From an uncultured Eubacteriales bacterium (lineage in GTDB: Bacteria; Bacillota; Clostridia; Christensenellales; UBA1242), in NCBI GenBank assembly GCA_900321185.1, contig ONVD01000055.1:1-51785 (forward strand): 51,785 nt of DNA, written 5' to 3'. Positions 1 through 51,785 of this stretch are shown piece by piece (within the stretch, counting starts at the first letter, position 1; each line of letters opens with the position of its first letter). The notes under the pieces were generated by a model. The model did no database searches and was not told where the DNA came from. It saw nothing but the letters and a program-made list of their open reading frames with translations. Made by a program: the position numbers and the translations under genes.

Positions 1-1
1 C

Positions 2-577
2 CCAAACCGTAGTGCTTATATTGCATTATTGCAATACGCTGACGGAGAAAAGAGGTACATTTTGGCGCCTCTTGGATTGACTGTGGGCACGACTCTTATG
101 AGTGGTGAAAACGCAGAGATTAAGACAGGTAACTGCTTGCCTATGCAAAATATGCCAGTAGGTACTGTTATTCACAATATTGAGATGCAACCAGGCAGTG
201 GTGCCAAAATGGCGCGTTCTGCTGGTGAAACAGCACGTTTGATTGCTAAGGAAAATGGCTATGCAACCTTGAGACTTCCTAGTGGCGAAATGCGTAATGT
301 TTCGGTAAAGTGTCGTGCGACAATAGGTCAGGTTGGTAATGTTGACCACGAGCTAGTTAAATGGGGTAAAGCAGGCAATACTCGTTACCGTGGTATTCGT
401 CCTACCGTTCGTGGTAGTGTTATGAACCCTAACGATCACCCTCATGGTGGTGGTGAGAGTAAGGCTCCAATTGGTCTTCCTAGTCCAGAAACCCCTTGGG
501 GTAAACCTGCTTTGGGTAAAAAGACCCGCAACAAGCGTAAACCAAGCAGTCGTATGATTTTAAAACGAGTTAATTAG
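2..577 (+). CDS. rplB: 50S ribosomal protein L2, C-terminal part (partial)
   Basis: This is the C-terminal two thirds of ribosomal protein L2, open from base 2 in frame with no start in the window, so the gene begins upstream. L2 binds 23S rRNA near the peptidyl transferase centre and helps join the subunits. The segment keeps [16 protein letters not shown], the [11 protein letters not shown] loop and [11 protein letters not shown], which carries the conserved histidine. The end ([11 protein letters not shown]) is typical. It is followed after 11 bp by rpsS in the usual S10 order. A TTG at 29 lies inside the conserved core and is not the start. Confidence 0.97.
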
Positions 578-588
578 GAGTATGCAAT

Positions 589-882
589 ATGAGTAGAAGT
601 TTGAAGAAAAAACCATATGTTAGCGATAGATTGATGAAACGCGTTCAGGAAATGAACGAGAAGAATGAAAAGAAACCTATCAAAACATGGTCAAGAAATA
701 GTGTAATATATCCTGAGTTTGTGGGTCACACCATCAATGTTTACAATGGTCGTAAACACATTCCTGTTTACTGCTCTGCGGAAATGGTTGGACACAAATT
801 GGGTGAGTTTGCTCCTACAAGGACATTCAAAGCTCATGGTGGTAGCAAAACTGATGCAGGTGACAAAGGTGGTGTTAAATAA
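589..882 (+). CDS. rpsS: 30S ribosomal protein S19
   Basis: S19 sits in the 30S head with S13 and contacts the A-site finger. The family pattern is complete over 97 residues: [11 protein letters not shown] at the start, [16 protein letters not shown] in the middle and [18 protein letters not shown] near the end. The ribosome site AGGAG precedes the ATG. The stop overlaps the rplV start as TAATG, suggesting coupled translation. Length is close to the usual 92-95. Confidence 0.98.
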
Positions 883-1529
883 TGGCAAAGAGAATGAAGG
901 AAAAGGCTGCTTTTTTAGCAGCAAACAAAGATAGACGTCCACGTGCTGTTGCTAAATATGTACGCATTAGTTCGAGCAAAGTTAATCAAGTCTTGGGTCT
1001 TATTAGAGGCAAAGACTACAACGATGCTATGGCAATATTATATGGTACGCCAAAAGGTTCTAGCGAAGTCATTATGAAAGTTTTGGCAAGCGCTGGTGCT
1101 AATGCGGAAAACAACTTAAACATGTCAAAATCTGACCTCTATGTTGCCGAAGCGTATGCTAACCAAGGCGTTACAATGAAGCGTTGGTGGCCACGTTCAC
1201 ATGGTAGTGCAGATACAATCTTAAAGCGTACTTGTCATATTACAATCATTCTTGATGAGCGTAAGAAAGAACAAGTTACGTCCAAAAAAGTTGAAGTTGC
1301 AACAACTAAGGTTGATGAGCCTAAAGTAGACCAAAAAGCAAAAACAAAAGTTGAAGCTAAAGCAACTGCAAAAACAAAAGCAGAGCCAAAAAAGGCAACT
1401 GCAAAGACTAAATCAGCAACTGCAAAAACAACAAAAACTGTAAAGCCAGTTGCTGAGAAAAAGACAACAATAAAAACAACCGCTACAAAAAAAGTAGCAA
1501 CAAAATCAATTAAAGGAGGCGAGAAATAA
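882..1529 (+). CDS. rplV: 50S ribosomal protein L22 with long basic C-terminal tail
   Basis: L22 lines the peptide exit tunnel. Residues 1-128 are the L22 domain: RRPRAVAKYVRISSSKVNQV, then the beta-hairpin region and KRTCHITIILDE. The hairpin reads KRWWPRSHGSADTIL where most bacteria have K-R-x-x-P-R-x-x-G-R-A, so the tunnel tip is altered. Residues ~129-215 are an added low-complexity tail of Lys, Ala and Thr (AKTKAEPKKATAKTKSATAK), like histone H1 or PAPK repeats; ordinary L22 is about 110-115 residues. The tail is in frame up to the AGGAGG site of rpsC, so it is coding rather than readthrough. Its function is unknown. Confidence 0.96.
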   Translation: MAKRMKEKAAFLAANKDRRPRAVAKYVRISSSKVNQVLGLIRGKDYNDAMAILYGTPKGSSEVIMKVLASAGANAENNLNMSKSDLYVAEAYANQGVTMKRWWPRSHGSADTILKRTCHITIILDERKKEQVTSKKVEVATTKVDEPKVDQKAKTKVEAKATAKTKAEPKKATAKTKSATAKTTKTVKPVAEKKTTIKTTATKKVATKSIKGGEK

Positions 1530-1530
1530 T

Positions 1531-2217
1531 ATGGGGCAGAAAGTAAGTCCTCGCGGATTTAGAGTCGGTATCGTGCAAGATTGGGATAGTATGTATTTTG
1601 CAACAAAAAAAGACTTCCCTGCAATGCTAAAAGAAGATACTCTCATTCGCGAGCATATTAATAAAAAATACAAAGATGCATTGATTTCTCGCATTGTTAT
1701 TAAGCGTACTCAGAGTACAAAAGGCGGAAATGTAGTGATTGACATTTACGCTGGTCGTCCTGGTGTGGTTATCGGACAAAAAGGCGCTGGCATTGATGCT
1801 TTGCGCAAGGATTTGGACAAGATTACAAATGGCAAACAACTTAATATCAACATCAAGGAAGTTAAAAACTTGGATTTTGATGCTCAAATCGTAGCTCAGA
1901 GTATTGCTACTCAAATTGAAAAGCGTGTTACAGTAAAACGCGCTATCAAGGCAAGTTTGCAAAGAGTAATGAAGACAAACGCACTTGGTTGTAAGATTTT
2001 GGTAAGTGGTCGTATTGACGGTCGTGAAATTGCTGGAAATGTACAATACAGCCAAGGGTCTATCCCTCTACACACATTGCGTGCCAACATTGATTACGCA
2101 ACAGCAACAGCACACACTACATATGGTGCAGTTGGTGTAAAGGTATGGATTTACAAAGGTGAGATACTAGACAAAAAGGCTCATACCGCAACTCCTAAAC
2201 AAGGAGGTGACCAATAA
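1531..2217 (+). CDS. rpsC: 30S ribosomal protein S3
   Basis: S3 lies at the mRNA entry site of the 30S subunit and has helicase activity there. The 228-residue protein starts [14 protein letters not shown], has the KH domain with [14 protein letters not shown] at ~75-88, and the C-terminal domain with [17 protein letters not shown] and the [20 protein letters not shown] motif. A GGAGG site sits 11 bases upstream. Its TAA overlaps the ATG of rplP. Confidence 0.98.
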
Positions 2218-2690
2218 TGTTAATGCCTAAGAGAACAAAGTATCGTAAGATGCAACGTGGTAATATGAAAGGGCGCGCACTTCGCGGTGCTCGTATTACG
2301 AGAGGTGAGTATGGTTTGGTCGCTTTGGAGCCTTGTTGGGTAAAGGCTAACCAAATCGAGGCTGCACGTATTGCTGCTACTCGTTATATGAAGCGTGTTG
2401 GTTCGTTCTATGTTGGGATATTCCCAGATAAATCATACACTGCTAAGCCTATTGGAACTCGTATGGGTAAAGGTAAAGGTAACCTCGAAGGATGGGTCGC
2501 TGTTGTAAAACCTGGCAGAGTCTTGTTTGAAATAAAAGGTGTGCCAGAAGATGTTGCAAAAGAGGCTTTGCGTCTTGCTTCTCACAAACTACCTGTTGAA
2601 TCAAAAATTTATTCAAAAGCGGACCTCGATGCCGAGGTTGATGCTAGACTAGGTATCAAGAAAGAGGAGGAACACGTAAATGAAGAGTAA
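2217..2690 (+). CDS. rplP: 50S ribosomal protein L16
   Basis: L16 helps position tRNA in the A site. It starts [15 protein letters not shown] and keeps [19 protein letters not shown] and [22 protein letters not shown]. At 157 residues it is about 15 longer than usual, because of an acidic end ([10 protein letters not shown]). The last 11 bases also encode the start of rpmC. The start overlaps the rpsC stop and is preceded by AAGGAGGTGA. Confidence 0.98.
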
Positions 2691-2898
2691 AGAATTCAGA
2701 GAAATGACTACTCCAGAGCTTGAGAACAAACTCAAGGAGCTGAAGAGTCAACATTTTAATTTGCGTTTTTCTCACGCAACTGGACAATTGAGCAATCCTA
2801 TGATGCTCAACACTGTCAAAAAGGACATTGCTCGCGTTATGACAATTCTTCGTGAACGTGAACTAGAGACAGCGAAATCTAATAAGGAAGCACAATAA
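2680..2898 (+). CDS. rpmC: 50S ribosomal protein L29
   Basis: L29 is a two-helix protein at the tunnel exit, next to the SRP and trigger factor docking site. The 72 residues keep the family pattern: [20 protein letters not shown], then [13 protein letters not shown] and [14 protein letters not shown]. It begins within the rplP coding region with an AAGAGGAGG site in the rplP C-terminus, so the two are translationally coupled. Confidence 0.97.
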
Positions 2899-2912
2899 GG
2901 GTGGAGGTAATT

Positions 2913-3179
2913 ATGGAAAACGAAACAAAGACAAGAAACTATCGTAAGACCCGTATTGGTATCGTAGTAAGTGATGCAATGGACAAAACCAGAGTTGTTG
3001 CTATTCAAAACAACGTGCATCATCCAATAGGAAAAATTGTTAAAAAGACTACAAAGTTCAAAGTTCACGATGAGAACAATGAGAGTCATGTTGGTGATAA
3101 GGTCGAAATCACTGAAACTCGTCACCTTTCAAAAGATAAATACTTTAGATTGGTACGAATCATAGAAAAAGCTAAATAA
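2913..3179 (+). CDS. rpsQ: 30S ribosomal protein S17
   Basis: S17 is an OB-fold primary 16S rRNA-binding protein. ATG 2913 was chosen because GTGGAGG lies just upstream; the in-frame GTG at 2901 overlaps that ribosome site. The 88-residue product has [40 protein letters not shown] and [19 protein letters not shown], all typical of the family. Confidence 0.97.
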
Positions 3180-3201
3180 GATATAAGGAAGTGTATTTAT
3201 T

Positions 3202-3570
3202 ATGATAATGCCACAAACCAAATTAAAAGTAGCAGACAACACAGGTGCAAAAGTCTTAATGTGTATTCGTGTGTTGGGTGGCTCTTTTAGAAAATCTGGA
3301 AACATTGGCGACGTCATCGTCGGCACTGTTAAAACTGCTATCCCAGGCGGTAGTGTAAAGAAAGGCGATGTTGTCAAGGCTGTTATCGTCCGCACTACAA
3401 AAGGTGTTCGTCGTTCGGACGGCAGTAGCATTCGTTTTGATGACAATGCATGTGTAATTATTGATAAAGACAAACAACCAAAAGGTACTCGTGTTTTTGG
3501 TCCAATTGCAAGAGAATTGCGTGACCGCGACTTTATGAAAATTATATCTTTGGCTAACGAAGTTATATAG
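3202..3570 (+). CDS. rplN: 50S ribosomal protein L14
   Basis: L14 forms intersubunit bridges and is the docking surface for the silencing factor RsfS. The family signature is intact: [20 protein letters not shown] at the N-terminus, then [19 protein letters not shown] and the C-terminal [20 protein letters not shown]. At 122 residues it has the standard length. Confidence 0.98.
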
Positions 3571-3581
3571 GGGGAAGTAGT

Positions 3582-4100
3582 ATGAACAGCAATTTAATAA
3601 CAGGCGACAATGTAGTAGTTATCGCTGGTAAAGACAAAGGCAAAACTGGTAAGATTACTGCCCGTGATTCAAAGAATGGACGAGTTACAGTAGAGGGTGT
3701 CAACATTGTTGCCAAGCACCGTAAGCCACGTTCTCAAAAAGATAGAGGCGGTATCAAACGCGAAGAGGCTAGCATTGATGTTAGCAATGTGCAATTGATT
3801 TGCCCTTCTTGCAACAAGGCTACTCGTGTTGCGCACACATTTGACCAACAAGGTAACAAACATCGCGTTTGTAAAAAATGTGGTGCAGTTATCGATGCAA
3901 AAAGAGTTAAGGTTCAAAAGGCTGAGACCAAAAAGGAGCCAAAGAACGTTGTTAACTCAAACACAGACAAAACAAAGGTCGAAAAGTCAGCTACAAGCAA
4001 AAAGTCTGTTAAGGACTTGCGCAAGTCAAGTGAAGCTGGAGCGAACAAGAAGAGCGCTACAAGGCGTACTTCTCCTGCTGCCAACAAGGTAGTAGGTTAA
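3582..4100 (+). CDS. rplX: 50S ribosomal protein L24 with zinc-ribbon-like core and basic tail
   Basis: L24 starts 50S assembly and sits near the tunnel exit. Residues 4-35 are the KOW motif ([20 protein letters not shown]). Residues ~70-105 hold two Cys pairs (CPSC and CKKC) that could bind zinc. L24 is usually 100-110 residues; here residues ~110-172 add a Lys/Ser/Thr/Ala tail ([20 protein letters not shown]). The tail resembles the one on rplV in the same operon. The stop is followed directly by the AAGGAGG of rplE. Confidence 0.96.
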
Positions 4101-4113
4101 TAAGGAGGAACTT

Positions 4114-4680
4114 ATGGCTACAACAACAAAAGCAAATGCACCTCGCCTTGCTGTTTTGTACAAAGAGCAAGTTGTAGATGCTTTGATGAAATCTCAAGGA
4201 TACAAGAATGTAAACGAAGTTCCTTGCATCAAAAAGATAGTTATCAACGCTGGTCTCGGTGATGCAAAAGACAACTCAAAGAGTTTTGATTTGGCCGTTG
4301 CTAATCTTGGCATTATTACAGGTCAAAAACCAGTTGTTACGTTGTCTAAAAAAGCTGTCGCAAACTTTAAGTTGCGTGAGCATCAAAAGATTGGTGCAAA
4401 AGTAACTTTGCGTGGTGCAAAAATGTGGGAGTTTTTGGATAGATTGATTTCAATCGCTCTTCCACGTGTTCGCGACTTTCGTGGAGTATCTGCAAAATCA
4501 TTTGATGGCAAAGGAAACTATGCGATGGGTATTAAGGAAGAAACCGCATTCCCAGAAATTGATTATGACAAAATCGAAAAAGACAGAGGCTTTGACGTGT
4601 GCATTGTAACAAATGCAAAAACAGACGCTGAAGCTAAGGCATTGCTGACCGAAATCGGTATGCCTTTTAAAAAGGACTAA
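4114..4680 (+). CDS. rplE: 50S ribosomal protein L5
   Basis: L5 binds 5S rRNA and contacts P-site tRNA. Residues 35-50 read [16 protein letters not shown]. Further on are [20 protein letters not shown] and [20 protein letters not shown], and the end has [18 protein letters not shown]. The length of 188 is slightly above the usual 179-180. An AAGGAGG site precedes the ATG. Confidence 0.98.
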
Positions 4681-4696
4681 GGGGGAAAATTAAATA

Positions 4697-4882
4697 ATGG
4701 CAAGAAAAGCATTGATTAACAAATCTAAACAACCTCAAAAGTATTCTACCCGTGAATACACACGTTGTTCTATTTGTGGTCGTCCACACGCAGTCCTAAA
4801 AAAATATGGTATTTGCCGTATATGTTTTAGAGAGATGGCATATCGTGGTGAAATCCCCGGTGTCAAAAAGTCTAGTTGGTAG
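4697..4882 (+). CDS. rpsN: 30S ribosomal protein S14, zinc-binding type
   Basis: This is the 61-residue zinc (type Z) form of S14, with CSICGRPH and CRICFRE giving four cysteines. The pattern [12 protein letters not shown] closes the protein as usual. S14 lies in the 30S head. The zinc form is common in Gram-positive bacteria and is not the 89-101-residue zinc-free form. Confidence 0.98.
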
Positions 4883-4896
4883 TTTAGGAGGAAAAT

Positions 4897-5292
4897 ATGG
4901 TAGTTACAGACGTTATATCAGATATGCTGACACGCATTCGTAATGCTATCAGCGCACATCATCTTACTGTGGATATCCCTGCTAGCAACCTTAAGGTTGA
5001 GATTGCACAGATATTAAAGAATGAAGGCTACATCCTAGACTATTCTATCGCAGGCGAAGGTGTTGAGAAAAATATCCACATCACTTTGCGTGATGCAAAC
5101 GGGAAATATGTTATTACAGGTTTAAAGCGTATATCAAAACCAGGTCTTCGCGTATATGCAAGCGTTGATAAATTACCTCGTGTAATTAATGGCTTAGGTA
5201 TTGCAATAATCAGTACTAGTAAAGGTCTAATGACGGACAAGCAGGCTCGTTCCGAGAATATCGGTGGCGAAGTGCTTGCCTATGTATGGTAG
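4897..5292 (+). CDS. rpsH: 30S ribosomal protein S8
   Basis: S8 is a 16S rRNA-binding protein and in many bacteria represses the spc operon. The sequence has [16 protein letters not shown], the central region with [10 protein letters not shown] and the C-terminal [20 protein letters not shown] plus [10 protein letters not shown]. At 131 residues it has the normal length. An AGGAGG site precedes the ATG. The stop lies within the ribosome site of rplF. Confidence 0.98.
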
Positions 5293-5303
5293 GAGGTAGA
5301 GTT

Positions 5304-5852
5304 ATGTCAAGAATTGGTAACAAAGCAATTGCTCTTCCAGCAGGCGTAACAGTTGATGTAGACAGTGACAACGGTTTTATCACTGTTACAGGTAAACTAG
5401 GCTCTCTCAAACATGTATACAGCAAGTCATTGGACATAAAAGTTCAAGATAACGAGATTTTTATTACTCGTAAAGATGAAACAAAAGAATCTAACATGAT
5501 GCACGGTACTATTCGCGCTCTTGTATCAGATATGGTAAAAGGTGTTAGCGAAGGTTTTTCAAAGACGTTGGTAATTAACGGTGTTGGATATGGTGTAACA
5601 GCAAATGGTGAACACCAAATTTCAATGAAGTTAGGATTTAGTCACCCAGTTGTTTATAAAGCAGATGATGACATTAAGTTGAGTTGCCCAAGTCCAACTG
5701 AAATAAAAGTATTTGGCATCAGTAAATCAAAGGTCGGACAAGTAGCAGCAGATATTCGTAGCAAAAAACCAGTTGAACCTTACCACTCACACGGTATTCA
5801 TTATTCTGATGAAATCCTTGTGCACAAGGAAGGCAAGACAGGTAAGAAATAA
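5304..5852 (+). CDS. rplF: 50S ribosomal protein L6
   Basis: L6 binds near the sarcin-ricin loop. ATG 5304 gives MSRIGNKAIALPAGV, the family N-terminus, with AGGAGG at 5291-5296. An in-frame ATG at 5286 would start inside rpsH, before the ribosome site. The C-terminus has EIKVFGISKSKVGQVAADIR and a final EGKTGKK. The 182-residue length is normal. Confidence 0.98.
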   Translation: MSRIGNKAIALPAGVTVDVDSDNGFITVTGKLGSLKHVYSKSLDIKVQDNEIFITRKDETKESNMMHGTIRALVSDMVKGVSEGFSKTLVINGVGYGVTANGEHQISMKLGFSHPVVYKADDDIKLSCPSPTEIKVFGISKSKVGQVAADIRSKKPVEPYHSHGIHYSDEILVHKEGKTGKK

Positions 5853-5871
5853 TAGAGGAGGATGAGTATAT

Positions 5872-6240
5872 ATGATTACAAACATAGACAAAAACAAAGA
5901 ACGTATTCGTAGACATTCTAGAGTTCGTAACAAACTTGTGGGTACTGTAGAGCGTCCTCGTCTATCAATTTATCGTAGTTTGACCCATATGTATGCACAA
6001 ATTATTGATGACCAAAAGGGTGTTACATTGGTAAGTGCCAACACTATGGAAAAAGCTTTGGAGGCTTCTCTTAAGGGTAAAACCAAGTTAGAGCAAGCAT
6101 ACATCGTAGGACAAGAACTTGCAAAACGTGCCAAACAAAAAGGTATTGAGAACGTAGTTTTTGACCGCAGTGGTTATATTTATACAGGTCGAATCAAAAA
6201 AGTTGCAGACGGCGCAAGAGACGCTGGCTTACAGTTTTAG
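5872..6240 (+). CDS. rplR: 50S ribosomal protein L18
   Basis: L18 binds 5S rRNA with L5. The protein has [34 protein letters not shown] and the end [20 protein letters not shown], typical of the family. Length is 122 residues. The upstream site is AGGAGG, and the stop TAG runs into the GGAGG of rpsE. Confidence 0.98.
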
Positions 6241-6249
6241 GAGGAAATT

Positions 6250-6846
6250 ATGGCTGAAACAAATAACGTAGAACAACAACCAGTTGCAAACAGCAAACCA
6301 GAGCGTAGATCAAACAACCGCAATGGCAACCGTCCTCGTCGTAATGACCGCGACAGACGTGCTCCTCGTGAAGCTGATGAGTTTGATAAGCGTACAATTA
6401 GCATTCGTACTGTTCAAAAGGTTATTCCTGGTGGACGTACGATGAGTATGTCTGCTCTATGTGCGGTTGGTGACAAAAAAGGTCGTGTTGGTATCGGCCT
6501 TGGTAAGGCAAAAGAAACTGCAAACGCAGTAGAAAAAGCTTTTGCTGAAGCAAAACGTACAATGATATCTGTACCAGTCGTTAATGGTACAATTCCTCAC
6601 GAAGTTGAGGCAAAATATGGTTCTAGCACAATCAAATTGATGCCTGCAAAAGAAGGTACTGGTGTAATTGCTGGTGGTGCAGCTCGTCCAATACTAGAGT
6701 TGGCTGGTATCAAGAATATTACCGCTAAAAACCATGGTAGTAGTAACAAAATTAACACTGTTCGCGCAACATTCAAGGCGTTACAATCTTTGCATACTGC
6801 CGAAGAAATTGCCGCAGCACGTGGCAAAAACGTTGAAGACCTATAA
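6250..6846 (+). CDS. rpsE: 30S ribosomal protein S5 with Arg/Asn-rich N-terminal extension
   Basis: S5 takes part in decoding fidelity and in mRNA unwinding at the entry site. The core starts near residue 45 (DEFDKRTISIRTVQKVIPGG), with GRVGIGLGKAKETANAVEKA and the C-terminal GIKNITAKNHGSSNKINTVR. The first ~40 residues are a polar, Arg/Asn-rich extension (RSNNRNGNRPRRNDRDRR) that is longer than in most relatives and probably disordered. Confidence 0.97.
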   Translation: MAETNNVEQQPVANSKPERRSNNRNGNRPRRNDRDRRAPREADEFDKRTISIRTVQKVIPGGRTMSMSALCAVGDKKGRVGIGLGKAKETANAVEKAFAEAKRTMISVPVVNGTIPHEVEAKYGSSTIKLMPAKEGTGVIAGGAARPILELAGIKNITAKNHGSSNKINTVRATFKALQSLHTAEEIAAARGKNVEDL

Positions 6847-6858
6847 GGAGGATATTTT

Positions 6859-7068
6859 ATGACAACAACAACACAAAAGACCTCCAAGGAGGCAAAAACA
6901 TTAAAAGTAACTCTTATTCGTAGCACAATTGGTTGTTCCAAACAACAACGCGCAGTTGTTCAAGCATTGGGACTATCCAAAATTAACCAAACCAAGGTTT
7001 TGCCCGACAACGCAAGTATTCGTGGCTCAATTGCAAAGGTTAGTCATATGCTCCGAGTAGAGCAATAG
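6859..7068 (+). CDS. rpmD: 50S ribosomal protein L30
   Basis: L30 is a small 50S protein. The core runs from residue ~14 (LKVTLIRSTIGCSKQQRAVV) to VSHMLRVEQ, with LGLSKINQTKVLPDN in between, as in bacterial L30. About ten extra N-terminal residues (MTTTTQKTSK) precede it. AGGAGG sits just upstream, and the gene lies between rpsE and rplO as usual. Confidence 0.96.
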   Translation: MTTTTQKTSKEAKTLKVTLIRSTIGCSKQQRAVVQALGLSKINQTKVLPDNASIRGSIAKVSHMLRVEQ

Positions 7069-7081
7069 GAGGAGAACAATT

Positions 7082-7528
7082 ATGATGCAAATTAATACTT
7101 TATCTCCTGCACCTAATTCCAAGCACTCACGTCGTCGCGTTGGCCGTGGTCGTGGTTCTGGATTAGGCAAAACAAGTGGCCGTGGTGAAAACGGTCAACT
7201 CAAACACAGCGGTGGAGGCAAAGGACCTTTGTTCGAGGGTGGACAAATGCCATTGATGCTTCGCCTGCCAAAGCGTGGATTTACAAGTCCTTTCAAAAAG
7301 GAATACTCTGTAGTAAACGTTCAAGCACTAAATGCTTTTGACGCAAACGCAGTTGTAGATGCACAAGCATTATTGGAAAAGGGTATAATTAACAAGATTG
7401 CCAAAGATGGACTCAAGATTTTGGGTGACGGTGAGTTGACCAAGGCTTTGACTATTAAGGCAAACAAGTTTACACAAACAGCAATAAACAAAATTAAAAA
7501 GGCTGGTGGAACAGTCGAGGAGGCATAG
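7082..7528 (+). CDS. rplO: 50S ribosomal protein L15
   Basis: L15 is a late-assembly 50S protein. The Gly/Arg-rich N-terminal arm is present (RRRVGRGRGSGLGKTSGRGE), followed by PLMLRLPKRGF and the C-terminal globular part (FTQTAINKIKKAGGTVEEA). The start is ATG 7082 or the adjacent ATG 7085. The TAG stop overlaps the GTG start of secY by one base. Confidence 0.97.
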   Translation: MMQINTLSPAPNSKHSRRRVGRGRGSGLGKTSGRGENGQLKHSGGGKGPLFEGGQMPLMLRLPKRGFTSPFKKEYSVVNVQALNAFDANAVVDAQALLEKGIINKIAKDGLKILGDGELTKALTIKANKFTQTAINKIKKAGGTVEEA

Positions 7529-8832
7529 TGTTTCAAACTCTAGCTAATGCTTTTAAGCAGAAAGACTTACGAAAGAAACTATTTATCATTCTCGGATTGT
7601 TACTTGTATATCGTATCGGTTGCTGGATTCCTATTCCGGGTTTGAATATTAGCACCTTCACCGAAGGTGAGGGGTATTCTGATTTCTTAAAACTTATGAG
7701 CAGTGTATCAGGTGGCGCATTGTCAAATGGTTCATTGCTTGCTTTGGGTGTTATCCCTTATATCTCAGCATCAATTATTATGCAATTGTTAACAATTGCA
7801 TTCCCAAGTTTGCAAAGATTGGCGCAAAGCGGTGAAGAGGGTCGTAAAAAAATGGCTTGGTACACTCGCATAACAGCGTTGATTTTTGCGACATGTCAAG
7901 CAGTTGCTATTGTTATTGCCTTTAATACGAGTAGTGCTGTTATTACCAACATGTTTGGGGACAACACGCCTGCTTGGATTGTTCCAACCATGATTGGCAT
8001 TATCTTGGTTGCTGGCAGTATGTTCACACTTTGGATTGGTGAGAAAATCACTGATTTGGGTATAGGCAACGGTGTATCTCTACTTATCTTTGTTGGTATT
8101 CTTTCTAGTGCTGGTAGCAACATTTTGACCGCTATACAGAGTATTGGTACTAACATTGACAACCTTTGGAATTTGATTATCTATGCTGTACTAATGGTCG
8201 TAATCTTTGCACTTATTGTGTTTGTAGACCTTGCTGAGCGTCGTATTCCTGTGCAATACGCAAAGCAAATCAAGGGTAGGAAGATGTATGGTGGACAATC
8301 TACAAATATTCCTATCAAGGTAAATGCAAATGGTGTATTACCAATCATTTTTGCAACATGTTTGGTATCGTTTCCACAACTCGTTCTTTCAATCTTCAAC
8401 CTAAATGGTGATGCTTACAACTGGTATTCAAATTATTTAGGAACTGGCAGTGTTTGGTATTATCTTGCCAACGCTGTGCTAATTTTCTTCTTTAGTTATT
8501 TCTATTCACAACTTACGTTTAATCCAGAAGAAGTCAGTCGTAACTTACAACAGAACGGCGGATTCATTCCAGGTTATCGTAGTGGACGAGATACAAAAGA
8601 TTATCTAACCAAGGTTTCAAGACGTATCACATTCTTTGGAGCATTATATCTCTCGATCATCTTTGTTATTCCAACTGTTGCTATGTATGCAATTCAAGGC
8701 GGAGTAGCTGGCACATTATTAAATGCGTTCAGTGTAACTGGTCTACTCATTATTGTCAGTGTCGCTCTTGAGTTTGATAAGCAATTGGATGCTCAAATGT
8801 TGATGAAGAGTTATCGAGGCTTCTTAAAATAA
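7528..8832 (+). CDS. secY: Protein translocase subunit SecY
   Basis: SecY is the pore subunit of the Sec translocon. The 434-residue protein is strongly hydrophobic with about ten membrane segments, beginning after FKQKDLRKKLFIILGLLLVY. It has the plug-region motif GGALSNGSLLALGVIPYISA, the cytoplasmic loop LAERRIPVQYAKQIKGRKMY and RGFL near the end. It starts with GTG overlapping the rplO stop, with GAGGAGG inside rplO, so expression is tied to the ribosomal operon. The secY-adk-map order is standard. Confidence 0.98.
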   Translation: MFQTLANAFKQKDLRKKLFIILGLLLVYRIGCWIPIPGLNISTFTEGEGYSDFLKLMSSVSGGALSNGSLLALGVIPYISASIIMQLLTIAFPSLQRLAQSGEEGRKKMAWYTRITALIFATCQAVAIVIAFNTSSAVITNMFGDNTPAWIVPTMIGIILVAGSMFTLWIGEKITDLGIGNGVSLLIFVGILSSAGSNILTAIQSIGTNIDNLWNLIIYAVLMVVIFALIVFVDLAERRIPVQYAKQIKGRKMYGGQSTNIPIKVNANGVLPIIFATCLVSFPQLVLSIFNLNGDAYNWYSNYLGTGSVWYYLANAVLIFFFSYFYSQLTFNPEEVSRNLQQNGGFIPGYRSGRDTKDYLTKVSRRITFFGALYLSIIFVIPTVAMYAIQGGVAGTLLNAFSVTGLLIIVSVALEFDKQLDAQMLMKSYRGFLK

Positions 8833-8845
8833 TCCTGCTTTATTC

Positions 8846-8865
8846 CCTCTACTATTGTGTAGAGG
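8846..8865 (+). other. Hairpin between secY and adk
   Basis: CCTCTAC and GTAGAGG form a perfect 7-bp stem with a 6-base loop, 14 bp after the secY stop. It lacks a U-run, so it is more likely a processing or mRNA-stability element than a terminator. Confidence 0.45.
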
Positions 8866-8896
8866 TTTAGAGCGTTATTATAGGAGGATGTATTAA

Positions 8897-9544
8897 TTGA
8901 AATTAACGTTACTTGGTTCACCAGGCAGTGGAAAAGGCTCTCAACGTGAATTAATTGCAAAGCATTACAATCTTAAGACTATCATAGTCGGAGATTTGGT
9001 CAAACAAGAAATTCGCGATAGTACGCCTTTGGGGCAGTTGATGTTTAAGTACACAACTAAAGGCGAACTTGTGCCTGATGAGTTTATTATGGACCTAGTG
9101 TCGAGGCAATGCAAAGATTTGAATAATTTCGATGGCTTTATTATTGACTCGGCACCCTTAAGCTTAAAGCAAAAGGAAATGTTGTCGCACAAAGTAGAAT
9201 TGGATGTCGCAATCTACCTAGAAATTCATGATTATGATATAGTGCGAAAACGTACTTCACTTAGGCTTGTATGTCCAAATTGCAAATATGTGGCTAGTGT
9301 GTTAGACAACTCAGATGGCATATGCCCACGCTGTGGAACACACCTAGAACGTAGGTATGATGACAATCCAAAAACTGTGGAAGCTCGCATACAACGCTTT
9401 ATCCGTGAAACTATTCCAGTGGTAGATGCTCTAAAATCAGAGAAAAAACTTATCACAATAGACGCAGAATTATCCAAACAAGCTGTTTTTAATGAAATTA
9501 TTCAAAAGTTAGACAACTTTTTTAAAGAAAATGCTTTAAAGTAA
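8897..9544 (+). CDS. adk: Adenylate kinase family protein with altered AMP site
   Basis: By position and fold this is adenylate kinase (ATP + AMP to 2 ADP). It has the P-loop GSPGSGKGSQ at 7-16, the LID zinc site (CPNC and CPRC) and the LID arginines (ERRYDDNPKTVEARIQ). The AMP-binding side is changed: in numbering that matches the E. coli enzyme, Thr31 is Val, Arg36 is Lys, and the DGFPRT motif at 84-89 reads DSAPLS, so Arg88 is Leu. Start is TTG 8897 with AGGAGG at 8882-8887; no nearby ATG is in frame. At 215 residues the length is normal. It could be a slow or re-specified nucleoside monophosphate kinase. Confidence 0.9.
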   Translation: MKLTLLGSPGSGKGSQRELIAKHYNLKTIIVGDLVKQEIRDSTPLGQLMFKYTTKGELVPDEFIMDLVSRQCKDLNNFDGFIIDSAPLSLKQKEMLSHKVELDVAIYLEIHDYDIVRKRTSLRLVCPNCKYVASVLDNSDGICPRCGTHLERRYDDNPKTVEARIQRFIRETIPVVDALKSEKKLITIDAELSKQAVFNEIIQKLDNFFKENALK

Positions 9545-9563
9545 TTAAAAGGTATGGTATAAT
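9535..9563 (+). promoter_or_regulatory. Promoter for map, possibly giving a leaderless mRNA
   Basis: TTTAAA (9535-9540), a 17-bp spacer and an extended -10 TGGTATAAT with the hexamer at 9558-9563. Transcription would begin at about 9569-9570, at the map ATG. No good ribosome site lies close to that ATG (AAGG ends 16 bases upstream). Confidence 0.6.
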
Positions 9564-9568
9564 TAACA

Positions 9569-10318
9569 ATGATTACAATTAAAACAGAAGAACAACTTAA
9601 CAAAATGCGTGAAAGCGGAAAAGTGATGAAAGAAATATTTGAGAAATTAAAAGATTTCATCCAACCAGGAATTACTACAAAGGATATTGACAAATTTTGC
9701 AATCGCTTTATAATTAGTAAGGGATGCAAGCCATCATTTTTGCATTTGTATGGTTTTCCTGGCTCCGTTTGCACTTCGGTAAATAGTGTAATCGTTCATG
9801 GAATACCAAGTGATAAAATGGTATTACATGAGGGAGATATTGTCAGTGTGGATGTGGGCGTAAACTACAAAGGTATCCACACAGACGCTTGTCGCACATA
9901 TCCTGTCGGCAAAATCTCCAAAGAGGCCCAAGACCTAATCGAAGTCACCAAAAAAGCCTTTTTTGAGGGCATCAAGCACCTTAAAGCAGGATGTCGCGTA
10001 GGTGACATTGGTGCGGCTATTCAACAATTTGTAGAGCCAAAAGGTTATTCGTTGGTTCGAGAAATGGTTGGACACGGTATTGGCACTAGTGTGCATGAGG
10101 ACCCAAATGTTCCAAACTATGGTAAAGCTGGCACTGGTCCAATCTTACGTGCGGGCATGTGTATAGCTATCGAACCTATGGTAAATGCTGGTACTAGACA
10201 TATCGTCATCTCTCGAGAAGATGGATGGACATGTTCTACAAGGGACGGTAAATTATCTGCCCACTATGAGAACACTTTACTTATCACCGAAGACGGTGTC
10301 GAAGTTATGACACTGTAG
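9569..10318 (+). CDS. map: Methionine aminopeptidase type I
   Basis: Removes the initiator methionine from nascent proteins. The 249-residue pita-bread fold keeps the metal ligands: two Asp in VSVDVGVNYKGIHTDACRTY, His in GHGIGTSVHEDPNVPNYG, Glu in IAIEPMVNAG and the final Glu in SAHYENTLLITEDG. It follows adk by 24 bp and carries its own promoter across that gap. The KOW protein follows 9 bp later. Confidence 0.97.
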   Translation: MITIKTEEQLNKMRESGKVMKEIFEKLKDFIQPGITTKDIDKFCNRFIISKGCKPSFLHLYGFPGSVCTSVNSVIVHGIPSDKMVLHEGDIVSVDVGVNYKGIHTDACRTYPVGKISKEAQDLIEVTKKAFFEGIKHLKAGCRVGDIGAAIQQFVEPKGYSLVREMVGHGIGTSVHEDPNVPNYGKAGTGPILRAGMCIAIEPMVNAGTRHIVISREDGWTCSTRDGKLSAHYENTLLITEDGVEVMTL

Positions 10319-10327
10319 GAGGTATAT

Positions 10328-10615
10328 GTGAAAGTACAAACATTTCAACTCGGCACTATTGTTACTTCCTGTCAAGGGAGAGACAAAGGGTGCAATTATG
10401 TTGTTGTCGGTAACGACAAAAACAAGATTTTGGTGGTTGACGGCAAGTACAAGTTACTTGCAAAGCCAAAAGCAAAAAATAAGTTACATCTTATTTCGAC
10501 GAATGTTGTTGACAATGAATTAGCTACTAAGTTAAGTAACAATCAACATGTCAATGACCAAATGATATATCATGTATTGCATGAATATCAAAAAACTATC
10601 AAAAAAGGAGAATAA
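10328..10615 (+). CDS. KOW-domain protein of the L14e/L6e/L27e type
   Basis: A 95-residue protein starting at GTG 10328 with TAGGAGG at 10316-10322; the nearby ATG at 10325 runs into a stop. Residues ~5-45 form a KOW-like barrel (LGTIVTSCQGRDKGCNYVVV). The rest is charged and probably helical. A KOW protein of this kind is common between map and infA in Gram-positive genomes and probably binds RNA or ribosomes. Its exact role is unknown. Confidence 0.85.
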   Translation: MKVQTFQLGTIVTSCQGRDKGCNYVVVGNDKNKILVVDGKYKLLAKPKAKNKLHLISTNVVDNELATKLSNNQHVNDQMIYHVLHEYQKTIKKGE

Positions 10616-10618
10616 CTT

Positions 10619-10870
10619 ATGGCTAATGATGATTCAATCAGAGCAGAAGGCATAGTTGTAGACGCATTGCCTGGCGCTAACTTTAAGGTGCAGTTACAAA
10701 ACGGATACATTGTCAATGCGTATATAGCTGGCAAAGTGTATCGTTCCAAAACTCGCGTATTAGTTGGCGACAAAGTGACGGTTGTGCTTTCTCCTTATGA
10801 CCTAACAAAAGGTAGGATAGTTTGGAGAAATGATGTGCGTAAGCAACAAACCACAGAAACCAATCCGTAA
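10619..10870 (+). CDS. infA: Translation initiation factor IF-1
   Basis: IF-1 occupies the A site of the 30S subunit during initiation. The OB-fold protein has EGIVVDALPGANFKVQLQNG, AYIAGKVYRSKTRVLVGDKV and SPYDLTKGRIVWR, all matching the family. At 83 residues it is about ten longer than the usual 72, from a polar tail (KQQTTETNP). It starts 4 bases after the preceding stop. Confidence 0.98.
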   Translation: MANDDSIRAEGIVVDALPGANFKVQLQNGYIVNAYIAGKVYRSKTRVLVGDKVTVVLSPYDLTKGRIVWRNDVRKQQTTETNP

Positions 10871-10906
10871 GCGGATTTAAAATAAATCAAGCAAGGAGAA
10901 AACAAA

Positions 10907-11023
10907 ATGAAAGTAAGACCATCTGTTAAACCTATGTGCGACCAATGTCAGGTAATTCGCCGCAATGGAAAGGTTTTGATTAGGTGCAAAAAGAATAAAA
11001 AGCACAACCAAAGACAAGGGTAA
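10907..11023 (+). CDS. rpmJ: 50S ribosomal protein L36
   Basis: A 38-residue ORF encoding the zinc form of L36. It reads [20 protein letters not shown], then [18 protein letters not shown], with zinc ligands Cys11, Cys14, Cys27 and a His. GCAAGGAG lies 6 bases before the ATG. The infA-rpmJ-rpsM order is the standard one. Confidence 0.97.
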
Positions 11024-11049
11024 TCTTTACCCATTACTTTGAAAATAAT

Positions 11050-11078
11050 CGTTGTGAGGCGGCTGTTAATCTCACACG
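11050..11078 (+). promoter_or_regulatory. Hairpin in the rpmJ-rpsM spacer
   Basis: C-GTTGTGAG and CTCACACG pair (about 8 bp, one bulge) around a 12-base loop. A second small stem, GATAC/GTATC, follows at 11092-11106. The 124-bp spacer is the longest inside the ribosomal cluster. These stems are candidates for an autoregulatory r-protein leader or an RNA-processing site; there is no U-tract. Confidence 0.4.
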
Positions 11079-11147
11079 TTTATATATATTTGATACATTT
11101 AGTATCGCAATATCAATTATCTAATATTTTGTAAGGAGAAAAAATAA

Positions 11148-11537
11148 ATGGCACGTATTTCAGGTGTAGATTTGCCAAAGGACAAGAGAGTAGAGATAGG
11201 TTTGACCTATATTTATGGTATTGGCCGTGCAACATCTAATGAAATTTTAAAAAATGTACAAATCAACCCAGACACTCGCGTAAAAGATTTGACTGAACAA
11301 GACATTGCAAAAATCCGTGAATATATTGACAAGGCAGGTTTGTTAGTTGAAGGTGATTTGCGTAGAGAAGTAAACCTTAATATAAAACGATTGATGGAAA
11401 TCGGTTGTTATCGTGGTGTTCGTCATCGCCGTAAGTTGCCTGTTAGAGGGCAACGCACAAAGACGAATGCTCGTACTCGTAAGGGACCTCGCAAGACAAT
11501 CAGTCGTGGACACGCAAAAGTTGGTAAGAAAGGTTAA
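11148..11537 (+). CDS. rpsM: 30S ribosomal protein S13
   Basis: S13 lies in the 30S head and contacts P-site tRNA and the 50S subunit. The family signature is complete: [31 protein letters not shown], then [30 protein letters not shown]. Length is 129 residues. TAAGGAG lies upstream. Confidence 0.98.
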
Positions 11538-11550
11538 TAAGGAGTAAATT

Positions 11551-11967
11551 ATGGCAGAGAATGTAGAAAACAAAGAAGTAGAAACACAAGTTGCAAAAAA
11601 GAAGAAGCGTAACACAAAAAACATCGGAGTTGGTCAAGTACACATCAAGTCTACTTTTAACAACAACCGTGTTACCATTACAGATGGTTCGGGTAATGTT
11701 ATTGCAGATTGCACAAGTGGCAGACTAGGTTTCCGTAACTCACGTAAGGATACACCTTATGCCGCACAGAGTGTAGCAGAAACCGCTGGTAAAAAGGCAC
11801 ATGACATGGGGCTTACTCAAGCTGACGTGTTTGTAAAAGGTGCTGGAACAGGTCGCGAAGCGGCTATTAGAGCTCTTCAAAACGTTGGTATCCAAGTTTT
11901 ATCAATCAAAGATGTTTCGGGCATACCTTTTAACGGTTGCCGTCCTAGCAAAAAGAGAAGAATTTAA
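11551..11967 (+). CDS. rpsK: 30S ribosomal protein S11
   Basis: S11 forms the 30S platform with S7 near the E site. The protein has GQVHIKSTFNNNRVTITDGS, then the variant SGRLGFRNSRKDTPYAAQ (most bacteria have AGALGFKGSRKSTP), GAGTGREAAIRAL and the end NGCRPSKKRRI. About 20 charged residues extend the N-terminus, giving 138 in total. Confidence 0.97.
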   Translation: MAENVENKEVETQVAKKKKRNTKNIGVGQVHIKSTFNNNRVTITDGSGNVIADCTSGRLGFRNSRKDTPYAAQSVAETAGKKAHDMGLTQADVFVKGAGTGREAAIRALQNVGIQVLSIKDVSGIPFNGCRPSKKRRI

Positions 11968-11989
11968 TATATTAATAAGGAGAATATAA

Positions 11990-12616
11990 ATGGCTAAATA
12001 TACTAGTGCAGATTGCAAGTTATGCCGTAGAGAGGGATGCAAGTTATTCCTTAAGGGCGACCGTTGCGTAAAGGGTAAATGTGCCTTGGATCGTAGACCT
12101 ACAGTACCTGGTCAACATGCCGAAGCCAACCTTCGTAGAAAGCCAACAGGCTATGCTTTGCAATTACGCGAAAAACAAAAAGTTAAGCGTGCATATGGAC
12201 TTATGGAAAGACAATTCAAGAGATATTACTTTGAAGGTAAACGTCAAAGAGGAGCAACTGGCGAAGTTATGCTCAGTATGCTTGAACGTAGATTGGATAA
12301 TGTAGTTTATCGTCTTGGCTTTGGTGTTTCTCGTGGCCAATGCCGTCAAATCGTAAACCACGGACACATAACAGTCAATGGGAAGAAAGTAAATATTCCA
12401 TCTTATCAAGTAAAAGTTGGAGATGTTATTGCTGTAAGAGAAGCAGACAAAGATTCAGCTCTGTTCAAAGATGTTAAGGGTAGTATTGTTACCACTCCTA
12501 AGTGGTTGGAGGTAAATACCAACGAACTTAGTGGTAAAGTTTTGGCTTTGCCAGACAGAAGTGACATTGACTTGAATATTGCAGAACACTTGATAATTGA
12601 GTTGTATTCTAGATAA
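11990..12616 (+). CDS. rpsD: 30S ribosomal protein S4, zinc-binding form
   Basis: S4 nucleates 16S assembly and helps form the mRNA entry pore. The N-terminus carries the cysteine set of the zinc form ([12 protein letters not shown], then CVKGKC). The S4 RNA-binding domain is at ~98-160 ([38 protein letters not shown]). Length is 208. It lies between rpsK and rpoA as in other Gram-positive alpha operons. Confidence 0.98.
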
Positions 12617-12641
12617 TAGATGGATGGAGGGAATATAAGAT

Positions 12642-13598
12642 ATGTTAATGCAAATTGATAAACCTAATATAACATACAAAGAATCCAACAATGGCGCATC
12701 AGCGGAATTTGTGATAGAGCCATTGGAAAATGGTTTTGGTCATACAATAGGTAATGCAATGCGCAGAGTTTTGCTCGGCGGAATGCCTGGTGCTGCTGCA
12801 GTTGCAATTCGAGTACAAGGTGCTGCCCACGAGTTTAGTACGCTACCTGGTGTTACAGAAGACGTCGAGGACATTATCCTAAACTTAAAGCAAATGATTG
12901 TCAAAACCCAAGACACATCACCAGACTTTAAGTCAACAATTTATTTGAAAGCACAAGGTCCTTGTGATGTTACTGCTGGGGACATTACATTAAATGACCA
13001 AGTGGAAATCTTGAACCCAGATTTGCATATTTGCACCCTTGCTGACAAAGCAACTATTGACATGGAGATTATCATTGGTAGAGGCAGAGGTTATGTTTTG
13101 GCAGATGCCAACAAAGATGTATGTGATTCAATTGGGTACATTGCTATAGACAGTATTTTCTCTCCTGTTAAAACAGCGGAATATCATGTAGAAAATGCTC
13201 GTGTAGGGCAAGATATGCATTTTGATAGACTTATTTTGAATGTCGAAACAAATGGTTCAGTTGGTGCTGTAGAGATTAGCTCTTTGGCAGCAAAATTGCT
13301 GAATGACCACTTGCATATGTTTATTGAACTAGTGCAAGGTATGGATGATACAGAGACATTAAAGGCAAAGGAAAAGGACGCAACTAAAAAAGTTTTGGAT
13401 ACGTCCATTGCTGACCTTGAGTTATCTGTTCGTAGTACAAACTGCTTGAAACGTGCGAACATTTTGACAGTTGGTGACCTTGTTAGCAAGACATACAAAG
13501 AGTTGTCTAAAGTGCGCAACCTTGGTAGTAAATCTTTGGAAGAAATTATTCAAAAGATTGAGAGTCTTGGTTTGAGTATGAAAAATGATGATGAATAA
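12642..13598 (+). CDS. rpoA: RNA polymerase alpha subunit
   Basis: Alpha dimerises to nucleate RNA polymerase assembly. The N-terminal domain has ENGFGHTIGNAMRRVLLGGM and the dimerisation and beta-contact region. The C-terminal domain (~250-318) has DLELSVRSTNCLKRANILTV and LGSKSLEEIIQKIESLGLS, keeping the Arg, Asn and Lys residues that bind UP elements and regulators. Start is ATG 12642 or ATG 12648 behind GATGGAGG. Length (318) is typical. Confidence 0.98.
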   Translation: MLMQIDKPNITYKESNNGASAEFVIEPLENGFGHTIGNAMRRVLLGGMPGAAAVAIRVQGAAHEFSTLPGVTEDVEDIILNLKQMIVKTQDTSPDFKSTIYLKAQGPCDVTAGDITLNDQVEILNPDLHICTLADKATIDMEIIIGRGRGYVLADANKDVCDSIGYIAIDSIFSPVKTAEYHVENARVGQDMHFDRLILNVETNGSVGAVEISSLAAKLLNDHLHMFIELVQGMDDTETLKAKEKDATKKVLDTSIADLELSVRSTNCLKRANILTVGDLVSKTYKELSKVRNLGSKSLEEIIQKIESLGLSMKNDDE

Positions 13599-13613
13599 TA
13601 GAGGAGAAATATA

Positions 13614-14129
13614 ATGGCAGGTTACAACAAATTAAACAAACGCCCTTCAATTCGCAATGCAATTATCCGCAACCAAGTAACAACATTGCTTTGGACTGGT
13701 AGAGTAGAGACAACTTATGCCCGTGCAAGAGCTGTGCAACGCGAAGCGGAAAAGATTATTGCTTTGGCTGTCAATACATATGATGACACCGTGACCGTAA
13801 CAAAAGAGTCTGTTAATGACAAAGGCGTTAAGGTAAAGAAAGAAGTTATCAACGATGGCCCTAAAAAGTTGGCTGCACGTCGTAAAATCACTGCTAGTGT
13901 GTATGATGTTCAAGAGCAACGTCAACCAAAAGAAGCTAAAGCTGCTTTTCTCGAGCGTACCGAAGATATCAAACACCCATTACTAGAAAAGATTTTTAAC
14001 GTTTATGGTCCACGTTACAAGGCTCGTGCTGAACAAAAAGGCGTTAATGGTGGTTATACCAGAGTCGTTAAGACTGGTCCACGTCGTGGAGATGCCGCAG
14101 AGGGTGCAATCATTGAGTTGGTTGACTAA
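13614..14129 (+). CDS. rplQ: 50S ribosomal protein L17 with large internal insertion
   Basis: L17 sits near the tunnel exit. The N-terminal part (RNAIIRNQVTTLLWTGRVET, TYARARAVQREAEKIIALAV) and the C-terminal part (NGGYTRVVKTGPRRGDAAEG) are conserved. Between them the protein is about 55 residues longer than a standard 113-120-residue L17, with charged stretches (TVTKESVNDKGVKVKKEV and RQPKEAKAAFLERTEDIK). The reading frame is intact. It is the last gene of the superoperon. Confidence 0.96.
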   Translation: MAGYNKLNKRPSIRNAIIRNQVTTLLWTGRVETTYARARAVQREAEKIIALAVNTYDDTVTVTKESVNDKGVKVKKEVINDGPKKLAARRKITASVYDVQEQRQPKEAKAAFLERTEDIKHPLLEKIFNVYGPRYKARAEQKGVNGGYTRVVKTGPRRGDAAEGAIIELVD

Positions 14130-14152
14130 TTGATTGTGTTTAGCAAAATTAT

Positions 14153-14186
14153 AAAAGAATGAGTTTATCATTCTTTTTTTTATTTT
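14153..14186 (+). terminator. Terminator of the ribosomal superoperon
   Basis: AAAAGAATGA and TCATTCTTTT form a 10-bp stem around GTTTA, followed by a T-rich tract. It lies 23 bp after the rplQ stop. Confidence 0.9.
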
Positions 14187-14285
14187 TCAATTGTCATATA
14201 TAATGCGTTTTGTTATATTTAGTTGCTTGCTTTTATTTTTAAACGTGTTATAACTATTACTTAGTACAAGAAATGAGAAAATAAA

Positions 14286-14514
14286 ATGCAAAATAATTAT
14301 TCTAAAACAGTAGAAGCTTTTACAACAGATTTTTAAAATCCTAATAACCTAGATAAAAAAGAAAAAAAAACGAGGCTCTAATATCTTGGGTTAAGGGCTT
14401 TGACACTTTGTTGTGCCAGGCTTGATTGCTCAAATCACAAACGATGCTCATGTAATTGAGCATATGAAGGATTTGAATAACGATAATTCAAACGTTAATA
14501 CTCCACACAGATAA
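14286..14514 (+). pseudogene. Possible decayed copy of the downstream gene's C-terminus
   Basis: The 482-bp space between rplQ and the next gene has no intact gene. Two short broken reading stretches resemble the end of the protein at 14612. One (14286-14336) reads NNYSKTVEAF and recalls NRPQAVETVK. The other (14413-14514) reads PGLIAQITNDAHVIEHMKDL and recalls PGLIECIMKDYQLEHKLVKV. Stops and frame changes separate them. The match is by eye and short, so this is tentative. The rest of the gap is AT-rich without other features apart from the flanking terminator and promoter. Confidence 0.3.
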
Positions 14515-14556
14515 TTAGTTTTTATGATGAATATCTCTCATCGTTTATTATCACTA

Positions 14557-14585
14557 TTGTAATTTTTGTCTTTATGTGATATAAT
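14557..14585 (+). promoter_or_regulatory. Promoter of the unknown gene at 14612
   Basis: TTGTAA (14557-14562), 17-bp spacer, extended -10 TGATATAAT (hexamer 14580-14585). The expected start lies about 20 bases before the ATG, and AAAGGAG follows. Confidence 0.65.
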
Positions 14586-14611
14586 TATTAAAATCTAAAA
14601 GGAGAAAGATT

Positions 14612-15307
14612 ATGGCTAACTACATTATTAGATCGAACGCAAGAAAACCAGAACCCTTAAGAGATGCACTTTCACGAAGTTGGTTAACTTCGGACCCTAT
14701 ACTCAGTTTGGCTGAAGGAGACCCAAAACCTTTGCAGGTCGTTTTATACAATAAATATTCTGGGCCTGAATATATTAATATATTTGCCTTTCCAATAAAG
14801 ATGAAGGTTAATGCTGAAGTAAGAGCTACAGATTCTTTGTTGCGTGATTATATGAGGAAGGTTGCAAAAAATGAATACTCGACTTCTGAAATTATAACAG
14901 GAGCTTCATGTTCTTCTTTTGAGGATTATTTGCGCCTTCAAATTCGCAATATATCTTTGACAAGAGACGTTAATCTCAGCACAGAGGATATTAAGTCATG
15001 TGCAGGTGAAATCATTGAGGAAATGTTAGCGAGCGGACGTGTACCAGATGTAATGATTGACAATGTCAATGTATCACAAAGACATCCTATTATAAATAAA
15101 CTACAAGTCCTTCTCGATAATGAGCAAAGCAATCGCCCTCAAGCAGTTGAGACTGTTAAAGCGGGTAAGGGAGAAAATGAACCTGGTTTGATTGAATGCA
15201 TAATGAAAGATTATCAACTTGAACATAAATTAGTCAAGGTTAAAAATTTAAGCGAAGACCTTAAACGTGCTAAGGAAGAAGAAAATCAACAATCGATGAC
15301 TATGTAA
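14612..15307 (+). CDS. Hypothetical protein, 231 residues
   Basis: I do not recognise this protein. It has a good start (AAAGGAGAAAGATT before the ATG), its own promoter and a downstream terminator, so it is a single-gene unit. It has no signal peptide or membrane segment and looks cytoplasmic. Residues 1-90 are mixed (EPLRDALSRSWLTSDPILSL), residues 95-160 look helical (FEDYLRLQIRNISLTRDVNL), and the end is charged and possibly coiled (HKLVKVKNLSEDLKRAKEEE). A possible decayed copy of its C-terminal part lies just upstream. Confidence 0.8.
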   Translation: MANYIIRSNARKPEPLRDALSRSWLTSDPILSLAEGDPKPLQVVLYNKYSGPEYINIFAFPIKMKVNAEVRATDSLLRDYMRKVAKNEYSTSEIITGASCSSFEDYLRLQIRNISLTRDVNLSTEDIKSCAGEIIEEMLASGRVPDVMIDNVNVSQRHPIINKLQVLLDNEQSNRPQAVETVKAGKGENEPGLIECIMKDYQLEHKLVKVKNLSEDLKRAKEEENQQSMTM

Positions 15308-15421
15308 TTGTATGAGTCTATATCACCATATACCCTATAGTGCTGATAATATTATGTTGTCATATCTAATTTTTGTGAGATTAGACCTATAATACAAAAC
15401 AAAATATATACTTACTTGTAT

Positions 15422-15454
15422 AAAAAAAGTTTAGGTAATTACCTAAACTTTTTT
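15422..15454. terminator. Bidirectional terminator between the 14612 gene and mscS
   Basis: A 16-bp inverted repeat, AAAAAAGTTTAGGTAA (15423-15438) with its complement (15439-15454), has A-runs on one side and T-runs on the other. It can end transcription from both convergent genes. Confidence 0.9.
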
Positions 15455-15467
15455 CTTTTGAAGTTTA

Positions 15468-16478
15468 TTAGTTAGATTTGTCTTGGCTTTTCTTATTTTT
15501 AGCTAACTTTTTTTGTTTCTTTTGTTCTTGAGATTTCTTTTTAGATTTTTTTAAACTCTTAGTATCAGGTAACTCACCTTCGAGGATATTTTCTAAGAGT
15601 GACTTTTGTTTTGTTGTACGTATTTTTTCGACACGTTTAGGTAATTCTCTGTAAGGTGCTGGTGGAGTGTCGGTGCGCATACGTACTTCCAATTGATTGT
15701 AAGGAATGTTGATTTTTTGTTTGTTAAATTCGCTAATAATCAGCTCATTAATGTCCCAATAGACACTCCAATAATCTTCTGTGTCGACCCATGCTGTGGC
15801 AAGGATACAAATACCACTATCGCCAAAATTGTCGACTCTGACCATAGGAGCAGGGTTTGATAACACTCTGCCATCTGAGTTGATGACTCGTAACAAAGTA
15901 TCACGAACTACTTGGATATCCTCAGAATACGCTACGTCCAGTCTAAAATTAATTCTACGTGTTGAGTTGGCTTGATAGTTCGTAACACTATTAGAGGTAA
16001 TAGTCGAATTTGGCAAAATTATGTCTTTGTTGTCTACTGTTGTAATTGTTGTAGTCAAGATTTGAATATTTTTGACAGTTCCTTCTACGCCATTTACGCT
16101 AATATAATCACCAGCTTTAAAGGGTTTTGTGCTAACAATAATAATACCACTTGCTAGATTTGTGAGTGAATTTTGTAGTGCCAAACCTATTGCCAAACCA
16201 GCTGCTGACAAGGCGGCAATAAATGAAGTCATAGGTACGCCCATAATCTGTAGGACAATAATCAGTAAAATCAAGTACAAGGCATATTTGATGACCGATA
16301 ACAAGAAAGATTGAGTGATTTTTTCTAATTTGGATTTTTTGAAAGCAGATCTGATGACCTTTAATACTATTTTTACGACAATTATGCCCAAAATTAGGAT
16401 TAAAAGCGCTTCTACTATTTGCCAACCATCAGTAACTACAAAATTTTTGATTGATTCCCATATCGAATTCCAATCCAT
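15468..16478 (-). CDS. mscS: Small-conductance mechanosensitive channel, MscS family
   Basis: Releases solutes on membrane tension during hypo-osmotic shock. Three N-terminal membrane segments are followed by the pore helix and beta domain: GLAIGLALQNSLTNLASGII, then KPFKAGDYISVNGVEGTVKN and the MscS signature LPNSTITSNSVTNYQ. The cytoplasmic alpha/beta domain ends near IPYNQLEVRMR. A ~65-residue Lys-rich tail (KKSKKKSQEQKKQKKLAKNK) is extra. Start is ATG at 16478, preceded by GGAGGAAA. The frame stays open 58 codons further upstream only by reading through the terminator and tRNA-Glu. Confidence 0.95.
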   Translation of the reverse strand: MDWNSIWESIKNFVVTDGWQIVEALLILILGIIVVKIVLKVIRSAFKKSKLEKITQSFLLSVIKYALYLILLIIVLQIMGVPMTSFIAALSAAGLAIGLALQNSLTNLASGIIIVSTKPFKAGDYISVNGVEGTVKNIQILTTTITTVDNKDIILPNSTITSNSVTNYQANSTRRINFRLDVAYSEDIQVVRDTLLRVINSDGRVLSNPAPMVRVDNFGDSGICILATAWVDTEDYWSVYWDINELIISEFNKQKINIPYNQLEVRMRTDTPPAPYRELPKRVEKIRTTKQKSLLENILEGELPDTKSLKKSKKKSQEQKKQKKLAKNKKSQDKSN

Positions 16479-16500
16479 TTTTTCCTCCGAATATATAATG

Positions 16501-16541
16501 TAAAACAAAAGCGAACCTAAACTTTGGGAGTTTACGTTCGC
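16501..16541 (-). terminator. Terminator downstream of tRNA-Glu
   Basis: On the minus strand GCGAAC-g-TAAAC pairs with GTTTA-g-GTTCGC (one mismatch, 7-base loop), followed by TTTTGTTTT. It lies between tRNA-Glu and mscS, so mscS depends on readthrough or a promoter of its own. Confidence 0.75.
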
Positions 16542-16552
16542 ACTTCTGCTTC

Positions 16553-16627
16553 TGGTGACCCCAACGGGATTCGAACCCATGTGTCCAACGTGAGAGGCTG
16601 GTGTACTAACCACTATACTATGAGGCC
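16553..16627 (-). tRNA. tRNA-Glu (CTC)
   Basis: A full cloverleaf with encoded CCA. The acceptor GGCCTCA pairs with TGGGGTC, and the T loop is TTCGAAT. The anticodon arm is CCAGC-CTCTCAC-GTTGG, so the anticodon is CTC, reading GAG. Confidence 0.95.
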
Positions 16628-16642
16628 AAATGACAATAATAT

Positions 16643-16671
16643 ATAATAACATAAAAATGTAGAATTATCAA
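16643..16671 (-). promoter_or_regulatory. Promoter of tRNA-Glu
   Basis: Minus strand: TTGATA (16671-16666), 17-bp spacer, TATTAT (16648-16643) preceded by TGT, an extended -10. The tRNA begins 16 bases after the -10. Confidence 0.75.
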
Positions 16672-16689
16672 GTAGTTTACCTAAAAAAG

Positions 16690-16718
16690 TTTACTAAAGT
16701 AGCAAAATTTGTTATAAT
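16690..16718 (+). promoter_or_regulatory. Promoter of comEC
   Basis: TTTACT (16690-16695), 17-bp spacer, TATAAT (16713-16718) preceded by TGT. It is divergent from, and adjacent to, the tRNA-Glu promoter. Confidence 0.75.
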
Positions 16719-16743
16719 TTAGACAAAGACAAGAGGGAAAAGT

Positions 16744-18360
16744 ATGTTTGCTCATTACAGACCGTTATTTTTTATATTTATCGCTCTGCTTATGGGGATA
16801 TATTTTGGCTATGTATTTTACTATATATCTAATACACTTTGTTTTATTACTTTAATCTTGTGTTTTGCAGTCATGTCACTAGTGTCAGTGAGCCTGATAA
16901 GTCACAATGATAAGATATTGAGTAAAATTTACGCTATCAGGCGTCCACTTATTTGCTTGACAACTTGTTTTATTTTAGGTTGTATGACTTTTGTAGGAAT
17001 GTATCGCACCTACACTTACGAATACGATTTTGATGAAGATACAGAATATTATGTAGTAGGTTCGGTCAAGACTAATTATTCGTATACAAACACTGAAGAA
17101 GGTGAAGAGTCTCTACGGTTTTTGATAAAAGACGCCGTTGTTATGGTGGACGATACCAAAGTTAGATTAAATAAAAACATTTATCTAAAGGTAACTGTCA
17201 GTGACTTTGGGGAAAACTCAGATTTGTACCAATTAAGTGTTAATGATGATATTGTGTTTGGTGGCAAATTTGTCAAAACCCCAGTGTTTGGTAATAATTA
17301 TTTGTATGAATATGCTTACAAAAATAATTTTGAATATTCTGTGTATCTAGACGAGGGTGATATAGTTTTGTACAATAAGGACCCAGTCGGACTAGATGCA
17401 GTACGTGAAAGAATCCATGATACTTTGTATAATTATATGTCGCCTAAATATGCATCGCTTGCTTATTCAGTTTTGATAGGTGACCGCACAGGGTTGGATG
17501 ACGAAATAGAAAACAACCTAAAGGCTACAGGCGTAGCACACATTATTGCAGTATCTGGATTGCACGTTGGTTTTGTGGTAACTTTGATGGCGCTTGTGCT
17601 AAAACTTTGTAGAATAAAAAGAGGTTATCTAAAATTTTTGATAACCAGTATAGTATTAGTTTTTTACTGTTTATTGTGTGGTATGACACCTTCAGTCACT
17701 CGTGCGACCATTATGGCAATATGTTTACTAAGTGCCAAGGCTTTCCAAAAGCAGTCGGATAGTTTGTCTAGTGTATCACTAGCGGGGCTCATTATACTAT
17801 GTTTCCATCCGTTATATGTGTTTGATGTAAGCTTTCAACTTAGTTTTTCCGCAGTATTTTCAATTATCTTATTAGTGCCTTTATTTAGCTTGTGCTACAA
17901 AAAATTCAAGAAAAACAAAATTGTTTATGGTGTATTCGATACAGTCAACCTAAGTCTTAGTGCTCAAATAGGAACAATGCCATACATAATGAAAACGTTC
18001 CATTATGTTAGTACATTTAGTTTACTTGTTAATATAATAGTTGTACCATTCTTTGGAATAGTGTATATGTTATTGTTTGTGCTAACATTATTAACGATAT
18101 TGCTACCATTTGTTGGTTATACTCTAATAGTACCAGAGTTGTGTTTTAGATTGATAGATTTGTTGACTGGTTGGATAGCATCTATTCCTTATGCAACATT
18201 ATCTGTCAATACTTTATTACCACTTGAGCTTTTTGTTTGGGCGTTTGCGTTGTTCTTAGTTAGTGACAAGTGTATTCTAAATAAACACACAAAACGAATG
18301 TTTGCCAGTTCGATTATATATCTTTCGATATTATTACTTATTTTGTGTTTAGTTTTGTAG
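16744..18360 (+). CDS. comEC: ComEC/Rec2-type competence membrane protein without the metallo-beta-lactamase domain
   Basis: ComEC forms the channel that takes up single-stranded DNA. N-terminal membrane segments are followed by the extracytoplasmic OB-like domain (~residues 90-230). The competence domain has AYSVLIGDRTGLDDEIENNL, GVAHIIAVSGLHVGFVV and GMTPSVTRATIMAICLLSAK, then many membrane helices. The 538-residue protein ends after the last helix. Typical full-length ComEC is ~700-800 residues and carries a C-terminal beta-lactamase-like nuclease domain, which is absent here and not encoded next door. holA follows, a common neighbour. Confidence 0.92.
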   Translation: MFAHYRPLFFIFIALLMGIYFGYVFYYISNTLCFITLILCFAVMSLVSVSLISHNDKILSKIYAIRRPLICLTTCFILGCMTFVGMYRTYTYEYDFDEDTEYYVVGSVKTNYSYTNTEEGEESLRFLIKDAVVMVDDTKVRLNKNIYLKVTVSDFGENSDLYQLSVNDDIVFGGKFVKTPVFGNNYLYEYAYKNNFEYSVYLDEGDIVLYNKDPVGLDAVRERIHDTLYNYMSPKYASLAYSVLIGDRTGLDDEIENNLKATGVAHIIAVSGLHVGFVVTLMALVLKLCRIKRGYLKFLITSIVLVFYCLLCGMTPSVTRATIMAICLLSAKAFQKQSDSLSSVSLAGLIILCFHPLYVFDVSFQLSFSAVFSIILLVPLFSLCYKKFKKNKIVYGVFDTVNLSLSAQIGTMPYIMKTFHYVSTFSLLVNIIVVPFFGIVYMLLFVLTLLTILLPFVGYTLIVPELCFRLIDLLTGWIASIPYATLSVNTLLPLELFVWAFALFLVSDKCILNKHTKRMFASSIIYLSILLLILCLVL

Positions 18361-18368
18361 TCTAATTA

Positions 18369-18397
18369 TTGACAAAATTTAAGTAGTGTGTAACAAT
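18369..18397 (+). promoter_or_regulatory. Possible promoter of holA
   Basis: A consensus TTGACA at 18369-18374 is followed by TAACAAT (18391-18397) at a 16-17-bp spacing. The -10 is weak. Confidence 0.45.
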
Positions 18398-18413
18398 TTA
18401 GTAGAGGGAAAGT

Positions 18414-19379
18414 ATGAAGTTTCAAGATTTAAAACACGAGTTAAATAACAATCTAGATTCAGTTTATATCATAAACGGCAAAGATGGTTTTTTGCGTCAA
18501 AAAGCACAAGATATGATTGAAACAAAGGCTGTAAGTAATCTTAAGGATATTAATATAACTAGGTATAACGATGATAATTACAATTTAGATGCAATTTTGC
18601 GTGACCTTGAGGCAATACCAATGATGGCGGATAATCGAGTGGTGGTGCTCAAAGATTTGGCTTTACGTTCGGTTGTAGATGCCGATTTTATCAAAAAGAT
18701 TTTGGAGAACAACATACACCATAGTATTTTACTAATAAGTGATGGAATAGGCGCTACATGGTACAAAAATTTAACTAAGTTTGCAACGATTGTGGATTGT
18801 TCTCCATTAGACGACGTAATACTGCAAAAGATAGCATTAAAAAGTTTTCAGGATAATCAAGTTGTAATTGATGCCAGTGCCTTAAGTATGCTGGTACAAT
18901 ATTGTTCGGGTGATTTAATGCGTATAAATAACGAAATTAACAAACTCTCGAATTATGTTGGCAAGAATGGCATGGTTACAACTGCAATTATTGCCGACCA
19001 AGTACACAAAGATTTGGACTACAATATATTTGAACTAAGTAATGCCGTGTCAAAAAAAGATGCCAAAACCGCATTAAATATAGTTAGACAATTGTTAATA
19101 CAAAAAGAATCACCACAAGTACTATTGATGATGTTGACTGCCAATTTTAGGCGTATGTTTTTTGCTGTTATCTCTAAAGAATCAAATGCAGATATAGCTA
19201 AAAAGTTAGGTGTAAAAGAGTATGCTATAAAAGTTGCAAAGGATATGGGTAGAAGATTTAGCCCTGTAAAGCTCAAAAACATTATAGATTTTGGCGGTGA
19301 ATTGGATTACAAAATTAAATCAGGTGAAATGTCTGCAGAAAATGCATTATATTATTTTATAACCAATATAACAATATGA
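18414..19379 (+). CDS. holA: DNA polymerase III delta subunit
   Basis: Delta opens the beta sliding clamp as part of the clamp loader. The 321-residue protein has the family layout: YIINGKDGFLRQKAQDMIET at the N-terminus, a central ATPase-like domain and the C-terminal collar helices with QKESPQVLLMMLTANFRRMF. Low sequence identity is normal in this family; size and the comEC neighbour support the call. AGAGGGAAAGT lies before the ATG. The gene ends in TGA, consistent with code 11. Confidence 0.92.
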   Translation: MKFQDLKHELNNNLDSVYIINGKDGFLRQKAQDMIETKAVSNLKDINITRYNDDNYNLDAILRDLEAIPMMADNRVVVLKDLALRSVVDADFIKKILENNIHHSILLISDGIGATWYKNLTKFATIVDCSPLDDVILQKIALKSFQDNQVVIDASALSMLVQYCSGDLMRINNEINKLSNYVGKNGMVTTAIIADQVHKDLDYNIFELSNAVSKKDAKTALNIVRQLLIQKESPQVLLMMLTANFRRMFFAVISKESNADIAKKLGVKEYAIKVAKDMGRRFSPVKLKNIIDFGGELDYKIKSGEMSAENALYYFITNITI

Positions 19380-19384
19380 TATTA

Positions 19385-19418
19385 AGTACTATGCACAGTA
19401 CTATGCGGTATACTATGC
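19385..19418. repeat. Array of three 12-bp repeats at the 3' side of alr
   Basis: Three head-to-tail units start at 19385, 19397 and 19409: AGTACTATGCAC, AGTACTATGCGG, TATACTATGCAC. The array fills the 42-bp gap between holA and alr. The same core recurs upstream of alr and, inverted, within it. Confidence 0.85.
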
Positions 19419-19432
19419 ACACTAGGAGTGTG
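19418..19432 (-). other. Small hairpin at the alr stop
   Basis: CACACT and AGTGTG form a 6-bp stem with an AGG loop over the alr stop codon. There is no clear U-run, so it is a weak end-of-gene signal at best. Confidence 0.35.
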
Positions 19433-20495
19433 TGACTATACTGCTTTTTATTTTATCAAAATTTGTTAAAATCTCATATGGTATTGTGTTATTAAATATA
19501 GCCAAAAGATTAGCGTCTATTTTGTGAATGCCTTGACACCCCATAACTACTGCATAGTCCCCGACATGACAATTTACATTACTGACGTCCACTATTACCA
19601 TATCCATACAGACGTTCGCAATGATTTTGCAAAGTTTTCCGTTGATTATGACCATACCAAATTTTTGGTTACTACGTAGATATCCTTGACCGTATCCAAT
19701 ACTAACAGTGGCAATGGATGTACCTTTTTTAATTAAATGTTCGCTACCATATCCTACCAAAGCATTTTCATTTAGAGTAGTTAAATGTACTATTTTTGCA
19801 AATACAGACATTACAGGTCTTAGGTTTTTATCTTCACCATAACCATACATACTGATACCCACTCTCACCATTGAGTAGTGCATTTTATTATACTTTGTTG
19901 TAGTATCAGAGTTTGCTATATGCACAATTGTATGCATAGTATTAGGTAGTAGTGCATAGTACTGGCTGAATTCTAGGTTTTGTTTTGTTGTACGAATAGA
20001 GTTATTCGCGTCACCAATATGTGAATAAATACCTTTTAAAATTATATTTGGATGTTTGGATATTAATTTAAGTGCTTGTCTAAAATCTTTTTTACTACTA
20101 AATCCTAATCTATGCATTCCTGTATCAATTGCTAAATGTACACCAACACTATTTGTATTAAGTTTGTTAATCAAAAAATTTATTTCGTCTATACAGCTGA
20201 CTGTGACTTCTAACTGGTTGTCTATTATGCTTTGTAGGTTTTCGTTTTCAAATTCTCCTAAGATAAGTATTGGCAAATCCGTTTCTTTTCGCACAGTGCA
20301 TCCTTCGACCACATTTGCAACAGCAAGATAATCTGCATAACACAAAATAGTATTGAGCACGTTTTTTACACCGTGTCCATAAGCATTATCTTTTATAACG
20401 GCACAAAGTCTTACGCCTTTATCAAGTTTAGATTTTATTGTTTTTAAGTTATATCTTAGATTTTCTAGGTTAATTGTTTTTAAACAATTGCTCAT
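19422..20495 (-). CDS. alr: Alanine racemase
   Basis: Makes D-alanine for peptidoglycan with PLP. The barrel domain has CAVIKDNAYGHG with the PLP lysine, then AIDTGMHRLGF and the SHIGDANN strand. The C-terminal domain has SIGYGQGYLRS with the catalytic tyrosine, plus VCMDMVIVDVS. Start is the ATG at 20495 behind GAGGTGA; the GTG at 20501 belongs to that ribosome site. The 357-residue length is normal. The gene is transcribed alone against its neighbours, and both sides carry the GTACTATGC repeat. Confidence 0.96.
   Translation of the reverse strand: MSNCLKTINLENLRYNLKTIKSKLDKGVRLCAVIKDNAYGHGVKNVLNTILCYADYLAVANVVEGCTVRKETDLPILILGEFENENLQSIIDNQLEVTVSCIDEINFLINKLNTNSVGVHLAIDTGMHRLGFSSKKDFRQALKLISKHPNIILKGIYSHIGDANNSIRTTKQNLEFSQYYALLPNTMHTIVHIANSDTTTKYNKMHYSMVRVGISMYGYGEDKNLRPVMSVFAKIVHLTTLNENALVGYGSEHLIKKGTSIATVSIGYGQGYLRSNQKFGMVIINGKLCKIIANVCMDMVIVDVSNVNCHVGDYAVVMGCQGIHKIDANLLAIFNNTIPYEILTNFDKIKSSIVTHS
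19934..19963 (-). repeat. Two inverted copies of the GTACTATGC motif inside alr
   Basis: On the minus strand, AGTACTATGC (19963-19954) and AATACTATGC (19943-19934) lie 20 bp apart within the codons for QYYALLPNTMHT. They are inverted relative to the flanking arrays. Confidence 0.6.
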
Positions 20496-20580
20496 ATTCA
20501 CCTCGTTAAAGGATATATATGAAGAATCATTAAAATATGTTATATATATTGTAAAAATTTATTTTCGTCACACAAATGAC

Positions 20581-20615
20581 AGTACTATGCATGAGTACTA
20601 TGCAATGTACTATGC
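20581..20615. repeat. Array of three repeats upstream of alr
   Basis: Units begin at 20581, 20594 and 20606: AGTACTATGCATG, AGTACTATGCAA, TGTACTATGCGG. The core and the near 12-bp period match the array at 19385-19418. It lies about 90 bp before the alr start and just past the tRNA terminator. Confidence 0.85.
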
Positions 20616-20633
20616 GGTAAATAGCAAAAAAGT

Positions 20634-20667
20634 TATAAAAAAAAGATTTTAGCACTAACTAAAATCT
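20634..20667 (-). terminator. Terminator of the tRNA-Leu/tRNA-Lys unit
   Basis: Minus strand: AGATTTTAG (20667-20659) pairs with CTAAAATCT (20652-20644) around a 6-base loop, followed by a run of Ts. It ends the tRNA transcript before alr. Confidence 0.85.
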
Positions 20668-20679
20668 AAATATTCCTCA

Positions 20680-20755
20680 TGGTGGTCGATTAGGGACTTG
20701 AACCCTAGACCCACTGATTAAGAGTCAGTTGCTCTACCAACTGAGCTAATCGACC
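20680..20755 (-). tRNA. tRNA-Lys (CTT)
   Basis: Cloverleaf with encoded CCA. Acceptor GGTCGAT/ATCGACC, D arm GCTCAGTTGGTAGAGC, T arm TAGGG-TTCAAGT-CCCTA. The anticodon arm is ACTGA-CTCTTAA-TCAGT, so the anticodon is CTT, reading AAG. Confidence 0.96.
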
Positions 20756-20760
20756 AAACT

Positions 20761-20775
20761 CGTGACATGCGTCAC
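20761..20775 (-). other. Hairpin between tRNA-Leu and tRNA-Lys
   Basis: GTGAC and GTCAC pair across ATGC in the 28-bp spacer of the two tRNA genes, a likely processing signal in a common transcript. Confidence 0.4.
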
Positions 20776-20783
20776 AGTCCTAT

Positions 20784-20873
20784 TGGTGCGGCCGAGAAGA
20801 CTTGAACTTCCAAGGTTTAAAATCAACCACAAGATCCTTAGTCTTGCGCGTCTGCCAATTCCGCCACGACCGC
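20784..20873 (-). tRNA. tRNA-Leu (AAG)
   Basis: A 90-base class II tRNA with encoded CCA. Acceptor GCGGTCG/CGGCCGC, the usual Leu D arm (GGCGGAATTGGCAGACGC), a long variable arm and T arm GGAAG-TTCAAGT-CTTCT. The anticodon arm is CAAGA-CTAAGGA-TCTTG, so positions 34-36 are AAG. An A at position 34 is unusual in bacteria outside tRNA-Arg(ACG). Confidence 0.94.
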
Positions 20874-20875
20874 AT

Positions 20876-20904
20876 GTGTTACTTCGAATAACACAAACAT
20901 TATA
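20876..20904 (-). promoter_or_regulatory. -10 region and start hairpin of the tRNA-Leu/tRNA-Lys unit
   Basis: Minus strand: extended -10 TGATATAAT (hexamer 20904-20899), with no clear -35. Between it and the tRNA, GTGTTA (20894-20889) and TAACAC (20881-20876) form a stem around a 7-base loop, directly 5' of the mature tRNA end. Confidence 0.55.
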
Positions 20905-20986
20905 TCATACATTTTTAAATAAATAAAGAGTTTTTGACTAAATTTTTTAAAATTTTTTACATTTCTTTTTTATTCTCAAAACAGAC

Positions 20987-21015
20987 TTGACAAAACTTTG
21001 TAACTGTGGTAGATT
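20987..21015 (+). promoter_or_regulatory. Promoter of the ferredoxin gene
   Basis: Consensus TTGACA (20987-20992), 17-bp spacer, TAGATT (21010-21015) preceded by TGG. AAGGAGGAGG and the ATG follow. Confidence 0.8.
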
Positions 21016-21044
21016 GTTAGAAAACTTTCAAGGAGGAGGATTTT

Positions 21045-21218
21045 ATGGTCAGTAAAGATAAGTGCATTGGATGTTGTTCTTGCGTTAATGTTTGTCCTGT
21101 AAATGCCATAAAGTTAGGTGCTGACGGCAAAGCTCAAATAGATAAAAACATATGCATAAAATGTCATACGTGCGAAAATATTTGTCCAGTTGGTGCAATT
21201 AAAATAGAAGAGGATTAA
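21045..21218 (+). CDS. 2[4Fe-4S] ferredoxin
   Basis: A 57-residue electron carrier. Two classical cluster motifs are present: CIGCCSCVNVCP near residue 7 and CIKCHTCENICP near residue 37, each CxxCxxCxxxCP. This is the clostridial ferredoxin layout of two pseudo-symmetric halves. AAGGAGGAGG lies before the ATG. The next gene starts 4 bases after its stop, so the two are cotranscribed. Confidence 0.96.
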   Translation: MVSKDKCIGCCSCVNVCPVNAIKLGADGKAQIDKNICIKCHTCENICPVGAIKIEED

Positions 21219-21222
21219 TAAA

Positions 21223-22797
21223 GTGAATCAACCTACAAACATCGAAAATTTAGAAAATGTTGTTTCTACAAAAGAAAAGATAGCCTTGCTCGAGTTAACT
21301 CCGCGTAGTGCTAGACTAATATTGGCTTGGTATACTTCGGGGGTTTCGTTTGAGGTCTGTGATGAAATTGTCGAACCACTCAAAGCTTATGATGATATGT
21401 TTAGAGAAGGGTACATAAAACCTACTGAGATTGCTGGTACAATCAAAGTGGTTAAGATGTTTCGTAAATTGTGCGATGCTATGCAAGTTACTAAGGCAAT
21501 TGCGTATGCTAGCAGTGATTTTCGTGAAGCTAAAAACTATTTTGGTTTTCTTGAGGAAATTGAGATTGCTAGTGGTTTTAAGATTAGACTAATGACCCCA
21601 GAAGACGAGATTACTGCGTGTTATACAAGTGTTGTCAATACGTTGGACATCCCCAAAGGTATTATCTTTAATGTAGATGCTGATAAGACTCAAGTCATTA
21701 TTTATTCACGTAAAAATATTTTGTATGTCAATACGATTGCTTTTGGTGCAAATACATTATCTGCGTTGTTTATGGAGCAAGGTTCGCCTGTGGAACAATC
21801 AAAAGCTATGCATGACTTTTTTTGTTATGTACTTAACAAACTAAATCTTCCTCAAGAGTTGGATATCTCTGAAATGCAATTTATTGGTGTAGGTGAGGTC
21901 TTTAAGAGTTTAGGCACTATTAGTCGTAGGGGCAAAAAGTATCCTTTGGACTTGGTACACAATTATGTTATGTCTAACAAAGATGTTTTAGACGTTTATA
22001 ACGCGGTAAAAACACTTGATGTTGACAAACGTTCAAAAATAAAAGGTGTATCAGTCACAAGTGCTGGTGCTTTATCTGGTGGCTTGGCTATTGTTACTGC
22101 TTTGGTTGATAAATTTGACATCCAAACATTGGTTATTGCTGGTGCGTCATCTATTGCTATTGGTGTTATGTTTAACCAATGTGTCCCTATCACTGCTGAA
22201 AAGCCTATTGTAGATATTTTGGTATACAGTTTGAATGCTAATGTGGACTATTATGGCGTAGACGAAAGGAATGGCTTGCATGTCTACGCTCTTGCTATGA
22301 TGTTATTCAAACAATTGCGTGTACAGCACAAGCTTACTCGTCAACACATAAAAGCGTTAAAGATTGCTTGTTATCTCAACGGTTGTGGTAAACGCTTGAG
22401 ATATCAAAACGCAAACAAGAACGCTTTACCGATAATACTTAATTCGCAAATATATGGCGCGTCACATCGAGACTTGGTATTAGCGGGCTTTATTGTAAGT
22501 TCACAGAATAGCGAAGACTTTTCATTGTCTGAGTGGGTAAAATATAAGGATATCGTCAATGATGATGACCTAGATGCTGTTAAAAAACTGGCGGTATTAC
22601 TAAAAATTTGTGTTGGACTAGATAAAACGCAACAATCTCACATCAAAGAAATTGTCTGTGATGTATTGGGAGATAGTGTGATTATGAAGACTGTTTTGCG
22701 TGACCAAAATATCGATGCAACTTACGAAATAGAGAGTGCTAACGAGGCGCGCAATGACTTTAAACGTGTTTTTGGTAAAAATCTTGAACTTATATAA
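21223..22797 (+). CDS. Ppx/GppA-family protein with degenerate active sites
   Basis: The 524-residue protein follows the exopolyphosphatase/guanosine-pentaphosphatase layout: an actin-like N-terminal half (AIAYASSDFREAKNYFGFLE, SGFKIRLMTPEDEITACY) and an HD-like helical C-terminal part (IYGASHRDLVLAGFIVSS). The catalytic loops are lost. The first phosphate loop, normally DIGSNS, reads LELTPRSARL at 23-32. The second, normally DIGGGSTE, reads FNVDADKTQV. The LLHDIG motif of the HD part reads YLNGCGKRL. A catalytic role is unlikely; sensing or scaffolding is possible. Start is GTG 21223 with GAGG upstream, coupled to the ferredoxin. Confidence 0.75.
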   Translation: MNQPTNIENLENVVSTKEKIALLELTPRSARLILAWYTSGVSFEVCDEIVEPLKAYDDMFREGYIKPTEIAGTIKVVKMFRKLCDAMQVTKAIAYASSDFREAKNYFGFLEEIEIASGFKIRLMTPEDEITACYTSVVNTLDIPKGIIFNVDADKTQVIIYSRKNILYVNTIAFGANTLSALFMEQGSPVEQSKAMHDFFCYVLNKLNLPQELDISEMQFIGVGEVFKSLGTISRRGKKYPLDLVHNYVMSNKDVLDVYNAVKTLDVDKRSKIKGVSVTSAGALSGGLAIVTALVDKFDIQTLVIAGASSIAIGVMFNQCVPITAEKPIVDILVYSLNANVDYYGVDERNGLHVYALAMMLFKQLRVQHKLTRQHIKALKIACYLNGCGKRLRYQNANKNALPIILNSQIYGASHRDLVLAGFIVSSQNSEDFSLSEWVKYKDIVNDDDLDAVKKLAVLLKICVGLDKTQQSHIKEIVCDVLGDSVIMKTVLRDQNIDATYEIESANEARNDFKRVFGKNLELI

Positions 22798-22802
22798 TAG
22801 AT

Positions 22803-22843
22803 AAAAAGGTTAGTGGTACTAAAACCACTATCTTTTTATTTTT
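22803..22843 (+). terminator. Terminator after the Ppx/GppA-like gene
   Basis: AAAAAG-gt-TAGTGGT pairs with ACCACTA-t-CTTTTT around a short loop and is followed by a T-rich tract. Confidence 0.85.
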
Positions 22844-22858
22844 GGTTGGCATAAATAT

Positions 22859-22887
22859 TTGCAAACTTAACTTTTTGATGATATACT
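22859..22887 (+). promoter_or_regulatory. Promoter of mreB
   Basis: TTGCAA (22859-22864), 17-bp spacer, extended -10 TGATATACT (hexamer 22882-22887). A start near 22894 leaves a 5' leader of about 155 bases. Confidence 0.65.
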
Positions 22888-22893
22888 ATACTA

Positions 22894-23020
22894 ACTGAAG
22901 TTGTCGGCAAACAGCCCGAAGGGATACTTGCCAGCAACTGATGCCGGTTCAAACTGTGATGCCACAATTTATTGTGGTGTTGAGACAGCAACATAAAAAT
23001 TTGACTTGTTCAAATTTTTA
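22894..23020 (+). ncRNA. Structured 5' leader of mreB (unrecognised RNA element)
   Basis: The leader folds into successive hairpins. At 22900-22937, GTTGTCGGCAA pairs with TTGCCAGCAAC (one wobble, one mismatch) around an inner CCC-GAA-GGG stem. CCACAA and TTGTGG pair at about 22962-22977. GTTG and CAAC pair at about 22979-22992. Last is an 11-bp A/T hairpin, TAAAAATTTGA with TCAAATTTTTA (22994-23020). GATGCC occurs twice between the first two stems. I compared it by eye with glycine, c-di-GMP, SAM, TPP, fluoride and T-box patterns and it fits none. Confidence 0.5.
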
Positions 23021-23051
23021 CATCACATAGTTTATATTTCGTGAGGTGGCT

Positions 23052-24053
23052 ATGTCAAAGATTAAAATAGGTGTGGATATGGGGTCAACCAGTACCACAA
23101 TATATAGAGATGGTATGGGTATTATTTTGCATGAGCCAACTAAGGCGTTGTGTGAGATAAACGAACGTGGACATTTGAGTATAAAAGAGTATGGCAAGCG
23201 CGCAGAAAAATTGCAAGGTAGAGTGCCTACGCATTTTATGCTGGTAGACCCAGTAGTAGATGGGCAAATCAAAAATGTCGAAGTTGCCACCAAACTATTG
23301 CGTAAATATGTTCAAATGGTTACAACTGATGACCCAGATGCTAGGATAAGTGCTGTTTTTAGTGTGCCTTGCGGTCTTTCGCTAGAAAATAAAAAGCAAT
23401 ACCAGGTTGTGGCATATGGTGCGGGGATTAGTGATGTGTGGCTTGTCCCGACAGTGATTGCTAGTGCCTTGGGCGCTGGATGTGATTTAGTTAATCAGCT
23501 CAACACTTTTATTGTGGATATAGGTGGAGGGTGTACTGATATTGCGGTTATTGGTGAGTGTGGTATAATACATGGGTTGACATTGAATGTTGGTGCAGAC
23601 AAGATGAATAAGTCTATTGAGCGCTATACTAAACAAAAATTTGACTTAGTTATTGACCAGCGTACATCACAATTGTTAAAAGAAGAGATTGGTTCTTTGT
23701 TGCCAAACGATGTATCGAGTATGATAGTTAAGGGCGTTGCCTCAGATAATAGTATACAAGAAGTACTCGTAACAGCAGATGATGTGTACAAAGCAGTTGT
23801 GGAATATTACGAACTAGTTACCGAATCAGTTAACACCATTATCAATGCGTGTTCGCCTGAGGTCGTGGGGTATATCCACGAGGTCGGTATTGTTGTTTGT
23901 GGCAACGCTAGTAAGATTGTTGGATTGGACAGATTTATGACAAATTATCTAAACATTCGTGTAGCTGTAGTCGAAGGGAGTACGTCCGCACAAGGTCTTG
24001 GTATGTTACTGGGTGATAAAAAACTACTCAAGACAATTTTGGAAGAAAATTAA
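23052..24053 (+). CDS. mreB: MreB-like actin, divergent
   Basis: MreB filaments organise cell-wall synthesis in rod-shaped cells. The actin fold is seen in phosphate motif 1 (VDMGSTSTTIYRDGMGII), the VDPVVDGQIKN segment, the ASALGAG region and phosphate motif 2 (IVDIGGGCTDIAVIG). The C-terminal adenosine motif, usually G-G-G-A, reads VVCGNASKIVGLD, so nucleotide binding may differ. Length (333) is normal. ATG 23052 is used because the upstream GTG at 23046 is part of the GAGGTGG ribosome site. No mreC or mreD follows; a terminator does, then minD. Confidence 0.9.
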   Translation: MSKIKIGVDMGSTSTTIYRDGMGIILHEPTKALCEINERGHLSIKEYGKRAEKLQGRVPTHFMLVDPVVDGQIKNVEVATKLLRKYVQMVTTDDPDARISAVFSVPCGLSLENKKQYQVVAYGAGISDVWLVPTVIASALGAGCDLVNQLNTFIVDIGGGCTDIAVIGECGIIHGLTLNVGADKMNKSIERYTKQKFDLVIDQRTSQLLKEEIGSLLPNDVSSMIVKGVASDNSIQEVLVTADDVYKAVVEYYELVTESVNTIINACSPEVVGYIHEVGIVVCGNASKIVGLDRFMTNYLNIRVAVVEGSTSAQGLGMLLGDKKLLKTILEEN

Positions 24054-24074
24054 TTAATCAAACTATTATTGTCG

Positions 24075-24117
24075 AAAGAGAATGGTATGCGTATCATTCT
24101 CTTTACTTTTTTATTTT
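24075..24117 (+). terminator. Terminator between mreB and minD
   Basis: AAAGAGAATG and CATTCTCTTT form a 10-bp stem around a 10-base loop, followed by ACTTTTTTA. A possible minD promoter (TTTACT 24102-24107, 16 bp, TACAAT 24124-24129) overlaps its 3' side. Confidence 0.85.
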
Positions 24118-24149
24118 TGTAGATACAATTTTTTCTAAAAGGAGAATCT

Positions 24150-24914
24150 ATGGCAAGGAAAATAGTTTTAACTAGTGGTAAAGGCGGAGTTGGTAAGAGT
24201 ACAATTTGTCTTAGTCTTGGCAAGCAATTGGCCCAAAATAGAGCCAAAGTGGTAATGCTTGATGTTGATGTTGGACTAAATAATCTAGATATTGTGGCAG
24301 GTATCGAATCAGATGTATTGTATGATATTGTGGACGTATTAGAACATCGTGTACGTCTAAATCAAGCATTAGTGCAGGACAAAGAGTGTCTAGACTTGTT
24401 TTATTTGCCGTCTTGCCATACTTACAATGTTGGGCGAGTTAAACCAGACGACCTAAAAAATATTGTTTTAGAGCTTGAAGATTTTGATTACATATTGTTA
24501 GATTGTCCAGCAGGAATAGATTTTGGCTTTCATAAGGCTGTATTTTGTGCCGGTGAGGCTTTAATTGTCACTACACCACACATAACCGCAGTGCGAGATG
24601 CGGACAAGGTCGCTACATTACTTTGTCATTACAACCTAGATGGTGTAGGTTTGGTAGTCAATAGACTAGATGAGTATTTGGTATCAAGGCACAAAATGCT
24701 GTGCGCTGATGATATTGCCTCTGCTCTCAAACTTCCATTACTCGGACAAATCCCCGAAAGTCGAGATATTAATAGTATTGCTAGTATAAGTGGTAAGATA
24801 AATACAAGGGACGTAAAATTTAATAGTGCCATACAATCGCTTGCTAACAATGTGTTTTTAGGGCATTATACTTGCCAAAATCTAGCGCAACAACGAGGCA
24901 AACACTATGTCTAA
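24150..24914 (+). CDS. minD: Septum-site ATPase MinD without a recognisable membrane helix
   Basis: MinD is the membrane-cycling ATPase that places the division site. The deviant Walker A motif SGKGGVGKST has Lys11 and Lys16. VVMLDVDVGLNNLDIVAGIE, YILLDCPAGIDFG and TTPHITAVRDADKV match MinD rather than general ParA, and minE follows with an 8-bp overlap. The usual C-terminal amphipathic helix that anchors MinD (as in KKGFLARLFGG) is missing; the end reads FLGHYTCQNLAQQRGKHYV. No minC is present in the window. AAAGGAG precedes the ATG. Confidence 0.92.
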   Translation: MARKIVLTSGKGGVGKSTICLSLGKQLAQNRAKVVMLDVDVGLNNLDIVAGIESDVLYDIVDVLEHRVRLNQALVQDKECLDLFYLPSCHTYNVGRVKPDDLKNIVLELEDFDYILLDCPAGIDFGFHKAVFCAGEALIVTTPHITAVRDADKVATLLCHYNLDGVGLVVNRLDEYLVSRHKMLCADDIASALKLPLLGQIPESRDINSIASISGKINTRDVKFNSAIQSLANNVFLGHYTCQNLAQQRGKHYV

Positions 24915-25140
24915 AAAAGAAATAAAGAACAGATTGATGCAAGTCTTGATAAGCGAAAAACGTTTTGACTCGCAAAAAATAGACAGAGTGTTAGAGAATG
25001 ACTTGTACAAGGTTATTAAAAACTATATGGATGTCGACCGTGAGGATATTCGTACCAACTTAGTACTCGAAGATGATGGCTGTTATGTGCTAAGGTGCAA
25101 AGTGCGTGCTAAGCGAATAAAAATTTTTGGAGTGTTGTAA
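24907..25140 (+). CDS. minE: MinE-like cell division topological factor, short N-terminus
   Basis: MinE stimulates MinD ATPase. The 77-residue protein matches the MinD-contact helix and dimer domain: NRLMQVLISEKRFDSQKIDR, LYKVIKNYMDVDREDIRTNL and LEDDGCYVLRCKV. The N-terminal membrane-binding stretch of other MinE proteins (such as LLDFFLSRKK) is absent; the protein starts MSKKEIKNRL. It overlaps minD by 8 bp with GAGG upstream, so the start is secure. Confidence 0.85.
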   Translation: MSKKEIKNRLMQVLISEKRFDSQKIDRVLENDLYKVIKNYMDVDREDIRTNLVLEDDGCYVLRCKVRAKRIKIFGVL

Positions 25141-25150
25141 GGTGGTAAAA

Positions 25151-25297
25151 ATGAAATATGGCAATCTTTATACTTTATTATTAACTATTATACTTAGTTT
25201 TATTATTTTGTTTGCAAGTGATTTTTTAGGTGATTTAAATCCATTTAGAGTCGTTTCAAACGAAATTAGTCAAATTATTTATAATAGAGGTGATTAA
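25151..25297 (+). CDS. 48-residue single-pass membrane protein
   Basis: A short gene between minE and the M50 protease with GGTGG upstream. It reads MKYGNLYTLLLTIILSFIIL, then a short extracytoplasmic part (NPFRVVSNEISQIIYNRGD). One membrane helix spans about residues 5-23. Its stop abuts the next ATG, and the AGAGGTGA site of the protease lies in its last codons, so the two are coupled. It occupies the place of spoIVFA relative to spoIVFB in Bacillus, but is far smaller and has no visible homology. Confidence 0.75.
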   Translation: MKYGNLYTLLLTIILSFIILFASDFLGDLNPFRVVSNEISQIIYNRGD

Positions 25298-26152
25298 ATG
25301 AATTTTAATTTATCTTTTCACCCATTATTTATTATTTTGTGCTGTGCCTTTATTTATTTTGGTTATTTTGGTTTGCTTGTAAGTTACATTTTGTGTTTGT
25401 TGCTCCACGAATGTGCACATGCACTGGTCGCTAAAAGATTGGGGTATCAATTAAATAAAATCAAACTCATGCCTCATGGAGTGAGTATTAGTGGGAGCAA
25501 TGTTTATTTTAGTTACAAAGACGAGGTACGCATAGCACTAGCAGGACCATTGGCCAACTTTATGTTAGTGGTTTTGACTATGGCTTTTTGGTGGGCGTTG
25601 CCTGTTAGCTATAGTTTTACTTATGATTTTTATATTGCCAACTTAGTTATTGCTATTGTAAATTTGTTGCCTATTTATCCACTTGATGGCGGGAGAGTAC
25701 TGCTTGCGTTACTTAGTCAAAAATTTAGTAGGATGCGAGCGGTAACAATTGTAAGAGTAATTGGTGTAATATTATCATCATTGTTGATTGTTTTGTTTGT
25801 TATTACTACCTTTTTTGCGCCAAATTTTACTTTGCTGTTTTTTGGTGTGTTTTTGTTCGTTACCAGTCTAACAGATACAAGAAATATTCAATATTCGCGT
25901 GTAAACAATCTAGCGTACAAGATGTCACGTATAAACAAAGGTATCAGCGTGCGTAATATTGCTGTCAATCAAAATATCACTTTGTACAGACTTTTTTCAC
26001 AAATTTCACCTTTTAGCATTACAAATTTTACGGTACTAGATAACAATCTCAAAGTGGTTGGACACATTACCGAAAAAGAGTTAAATAGACTGGTAACTAT
26101 CTATCCAGCAGATGCTAAATTGACTGTTATTTTGCATCAAATGCTTGTCTAA
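25298..26152 (+). CDS. M50-family intramembrane metalloprotease, SpoIVFB-like
   Basis: A site-2-type protease cleaving within the membrane. The zinc motif HECAH is at 37-41 in a membrane helix, and LLPIYPLDGGRV with the third ligand Asp130 lies in another. Membrane helices cover residues ~10-200. Residues ~205-284 form a cytoplasmic part that may be a single CBS-like domain (NFTVLDNNLKVVGHITEKEL). SpoIVFB activates sigma-K in spore formers; without a known partner here the substrate is unknown. It is coupled to the 48-residue protein. Confidence 0.9.
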   Translation: MNFNLSFHPLFIILCCAFIYFGYFGLLVSYILCLLLHECAHALVAKRLGYQLNKIKLMPHGVSISGSNVYFSYKDEVRIALAGPLANFMLVVLTMAFWWALPVSYSFTYDFYIANLVIAIVNLLPIYPLDGGRVLLALLSQKFSRMRAVTIVRVIGVILSSLLIVLFVITTFFAPNFTLLFFGVFLFVTSLTDTRNIQYSRVNNLAYKMSRINKGISVRNIAVNQNITLYRLFSQISPFSITNFTVLDNNLKVVGHITEKELNRLVTIYPADAKLTVILHQMLV

Positions 26153-26205
26153 ACCCAAAAATAATGTTAGAATAAGACCGATTGATGTTTTATGCGGAGG
26201 ATAAA

Positions 26206-28554
26206 ATGCAAATAAAACAGGAAAAGTTAGATTATCTAACAAAAGCATTGGATGACTTGTGGAGTGACGGCGGACTAAACAAAGCAATGGCAACGGACCT
26301 AGATATCTACATATTAGACAATGTACCAGACACAGAACCTCAATGGGTGAATTACACTGTGCCCATTACTCCAAGTGTGCAGACGTTGTCAAATCTGTCG
26401 GGGGCGGTCCTTTTGGATACCGATTTTTGTGACTATTTGCACAAATTTTTGATAGTCTTGTTAAAAACAAAACAATACGAACTATTGTACACTTTTTTTG
26501 ACAAGGCTTTTGTGTCACATGTGTGTAATGTTGTCTACAACAGCCGTAATGCGAACAAATACAGTCTAATGGAGCGTTCATTTGACCGTTTTGTAGAGGC
26601 TCTAAAGTTTTCTAAAATTGACAACTTAGAGGTCTTGCCTGCATTGTTTGATATTATCAATAGTTTTGATGGGCAACTTATCAGTCGTTGGCAACGCCCA
26701 GCGAGAGATTATTTATGTGAGTATACTAATCAACACGAAGAGCAATTGCTTGAGTTTTTGGAATCAAATTTTACTGAATATGGTGTTTTGGGCCTAAACT
26801 TTTTAGCATCTATGGATGTTTTGCATAGTGTAGATATTGCTATAAATTTTTATTTAACACGTGTTGCTGACCGCCAACTAATCGTTCCATTTTTGCAGCA
26901 GCATAATGATACCGCTATAAAGGCTATTAACAAACTGTTACATAACAAAGAAATTAACAATGAGCAGTATGTCGACTTGATGCTAGTGTTCGTAAAACAG
27001 CAGACATTGAATAACGTATTTACAGAGATTTTTAGAACCATAGCAGACGATAGACAAAAGGCGAAAATTTTGGAGTATATTCCCATTGCTCTAGAAAAAC
27101 GTATTAAGACACTTGCTAGTTTTGTAAAAGCGGTAAATCACTACAAAATGGTAGACGAGATTGTGCTTGGCAAACGTTTGTCGTCCTACCCGACAGTATT
27201 ACTTGCAAGTGATGACTTTGCTCCCGTCAACACTACACAATTTTTGATTACTCAATTCCATACGCTTTATTCTCCAAAAGCAACATTCGAGTTATCTTAC
27301 TTTAGAGAATTTTTATCGCAAAAAACATTGGATAACCTAAGTCATAATGTATACGAACAATTTGTATTACATGGCACATCAGATGATGAATGGGCAATTG
27401 CTTTGATTGCGTCAATCAGTAGTGACCAATGTCTTGCAGAGATTTTGATGACCACTGCAGACCTTTATGACGGTGAAAAAGGTGACATAGTTAAGACTCT
27501 TGTTAATATTACTACATTGTCAAAGGCGGACGATATTCGTTCGGTTTTACGAAATTTGGATAAACATAATCTCAAATATGATAAGGTAATCTCATATATA
27601 TTAGATAGTATTCAGCAAAACAAAATTTTTAGTTACCAAGATTTTGAGCAACTTGCTGATAGCCTTGTGCCAACATTTGGGTTTGATTCGCAACTAAATG
27701 CCACCCAGGTTTTTGGTGATACTAGTGTAAAATTTAAGATTGATGAAAATTGTCAAGTTGTAGTCGAATGCGAGCAAAAATCATTAGATGCTTGTGATGC
27801 GTCGACAAAAGAGCAAATTCAAGATTTGAAAAAACGTATTGAGCAAGAACTAACAAAACAAACCAAAAGGCTAGAGTCCGCTTTTACCAACACTCGTAAA
27901 TGGAGCAGTGTAGATTTTGACACCAATATTCTCAAAAATCCTATCTTGTATAGTTTGTCACGCGGGTTGTTGTGGGCAGAGTATTCATTAGATAAAGTGG
28001 TTGACACGTTTAAGGTTGTAGATGGGCAACGTCAAAAGGTAATGAATATCAATAATATTACCGTCCTAAATCCTATGATTGCGCTATTTCACCCAATCGA
28101 AGCACCAGAATACAGTTGGAAACCAGTATTTGAGGGTAAGTTTACGACATTCAATCAATTGGATAGGCAGGTTTTTTCGTTGAATAATTATAGCAGTATG
28201 ACATCGTTTGTGGCGCGCTTTAACGGCATGATTGTTAATGGCTTACTTTTTGTGCAAGAACTCAAGAATAAAGGCTGGTTAGAAGGGCAGAGGCAAAAGC
28301 CGTTTGGCCTTGTATCTATGGTCAAACTAAATACTACTTACAATTTGTTCTGTGAGATAGAGTTTGCCCCAAATCGTCTAGATGATTTAACAGAAATTAC
28401 TGTAAAGGAACTAAGATTTTACAACCTAAATAATGTAAAATATCAGAATAATACTTGGCGAGCAGACAAGGTAAATGCTAGAGCGTTAAAAACTTTACCA
28501 CCACGTTATTTTAGCGATATCGTTTACGAAATCTCACTTGCTTGCAAAAAATAA
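26206..28554 (+). CDS. DUF4132-like large protein
   Basis: A 782-residue soluble protein. ATG 26206 follows GCGGAGG; an upstream in-frame TTG at 26182 precedes that site. Residues 1-500 look like a helical solenoid. The C-terminal third resembles DUF4132: LKKRIEQELTKQTKRLESAF, then RKWSSVDFDTNILKNPILYS, LFHPIEAPEYSW and FNQLDRQVFSL, ending with a GW-containing strand region. DUF4132 proteins often follow WGR domains or MoxR-type ATPases; neither is seen here. Function is unknown. No signal peptide is present. Confidence 0.6.
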   Translation: MQIKQEKLDYLTKALDDLWSDGGLNKAMATDLDIYILDNVPDTEPQWVNYTVPITPSVQTLSNLSGAVLLDTDFCDYLHKFLIVLLKTKQYELLYTFFDKAFVSHVCNVVYNSRNANKYSLMERSFDRFVEALKFSKIDNLEVLPALFDIINSFDGQLISRWQRPARDYLCEYTNQHEEQLLEFLESNFTEYGVLGLNFLASMDVLHSVDIAINFYLTRVADRQLIVPFLQQHNDTAIKAINKLLHNKEINNEQYVDLMLVFVKQQTLNNVFTEIFRTIADDRQKAKILEYIPIALEKRIKTLASFVKAVNHYKMVDEIVLGKRLSSYPTVLLASDDFAPVNTTQFLITQFHTLYSPKATFELSYFREFLSQKTLDNLSHNVYEQFVLHGTSDDEWAIALIASISSDQCLAEILMTTADLYDGEKGDIVKTLVNITTLSKADDIRSVLRNLDKHNLKYDKVISYILDSIQQNKIFSYQDFEQLADSLVPTFGFDSQLNATQVFGDTSVKFKIDENCQVVVECEQKSLDACDASTKEQIQDLKKRIEQELTKQTKRLESAFTNTRKWSSVDFDTNILKNPILYSLSRGLLWAEYSLDKVVDTFKVVDGQRQKVMNINNITVLNPMIALFHPIEAPEYSWKPVFEGKFTTFNQLDRQVFSLNNYSSMTSFVARFNGMIVNGLLFVQELKNKGWLEGQRQKPFGLVSMVKLNTTYNLFCEIEFAPNRLDDLTEITVKELRFYNLNNVKYQNNTWRADKVNARALKTLPPRYFSDIVYEISLACKK

Positions 28555-28576
28555 TCAACTTTTTTTTGTTTTAGTA

Positions 28577-28605
28577 TTGCATTTTGTATTTCAGTATGCT
28601 ATAAT
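28577..28605 (+). promoter_or_regulatory. Promoter of the 28641 gene
   Basis: TTGCAT (28577-28582), 17-bp spacer, extended -10 TGCTATAAT (hexamer 28600-28605). Confidence 0.7.
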
Positions 28606-28640
28606 AACATAAATTGATTTAGATGTTTTGGAGGGGAAAT

Positions 28641-30146
28641 ATGGCAAATATTGACAAGGATGTGAGTGCGACGTCTACTAGAGCTAGGACTACAACATTA
28701 GATGAATACGGAGCGACAGTTGACGCACCTACGACAGCTGGTACAAAATCTCGTTCAGTACGTGAGGCGTCTGATACTGTTGCACATGCTAGTGCTACAC
28801 CGAGGAGAACTGGTACCGTAAAAGGTAAATCGACAAGTGTTGATTTGGACCCTACTTTAGTATCAATGGCTATCGCTGATGAGGAACGCAGAAAGCACGC
28901 CTCAGACGATGTTGTGCTAGAGGATACAACTCGTACAACTAGAGTTTCACCAAGAGTACAAGCACGTGACAAATCCAATTACGAAGATTTTGTGCAAAAG
29001 TATTCATCAAGGAGTGGACGTGCTCGCAATTGGGCAATTGGGCAAGGCGTTGTTGGTGTATTGGCAAGCGTATTCGGTATTGATTTGATGGTTACAACAT
29101 TTCCAGTAGTTGCTCCTACACTTGCTCTTGGTAGTGCTTTGTTCCCAGGTTTGTTAGCATTTGGTGTCGGTGCGATTGGTATTGCGTTTGGAGTCAAAAA
29201 TATTGTGAACGCTGTTAGATATCACAGTTTACTCAAAAATTTACGCCGTGCTTACACTCGTCAAGACGAACGTGGAGTCAAACTAAGCCGTGAGATGTTA
29301 GACAAGTCAGTGCTAAAGGTACACAAGCTTTGTCGTAAGCTTGGTATAGCAGAGCCTAACATGTCAATTTTACGTGGTACAGTGGTTGATGCAACAATTA
29401 CAGCAAAAATCAAAAATGGTGTAAGCAAGGTCGCTCGTATTGCTAAGACTAAATACCGCAACTTTAGGTTGAGTGCTCATACGATTAATATGAAGCTCAA
29501 GGACAAGATTCGTGCTGATGACTATGAATATCGTGCAGACACAGCTAGGATGTTCAATCAAGCGAATGCCATTACTGCCGAAGAAAATGCAAGGATGAAG
29601 AGTGTAAAACATGAGGAATTAGACCCAGCTTTGGTTGGCGTTGCATATGCTACCAGAGCCGAAGAAGGTATTAAAAAGAGCAAGAGCAAAATAGAGGTAG
29701 CAAAAGCACGAGCAGATAGAGAGGCTAGGACGGCAAGAGCGCAAGCAGCTATCAAAGATTATTATGCTAACGAAAACGTAGTCGATGGATTTACTTCACG
29801 CAAAATAGCCAAAGACAGAGCAGAGCAAGACTTAAAACAAATGCAGTATGAAAAGATTCATGAAGAATACAAAACTGGTGAGCGTGAGCCAAGGATTGTA
29901 GAAAAAAAAAGACTTGCACAAACTAAAAAAGAATTGTCAGACATTATAGGTGCAAGTGCTGATAAGTCAAGAACAGTAGAGGCCAAAAAACAAGCAAAAG
30001 AGAAGGCTATGAAAGCAAAAGCCGAAGCTGTAGCAAAGGCAGAATATGCTAAGAACGTGGAGAAAACTGAAAACGAGTTGCGCTCGTTGTTCCGTGACCC
30101 AAATCAAAAATCTCTTGATGATTATCAGACTATAAATAAAAAATAA
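28641..30146 (+). CDS. Membrane protein with long charged coiled-coil C-terminus
   Basis: I do not recognise a family. ATG 28641 follows TTGGAGGGG; the upstream in-frame ATG at 28623 precedes that site. Residues 1-125 are polar and Thr/Ser/Arg-rich and probably disordered. Residues ~131-190 are strongly hydrophobic with two likely membrane helices (WAIGQGVVGVLASVFGI and LALGSALFPGLLAFGVG). From residue ~190 to 501 it is Lys/Ala/Glu/Arg-rich, mostly helical and probably coiled (AEAVAKAEYAKNVEKTENEL). There is no signal peptide, so both soluble arms are probably cytoplasmic. It is transcribed alone, with its own promoter and terminator. Confidence 0.75.
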   Translation: MANIDKDVSATSTRARTTTLDEYGATVDAPTTAGTKSRSVREASDTVAHASATPRRTGTVKGKSTSVDLDPTLVSMAIADEERRKHASDDVVLEDTTRTTRVSPRVQARDKSNYEDFVQKYSSRSGRARNWAIGQGVVGVLASVFGIDLMVTTFPVVAPTLALGSALFPGLLAFGVGAIGIAFGVKNIVNAVRYHSLLKNLRRAYTRQDERGVKLSREMLDKSVLKVHKLCRKLGIAEPNMSILRGTVVDATITAKIKNGVSKVARIAKTKYRNFRLSAHTINMKLKDKIRADDYEYRADTARMFNQANAITAEENARMKSVKHEELDPALVGVAYATRAEEGIKKSKSKIEVAKARADREARTARAQAAIKDYYANENVVDGFTSRKIAKDRAEQDLKQMQYEKIHEEYKTGEREPRIVEKKRLAQTKKELSDIIGASADKSRTVEAKKQAKEKAMKAKAEAVAKAEYAKNVEKTENELRSLFRDPNQKSLDDYQTINKK

Positions 30147-30158
30147 TGCTTAATAAAC

Positions 30159-30185
30159 AAAAACACCATGCAAAATGGTGTTTTT
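30159..30185 (+). terminator. Terminator after the coiled-coil membrane protein
   Basis: AAAAACACCAT and ATGGTGTTTTT form an 11-bp stem around GCAAA, followed by ATTTT. Confidence 0.9.
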
Positions 30186-30194
30186 ATTTTACAA

Positions 30195-30473
30195 AAATAA
30201 AAAAGCCGTACAACCAATTTTGCTAGGCATTCCGTTAGACCGTAAATATGTGCTTATCTCCCGCTAGGCTTCCTTGTGGCACATGCTAAAATCTGTTTAG
30301 TGCTGCTGTCTTCCGACCCTGACACGGTTCGCAGTATAACATTGCACAAGACCTATGCGTTCAACGATAGGCACATACCACAAAACTAATGGCACGTCTA
30401 TCGAGATTGGTATTCGACCCCACCTAAGCGGATTGTGGGTACAGGGCACCGCTAGCGCCCCGTCTAGTACGAC
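30195..30473 (-). ncRNA. ffs: Signal recognition particle RNA, large Alu-containing type
   Basis: Minus strand. The conserved SRP helix 8 is clear (TGTCAGGGTCGGAAGACAGC, then AGCAC), binding Ffh. The 5' Alu part has GGGGCGCTAGCGGTGCCCTG as in the Bacillus scRNA. Outer ends pair: GTCGTAC (30473-30467) with GTACGGC (30211-30205). The mature RNA is about 269 bases and is followed by TTTTTTATTTTT, where the closing stem acts as terminator. The large form, rather than the ~110-base 4.5S RNA, is typical of many Gram-positive bacteria. Confidence 0.95.
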
Positions 30474-30479
30474 TATGTA

Positions 30480-30508
30480 AGTATATGCTATTTTTTAAAA
30501 AAAATCAA
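30480..30508 (-). promoter_or_regulatory. Promoter of the SRP RNA
   Basis: Minus strand: TTGATT (30508-30503), 17-bp A/T spacer, TATACT (30485-30480), ending 7 bases before the RNA 5' end. Confidence 0.85.
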
Positions 30509-30660
30509 CCTTTTCATTTAATTTTTTAAATTACATTATTAAAGACACCCATTTTATACCAAAAAATGACTTAAAAATAAAAATAAACACAAAAATAAAT
30601 TGTCATTTTGTCCTGTTTGTGTTAAACTGGACTTATATATTTTTTTGGAGGTTCTGTATT

Positions 30661-31461
30661 TTGAGTTTTGACAACCAATACACTGATGATGAAGATGTGT
30701 CTATAGAACAGGTAAATTATCCCAATTTTAGTGATAAGACCAGTAACGCAATGCGTTTTATTAATGCCTACAATATTATTGACCAAAGTTTACGTGGTAT
30801 TTATAATTTTAAACGTAATATTAGTTTTGCTGATGTCGTACGTCGTACTGTGCCACTAAATAGCGTTATTCGTCACTATGAGGACAAGTTGATAGATTAT
30901 GGTAGATTGCGTAATTCCATTGTGCACAATAGCACCGAAGAGCGTGTTATTGCCGAACCGCATGTCGAAGTGGTAAAAGAAATGGAACATATCGCTCAAT
31001 TAATTTCCAGCCCACCAAAGGCAGTTAATTGCATCAAAAAGAAAGATGTGCAAATTATAGATTACCGTGCAACCATTGCAGATGCTATTGCTTTGCTATC
31101 TAGTCGTGGTTTTAAGAGTATCCCTGTATATCAAGAAGGTGCTTTGGTAGGAGTGCTGGATAGCGTCCAGATTGTTAATGTTTTGGGCGGGGCGTTAAAA
31201 AATGAAGTATTAAACATTTCCAAGTTTATCTCTACCACACCTGTTTGTGACATATTGACCAATAACAACGAAGGTATAACATATCTAGTGTGTAGTGAAG
31301 AAATCACTGTGCAAGAGGTGTTAAATTATTTTTACAACAACCGTAAACTGCAGGCGTTAATTATTACAAAACATGGCACCGAAAACGAACGTGCAATAAA
31401 TATTTTGACGAACGCAGATTTTATTGATCTTAACAAAATTATAGATGATTACAACATTTAA
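30661..31461 (+). CDS. HEPN-like plus CBS-domain fusion protein
   Basis: Start is TTG 30661 behind GGAGG at 30647-30651; the frame is open upstream but no better site exists. The 266-residue protein has two parts. Residues ~28-115 look like a helical HEPN domain with GRLRNSIVHN, where Arg84-Asn85-x3-His89 matches the RNxxxH nuclease motif. Residues ~125-266 look like a CBS pair (YRATIADAIALLSSRGFKSI, EGALVGVLDSVQIVNVL), which usually binds adenine nucleotides. An RNase or tRNA-related regulator is possible. It lies directly upstream of ileS. Confidence 0.7.
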   Translation: MSFDNQYTDDEDVSIEQVNYPNFSDKTSNAMRFINAYNIIDQSLRGIYNFKRNISFADVVRRTVPLNSVIRHYEDKLIDYGRLRNSIVHNSTEERVIAEPHVEVVKEMEHIAQLISSPPKAVNCIKKKDVQIIDYRATIADAIALLSSRGFKSIPVYQEGALVGVLDSVQIVNVLGGALKNEVLNISKFISTTPVCDILTNNNEGITYLVCSEEITVQEVLNYFYNNRKLQALIITKHGTENERAINILTNADFIDLNKIIDDYNI

Positions 31462-31473
31462 TTAGGAGTTTTT

Positions 31474-34400
31474 ATGTACAGCAAAGTAGATACAAAATTA
31501 GATTTAACAAAGGTTGATACCAAAGTGTTAGACTTTTGGGACAAACACGATATTTTTAAAAAATCAGTCAACAATCGTGATGAACACCGTGAATTTGTCT
31601 TTTATGATGGACCTCCGGGAATGAATGGTTTACCACATATAGGGCATTCAATTAGTCGAACACTCAAAGACACTTTTTGTAGATACAAAACAATGCAAGG
31701 CTACCGTGTAGAGCGTAGAGCAGGTTGGGATTGCCATGGCTTACCAGTAGAACAACGTGCGGAAAAGGACCTAGGCTTTAAGTCTAAGCAAGATATAGTA
31801 GATTATGGCGTAGAAAATTTTGTCAATAAATGTAAAGAAGTAGTGGATTATTACATGTCTGCTTGGATACCCGCTACAAAAAAACTTGGTTACTGGGTAG
31901 ACTTTGATAATAGATACAAGACGTCGGATAATGAATATATCGAGAGTGAATGGTGGGCGTTAAAGCAGATGTTTGACAAGGGCCTCATTTACGAGGGACA
32001 CAAAGTTGTGCCTTATTGTCCACACTGTGGCACAGGGTTAGCTTCGCACGAAATGGCACAGGGTTACGAAAAAGTAAAAGATCGCACCGTGTATGTAAGG
32101 TTTAAGCTATTAGATGAGGATAATACTTACTTTGTGGCATGGACTACCACACCATGGACGTTGCCTAGCAACTCTGGACTTGCTGTTAACCCGAGTGTAG
32201 AATATTCACTCTTTGAAGTAGCGGATGGTACTAGGTATATCATGGCGACAAATCTCATAGATAAATTATTCAAAGAGTACAACATTCTAAAGACATTTTT
32301 GGGTAAGACTCTGGAATACAAAAAGTACGAACCATTGTTTAAAAATTATGCTAATACAGATTTATCAAAAGGTTGGTTTGTAACATGTGCTGACTATGTT
32401 ACCACTACAGATGGTACAGGAATTGTGCACATTGCTCCAGCCTTTGGTGTTGATGATAGTCTTGTGGGTCAAAAATATAATTTGCCTTTTATCCAGTTGA
32501 TAGATAAAAAAGGTTGTTTTGTAGACGCAGTGCCACAGTACGCTGGCATGCGTAATATTGAGGCAAATGGACTAATTATTGACGAATTAAAACAACGTGG
32601 CGTTGTAATCAAAGAAGAGATGGTAGAACATGACTATCCACACTGCTGGCGCTGTCACACTCCGTTGATTTTTTACTCAACAGACGGCTGGTTTGTTAAG
32701 ATGAGTGACTATCGTCAACAAATGCTCAAAAATAATGCTAACGTAAACTTTGTTCCTGAGAGTGTAAGAGATGGACGTATGGGCAACTTTCTTGCAAATG
32801 CTGTTGATTGGAATTTATCTAGAGACCGCTTTTGGGCGACACCTCTCAACATTTGGCGCTGTGACAAATGCGGGCACTTGCATGCAATTGGTAGTAGAGA
32901 GGAGTTGCGTACTTTAGGTAAACTAGACAAAGATATAGAATTACATCGTCCATATGTAGATAGTGTTACGTTGGCTTGTCCAAAATGCGATGGCACCATG
33001 AGACGTGTACCACAAGTTATTGATGTCTGGTTTGATAGTGGTGCGATGCCTTTTGCACAATTACATTATCCTTTTGAAAATAAAGAGAAGTTTGAAAAGC
33101 AATTCCCGGCAGATTTTATCAGTGAGGGACAAGACCAGACCCGTGGGTGGTTTTATACTTTACAAGCAATTTCGACGGTTCTTTTTGACCAAACACCTTA
33201 CAAAAATTGTGTTGTAAATGGTATTCTACTAGACCGTAACGGCAAAAAAATGAGTAAATCTCTTGGTAACGTTGTTAACCCTAATGACTTAATTGACAAA
33301 TACGGTTGTGATATTATGCGTTGGTACTTTTTGTCTAACGCAACACCGCTGGTAACCACGCAGTTTAACGAAGACCTATTTGGTGAGATACAACATAAGA
33401 TAGTTGGTACTTTGTGGAATACTTACGCTTTTTATGTATTGTATGCTAATATTGATAAATATGATGGTAGTGTTAAATTAACAGATTGTCAATTGTCTAA
33501 AATGGACAAGTGGATACTATCCAAGCTTAATACATTAATAAAACAAGTTACCAAAGATATGGACGCTTACAACTATATTGAGGCTACTAGAATGATAGAA
33601 GACTTTGTAGAGATTTTGTCCAACTGGTATGTGCGTCGTAGCCGTGAAAGGTTTTGGGTGGACGGCGTAAGTGCTGACAAGACTTCGGCTTTTACAACTC
33701 TGTATACAGTACTTATGACTATCGTCAAAATGATTGCGCCTTTTATGCCTTTTATGAGTGAGGAAATTTATCAAAATTTAAAGCGAACAACAGACCCTGA
33801 GAGTGTGCATTTGTGCGATTATCCACATGTGGACGAATCAAAGATTGACCACAATTTGGAGACGAGCATGGACGAGGTAATAGACATTGTATCTCTTGGT
33901 AGAGCAGTACGCGCTGAGACAATGATCAAGAATAGACAACCACTAGCACATATGTATGTTTATACTACCAAACCTGAGCATCTTGATGCTGACATGTTAG
34001 AGATTATCAAAGAAGACTTAAATGTAAAGCAGATTGAGTTTATCGTAGATACTGCCAAGTTTATCACTTTTGAATTAAAACCACAACTCAAAACCTTGGG
34101 CCCTAAATACGGTAAACTGCTTGGTGGTATCCGAAATTATCTATCACATTGTGATAGCCAAAAACTGGTTAACAAACTTAATGCTGGGCAAATAGAAACT
34201 TTTGATATAGACGGTACAACCATAGAATTAACATTAAATGACGTACTCATCAATGCTGTCAGCAAGCCAAACTTTAAAGCACAAAGTCAAGGTTGTGTTA
34301 CAGTTATATTAGATACCGTATTAACTCCAGAATTGATAGATGAAGGTATTATGCGTGAAGTTGTTAGCAAACTACAGAGTATGCGTAAAGAAGCCAACTT

Positions 34401-34590
34401 TGAGGTGGAAGACAAGATAAACTTGTATTACAAAGGTGACAAGAATATCGAACGCGTGATAGACAAGTTTGCATCAGTAATTAGGACCAACGTACTAGTA
34501 GACAATATGCATAACACCGAGGGCGGTGAAAATATTAAGGATGTAGAGATTAACAATCAAAACATAAAGTTAGGGATAGAGAGGATATAA
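31474..34590 (+). CDS. ileS: Isoleucyl-tRNA synthetase, long (type 2) form
   Basis: Charges tRNA-Ile. Class I motifs are GLPHIGHS near residue 55 and KKMSKSLGN near 596. The editing domain has WTTTPWTLPSNSGLAVNP. Two Cys pairs (CDKCGH and CPKCDG) precede VIDVWFDSGAMPFAQLHYP. Length (1038) and GWDCHGLPVEQRAEKDLG fit the eukaryote-like type, which in other bacteria is associated with mupirocin resistance; that trait is not shown here. TTAGGAG precedes the ATG. The next gene starts 2 bases after its stop. Confidence 0.97.
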   Translation: MYSKVDTKLDLTKVDTKVLDFWDKHDIFKKSVNNRDEHREFVFYDGPPGMNGLPHIGHSISRTLKDTFCRYKTMQGYRVERRAGWDCHGLPVEQRAEKDLGFKSKQDIVDYGVENFVNKCKEVVDYYMSAWIPATKKLGYWVDFDNRYKTSDNEYIESEWWALKQMFDKGLIYEGHKVVPYCPHCGTGLASHEMAQGYEKVKDRTVYVRFKLLDEDNTYFVAWTTTPWTLPSNSGLAVNPSVEYSLFEVADGTRYIMATNLIDKLFKEYNILKTFLGKTLEYKKYEPLFKNYANTDLSKGWFVTCADYVTTTDGTGIVHIAPAFGVDDSLVGQKYNLPFIQLIDKKGCFVDAVPQYAGMRNIEANGLIIDELKQRGVVIKEEMVEHDYPHCWRCHTPLIFYSTDGWFVKMSDYRQQMLKNNANVNFVPESVRDGRMGNFLANAVDWNLSRDRFWATPLNIWRCDKCGHLHAIGSREELRTLGKLDKDIELHRPYVDSVTLACPKCDGTMRRVPQVIDVWFDSGAMPFAQLHYPFENKEKFEKQFPADFISEGQDQTRGWFYTLQAISTVLFDQTPYKNCVVNGILLDRNGKKMSKSLGNVVNPNDLIDKYGCDIMRWYFLSNATPLVTTQFNEDLFGEIQHKIVGTLWNTYAFYVLYANIDKYDGSVKLTDCQLSKMDKWILSKLNTLIKQVTKDMDAYNYIEATRMIEDFVEILSNWYVRRSRERFWVDGVSADKTSAFTTLYTVLMTIVKMIAPFMPFMSEEIYQNLKRTTDPESVHLCDYPHVDESKIDHNLETSMDEVIDIVSLGRAVRAETMIKNRQPLAHMYVYTTKPEHLDADMLEIIKEDLNVKQIEFIVDTAKFITFELKPQLKTLGPKYGKLLGGIRNYLSHCDSQKLVNKLNAGQIETFDIDGTTIELTLNDVLINAVSKPNFKAQSQGCVTVILDTVLTPELIDEGIMREVVSKLQSMRKEANFEVEDKINLYYKGDKNIERVIDKFASVIRTNVLVDNMHNTEGGENIKDVEINNQNIKLGIERI

Positions 34591-34591
34591 A

Positions 34592-35242
34592 ATGGAACTA
34601 CACATAGTGTATCAAGACAATCATTTTTTGGTTGTAAAAAAGGATTTTGGTATAACTCAAGACCTATTAGACGAGGGTGTGCAAGAATATTTAATTAAAC
34701 AAAACGGTAAACTTGGTTTTTGTCAACCTCTTATTACTCTTAGTACAGTGAGTGCTGGGTTGGTAGTGTATGTACGTTCTCGCAAAGCTTTTGAGAGGAT
34801 GCAAGATGCTGATATTGTGTACAAATTTTTGTGCGTAACTGTGGGTAAGCCTGAGCCTGTTAGAGGCGGTTTTAGCGTCAACGTGGAAAAGTTGCCAGAC
34901 GGTAGACTTGGTATTGCGCCACCTATAAAGCAGTCGTTTAGAATAGGTTTTTATTACAAGCTTTTGGAGACCGTTTCTCAAATATCTTTAGTGCAGATAT
35001 CCAAATATAATTCCTCCATTGCCGATGTACGCTTTGGTTTGGCACAACTAGGTTGTCCAGTGTTTGGCGATAAACTCTATAGTGGTGATACACTGGCAAA
35101 AAATACTAATTTAGGTTTGATGTTGTATGGAATAGAGTTTGAACACCCAACTACGCGTAGTAAAATGGTGTTTAAGTGTTCTCCTGTCGAAGACACAAAA
35201 CCATGGTCATATTTTAACTTGGAAAAATTATTTAAAATATAG
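34592..35242 (+). CDS. RluA-family pseudouridine-synthase-like protein lacking the catalytic Asp
   Basis: The 216 residues follow the RluA fold: IVYQDNHFLVVKKDFGI at the start, YKFLCVTVGKPEP in the middle, LGCPVFGDKLYSG and LYGIEFEHPTTRSKMVFKCS at the end. The catalytic motif H-R-L-D-x-x-T-S-G-L reads ITLSTVSAGL at 48-57, so the essential Asp is Ser51. RNA modification is therefore unlikely; RNA binding may remain. It is cotranscribed with ileS and the envelope genes. Confidence 0.8.
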   Translation: MELHIVYQDNHFLVVKKDFGITQDLLDEGVQEYLIKQNGKLGFCQPLITLSTVSAGLVVYVRSRKAFERMQDADIVYKFLCVTVGKPEPVRGGFSVNVEKLPDGRLGIAPPIKQSFRIGFYYKLLETVSQISLVQISKYNSSIADVRFGLAQLGCPVFGDKLYSGDTLAKNTNLGLMLYGIEFEHPTTRSKMVFKCSPVEDTKPWSYFNLEKLFKI

Positions 35243-35250
35243 GAGAAATT

Positions 35251-36231
35251 ATGAACGACAAATCTCGTAAGGTGCTAGTTGCTACGATATCAGTTGCTTT
35301 GGTAGTTGTTATCGTTGCAATGTTAGTAGTTGTTTTTACAAATCAAAACAAAAATATCCAAGGTGACATAAATATAGCACAAAAAAACTATGATATTTTA
35401 AATTCTGATGATTATAAAAATTTGGAGGAAAATATAAGTTCGGATTTAAGTGCGTCAGACACGAGCGCTGTAAACACTTATGCACAATCTTTGCAAACTT
35501 CGGATTCGGCTTTGTCTAAGGCGTATAGTATGTTGCATTTGCAGTATTCAATGCAATGGACAATGGCACAGGCCTTGACAAATGACACTGTGTTTGGTGG
35601 CAACCAAAAGAGTTTGCAAAAGATAGAATCTTGCTTTGATGATTATGCAACCAAACTATCTGCTACTATGGAGGCTGTGGCAATCTTTAATATCGACTCT
35701 GCCCTTAGCACTACAACATCATCTACAAAACTAGCAGAGTTCAAAAAAATTATGCAATGTCTAATTGACCAAACAACCACTTTGATAACTTTAAATGACA
35801 ATATGTTAGAGGTTGTTAAGCAAAATAACTACACTGAACAAGCGTCAAACGGCATACCGAGAGACCTAAAGATTATGTTTTTACAAATGTTTAACGCTCA
35901 AGGTAATATATTACAAAACGCTGTAGTTGAGGTATGTAAGGACGACGTTGTTAAAGATGTCAACCAAACGACATATAGCGATGCACAACTTTTGCTGAAT
36001 GCCTATAAAAATGCAGATAGTGCAAACTTTGTATATGCTACAATAAATGAAAACATAACAGATTGTACAGTAGAGGGGTTTGTATCAGCATTTAATCTAA
36101 ATATTGCAGAAGTTAATGCTTGGTTAAATAGTACAGACAAGAGTGCTTATGTTACAACACTTAGTGACGAAAATAAAAACAAGCAATCAATTATGGTACT
36201 CAATTTATTTTTAACAAAGTTGGCGGGGTAG
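35251..36231 (+). CDS. Membrane-anchored extracytoplasmic protein, unknown
   Basis: No family is recognised. AGGAG precedes the ATG. A single N-terminal membrane helix at ~8-29 (VLVATISVALVVVIVAMLVV) is preceded by Lys/Arg and followed by a ~295-residue polar helical region rich in Ser, Thr, Asn and Gln. There is no lipobox, so it is probably an uncleaved signal anchor. It lies between the RluA-like gene and a lipoprotein gene with 8-bp gaps, suggesting a joint envelope role. Confidence 0.75.
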   Translation: MNDKSRKVLVATISVALVVVIVAMLVVVFTNQNKNIQGDINIAQKNYDILNSDDYKNLEENISSDLSASDTSAVNTYAQSLQTSDSALSKAYSMLHLQYSMQWTMAQALTNDTVFGGNQKSLQKIESCFDDYATKLSATMEAVAIFNIDSALSTTTSSTKLAEFKKIMQCLIDQTTTLITLNDNMLEVVKQNNYTEQASNGIPRDLKIMFLQMFNAQGNILQNAVVEVCKDDVVKDVNQTTYSDAQLLLNAYKNADSANFVYATINENITDCTVEGFVSAFNLNIAEVNAWLNSTDKSAYVTTLSDENKNKQSIMVLNLFLTKLAG

Positions 36232-36239
36232 GGAGGTAA

Positions 36240-37334
36240 ATGATGACTAAATTTGCAAATAAGTTTTTGAGTGCAATTTTGTGCATGTGTGTGTTAGGTA
36301 TGCTATCGTTTACTCTGTATGGTTGTGGACAAACTGGCAACACTATATATTCTAATGTTATCAAACAATATAACGAAATAATCGCTAGCAATACGGATAT
36401 TTTTGATAAAGAGGGGAATGTCGATATACAATATGGAGACACTTTAAATACTGCTATTAATTCTAACGATAGTTATGTAAAACTAGCCAACAACGTTGAC
36501 GAAAAACAGACATATGGGGTTTTGTTTGCACCAGTGTTTGAGGCATCTATGTACTCAATCAATTATTATATTAAACGTTTGGATTTCGGTTTGGTAAATT
36601 TGCCTGCTAATCAGTCACAAAAAGTTTTGGATGCTTTACAAGAATTTGAAAGTGCCCTAAATGCTTTTACAACTCAAAAACACAGTTTGGAAGCCCGTAC
36701 TAGTTTTGATGTAACAAGCAATGTCGTTCAAAACGAACTCAATAAATTTTGTAGTTTGTATCGTGATTTAGACGAAAAGTCTTGTGCTCTCAGTTCGCAA
36801 GTGTTAGACTTTTATACTAACAATATTTTTGAAGGTGTCAAATTTAATAATGGTAGATACTCATTGGGCAGTGCAAAACTTCAATTTTTATCAAGACTTA
36901 CACAGTTTGCTACTATTGACCAACAAATATTAGTTAATTATTATTTTGACAAAACATATACAAATCACGAATTGACGGATACCCAAATATTATTAAATGA
37001 TTTTGATAGCGTATCTAGTTATACCATATGGGAAGGTACACAAGGTGACATTAGTACACTAGAGCAAGCTAGTATTGACGCACTCGCAACTGAGATTGAT
37101 TACAACGAGGTATTTGCTAGTCAATACAATTTATTTAATGAGTCAATGGCACAAATATCCCTAACAAATTATTATAATTACAAAAGTGGTAGTTATAATG
37201 ATAGTAATTATACTGTTAGCGAAAGAGTAGGTTTCGCCAAAATTGATGAGTTTTTACAAACTTATGCCACAAATATGTTCAATTATGAGCGTACATTAAT
37301 TGGCAGTGTTGGCGCTTACAAAGCAAGTATTTAA
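36240..37334 (+). CDS. Putative lipoprotein, unknown
   Basis: A 364-residue exported protein. The signal peptide runs from KFANKFLSAILCMCVLGM to the lipobox L-Y-G-C, with Cys29 as the lipidation site. The mature part is polar and largely helical, without a known domain. AGGGAGG precedes two adjacent ATGs (36240 and 36243). Together with the preceding gene it forms a pair of cell-envelope proteins inside a tRNA synthetase operon. Its last codons overlap the region just before gltX. Confidence 0.78.
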   Translation: MMTKFANKFLSAILCMCVLGMLSFTLYGCGQTGNTIYSNVIKQYNEIIASNTDIFDKEGNVDIQYGDTLNTAINSNDSYVKLANNVDEKQTYGVLFAPVFEASMYSINYYIKRLDFGLVNLPANQSQKVLDALQEFESALNAFTTQKHSLEARTSFDVTSNVVQNELNKFCSLYRDLDEKSCALSSQVLDFYTNNIFEGVKFNNGRYSLGSAKLQFLSRLTQFATIDQQILVNYYFDKTYTNHELTDTQILLNDFDSVSSYTIWEGTQGDISTLEQASIDALATEIDYNEVFASQYNLFNESMAQISLTNYYNYKSGSYNDSNYTVSERVGFAKIDEFLQTYATNMFNYERTLIGSVGAYKASI

Positions 37335-37344
37335 GGAGAAACAA

Positions 37345-39009
37345 ATGGACAACAAAAAATTAGCAGACTTGTTATATCCAGAGGCAAAGAGTGTAGATTT
37401 TTGGTTTGAACGCTACAAACCTCGTAATTTACCTAAGGGTGCAGAGGTCACTCGTTTTGCCCCTAGCCCAACAGGCTTTTTGCATATAGGTGGTTTGTTT
37501 GGCGCATTGGTAGATGCTACCATTGCAAGACAAACTAATGGAGTGTGCTATCTACGTATCGAAGATACTGACCAAAAGCGAAAAGTTAAGAACGGTGTCG
37601 AGGGTATAATAGATAGTTTTAGGATGTTTGACGTAGGGTTTAACGAAGGTAAGTTGTCGATGGATAATGAAGTAGGTGACTATGGCCCTTATGTCCAATC
37701 TAATAGGCGGGAAATTTACAAATCTTTTGCTAAAGAGATGGTTTTACGTGGTAAGGCTTATCCTTGTTTTTGCTCCGAAGACGAATTAAACAACTTGCGT
37801 GAGCAACAAATGGCAAAAAAGTTAAATCCTGGTTATTATGGTCAATATGCAAAATGTCGCAATTTATCTTATGAACAAATAGCAGATAATATAAAGGCGG
37901 GCAAACCATGGGTGTTACGCTTTAGATGCCCTTATACCCAAGATGACAAAATAGAAACAAACGACCTAGTTAGAGGCAACAGAATTATCCCTTGTAACTA
38001 CAACGATGTAGTTATAATGAAGTCGAATAATTTACCACCTTACAACTTTGCTCATGTTGTAGATGATACTTTGATGCACACAACCTTAGTAGTACGTAGT
38101 GATGAATGGTTCCCGAGCTTCACTGAACATTTACAATTGTTTGAGGCATTGGGGCTTACTCCACCAAAATACGCACACACGAGTGCTATGCAAAAGATTG
38201 ATGAGCAAACCAACGAACGACGTAAGATTAGTAAGCGCAAAGACCCAGAGGCGAATGTGGCTTTTTTTGTGGAGCAAGGTTATCCTGTAGAGGCGATTTT
38301 TGATTATCTTATGATTATTGCTAATAGTAATTTTGAAGATTGGCGTGCACAAAATCCAAAAGCAAACATAAGTGAGTTTAAGTTTGATATATCCAAATTG
38401 AACACAAGTGGTGCATTGTTTGATATGGTCAAACTAAGTGATGTTAGCAAAAATACAATTAGCAACATGACAGGGCAACAAGTCTTTGATGCAGTTAGTA
38501 GTTGGGCAAGTCGTTTTGACACGGATTTTTATAAATTACTAAGTCAAAACAAAGATTATTATACTCAAATCTTAAATATAGATAGAGATATACCAAAGCC
38601 TCGAAAAGATATATCTCATTGGGCAGAAGTAAGAACAATGTATGAATATATGTTTGATGATGTGTTTGATAATCTTAATTTTGCTTTTCCCGAAAAGTTT
38701 AGTAACGCACAGATTATAGAGGTGTTACAAAACTACCCAAATTATTTTAACCCTACAGATGACCAAACTCAGTGGTTTGGACGTATTAAGGATTTGGCAG
38801 AATATATAGGTTGGGCAAGAGAAGTCAAGTTATTTAAGCAACAACCAGACTTGTACCCAGGACATTGTGGTGATGTTAGTACTATTTTGCGTGTGGCACT
38901 GACGGGGCGTACAATGACGCCAAATTTATATAACATATGCATGCTTTTGGGTAAAGACCGTATAGAGTATAGATTAAATAAAGTTTTAAATAAATTAAAA
39001 ACAGCCTAA
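37345..39009 (+). CDS. gltX: Glutamyl-tRNA synthetase
   Basis: Charges tRNA-Glu (and perhaps tRNA-Gln). FAPSPTGFLHIGGLFGALVD is the HIGH region and RRKISKRKDPEANVAFF the KMSKS region. IEDTDQKRKVKNG and the SNRREIYKSFAKE segment are typical. ATG 37345 follows AAGGAG; an upstream in-frame ATG at 37300 lies inside the lipoprotein gene. At 554 residues it is longer than the ~480-residue form, mainly in the C-terminal anticodon-binding part. The stop codon sits within a terminator stem. Confidence 0.96.
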   Translation: MDNKKLADLLYPEAKSVDFWFERYKPRNLPKGAEVTRFAPSPTGFLHIGGLFGALVDATIARQTNGVCYLRIEDTDQKRKVKNGVEGIIDSFRMFDVGFNEGKLSMDNEVGDYGPYVQSNRREIYKSFAKEMVLRGKAYPCFCSEDELNNLREQQMAKKLNPGYYGQYAKCRNLSYEQIADNIKAGKPWVLRFRCPYTQDDKIETNDLVRGNRIIPCNYNDVVIMKSNNLPPYNFAHVVDDTLMHTTLVVRSDEWFPSFTEHLQLFEALGLTPPKYAHTSAMQKIDEQTNERRKISKRKDPEANVAFFVEQGYPVEAIFDYLMIIANSNFEDWRAQNPKANISEFKFDISKLNTSGALFDMVKLSDVSKNTISNMTGQQVFDAVSSWASRFDTDFYKLLSQNKDYYTQILNIDRDIPKPRKDISHWAEVRTMYEYMFDDVFDNLNFAFPEKFSNAQIIEVLQNYPNYFNPTDDQTQWFGRIKDLAEYIGWAREVKLFKQQPDLYPGHCGDVSTILRVALTGRTMTPNLYNICMLLGKDRIEYRLNKVLNKLKTA

Positions 39010-39027
39010 AACATTAGGCTGTTTTTT
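38997..39027. terminator. Bidirectional terminator containing both stop codons
   Basis: AAAAACAGCCTAA (38997-39009) pairs with TTAGGCTGTTTTT (39014-39026) around AACA. The TAA of gltX ends the left arm and the TAA of the minus-strand gene starts the right arm. Confidence 0.92.
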
Positions 39028-39538
39028 GTAAATATTGTGCTATATAATAGGTAGCATCATATTCTTTGTGAGTGTTGTTTATCATATTGCTTGCTTGATA
39101 GAGTGAAACGTCTTGTAGGTACTGGTTGGTACTTTCGTAGAGTAACACAAATGTATAATATTGTGTCTTGCATTCATCTAGATAAAACTTTGTGGCATGT
39201 ACAACTTCGTGTGCATATGTCCAAATAAAACGTGGTGAATTATCTATAATTGCTGAGTTTATACGAATTGTGTTGTCAAATAGTGCAAAGAATGTGACTT
39301 GACCATCGTATGTGACGTTGTCTACATACTCAATCTCAAAATCTTTGTTAACAAGATTGTTAATTAAATATATGGCCTCTTCGTTTGTAAGTACCGGATT
39401 TAATACTTCTTGGTGTGGTATGTATGCGTGACTTTCTTTGTATTCTAGTTTGTTGCACGTCATTACACCTATAATAGACCACAAAAAAAGATTAATTCCC
39501 AGCAAACAAAGAATAAAACCTCTTACCGTTTTTATCAT
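39014..39538 (-). CDS. Small membrane-anchored HExxH protein
   Basis: A 174-residue protein with one N-terminal membrane helix (residues ~7-27, FILCLLGINLFLWSIIGVM) and an extracytoplasmic part. FIWTYAHEVVHATKFYLDEC holds HEVVH at 110-114, the zinc-metalloprotease motif, but there is no obvious third ligand. It could be a minimal peptidase or a degenerate relative. ATG 39538 has AAAGGG upstream and a near-consensus promoter. It converges on gltX with a shared terminator. Confidence 0.65.
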   Translation of the reverse strand: MIKTVRGFILCLLGINLFLWSIIGVMTCNKLEYKESHAYIPHQEVLNPVLTNEEAIYLINNLVNKDFEIEYVDNVTYDGQVTFFALFDNTIRINSAIIDNSPRFIWTYAHEVVHATKFYLDECKTQYYTFVLLYESTNQYLQDVSLYQASNMINNTHKEYDATYYIAQYLQKTA

Positions 39539-39565
39539 GATTTTACCCTTTCTAATATGTGCCTA

Positions 39566-39594
39566 ATAATAGCAAAAAAATGCTTGCTTGTCAA
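39566..39594 (-). promoter_or_regulatory. Promoter of the HExxH protein gene
   Basis: Minus strand: TTGACA (39594-39589), 17-bp spacer, TATTAT (39571-39566) preceded by TGC. It is near consensus. Confidence 0.85.
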
Positions 39595-39668
39595 TAGTGG
39601 GTAGATAAAAATGTCACATAAAATGGTATACAAGAATATATTTTTATTATATCCAAAGGGGGTTAATT

Positions 39669-39980
39669 ATGATAGGTATGTTCGAAGGTTATAATAATTT
39701 TGGTAATTCCAACACTAATAATACCAAAGATTTTGATACATTGCAACAAGCACGCAAAGATTTGATAGGTGAGATTGAGGCGGTGATACAATATGCTGAC
39801 CATATTCATAACTCTAACAATCGTTTGGCAATAGAAACCTGGAGAGATATAATGCACGAAGAAATGGTGCATGTGGGAGAGTTGTTGGGGTTGTTAGACT
39901 ATTTAGAACCTAATCAACTAAAATATGTCCAAGAGGGCATAAAAGAATTTGAAGAGCGTAAAAAAATGGGCACAAATTGA
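39669..39980 (+). CDS. Small ferritin-like protein resembling encapsulated ferritin (EncFtn)
   Basis: A 103-residue protein with two predicted helices. The first has LIGEIEAVIQYADHI, with Glu35 and Tyr42; the second has MHEEMVHVGELLGLLDYL, with Glu65 and His68. The Glu-x29-Glu-x2-His spacing and the Tyr seven after the first Glu match EncFtn, which forms its di-iron site only when two chains pair. A role in iron or peroxide handling is inferred. No encapsulin gene is in the window. AAGGGGG lies upstream of ATG 39669. Confidence 0.7.
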   Translation: MIGMFEGYNNFGNSNTNNTKDFDTLQQARKDLIGEIEAVIQYADHIHNSNNRLAIETWRDIMHEEMVHVGELLGLLDYLEPNQLKYVQEGIKEFEERKKMGTN

Positions 39981-39988
39981 CATTATTT

Positions 39989-40014
39989 GATGAATAGAGA
40001 TATTCATCTTTTTT
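39989..40014 (+). terminator. Terminator of the ferritin-like gene
   Basis: GATGAATA and TATTCATC form an 8-bp stem with a GAGA tetraloop, followed by six Ts. Confidence 0.9.
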
Positions 40015-40045
40015 ATTTAATATATATATAGTTAGCGAGGTGAAT

Positions 40046-40717
40046 ATGAAAAAGTCTTTATTACTGTTGCCACTTGGTTTATGTATGTGCGTTTGTTTGT
40101 CAGCTTGCACAAATGACATCCAAGAGTATCTACGCTCGCATGTTTCGGAGAATTGTGACACATATTTTGTAGGTGAGACAAATGATTTTTATGTGGATTT
40201 ATTTAGTGGCGTCCGTGAGAAAACATACAAACTAGATGGTGTTTCAACAGAGTTGATTCCCTACACTATAGTATCTGCAAAATGTAAAACTGACTTGGAC
40301 GTTAAAGAATTGCAGTATTGTGTCGAAATAGATGGTAAAACATACGAAGGGGCATTTAGTCAAAACCCATATGACGGAGATTTGGAGGCTGACCTTGGAA
40401 TAACTACTAGTGCTACACAGAATGTTTATGTCTATTTAAAGTTTGATAATACTACAGAAGTTGCGACCCTAAAATGTGTATCAAAAGATTTTTTAGTCAG
40501 CCCTGATACAGCATTGGATATTGCTGTAGATGAAATAATAGGGAATAATATAGATTTTGCGACAGATAAAAATTACGAATGCTTTGTTCAAGTGCTCAAT
40601 AAGGATGAAGCCAATCATCTTTACTTTTGGCTTATTAATGTAATTTCTAGTGATGGCGATATTTATACAATCATTGTAGACGTCGGTACTGGCAAAGTAC
40701 TAGCCAAAAAGTTGTAA
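40046..40717 (+). CDS. Putative lipoprotein with PepSY-like C-terminal part
   Basis: The 223-residue protein has a signal peptide (KKSLLLLPLGLCMCVCLSAC) with lipobox L-S-A-C and Cys21 as lipid site. Residues ~150-223 (DTALDIAVDEIIG, FVQVLNKDEANHLYFWLINV and IYTIIVDVGTGKVLAKKL) resemble a single PepSY-type domain, often a protease-inhibitor or sensor module. The middle is unknown. ATG 40046 follows GAGGTG; the GTG at 40040 is part of that site. Confidence 0.7.
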   Translation: MKKSLLLLPLGLCMCVCLSACTNDIQEYLRSHVSENCDTYFVGETNDFYVDLFSGVREKTYKLDGVSTELIPYTIVSAKCKTDLDVKELQYCVEIDGKTYEGAFSQNPYDGDLEADLGITTSATQNVYVYLKFDNTTEVATLKCVSKDFLVSPDTALDIAVDEIIGNNIDFATDKNYECFVQVLNKDEANHLYFWLINVISSDGDIYTIIVDVGTGKVLAKKL

Positions 40718-40840
40718 CATTTTGTGTGACGTTTTAATAAACTGGCTATGTAGAGATAATGAAGACAAATAATTTACAGCACAAAAGAAAAAATACATAG
40801 ATAAGTACTTTTGATTATTTTAGGAGGTTCAAAAGAAAGT

Positions 40841-41056
40841 ATGTTCGGTAAACTTTTTGGTGTAGATGGCGGATGTGGCTGTGGCAACGGTTGTGGTAGC
40901 AAAAACTCTAGTTGCGACGTGTTAACATTGCTAGTGATTGTTTATGTATTACTTAATTGTGGCATCTTAAATTGTGGCCTTGACATTTGTACAATTTTGA
41001 TTTTGTTATTGTTCTTTTGTTGTTGCTACAAAAAGAAAAGAAGTTGTGATTACTAA
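40841..41056 (+). CDS. Cysteine-rich membrane microprotein
   Basis: A 71-residue protein from ATG 40841; AGGAGG ends 13 bases upstream, slightly far. A Gly/Cys stretch (GGCGCGNGCGSKNSSC) is followed by hydrophobic segments with more Cys (VYVLLNCGILNCGLDIC, LLLFFCCCYKKKRSCDY). Eleven of 71 residues are Cys. Function is unknown; composition recalls short high-cysteine proteins seen in Clostridia, and metal or disulphide chemistry at the membrane is possible. A terminator follows directly. Confidence 0.7.
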   Translation: MFGKLFGVDGGCGCGNGCGSKNSSCDVLTLLVIVYVLLNCGILNCGLDICTILILLLFFCCCYKKKRSCDY

Positions 41057-41074
41057 TATTTAACATTTGATTTT

Positions 41075-41106
41075 ACGCTCAATCTTAGATTGGGCGTTTT
41101 TGTTTC
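41075..41106 (+). terminator. Terminator of the Cys-rich microprotein gene
   Basis: ACGCTCAAT and ATTGGGCGT pair (9 bp, one G-T) around CTTAG, followed by TTTTGTTTC. Confidence 0.9.
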
Positions 41107-41160
41107 ATTTTTCGTATTTTTTCGGCAGTATATCTTTTGAGTATTTACAAAAAATGAAAA

Positions 41161-41301
41161 TGTCAACAAAGTTGATTTCATTTAAAAAATATAGCATAAA
41201 TTTGTTGACAAAAAAAACCTAATGTTATACAATATCAATGTTATAAACTTTATATCGCAAGGAGAAAATTAATGAAATTTACTAGTAATGTTGTCAACAA
41301 A
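41161..41301. repeat. Three TGTCAACAAA elements around the surface-protein promoter
   Basis: TGTCAACAAA lies at 41161-41170, its exact inverse TTTGTTGACA at 41201-41210, and a third direct copy at 41292-41301 within codons 7-10 of the gene. The inverted copy contains the -35 hexamer. The spacing suggests an operator set. Confidence 0.6.
41205..41233 (+). promoter_or_regulatory. Promoter of the Ig-like surface protein
   Basis: TTGACA (41205-41210), 17-bp spacer, TACAAT (41228-41233). The leader is about 35 bases and ends with AAGGAG. Confidence 0.85.
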
Positions 41302-44300
41302 ATTGGGCTTGTGCTTACCGTTCTTGCGGTAATTCTTTGCTTTGGTATTTTTACGATGTCAAATGCAGGATATGCAACCTATGCTAAGGCTGCAAATAGT
41401 ACAGCTCCAACAAACTTTCGTGGGGCAACAGTCAAAATAGAAGAGTATACCCCAACCTACACAATTACTAAAGTAACTGATTACGAAGTTACCGATTCTG
41501 AAGGTGGATCTACATCCGTAAAGGGTGTGTTGTTGCCTAAAATCACTAGTGCCGATGGTGAGCTCAAAGTGACTGCCAAAAGTGCGGCAGGTAAAACAGT
41601 GCAAGTTTCCAAACGCAGTGACGGAAGGTATATTTTAGTACCTGATTTGTATGTAGGTACTTACAATATTACTGCAGTTGCAACTCTTAATGGTGTCAAA
41701 ACAACCAAAAAATTCACAATATCTTTTGATAGTGTAAGTGTTGCATTTGAGGACATTACATCTACAAACACCCAATACATCATTCCAGAGTATGTTAACC
41801 CAGGTACCAAACTCACATTTGGTTATCCAAACGTTATTTTGGATGGAGATACCGACAACACGATATCTTCTGCTAGTGCAGAATATGGTACTCTGACTGT
41901 TAGTGTTGTAGACCCTAATGGAGACTCAGTTGACCTAACTGCAACAGACGGTGTATTTACCTACACTGTTCCAACAGAGAATGCGAATGGTAGTTACAAG
42001 GTTAAATATTCCTACAACTACACTAATACAAATCAAACTATTGCAAGGTCTTACACATTTAATGTTGTAGACAGTTCTCAGTTTGACACAAGCAAAGACG
42101 TTACACTAAAAATTAGTGAGTGGAGTAGCGCTTTGGATGATATTACTATGTCTGTAGGTGTTGAAAAAACTTTGCCTACACCAACAGTTATTAACTCACA
42201 AAACAATTCAACTATTTCCACATACAATACAATCAGCGTAGAGTACTACAACACTGAGACAAAAGCGTGGGAGAGTGTTAGTAGTGATGCTATCACTGAT
42301 TACAAATTTACCCCAACCAAGGTTGGTGACTACCGCTTTACTTATACATGCACAGATTTTTACGGCAATACCACAACCCGTATTTCCGCCAACATTAAGG
42401 CAACTTTGTCTAGTAGTACACTAGGTCTCAAGTTAACTAATAAGTCTTATAACCCAAATGCAGATAACTTTAACAAAGAGGCTTTGTACAAGGATACGAC
42501 TAGTGTTGACTACATGGTTCCTACAAAAATTGCCAAGGGTAGTTCATTTACAATCCCTGCAATGATTGCTTCATCATATGGAGACTATGAACTAAAATAC
42601 ACATTTACAATTGCTGGTGCTTCAAAGACTTATTACGAAATTCAAGAATATAAGTTTGAGAACACAGGTACCTACACAATCAACTATCAAGTTGCTTATG
42701 CCGAAAATACCAACCAACGTGTACAAAAGACTTTCCAAGTACAAGTTGTAGAGAGTTTGGAGGCAGATGATGTAACACTTGAGGGTGAGATTAGTGGGCT
42801 CTCAACATCAGTCAACGCTGGTAGTGACCTTAACTTTACAGTTAGCGCAACTGATACGTTAAACAGTGACGGTACAACTGTGGACACTAATATTCAAAAG
42901 ACTGTTACCGCAAAGATTGGCGACAATGATGCGACTGTCACAACTAATGATAATGGTAGTTATACATTAAATGTTCCTGCTAAGGCAGTTAATGGTGCCC
43001 AAGTTACTATCACTGTAGTTCTAAAAGATGACCTTGGTAATACCAATAGCCTTACAAAGACTATAACAGTAGTTGATTATTCTAGCGATCATGAGGCACC
43101 TACTTTGAATATCGATGATGTTCCTGCTGATGCTACTGATGAAGGCAAAGCGTCATACAATTTTGTTCGTGGGTCTAGTGTTTCTGTATTCCCAATAACA
43201 GCAACTGATGCAGATTCTAACTTTGCTGTTGATGTTGAAGTTAAAAATGGTGGCAATACTGTATTGCGCAAGAGTGCATTCTCTAATAAAAGCACTAGTG
43301 GCTATACAGCAAAAATCACAGGAACTCAATTTGCATTTACGCTTAGCAACTCGGGTCTCTACACAATCACATATACAGCGACTGACTCAAACAACAACCA
43401 AACAATATTTAGTTATCAAGTTTGGTCTGAGTCTAACTCAACACCAGGTATTACATTGACAGGTGTACAAACATCTGCTAATACTGGCGAAACAATTGAT
43501 TTGTCTGACATCGCAAAAGTTTCAAGAGATGGTGAATACCTTGACTATGACACAGTATTAATCACAGATGAAAATGTTGACAAATACATCAATGACAACT
43601 CAATCTCTACAAACTCAGTTATTGTTTTGGTAAAAGGTGAGTTCGCAAAGGGTAACACAGACACATCTATCATTGCTCTTGGTGACATCAACTTGACTGT
43701 TTGGGCATATGGTGACAACACTGATGAGGCCAAATGTATTGATGTGAACGCTTACAAGACTGCTACTATCACAGTTAGTGATACTACAAAACCTCAATTC
43801 ACAATTTCTGGACAAGGCAACAGTGACCGCAACATTGCATTAACGAACGGTACTGCAAATATTACAGTTGACTGGTTTGCAACAGTTGATGACAAGGCTC
43901 TTGGCTATGAGGGTAGTGGTGTTAAGACTTTGACAATTACTGCAACATATGAAGGCAATAGTGACGAAGAATGGAGTATTTCAAAATCTCCTGATGATGA
44001 CATTACAGATGCTGATTTGACATTTGATGTAACTAAGAATGGTAGATTGAATGTCGTCTACACTGTAGCAGACTATGCAAACAATGAGTCAACAGTAACA
44101 TTGTATTATTATGTTGGTGACTGTGTTGCTCCAGTTGTATCTTTGGGTGACCAAGATTTGACCGCAACACTCAAGACAGGTAGTGACTTTGTTATAGATT
44201 TGGAAAAAATCACCGCAATAGACGATGGCGAAACTTATAAATATGGTGACAGCGATATAACATTTAAAATCGTGTTGACAAAAGATGGTTCTGACATTTC

Positions 44301-44631
44301 TTCTAGTGCAACCACATCTAACAATGAATGGAAGGTTTCAAGTCTAGAGGCTGGTTCATACGTTTTGACAGTAACAGCAACAGACTCAGCTGGTAATGTA
44401 TCTTATGCACAATCAAAGACTTTCACAGTAGAGTCTGAGGGTTCTACAAAAGTTACAAGCACAACTGTTTGGGGCACAATTTTGATAATTTTGGCATTAA
44501 TTTTGTTGTCAGGTGTAATATTCTTCTTTGTTAGACCAACAAAAGGCAAAATAAAGATTGACAACAGGAAAGCTGAAAAGACTACAACTGAATCAGTGGA
44601 AACAAAGGCTGAAGACAAAAACGAGAAATAA
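41272..44631 (+). CDS. Large Ig-like-repeat surface protein with C-terminal membrane anchor
   Basis: A 1119-residue exported protein. The signal peptide covers ~1-40 (GLVLTVLAVILCFGIFTM, cleavage near TYAKA). The body is a series of beta-sandwich repeats of ~90-110 residues. Several end in the bacterial Ig pattern: YTCTDFYGNTTTRIS, LKDDLGNTNSLTKTITV, YTATDSNNNQTIFSYQV, YTVADYANNESTVTLYYYV and VTATDSAGNVSYAQSKTFTV. A membrane helix near 1069-1089 (VWGTILIILALILLSGVIFF) and a charged cytoplasmic tail end it. There is no LPXTG motif. Adhesion or S-layer-like roles are possible. Confidence 0.85.
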   Translation: MKFTSNVVNKIGLVLTVLAVILCFGIFTMSNAGYATYAKAANSTAPTNFRGATVKIEEYTPTYTITKVTDYEVTDSEGGSTSVKGVLLPKITSADGELKVTAKSAAGKTVQVSKRSDGRYILVPDLYVGTYNITAVATLNGVKTTKKFTISFDSVSVAFEDITSTNTQYIIPEYVNPGTKLTFGYPNVILDGDTDNTISSASAEYGTLTVSVVDPNGDSVDLTATDGVFTYTVPTENANGSYKVKYSYNYTNTNQTIARSYTFNVVDSSQFDTSKDVTLKISEWSSALDDITMSVGVEKTLPTPTVINSQNNSTISTYNTISVEYYNTETKAWESVSSDAITDYKFTPTKVGDYRFTYTCTDFYGNTTTRISANIKATLSSSTLGLKLTNKSYNPNADNFNKEALYKDTTSVDYMVPTKIAKGSSFTIPAMIASSYGDYELKYTFTIAGASKTYYEIQEYKFENTGTYTINYQVAYAENTNQRVQKTFQVQVVESLEADDVTLEGEISGLSTSVNAGSDLNFTVSATDTLNSDGTTVDTNIQKTVTAKIGDNDATVTTNDNGSYTLNVPAKAVNGAQVTITVVLKDDLGNTNSLTKTITVVDYSSDHEAPTLNIDDVPADATDEGKASYNFVRGSSVSVFPITATDADSNFAVDVEVKNGGNTVLRKSAFSNKSTSGYTAKITGTQFAFTLSNSGLYTITYTATDSNNNQTIFSYQVWSESNSTPGITLTGVQTSANTGETIDLSDIAKVSRDGEYLDYDTVLITDENVDKYINDNSISTNSVIVLVKGEFAKGNTDTSIIALGDINLTVWAYGDNTDEAKCIDVNAYKTATITVSDTTKPQFTISGQGNSDRNIALTNGTANITVDWFATVDDKALGYEGSGVKTLTITATYEGNSDEEWSISKSPDDDITDADLTFDVTKNGRLNVVYTVADYANNESTVTLYYYVGDCVAPVVSLGDQDLTATLKTGSDFVIDLEKITAIDDGETYKYGDSDITFKIVLTKDGSDISSSATTSNNEWKVSSLEAGSYVLTVTATDSAGNVSYAQSKTFTVESEGSTKVTSTTVWGTILIILALILLSGVIFFFVRPTKGKIKIDNRKAEKTTTESVETKAEDKNEK

Positions 44632-44632
44632 T

Positions 44633-44659
44633 AAAAAAGGCAATCTAATTGCCTTTTTT
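44633..44659 (+). terminator. Terminator of the Ig-like surface protein
   Basis: AAAAAAGGCAAT and ATTGCCTTTTTT pair around a 3-base loop. It lies directly after the stop. Confidence 0.92.
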
Positions 44660-44777
44660 ATTTATACAATCATAAATATATTATGAATGCTTGTTATCGA
44701 TTAAAATAACTATATTAATGGCATATGACATAAAATATAGTGCAAACAATAAATATCTATTTAGACCGCAAATAATA

Positions 44778-44813
44778 AAAAGATGAAATGATTAGATTGT
44801 TTCATCTTTTTTA
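44778..44813 (+). terminator. Second terminator-like hairpin without an upstream gene
   Basis: AAAAAGATGAAA and TTTCATCTTTTT pair around 11 bases, with a T-run. It lies 120 bp past the preceding terminator, and no reading frame lies between. The ~300-bp gap before uvrB is otherwise AT-rich with nothing else seen. The hairpin may end a small RNA. Confidence 0.6.
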
Positions 44814-44875
44814 TTACTCTGAAAATTTTTTAAGAATTTTTATTTTGGAACATTATGTAAATACTTTGATAGATA

Positions 44876-44904
44876 TTGCAAATCTACCACCTTAGTGCTA
44901 TAAT
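44876..44904 (+). promoter_or_regulatory. Promoter of uvrB-uvrA
   Basis: TTGCAA (44876-44881), 17-bp spacer, extended -10 TGCTATAAT (hexamer 44899-44904). No LexA box of the CGAAC-N4-GTTCG type is visible. Confidence 0.8.
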
Positions 44905-44930
44905 AAAAAGATATACTTTTGGAGGTCAAA

Positions 44931-46892
44931 ATGGATTTTGAATTGGTGTCTAAGTATCAGCCTACAGGTGACCAGCCACAGGCCATACAAAAACTTGTAG
45001 AGGGCATTAATGACGGCCTTAGAGAACAAGTTTTGCTGGGAGTTACTGGTAGTGGTAAAACTTTTACAATGGCGAATGTGATTGCGCAGATTAATCGTCC
45101 AGCACTGGTCCTTGCACATAACAAAACTTTGGCAGCTCAACTTTGCAATGAGTTTAGAGAATTTTTCCCCAAAAATCGTGTGGAATATTTTGTGTCATAT
45201 TATGATTATTATCAGCCAGAGGCATATATACCTAGCACAGATACTTATATAGAGAAAGATGAATCTCTTAATGATGAAATAGATAAGTTACGACATTCAG
45301 CCACATGTTCTCTACTAGAACGCCGAGATGTGATTGTTGTTTCATCGGTATCTTGTATTTATGGTTTAGGTGACCCACGTAACTATATGCAAAATGGTAT
45401 TGCGTTACGACCTGGACAAGTTGTGGACCTAAAACACATTGTTGCGCAATTAGTTACAATGAGGTACGACCGCACTGTGCTAGATTTTCATCGTTCCACA
45501 TTCAGACTTCGTGGCGACACATTGGATATTTTCCCCTCTTATAGTAGTGAAATTGCTGTTAAAGTGGAGTTTTTTGGTGATACAGTTGAACGAATTAGCG
45601 AATTTGATGTGACCACAGGCAAAACTTTGGCAGTATTACAGCACTTTGTCTTGTTTCCAGCGACTCACTTTAGTGTTACGGAGCAAAATGTAGCGCGTGC
45701 TCTCAAAGAGATACAGGCTGATGCGGAAATTCAGGTGGAGCAGTTTAAACAGCAAAATAAGTTAATTGAGGCTCAAAGGCTCAAGGAACGTGTTGCGCAC
45801 GACGTAGAGATGATTCAAGAAGTCGGTTATTGTAGTGGTATCGAAAACTATTCACGCTATTTTGATAATCGTCCAGCGGGGTCTACACCTTATGTGCTAT
45901 TAGATTATTTTCCAAAAGATTTTGTTACTTTTATTGATGAGTCACATATGACATTGCCTCAAATACGTGGAATGTATAATGGTGACAAGGCACGCAAAAA
46001 AAACTTAGTAGATTATGGGTTTCGACTTACTTCGGCATATGATAACAGACCTCTTACGTTTGATGAGTTTGATAAAAAGGTCGGACAACTTATTTGTGTT
46101 TCGGCTACACCAGGGCCTTACGAAATGGAACATGCAGGGCAAGTGGTTGAGCAGATTATACGTCCTACGGGACTACTCGACCCACCAGTTGAAGTGAAGC
46201 CTACTAAACTTCAGATTGATGATTTAATTGGACAAATTCGAGATGTCATAAACACTAATGGACGCGCACTTGTTACTACGTTGACCAAAAAAATGGCTGA
46301 AGACCTCACCAAGTTTTTGGTCGAACACGGACTGAAGGTTAAGTATCTGCATAGTGAGATAGATACCCTTGAGCGTATAGAGATTATCAATGGACTGCGA
46401 AAAGGTGACTTTGATGTCATTGTTGGTATTAATTTACTGCGAGAAGGGCTGGATTTGCCCGAAGTCAAACTGGTGGCTATTTTGGATGCGGACAAAGAAG
46501 GCTTTTTGCGTAGCGATACATCACTTATCCAGATTATAGGGCGTGCTGCCCGAAATAGCGAAGCGCGGGTTATTATGTATGCGGACACCATGACTGACTC
46601 AATGAAACGAGCCATAACCGAAACTGAACGCCGTCGCAAAATTCAGAATGAATATAATATTGAGCATCACATTACGCCAAAAACTATTATAAAAGAAGTT
46701 AAAAATAGTATTGAAATAACAAAAAAAGTTACCGAAAAAGTGACTAAAAATACTGTGGAACTTACTAAAGAAATCGAACGCGTAAAAGGGTTGATGTATA
46801 CAGCAAGCAAGCAATTAGATTTTGAGCAAGCTATAGAATTAAGAGAGCAATTGAATGCTTTACGTAAAATGCTAAAGGAGGAACAAAAGTAA
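44931..46892 (+). CDS. uvrB: Excinuclease ABC subunit B
   Basis: UvrB verifies DNA damage and loads UvrC in nucleotide excision repair. The 653-residue protein has Walker [19 protein letters not shown], the beta-hairpin region [20 protein letters not shown], Walker [16 protein letters not shown], helicase motifs V and VI ([14 protein letters not shown] and [14 protein letters not shown]) and a C-terminal UVR domain ([20 protein letters not shown]). ATG 44931 follows GGAGG; the TTG at 44919 precedes that site. It is coupled to uvrA, which starts 2 bases after the stop. Confidence 0.98.
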
Positions 46893-46893
46893 A

Positions 46894-49734
46894 ATGCAAG
46901 ACAAAATTATTATTCGAGGGGCAAGACAAAACAACCTAAACAATATAGATCTAGATATCCCACGCAACAAACTAGTGGTATTTACAGGTGTTTCGGGTAG
47001 TGGAAAGACAACTCTAGCCTTTGATACAATTTTTGCAGAGGGACAACGTAGATATATTGAGTCACTGTCCAGTTATGCTCGTCAATTTTTAGGTCAAATG
47101 CAAAAACCTGATGTGGATAAGATTGAGGGCTTGAGTCCAACAATCAGTATAGACCAAAAGACAACGTCTACAAATCCACGTAGCACAGTGGGTACGGTGA
47201 CTGAAATTTATGATTATATGCGTCTATTATATGCGCGTGTGGGCATTCCGCACTGTCCACGTTGTGGTTGTGAGATAAATGTACAGAGCATTGACCAAAT
47301 TGTAGATAGTATTTTACAAAAGATACCGACGGGCGAAAAGTTTATGATATTGTCTCCAGTCATTCGCGGTAAAAAAGGCGAATACGCCAAATTGCTTGAG
47401 GACTTTCGTAAAGACGGTTATGTGCGTGTAGATATTGACGGTGAGATTAAGCAACTGGACGAAGAGATTAAACTAGAAAAAAACAAAAAACATACTATTT
47501 CGCTAGTCTTGGACCGCATTATTATGCGCGAAGACCTAACCAAGCGTATCACCGAGAGTGTTGAGACGGCATTAAATCTTTCTAACGGGTTAGTTGCTGT
47601 AGTCACCCCAGAGCATCAATATTTGTTTAGCAATAAATTTGCTTGCGAAAATTGTGGATTTAGTTTTGACGAATTGTCTCCACGTATATTTAGTTTCAAT
47701 AGTCCATATGGTGCATGTCCAGAGTGCAAGGGCCTAGGCTTTACAACGCGTATAGACCCCAACCTTATAGTAAAAGATCCTAACAAATCTATTCGCCAAG
47801 GAGCATTGAATGTCACTGGTTGGAATATCAACAACAATTTATTTAGTGCAAATTATTTTGAGGCTTTGTCTGCAAAGTATAACTTTAGTTTGGATACTCC
47901 TTACAAGGATTTGCCAAATGAGATTAAGGAGATATTGTTATTTGGTAACAGTGGAGAAGAGTTAGAAATAGACTGGAAAACTAAGCGCTTTGCGGGGAGT
48001 TTTAAAGGTGCGTTTGAGGGGATTATCCCTAACCTAGAGCGTAGATATCAAGAAAGCAACAGTGAGTTTATTAAGGGCGAAATTGCAAAATACATGCGCG
48101 AGCAACCATGTGCTACATGTCACGGAGATAGGTTGGGTGAAGTTGCTTCGGCAGTAACTATCAATGGCAAAAATATTACAGCATTGTGCAATATGTCTAT
48201 TGATGAATTACAGGCTTTTTGTTCTAAGTTAAAGTTATCCAAAGCGCAAGAGCCAGTGGCACAACCAATCTTAAAAGAAATTAACACAAGATTACAGTTT
48301 TTGTGTGATGTGGGACTTAGTTATTTAACTCTTGCTCGTACTTCGGCAACACTTAGTGGTGGCGAAGCACAGCGCATACGTCTAGCTACTCAGATTGGTA
48401 GTGGACTAACTGGAGTTGTGTATATACTAGATGAGCCAAGTATAGGATTACATCAACGTGATAATGAAAAGTTAATCAATACAATGAAAAAACTTCGTGA
48501 CTTAGGTAACACGTTAATTGTTGTTGAGCATGACGAAGATACTATTCGCGAGGCGGATTATCTTGTAGATATCGGTCCTATGGCTGGTAAACATGGTGGC
48601 AATCTTGTAGCGTATGGAAGTGTTCAAGACCTTATTGCTTGTCCCAACTCTATAACTGGGCAATATCTAAGTGGCAAAAAATGTATCGCCTTGCCACCTA
48701 CTAGACGAAAAGTTACCAACAAGTTTATCGAAGTTAAGAATGCTCACGAAAACAACCTTAAGAATATAGATGTCAAATTTCCACTAGGTACACTTACTGT
48801 AGTTACAGGTGTTTCGGGCAGTGGAAAATCTAGTTTGATTATAGATATACTATATCCAGCACTATCAAATAGGTTAAATCACAGTACCTTGCGTGAGGGT
48901 AGATATGACAAAATATTAGGGCTAGAGAATGTAGACAAAGTTATCTCTATAGACCAAAGCCCAATAGGGCGTACGCCACGTAGCAATCCAGCGACCTATA
49001 CTGGCGTGTTTACTCAGATTAGAGAATTGTTTGCAAGTACGGCTGATGCCAAAGAACGTGGCTATATGCCTGGGCGATTTAGTTTTAATATATCTGGTGG
49101 GCGTTGTGAGACTTGTTGCGGTGACGGTATCAAAAAAATAGAAATGTACTTTTTGCCAGATATTTATGTACCATGTGAAGATTGCAAGGGTAAACGTTAC
49201 AATCGCGAGACACTAGAGGTAAAGTACAAAGGTAAGAACATTTATGATGTTTTGGAGATGACCGTTGACGAAGCTTTAGATTATTTTGAAAACCAGCCAC
49301 AAATTCGCAACAAAATACAGACTTTGCATGATGTAGGCTTAGGATATATTAAGTTAGGGCAAGCCAGCACTACAATGAGTGGTGGAGAAGCACAACGTGT
49401 TAAACTGGCGACAGAGTTGTCCAAAGTTAGTACAGGCAAAACTGTGTATATCTTGGACGAGCCTACCACAGGTTTGCACATGTATGATGTTCAAAATCTT
49501 ATTGCAATATTGCAAAGGTTGGTGGATGCAGGCAATACTGTCATTGTGATTGAGCACAACCTAGATGTTATTAAGGTTGCGGACTATATTATAGATATAG
49601 GTCCAGAAGGTGGCAAGTTTGGTGGGCAAGTGATTGCTACTGGTACACCTGAGGAAGTAGCAAATAACAAAGATAGCATTACAGGTAAGTTTATCGCTAA
49701 AGTACTAGCGGAGGCCAATAAAAAAGAGCCATAA
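46894..49734 (+). CDS. uvrA: Excinuclease ABC subunit A
   Basis: UvrA is the damage-sensing ABC ATPase dimer. Both nucleotide-binding domains are complete: [20 protein letters not shown] and [17 protein letters not shown] for Walker [18 protein letters not shown] and [17 protein letters not shown] for the signatures. Zinc modules include CENCGFSF with CPECKGLG, and CETCCGDG with [10 protein letters not shown]. Length is 946, in the normal range. Its stop lies within a terminator stem shared with the convergent gene. Confidence 0.98.
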
Positions 49735-49751
49735 TTTTGGCTCTTTTTTTA
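49720..49751. terminator. Bidirectional terminator after uvrA
   Basis: AAAAAAGAGCCA and TGGCTCTTTTTTT pair around a 6-base loop containing the uvrA stop. A-runs and T-runs on both sides allow use from either strand. Confidence 0.9.
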
Positions 49752-49755
49752 GTTT

Positions 49756-51785
49756 TTATTTTCTAGTTTTGATTAATTTTGTTTTTTGACGCTTTTCAAG
49801 GTCGCGTTTTTCTTGTAGTTTTATGCGTTCACGTTCTTCTTCGAGTACTTGAATATCAAGGCTAATGCTAGCAACCTTTTGTTCTAGTTCTTCCACATTT
49901 TTTTGCATTGCATCAAGTTTCTTTTGTGGAGACTCTATTGCTATGCCTGTATCGTTAGCAATTTCTTTTGCTGTTTGATATGATGCTGTCTCTTTGGCTA
50001 AGTTATCTTTTTCTTCTTGTAAAAAGTGTTCAGATTGTTTTAATTCTTCTTGAAGGTTACGAATCTTTAGGTTAATATCAGATATTTTGTTACGTCTGTC
50101 AACATCTTTTAGCAAAGTCTCTAGTCTGTCATAGTTGTTGCTTACGTTGACTCTTTCTTTACGATTTTCGGCAATCTTTTTAACGACAAATCCAATTATT
50201 GCTACAAGCACGGCAAGAGCAATAATGATGGTAAATGTAGAAGCCCACCAATCGTTGCTGGTTGTATAAGTTTGATTGTCATCATCAGTATCTTCGTCAG
50301 TTGATGTATTAACTAAGTTGATAACAGTACTAGGAATTTCGGTACGGTTGTTATCAGTCAATATTGCAATGTCTGAGTTGTAGGTATCCTCGTCAATTTT
50401 AGTTAATTCTAAGTTCTTAAAAAATACATAACCACTGCAAAGTTGATTACTCTTGCCTAGAGATAATTGAATGTTCATAGTTGTAGTGCTAGTAGGGTAG
50501 AGATAGAATGTGTATGTTACAAATTTATTCGTCGTATCTTTTAATGCTTGGTTTAGGTCTGTGTATTTTGTATTGGATGTCTGGGTATTAATGTCGGTCA
50601 CTTGTGCATTATCTACGCCATTTAGGTTGATGGTTACGCCGAATGGTGTATCTTGTGTCTCTGTCTCTACATCAATTGTGTGAGCTAGCATCAATGTCTT
50701 GACATCAATAGTCAGTTTGTAATACGTGCTGGCACTTAAACTAAAGTCAATGTTGTTAGAATAGGTATAATATGATTCTTCGGTTGCACCAATCATTAGC
50801 ATATCGGTGTTGTCAGAATCATCTGTAACGCTCTCAGTAATAAAGTCAGGCAAGTTGTTTGACTTTACTATGCCAAGGGTTGATGTAATATTGTCTTCGT
50901 CACCATTTGTGATATTCCACAAACTTGGCTTATAGATTTTGTTTTCAACACTATTATAAAGGGAGAATTGTGCGTTTGCTAAATCTATCACACGCGTTGT
51001 TGCGCCGTTTTGTGCTTTATTAAATGCTGTTTCGTCACTAGTGGTGATTTTGCAATTATCAAAGTAAACAATACCTTGGGTTGGCTTGTCTTTGCTACCT
51101 AAGTACAAGTGTGGTGTAACACTGCGGTCTTGGAAGTAGCCCTTGATATAAATTTTGAGGGTTTGCCACTCATCAGTACTATTGCCAGCGTAGCGAAACC
51201 AAGCCAAAGTGTTGTCATTAGAGTCTTTTAAGTAAATATATGCACCACTATTTGTATCACTAAGTAGACTTTTTTGCATATTGACATCTAGGGTCATTAG
51301 ATAGTAATTGTCAGCACTAATAGTGTAACTTTGTGTATTGTAGTATCCTTGATAAGTTGGTGTTTTGTTGTACATAACAAGCACGTTGTTGGAATAATCA
51401 CCAGATTTTGTCAAAGGTGAGACGACTTCTGAGCCAAGACTGGTGTATTGTGCGAATGTAGTTGAAAGTGTGTTTACAACACCACCAATGGTTGTAGCGT
51501 TCTCATCACCCAAAACTTGAGTCCAATTAGTAGGTGTATCTGGTAGTGTAGAATCATCATTTGGTGAAATGTTATTAAATGCGCTATTTGCAAAGTTGAG
51601 AGATGCACTAGGCGTCATGGATAGAGTAGTTGTCGTGTTGACTGATTGCCCATCAGAATATTGAGTGGAATCAAGTTTGTAACTATTGATGTAGGCATAT
51701 ACAACATAACCTGTTGCAGATGTACTAGAACTACCTAAACCTAAATATAAGTTGATAGTTGTATCGTACAAACTGCTACCACTAA
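49756..51785 (-). CDS. Surface protein with jelly-roll-like repeats, membrane anchor and cytoplasmic coiled coil (partial)
   Basis: The frame is open to the window edge, so the N-terminus lies outside. The visible ~675 residues hold about three related extracellular beta-rich units. Each ends in a G-x-V-x-F-x-N-like strand (GYVVYAYINSYKLDS, GIVYFDNCKITTSD, GYVFFKNLELTKID), recalling CBM4/9-type carbohydrate-binding modules. A membrane helix follows (STFTIIIALAVLVAIIGFVV), then a ~130-residue cytoplasmic coiled coil (LQEELKQSEHFLQEEKDNLA) and a basic end (KRQKTKLIKTRK). The TTG at 51771 is not a start. Binding of wall or host glycans is inferred. Confidence 0.8.
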   Translation of the reverse strand, partial: SGSSLYDTTINLYLGLGSSSTSATGYVVYAYINSYKLDSTQYSDGQSVNTTTTLSMTPSASLNFANSAFNNISPNDDSTLPDTPTNWTQVLGDENATTIGGVVNTLSTTFAQYTSLGSEVVSPLTKSGDYSNNVLVMYNKTPTYQGYYNTQSYTISADNYYLMTLDVNMQKSLLSDTNSGAYIYLKDSNDNTLAWFRYAGNSTDEWQTLKIYIKGYFQDRSVTPHLYLGSKDKPTQGIVYFDNCKITTSDETAFNKAQNGATTRVIDLANAQFSLYNSVENKIYKPSLWNITNGDEDNITSTLGIVKSNNLPDFITESVTDDSDNTDMLMIGATEESYYTYSNNIDFSLSASTYYKLTIDVKTLMLAHTIDVETETQDTPFGVTINLNGVDNAQVTDINTQTSNTKYTDLNQALKDTTNKFVTYTFYLYPTSTTTMNIQLSLGKSNQLCSGYVFFKNLELTKIDEDTYNSDIAILTDNNRTEIPSTVINLVNTSTDEDTDDDNQTYTTSNDWWASTFTIIIALAVLVAIIGFVVKKIAENRKERVNVSNNYDRLETLLKDVDRRNKISDINLKIRNLQEELKQSEHFLQEEKDNLAKETASYQTAKEIANDTGIAIESPQKKLDAMQKNVEELEQKVASISLDIQVLEEERERIKLQEKRDLEKRQKTKLIKTRK

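Follow-up and report, generated by a model that had tools for sequence, protein, structure and literature searches.

A MinD-MinE pair without recognisable membrane-binding segments in a bacterial family lacking detectable MinC

MinD and MinE together constitute a two-protein pattern former by which many bacteria find the middle of the cell, and their usual cargo is MinC. MinD is normally fixed to the cell membrane by its C-terminal tail, and textbook accounts of MinDE patterning treat this membrane helix as indispensable. An initial annotation of the DNA described here assumed that pattern formation requires both proteins to bind membrane. For MinE the assumption does not hold, because waves still arise, and MinD is stimulated more, when MinE has been deprived of the entire membrane sequence (PMC5473585), and dimerised MinE(13-31), again without the membrane sequence, suffices for waves (PMC6922632). 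For MinD it stands, since Bacillus subtilis MinD that is defective in membrane binding has no detectable ATPase activity (PMC13246001). MinDE can also act without MinC, patterning FtsA-anchored FtsZ (PMC9262947) as well as other, unrelated membrane proteins (PMC6158289). Plants have lost MinC, and MCD1 recruits their plastid MinD to the membrane (PMC8646090).

The window analysed here is the whole 51,785-nucleotide stretch of contig ONVD01000055.1, from a gut bacterium with an assembly of 906 kb (0.9 Mb) that is estimated to be 96.7% complete (genome G000). All features described are encoded on the + strand. The minD gene (24150..24914) encodes a deviant-Walker-A ATPase of 254 residues, which scores 231 bits against the NCBIfam model TIGR01968 (minD_bact; cut-off 212.9), with the match stopping at residue 216. 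Alignment to E. coli MinD shows that the deviant Walker A motif, the signature lysines and residues D38, D40, D120, D152 and D154 are intact, as are the nucleotide-binding and dimer residues in general. In an AlphaFold2 model the ATPase core is confident; residues 242-254 have pLDDT<50, and the tail is predicted to be disordered.

Judged from an alignment, the tails of 146 relatives and helix scores, residues 238-254 (24861..24911) are the site at which relatives carry the amphipathic membrane-targeting helix. The final residues of the G000 protein, NVFLGHYTCQNLAQQRGKHYV, contain no amphipathic basic/hydrophobic window. Each MinD was given a score for a basic amphipathic helix in its 24 C-terminal residues, values below 0.5 being taken as absence of the helix. 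G000 MinD scores 0, against 0.62 for E. coli MinD and medians of 0.70 for 144 MinDs of the order and 0.64 for 80 MinDs of GTDB genomes across bacteria, so that helix prediction bears out the annotated absence of a C-terminal helix. Scores below 0.5 occur in none of the 80 GTDB MinDs and in 5 of the 144 from the order; MinD rarely loses its own anchor.

The MinD of the sister species G200, 66% identical to that of G000, is also truncated, ending ...NVFYADYRLNQQIKY, and its minD stop abuts minE, which makes an assembly error in G000 unlikely. The G200 helix score of 0.65 arises only because a core helix falls inside the scored stretch, and the residues beyond it are without helix. Neither of the remaining two frames across the 3' end of the G000 minD encodes an amphipathic helix; with these frames read and G200 in agreement, we rejected a frameshift or a mis-called gene end. 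In G164, the third species of the genus, the C-terminus of MinD is degenerate. Parsimony on the MinD tree (145 rows, SH-aLRT support), which rests on our coding of nine rows as lost, places three helix losses, in the genus of G000, in G212 and in a group of five genomes (f3). Within its family, the loss appears to be particular to the genus, added to an older, family-wide loss of MinC. The MinD tails of the f3 group (G034, G057, G078, G113 and G128; loci L173-L177) are Arg/Trp-rich in place of the amphipathic helix (KRRWRLR, RRRRRRWL, RRWWRR, KRRFGRRR); they represent an independent departure and could bind lipid or nucleic acid.

The minE gene (24907..25140) directly follows minD, its ATG overlapping the minD stop and the two genes sharing 8 bases. 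The 77-residue product scores 37.0 bits against Pfam PF03776 (cut-off 25), and NCBIfam MinE models match it, all below their own cut-offs. Its structural model (mean pLDDT 83) gives weak matches to the alpha/beta dimerisation fold of MinE (1ev0, Z 4.0; 6u6r, Z 3.7) amid unrelated rows of similar Z, and a Foldseek search with the model returned no significant match. As the initial annotation had noted, the protein starts at the MinD-contact helix without an N-terminal membrane sequence: the contact arginine is preceded by 8 residues where E. coli MinE has 20. The reading frame is closed by a stop lying 7 codons ahead of the ATG, so that no upstream anchor is recoverable by an alternative start; we therefore rejected a mis-called start, which would yield only 7 extra residues. 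The short start is ordinary for the family of G000, since most MinC-less genomes have 5 to 13 residues before the arginine and no WFF- or FKFF-type stretch (a few rows of this comparison are mis-anchored, among them G200, which has 8 by eye). In the MinC-bearing genomes with an extracted MinE (n=12), by comparison, 14 to 23 residues precede the arginine, usually with a WFF- or FKFF-type stretch, three having only MARRR/MARFRR. At the other end of the protein, the MinE C-termini of close relatives share a conserved basic/hydrophobic motif, R-x-K-x-x-G-V/I-L (25099-25137 of the window in G000).

The C-terminal domain of MinC (PF03775) has no match in the G000 genome at E<=10. The N-terminal model PF05209 has none either, which is a weak test, as only 2 of 14 controls exceed its cut-off. 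The genome search thus confirms the reported absence of MinC in the 0.9-Mb assembly, and the absence extends to the whole family: none of 98 family genomes and 14 of 151 order genomes have a MinC over cut-off, and in the same 151 MinD exceeds its cut-off in 109 and MinE in 55 (78 at E<=0.01). Because MinC is missing across the family, a copy hidden on a contig absent from the G000 assembly is unlikely. In the MinD tree, a single clade (SH-aLRT 99) unites 120 MinDs whose genomes have no detected MinC, and it is separate from the MinC-bearing genomes as well as from two further MinC-less groups with canonical MinDs; the grouping of G000 with G200 has an SH-aLRT of 99. These patterns indicate that the absence of MinC and the short MinE are old traits common to the whole family, not specific to the G000 locus.

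MinC is also undetected in families f13 (G012, G040, G100) and f24 (G049, G071, G108, G149), yet their MinDs belong to the canonical clade. As the f13 MinE in addition retains its N-terminal stretch, MinC was probably lost more than once in the order. The MinD substitution R44N was considered as an indicator that MinC had been lost, and was dropped: f13 and f24 group with R44-type MinDs, and the residue follows the tree, not MinC.

The gene pair is maintained. minE adjoins minD for all 79 of the 79 family MinDs, minE has a dN of 0.21 and a dS of 1.23 between G000 and G200, and the minD differences between the two genomes are distributed 84/43/139 by codon position over 242 codons. Both genes are under purifying selection. 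Together with the intact catalytic residues and the constant adjacency of minE, this argues against a frameshift and against a dead gene. One further feature of MinD has changed. The clade motif NRxRxD, in which the second arginine and the aspartate are 98% and 97% conserved, is lost in both species; in G000 the segment reads NRLDEY (residues 171-176; 24660..24677), with D/Y at these two positions, and G200 has K/K. The sequences thus point to upkeep of the ATPase-activator pair alongside change in two outer features of MinD, the helix and the NRxRxD loop.

The initial annotation suggested that the pair may have a cargo other than MinC, and this is the natural reading, because MinDE is retained in most family members without MinC. 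FtsZ is present in G000 (TIGR00065, 421.7 bits), with a weak actin-family (FtsA-like) match just upstream of it. Since MinE needs no membrane sequence and MinDE patterns without MinC, a MinC-independent pattern in the family members with a MinD helix would be plausible without new biology. The genus of G000 needs another route, as B. subtilis MinD without membrane binding loses its ATPase activity. We tentatively favour, at somewhat less than an even chance, the reading that the locus encodes a genuine MinD-MinE pair from an old lineage working independently of MinC, and that this pair acts as a switch whose MinD is delivered to its site by a putative partner. MinD would still dimerise on ATP, MinE, free of a restraining membrane segment, would still trigger hydrolysis, and the cycling dimer would position something other than MinC. 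As MinD cannot insert a helix of its own, a partner bound to the membrane or belonging to the cytoskeleton would most likely take it to its site, in the way that MCD1 recruits plastid MinD. We further speculate that the pair may be a natural oscillator or switch in which neither protein has a membrane segment, another cargo replaces MinC, and the pattern forms on a protein scaffold of partner-tethered MinD instead of lipid, a proposal that we regard as possible but doubtful.

The adjacency of minE, the intact signature residues, selection, the MinC-less clade, the presence of FtsZ and the published precedents all count for the partner-tethered switch. Against it count that no tether was found, that the B. 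subtilis ATPase is lost without membrane binding (PMC13246001), and that G000 and G200 have lost the NRxRxD loop and kept fewer clade-conserved columns than is typical, which would suit decay as well. The best syntenic candidate for the partner, by position only, is the product of the gene directly upstream of minD (23046..24053), a divergent MreB-family protein (PF06723, 196.8 bits). It is the best MreB-family match in the genome, yet far below the NCBIfam MreB cut-offs, and it lies upstream of minD in many relatives. However, G212, where the truncation arose independently, has no MreB-like match ahead of minD, and mreB-min synteny is ancestral in Firmicutes, which also weakens this candidate.

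The main rival is decay, which we consider unlikely though serious: MinDE would be a leftover in a reduced genome (0.9 Mb), where the loss of MinC weakened selection on membrane patterning and MinD is losing functional surfaces. The disappearance of both the helix and the NRxRxD loop fits decay, as does the fraction of clade-conserved columns kept, 86% in G000 and 82% in G200 against a clade median of 96%, and strong MinD matches are missing from several family members. Decay is harder to reconcile with the comparison of G000 and G200, two species ~34% apart in protein sequence in which the ATPase core is still full length and minE is retained, with clear purifying selection; their end branches (0.26 and 0.23) are also comparable in length to those of relatives that have the anchor (0.23-0.29).

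A conventional pattern could also persist through cryptic direct contact of MinD or the MinDE complex with lipid, for instance by the MinE C-terminus RAKRIKIFGVL. This basic, hydrophobic end is conserved in G200 and close relatives, and MinE dimers could add avidity; but relatives whose MinD keeps its helix have a similar MinE C-terminus, and the MinD tail of G000 is predicted to be disordered. We consider cryptic binding improbable.

Many family members share the gene order Ppx/GppA-like, MreB-like, MinD, MinE, (membrane protein), M50 protease. In G000 the membrane-protein slot holds a gene for a 48-residue single-span protein (25151..25297), conserved in five genomes (G000, G200, G164, G191 and G214; relatives' loci L062, L063, L071 and L129), and is followed by the gene of an M50 (SpoIVFB-like) intramembrane protease (25298..26152; PF02163, 60 bits), a conserved operon neighbour by synteny. 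In other relatives the slot between minE and the protease holds a ~200-residue, one-span protein that by eye resembles SpoIVFA and fits a role beside the M50 protease. The 48-residue protein as a remnant of the SpoIVFA-like protein was not supported, the profile comparison being non-significant (hhalign probability 2.7%) and the shared position the only link.

The initial annotation had proposed this 48-residue protein as a possible substitute anchor for MinD. The adjacency of its gene speaks for this role, as does its conservation across the genus, where each of the three species has it. The protein does not track helix loss, however, since G191 and G214, with MinDs that retain a short C-terminal hydrophobic/basic stretch, have it as well, and it is absent from G212, whose MinD lost the helix independently. 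Its positive-inside charge pattern predicts only about 6 cytosolic residues, and its gene sits in the position of a likely partner gene for the M50 protease. Its role as a replacement anchor is thus disfavoured and very unlikely. A ParA-like MinD whose matrix is the nucleoid and not the membrane, which the lost helix and the use of DNA by ParA-family relatives could suggest, is the least credible reading, because the MinD core, with a net charge of -7, is more acidic than the median (-5) and shows no shift towards basic charge that would hint at nucleoid binding.

Whatever positions MinD, a large MinC-less family that keeps MinDE allows the in vitro claim that other proteins can be positioned by MinDE to be tested in nature, and a genus without the MinD helix, with its ATPase-activator pair under selection, does the same for the question whether the membrane can be replaced as the reaction surface. 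Compared with E. coli MinCDE, the G000 locus shares the MinD signature residues, the MinE contact helix and the adjacency of minD and minE, and the FtsZ target is present; it differs in lacking MinC, the MinE membrane sequence and the C-terminal helix of MinD. A MinE that starts near the contact helix, natural in G000, has been engineered by deletion of the membrane-targeting sequence (PMC5473585; PDB 6u6q, delta10-ngMinE), and the deleted MinE of PMC5473585 was tested only alongside membrane-binding MinD. In B. subtilis, MinCD-MinJ-DivIVA exemplifies a Gram-positive MinD placed through partner proteins (PMC13246001), which for G000 is a proposal; unlike G000, B. subtilis has retained MinC and the MinD helix, and it lacks MinE. 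The chloroplast system of MinD1/MinE1, ARC3 and MCD1 (PMC8646090) likewise kept MinD and MinE after the loss of MinC. There, MinD is carried to the membrane by another protein, as we propose for G000 MinD; the chloroplast partners ARC3 and MCD1 are plant proteins, and their counterpart in G000 is putative.
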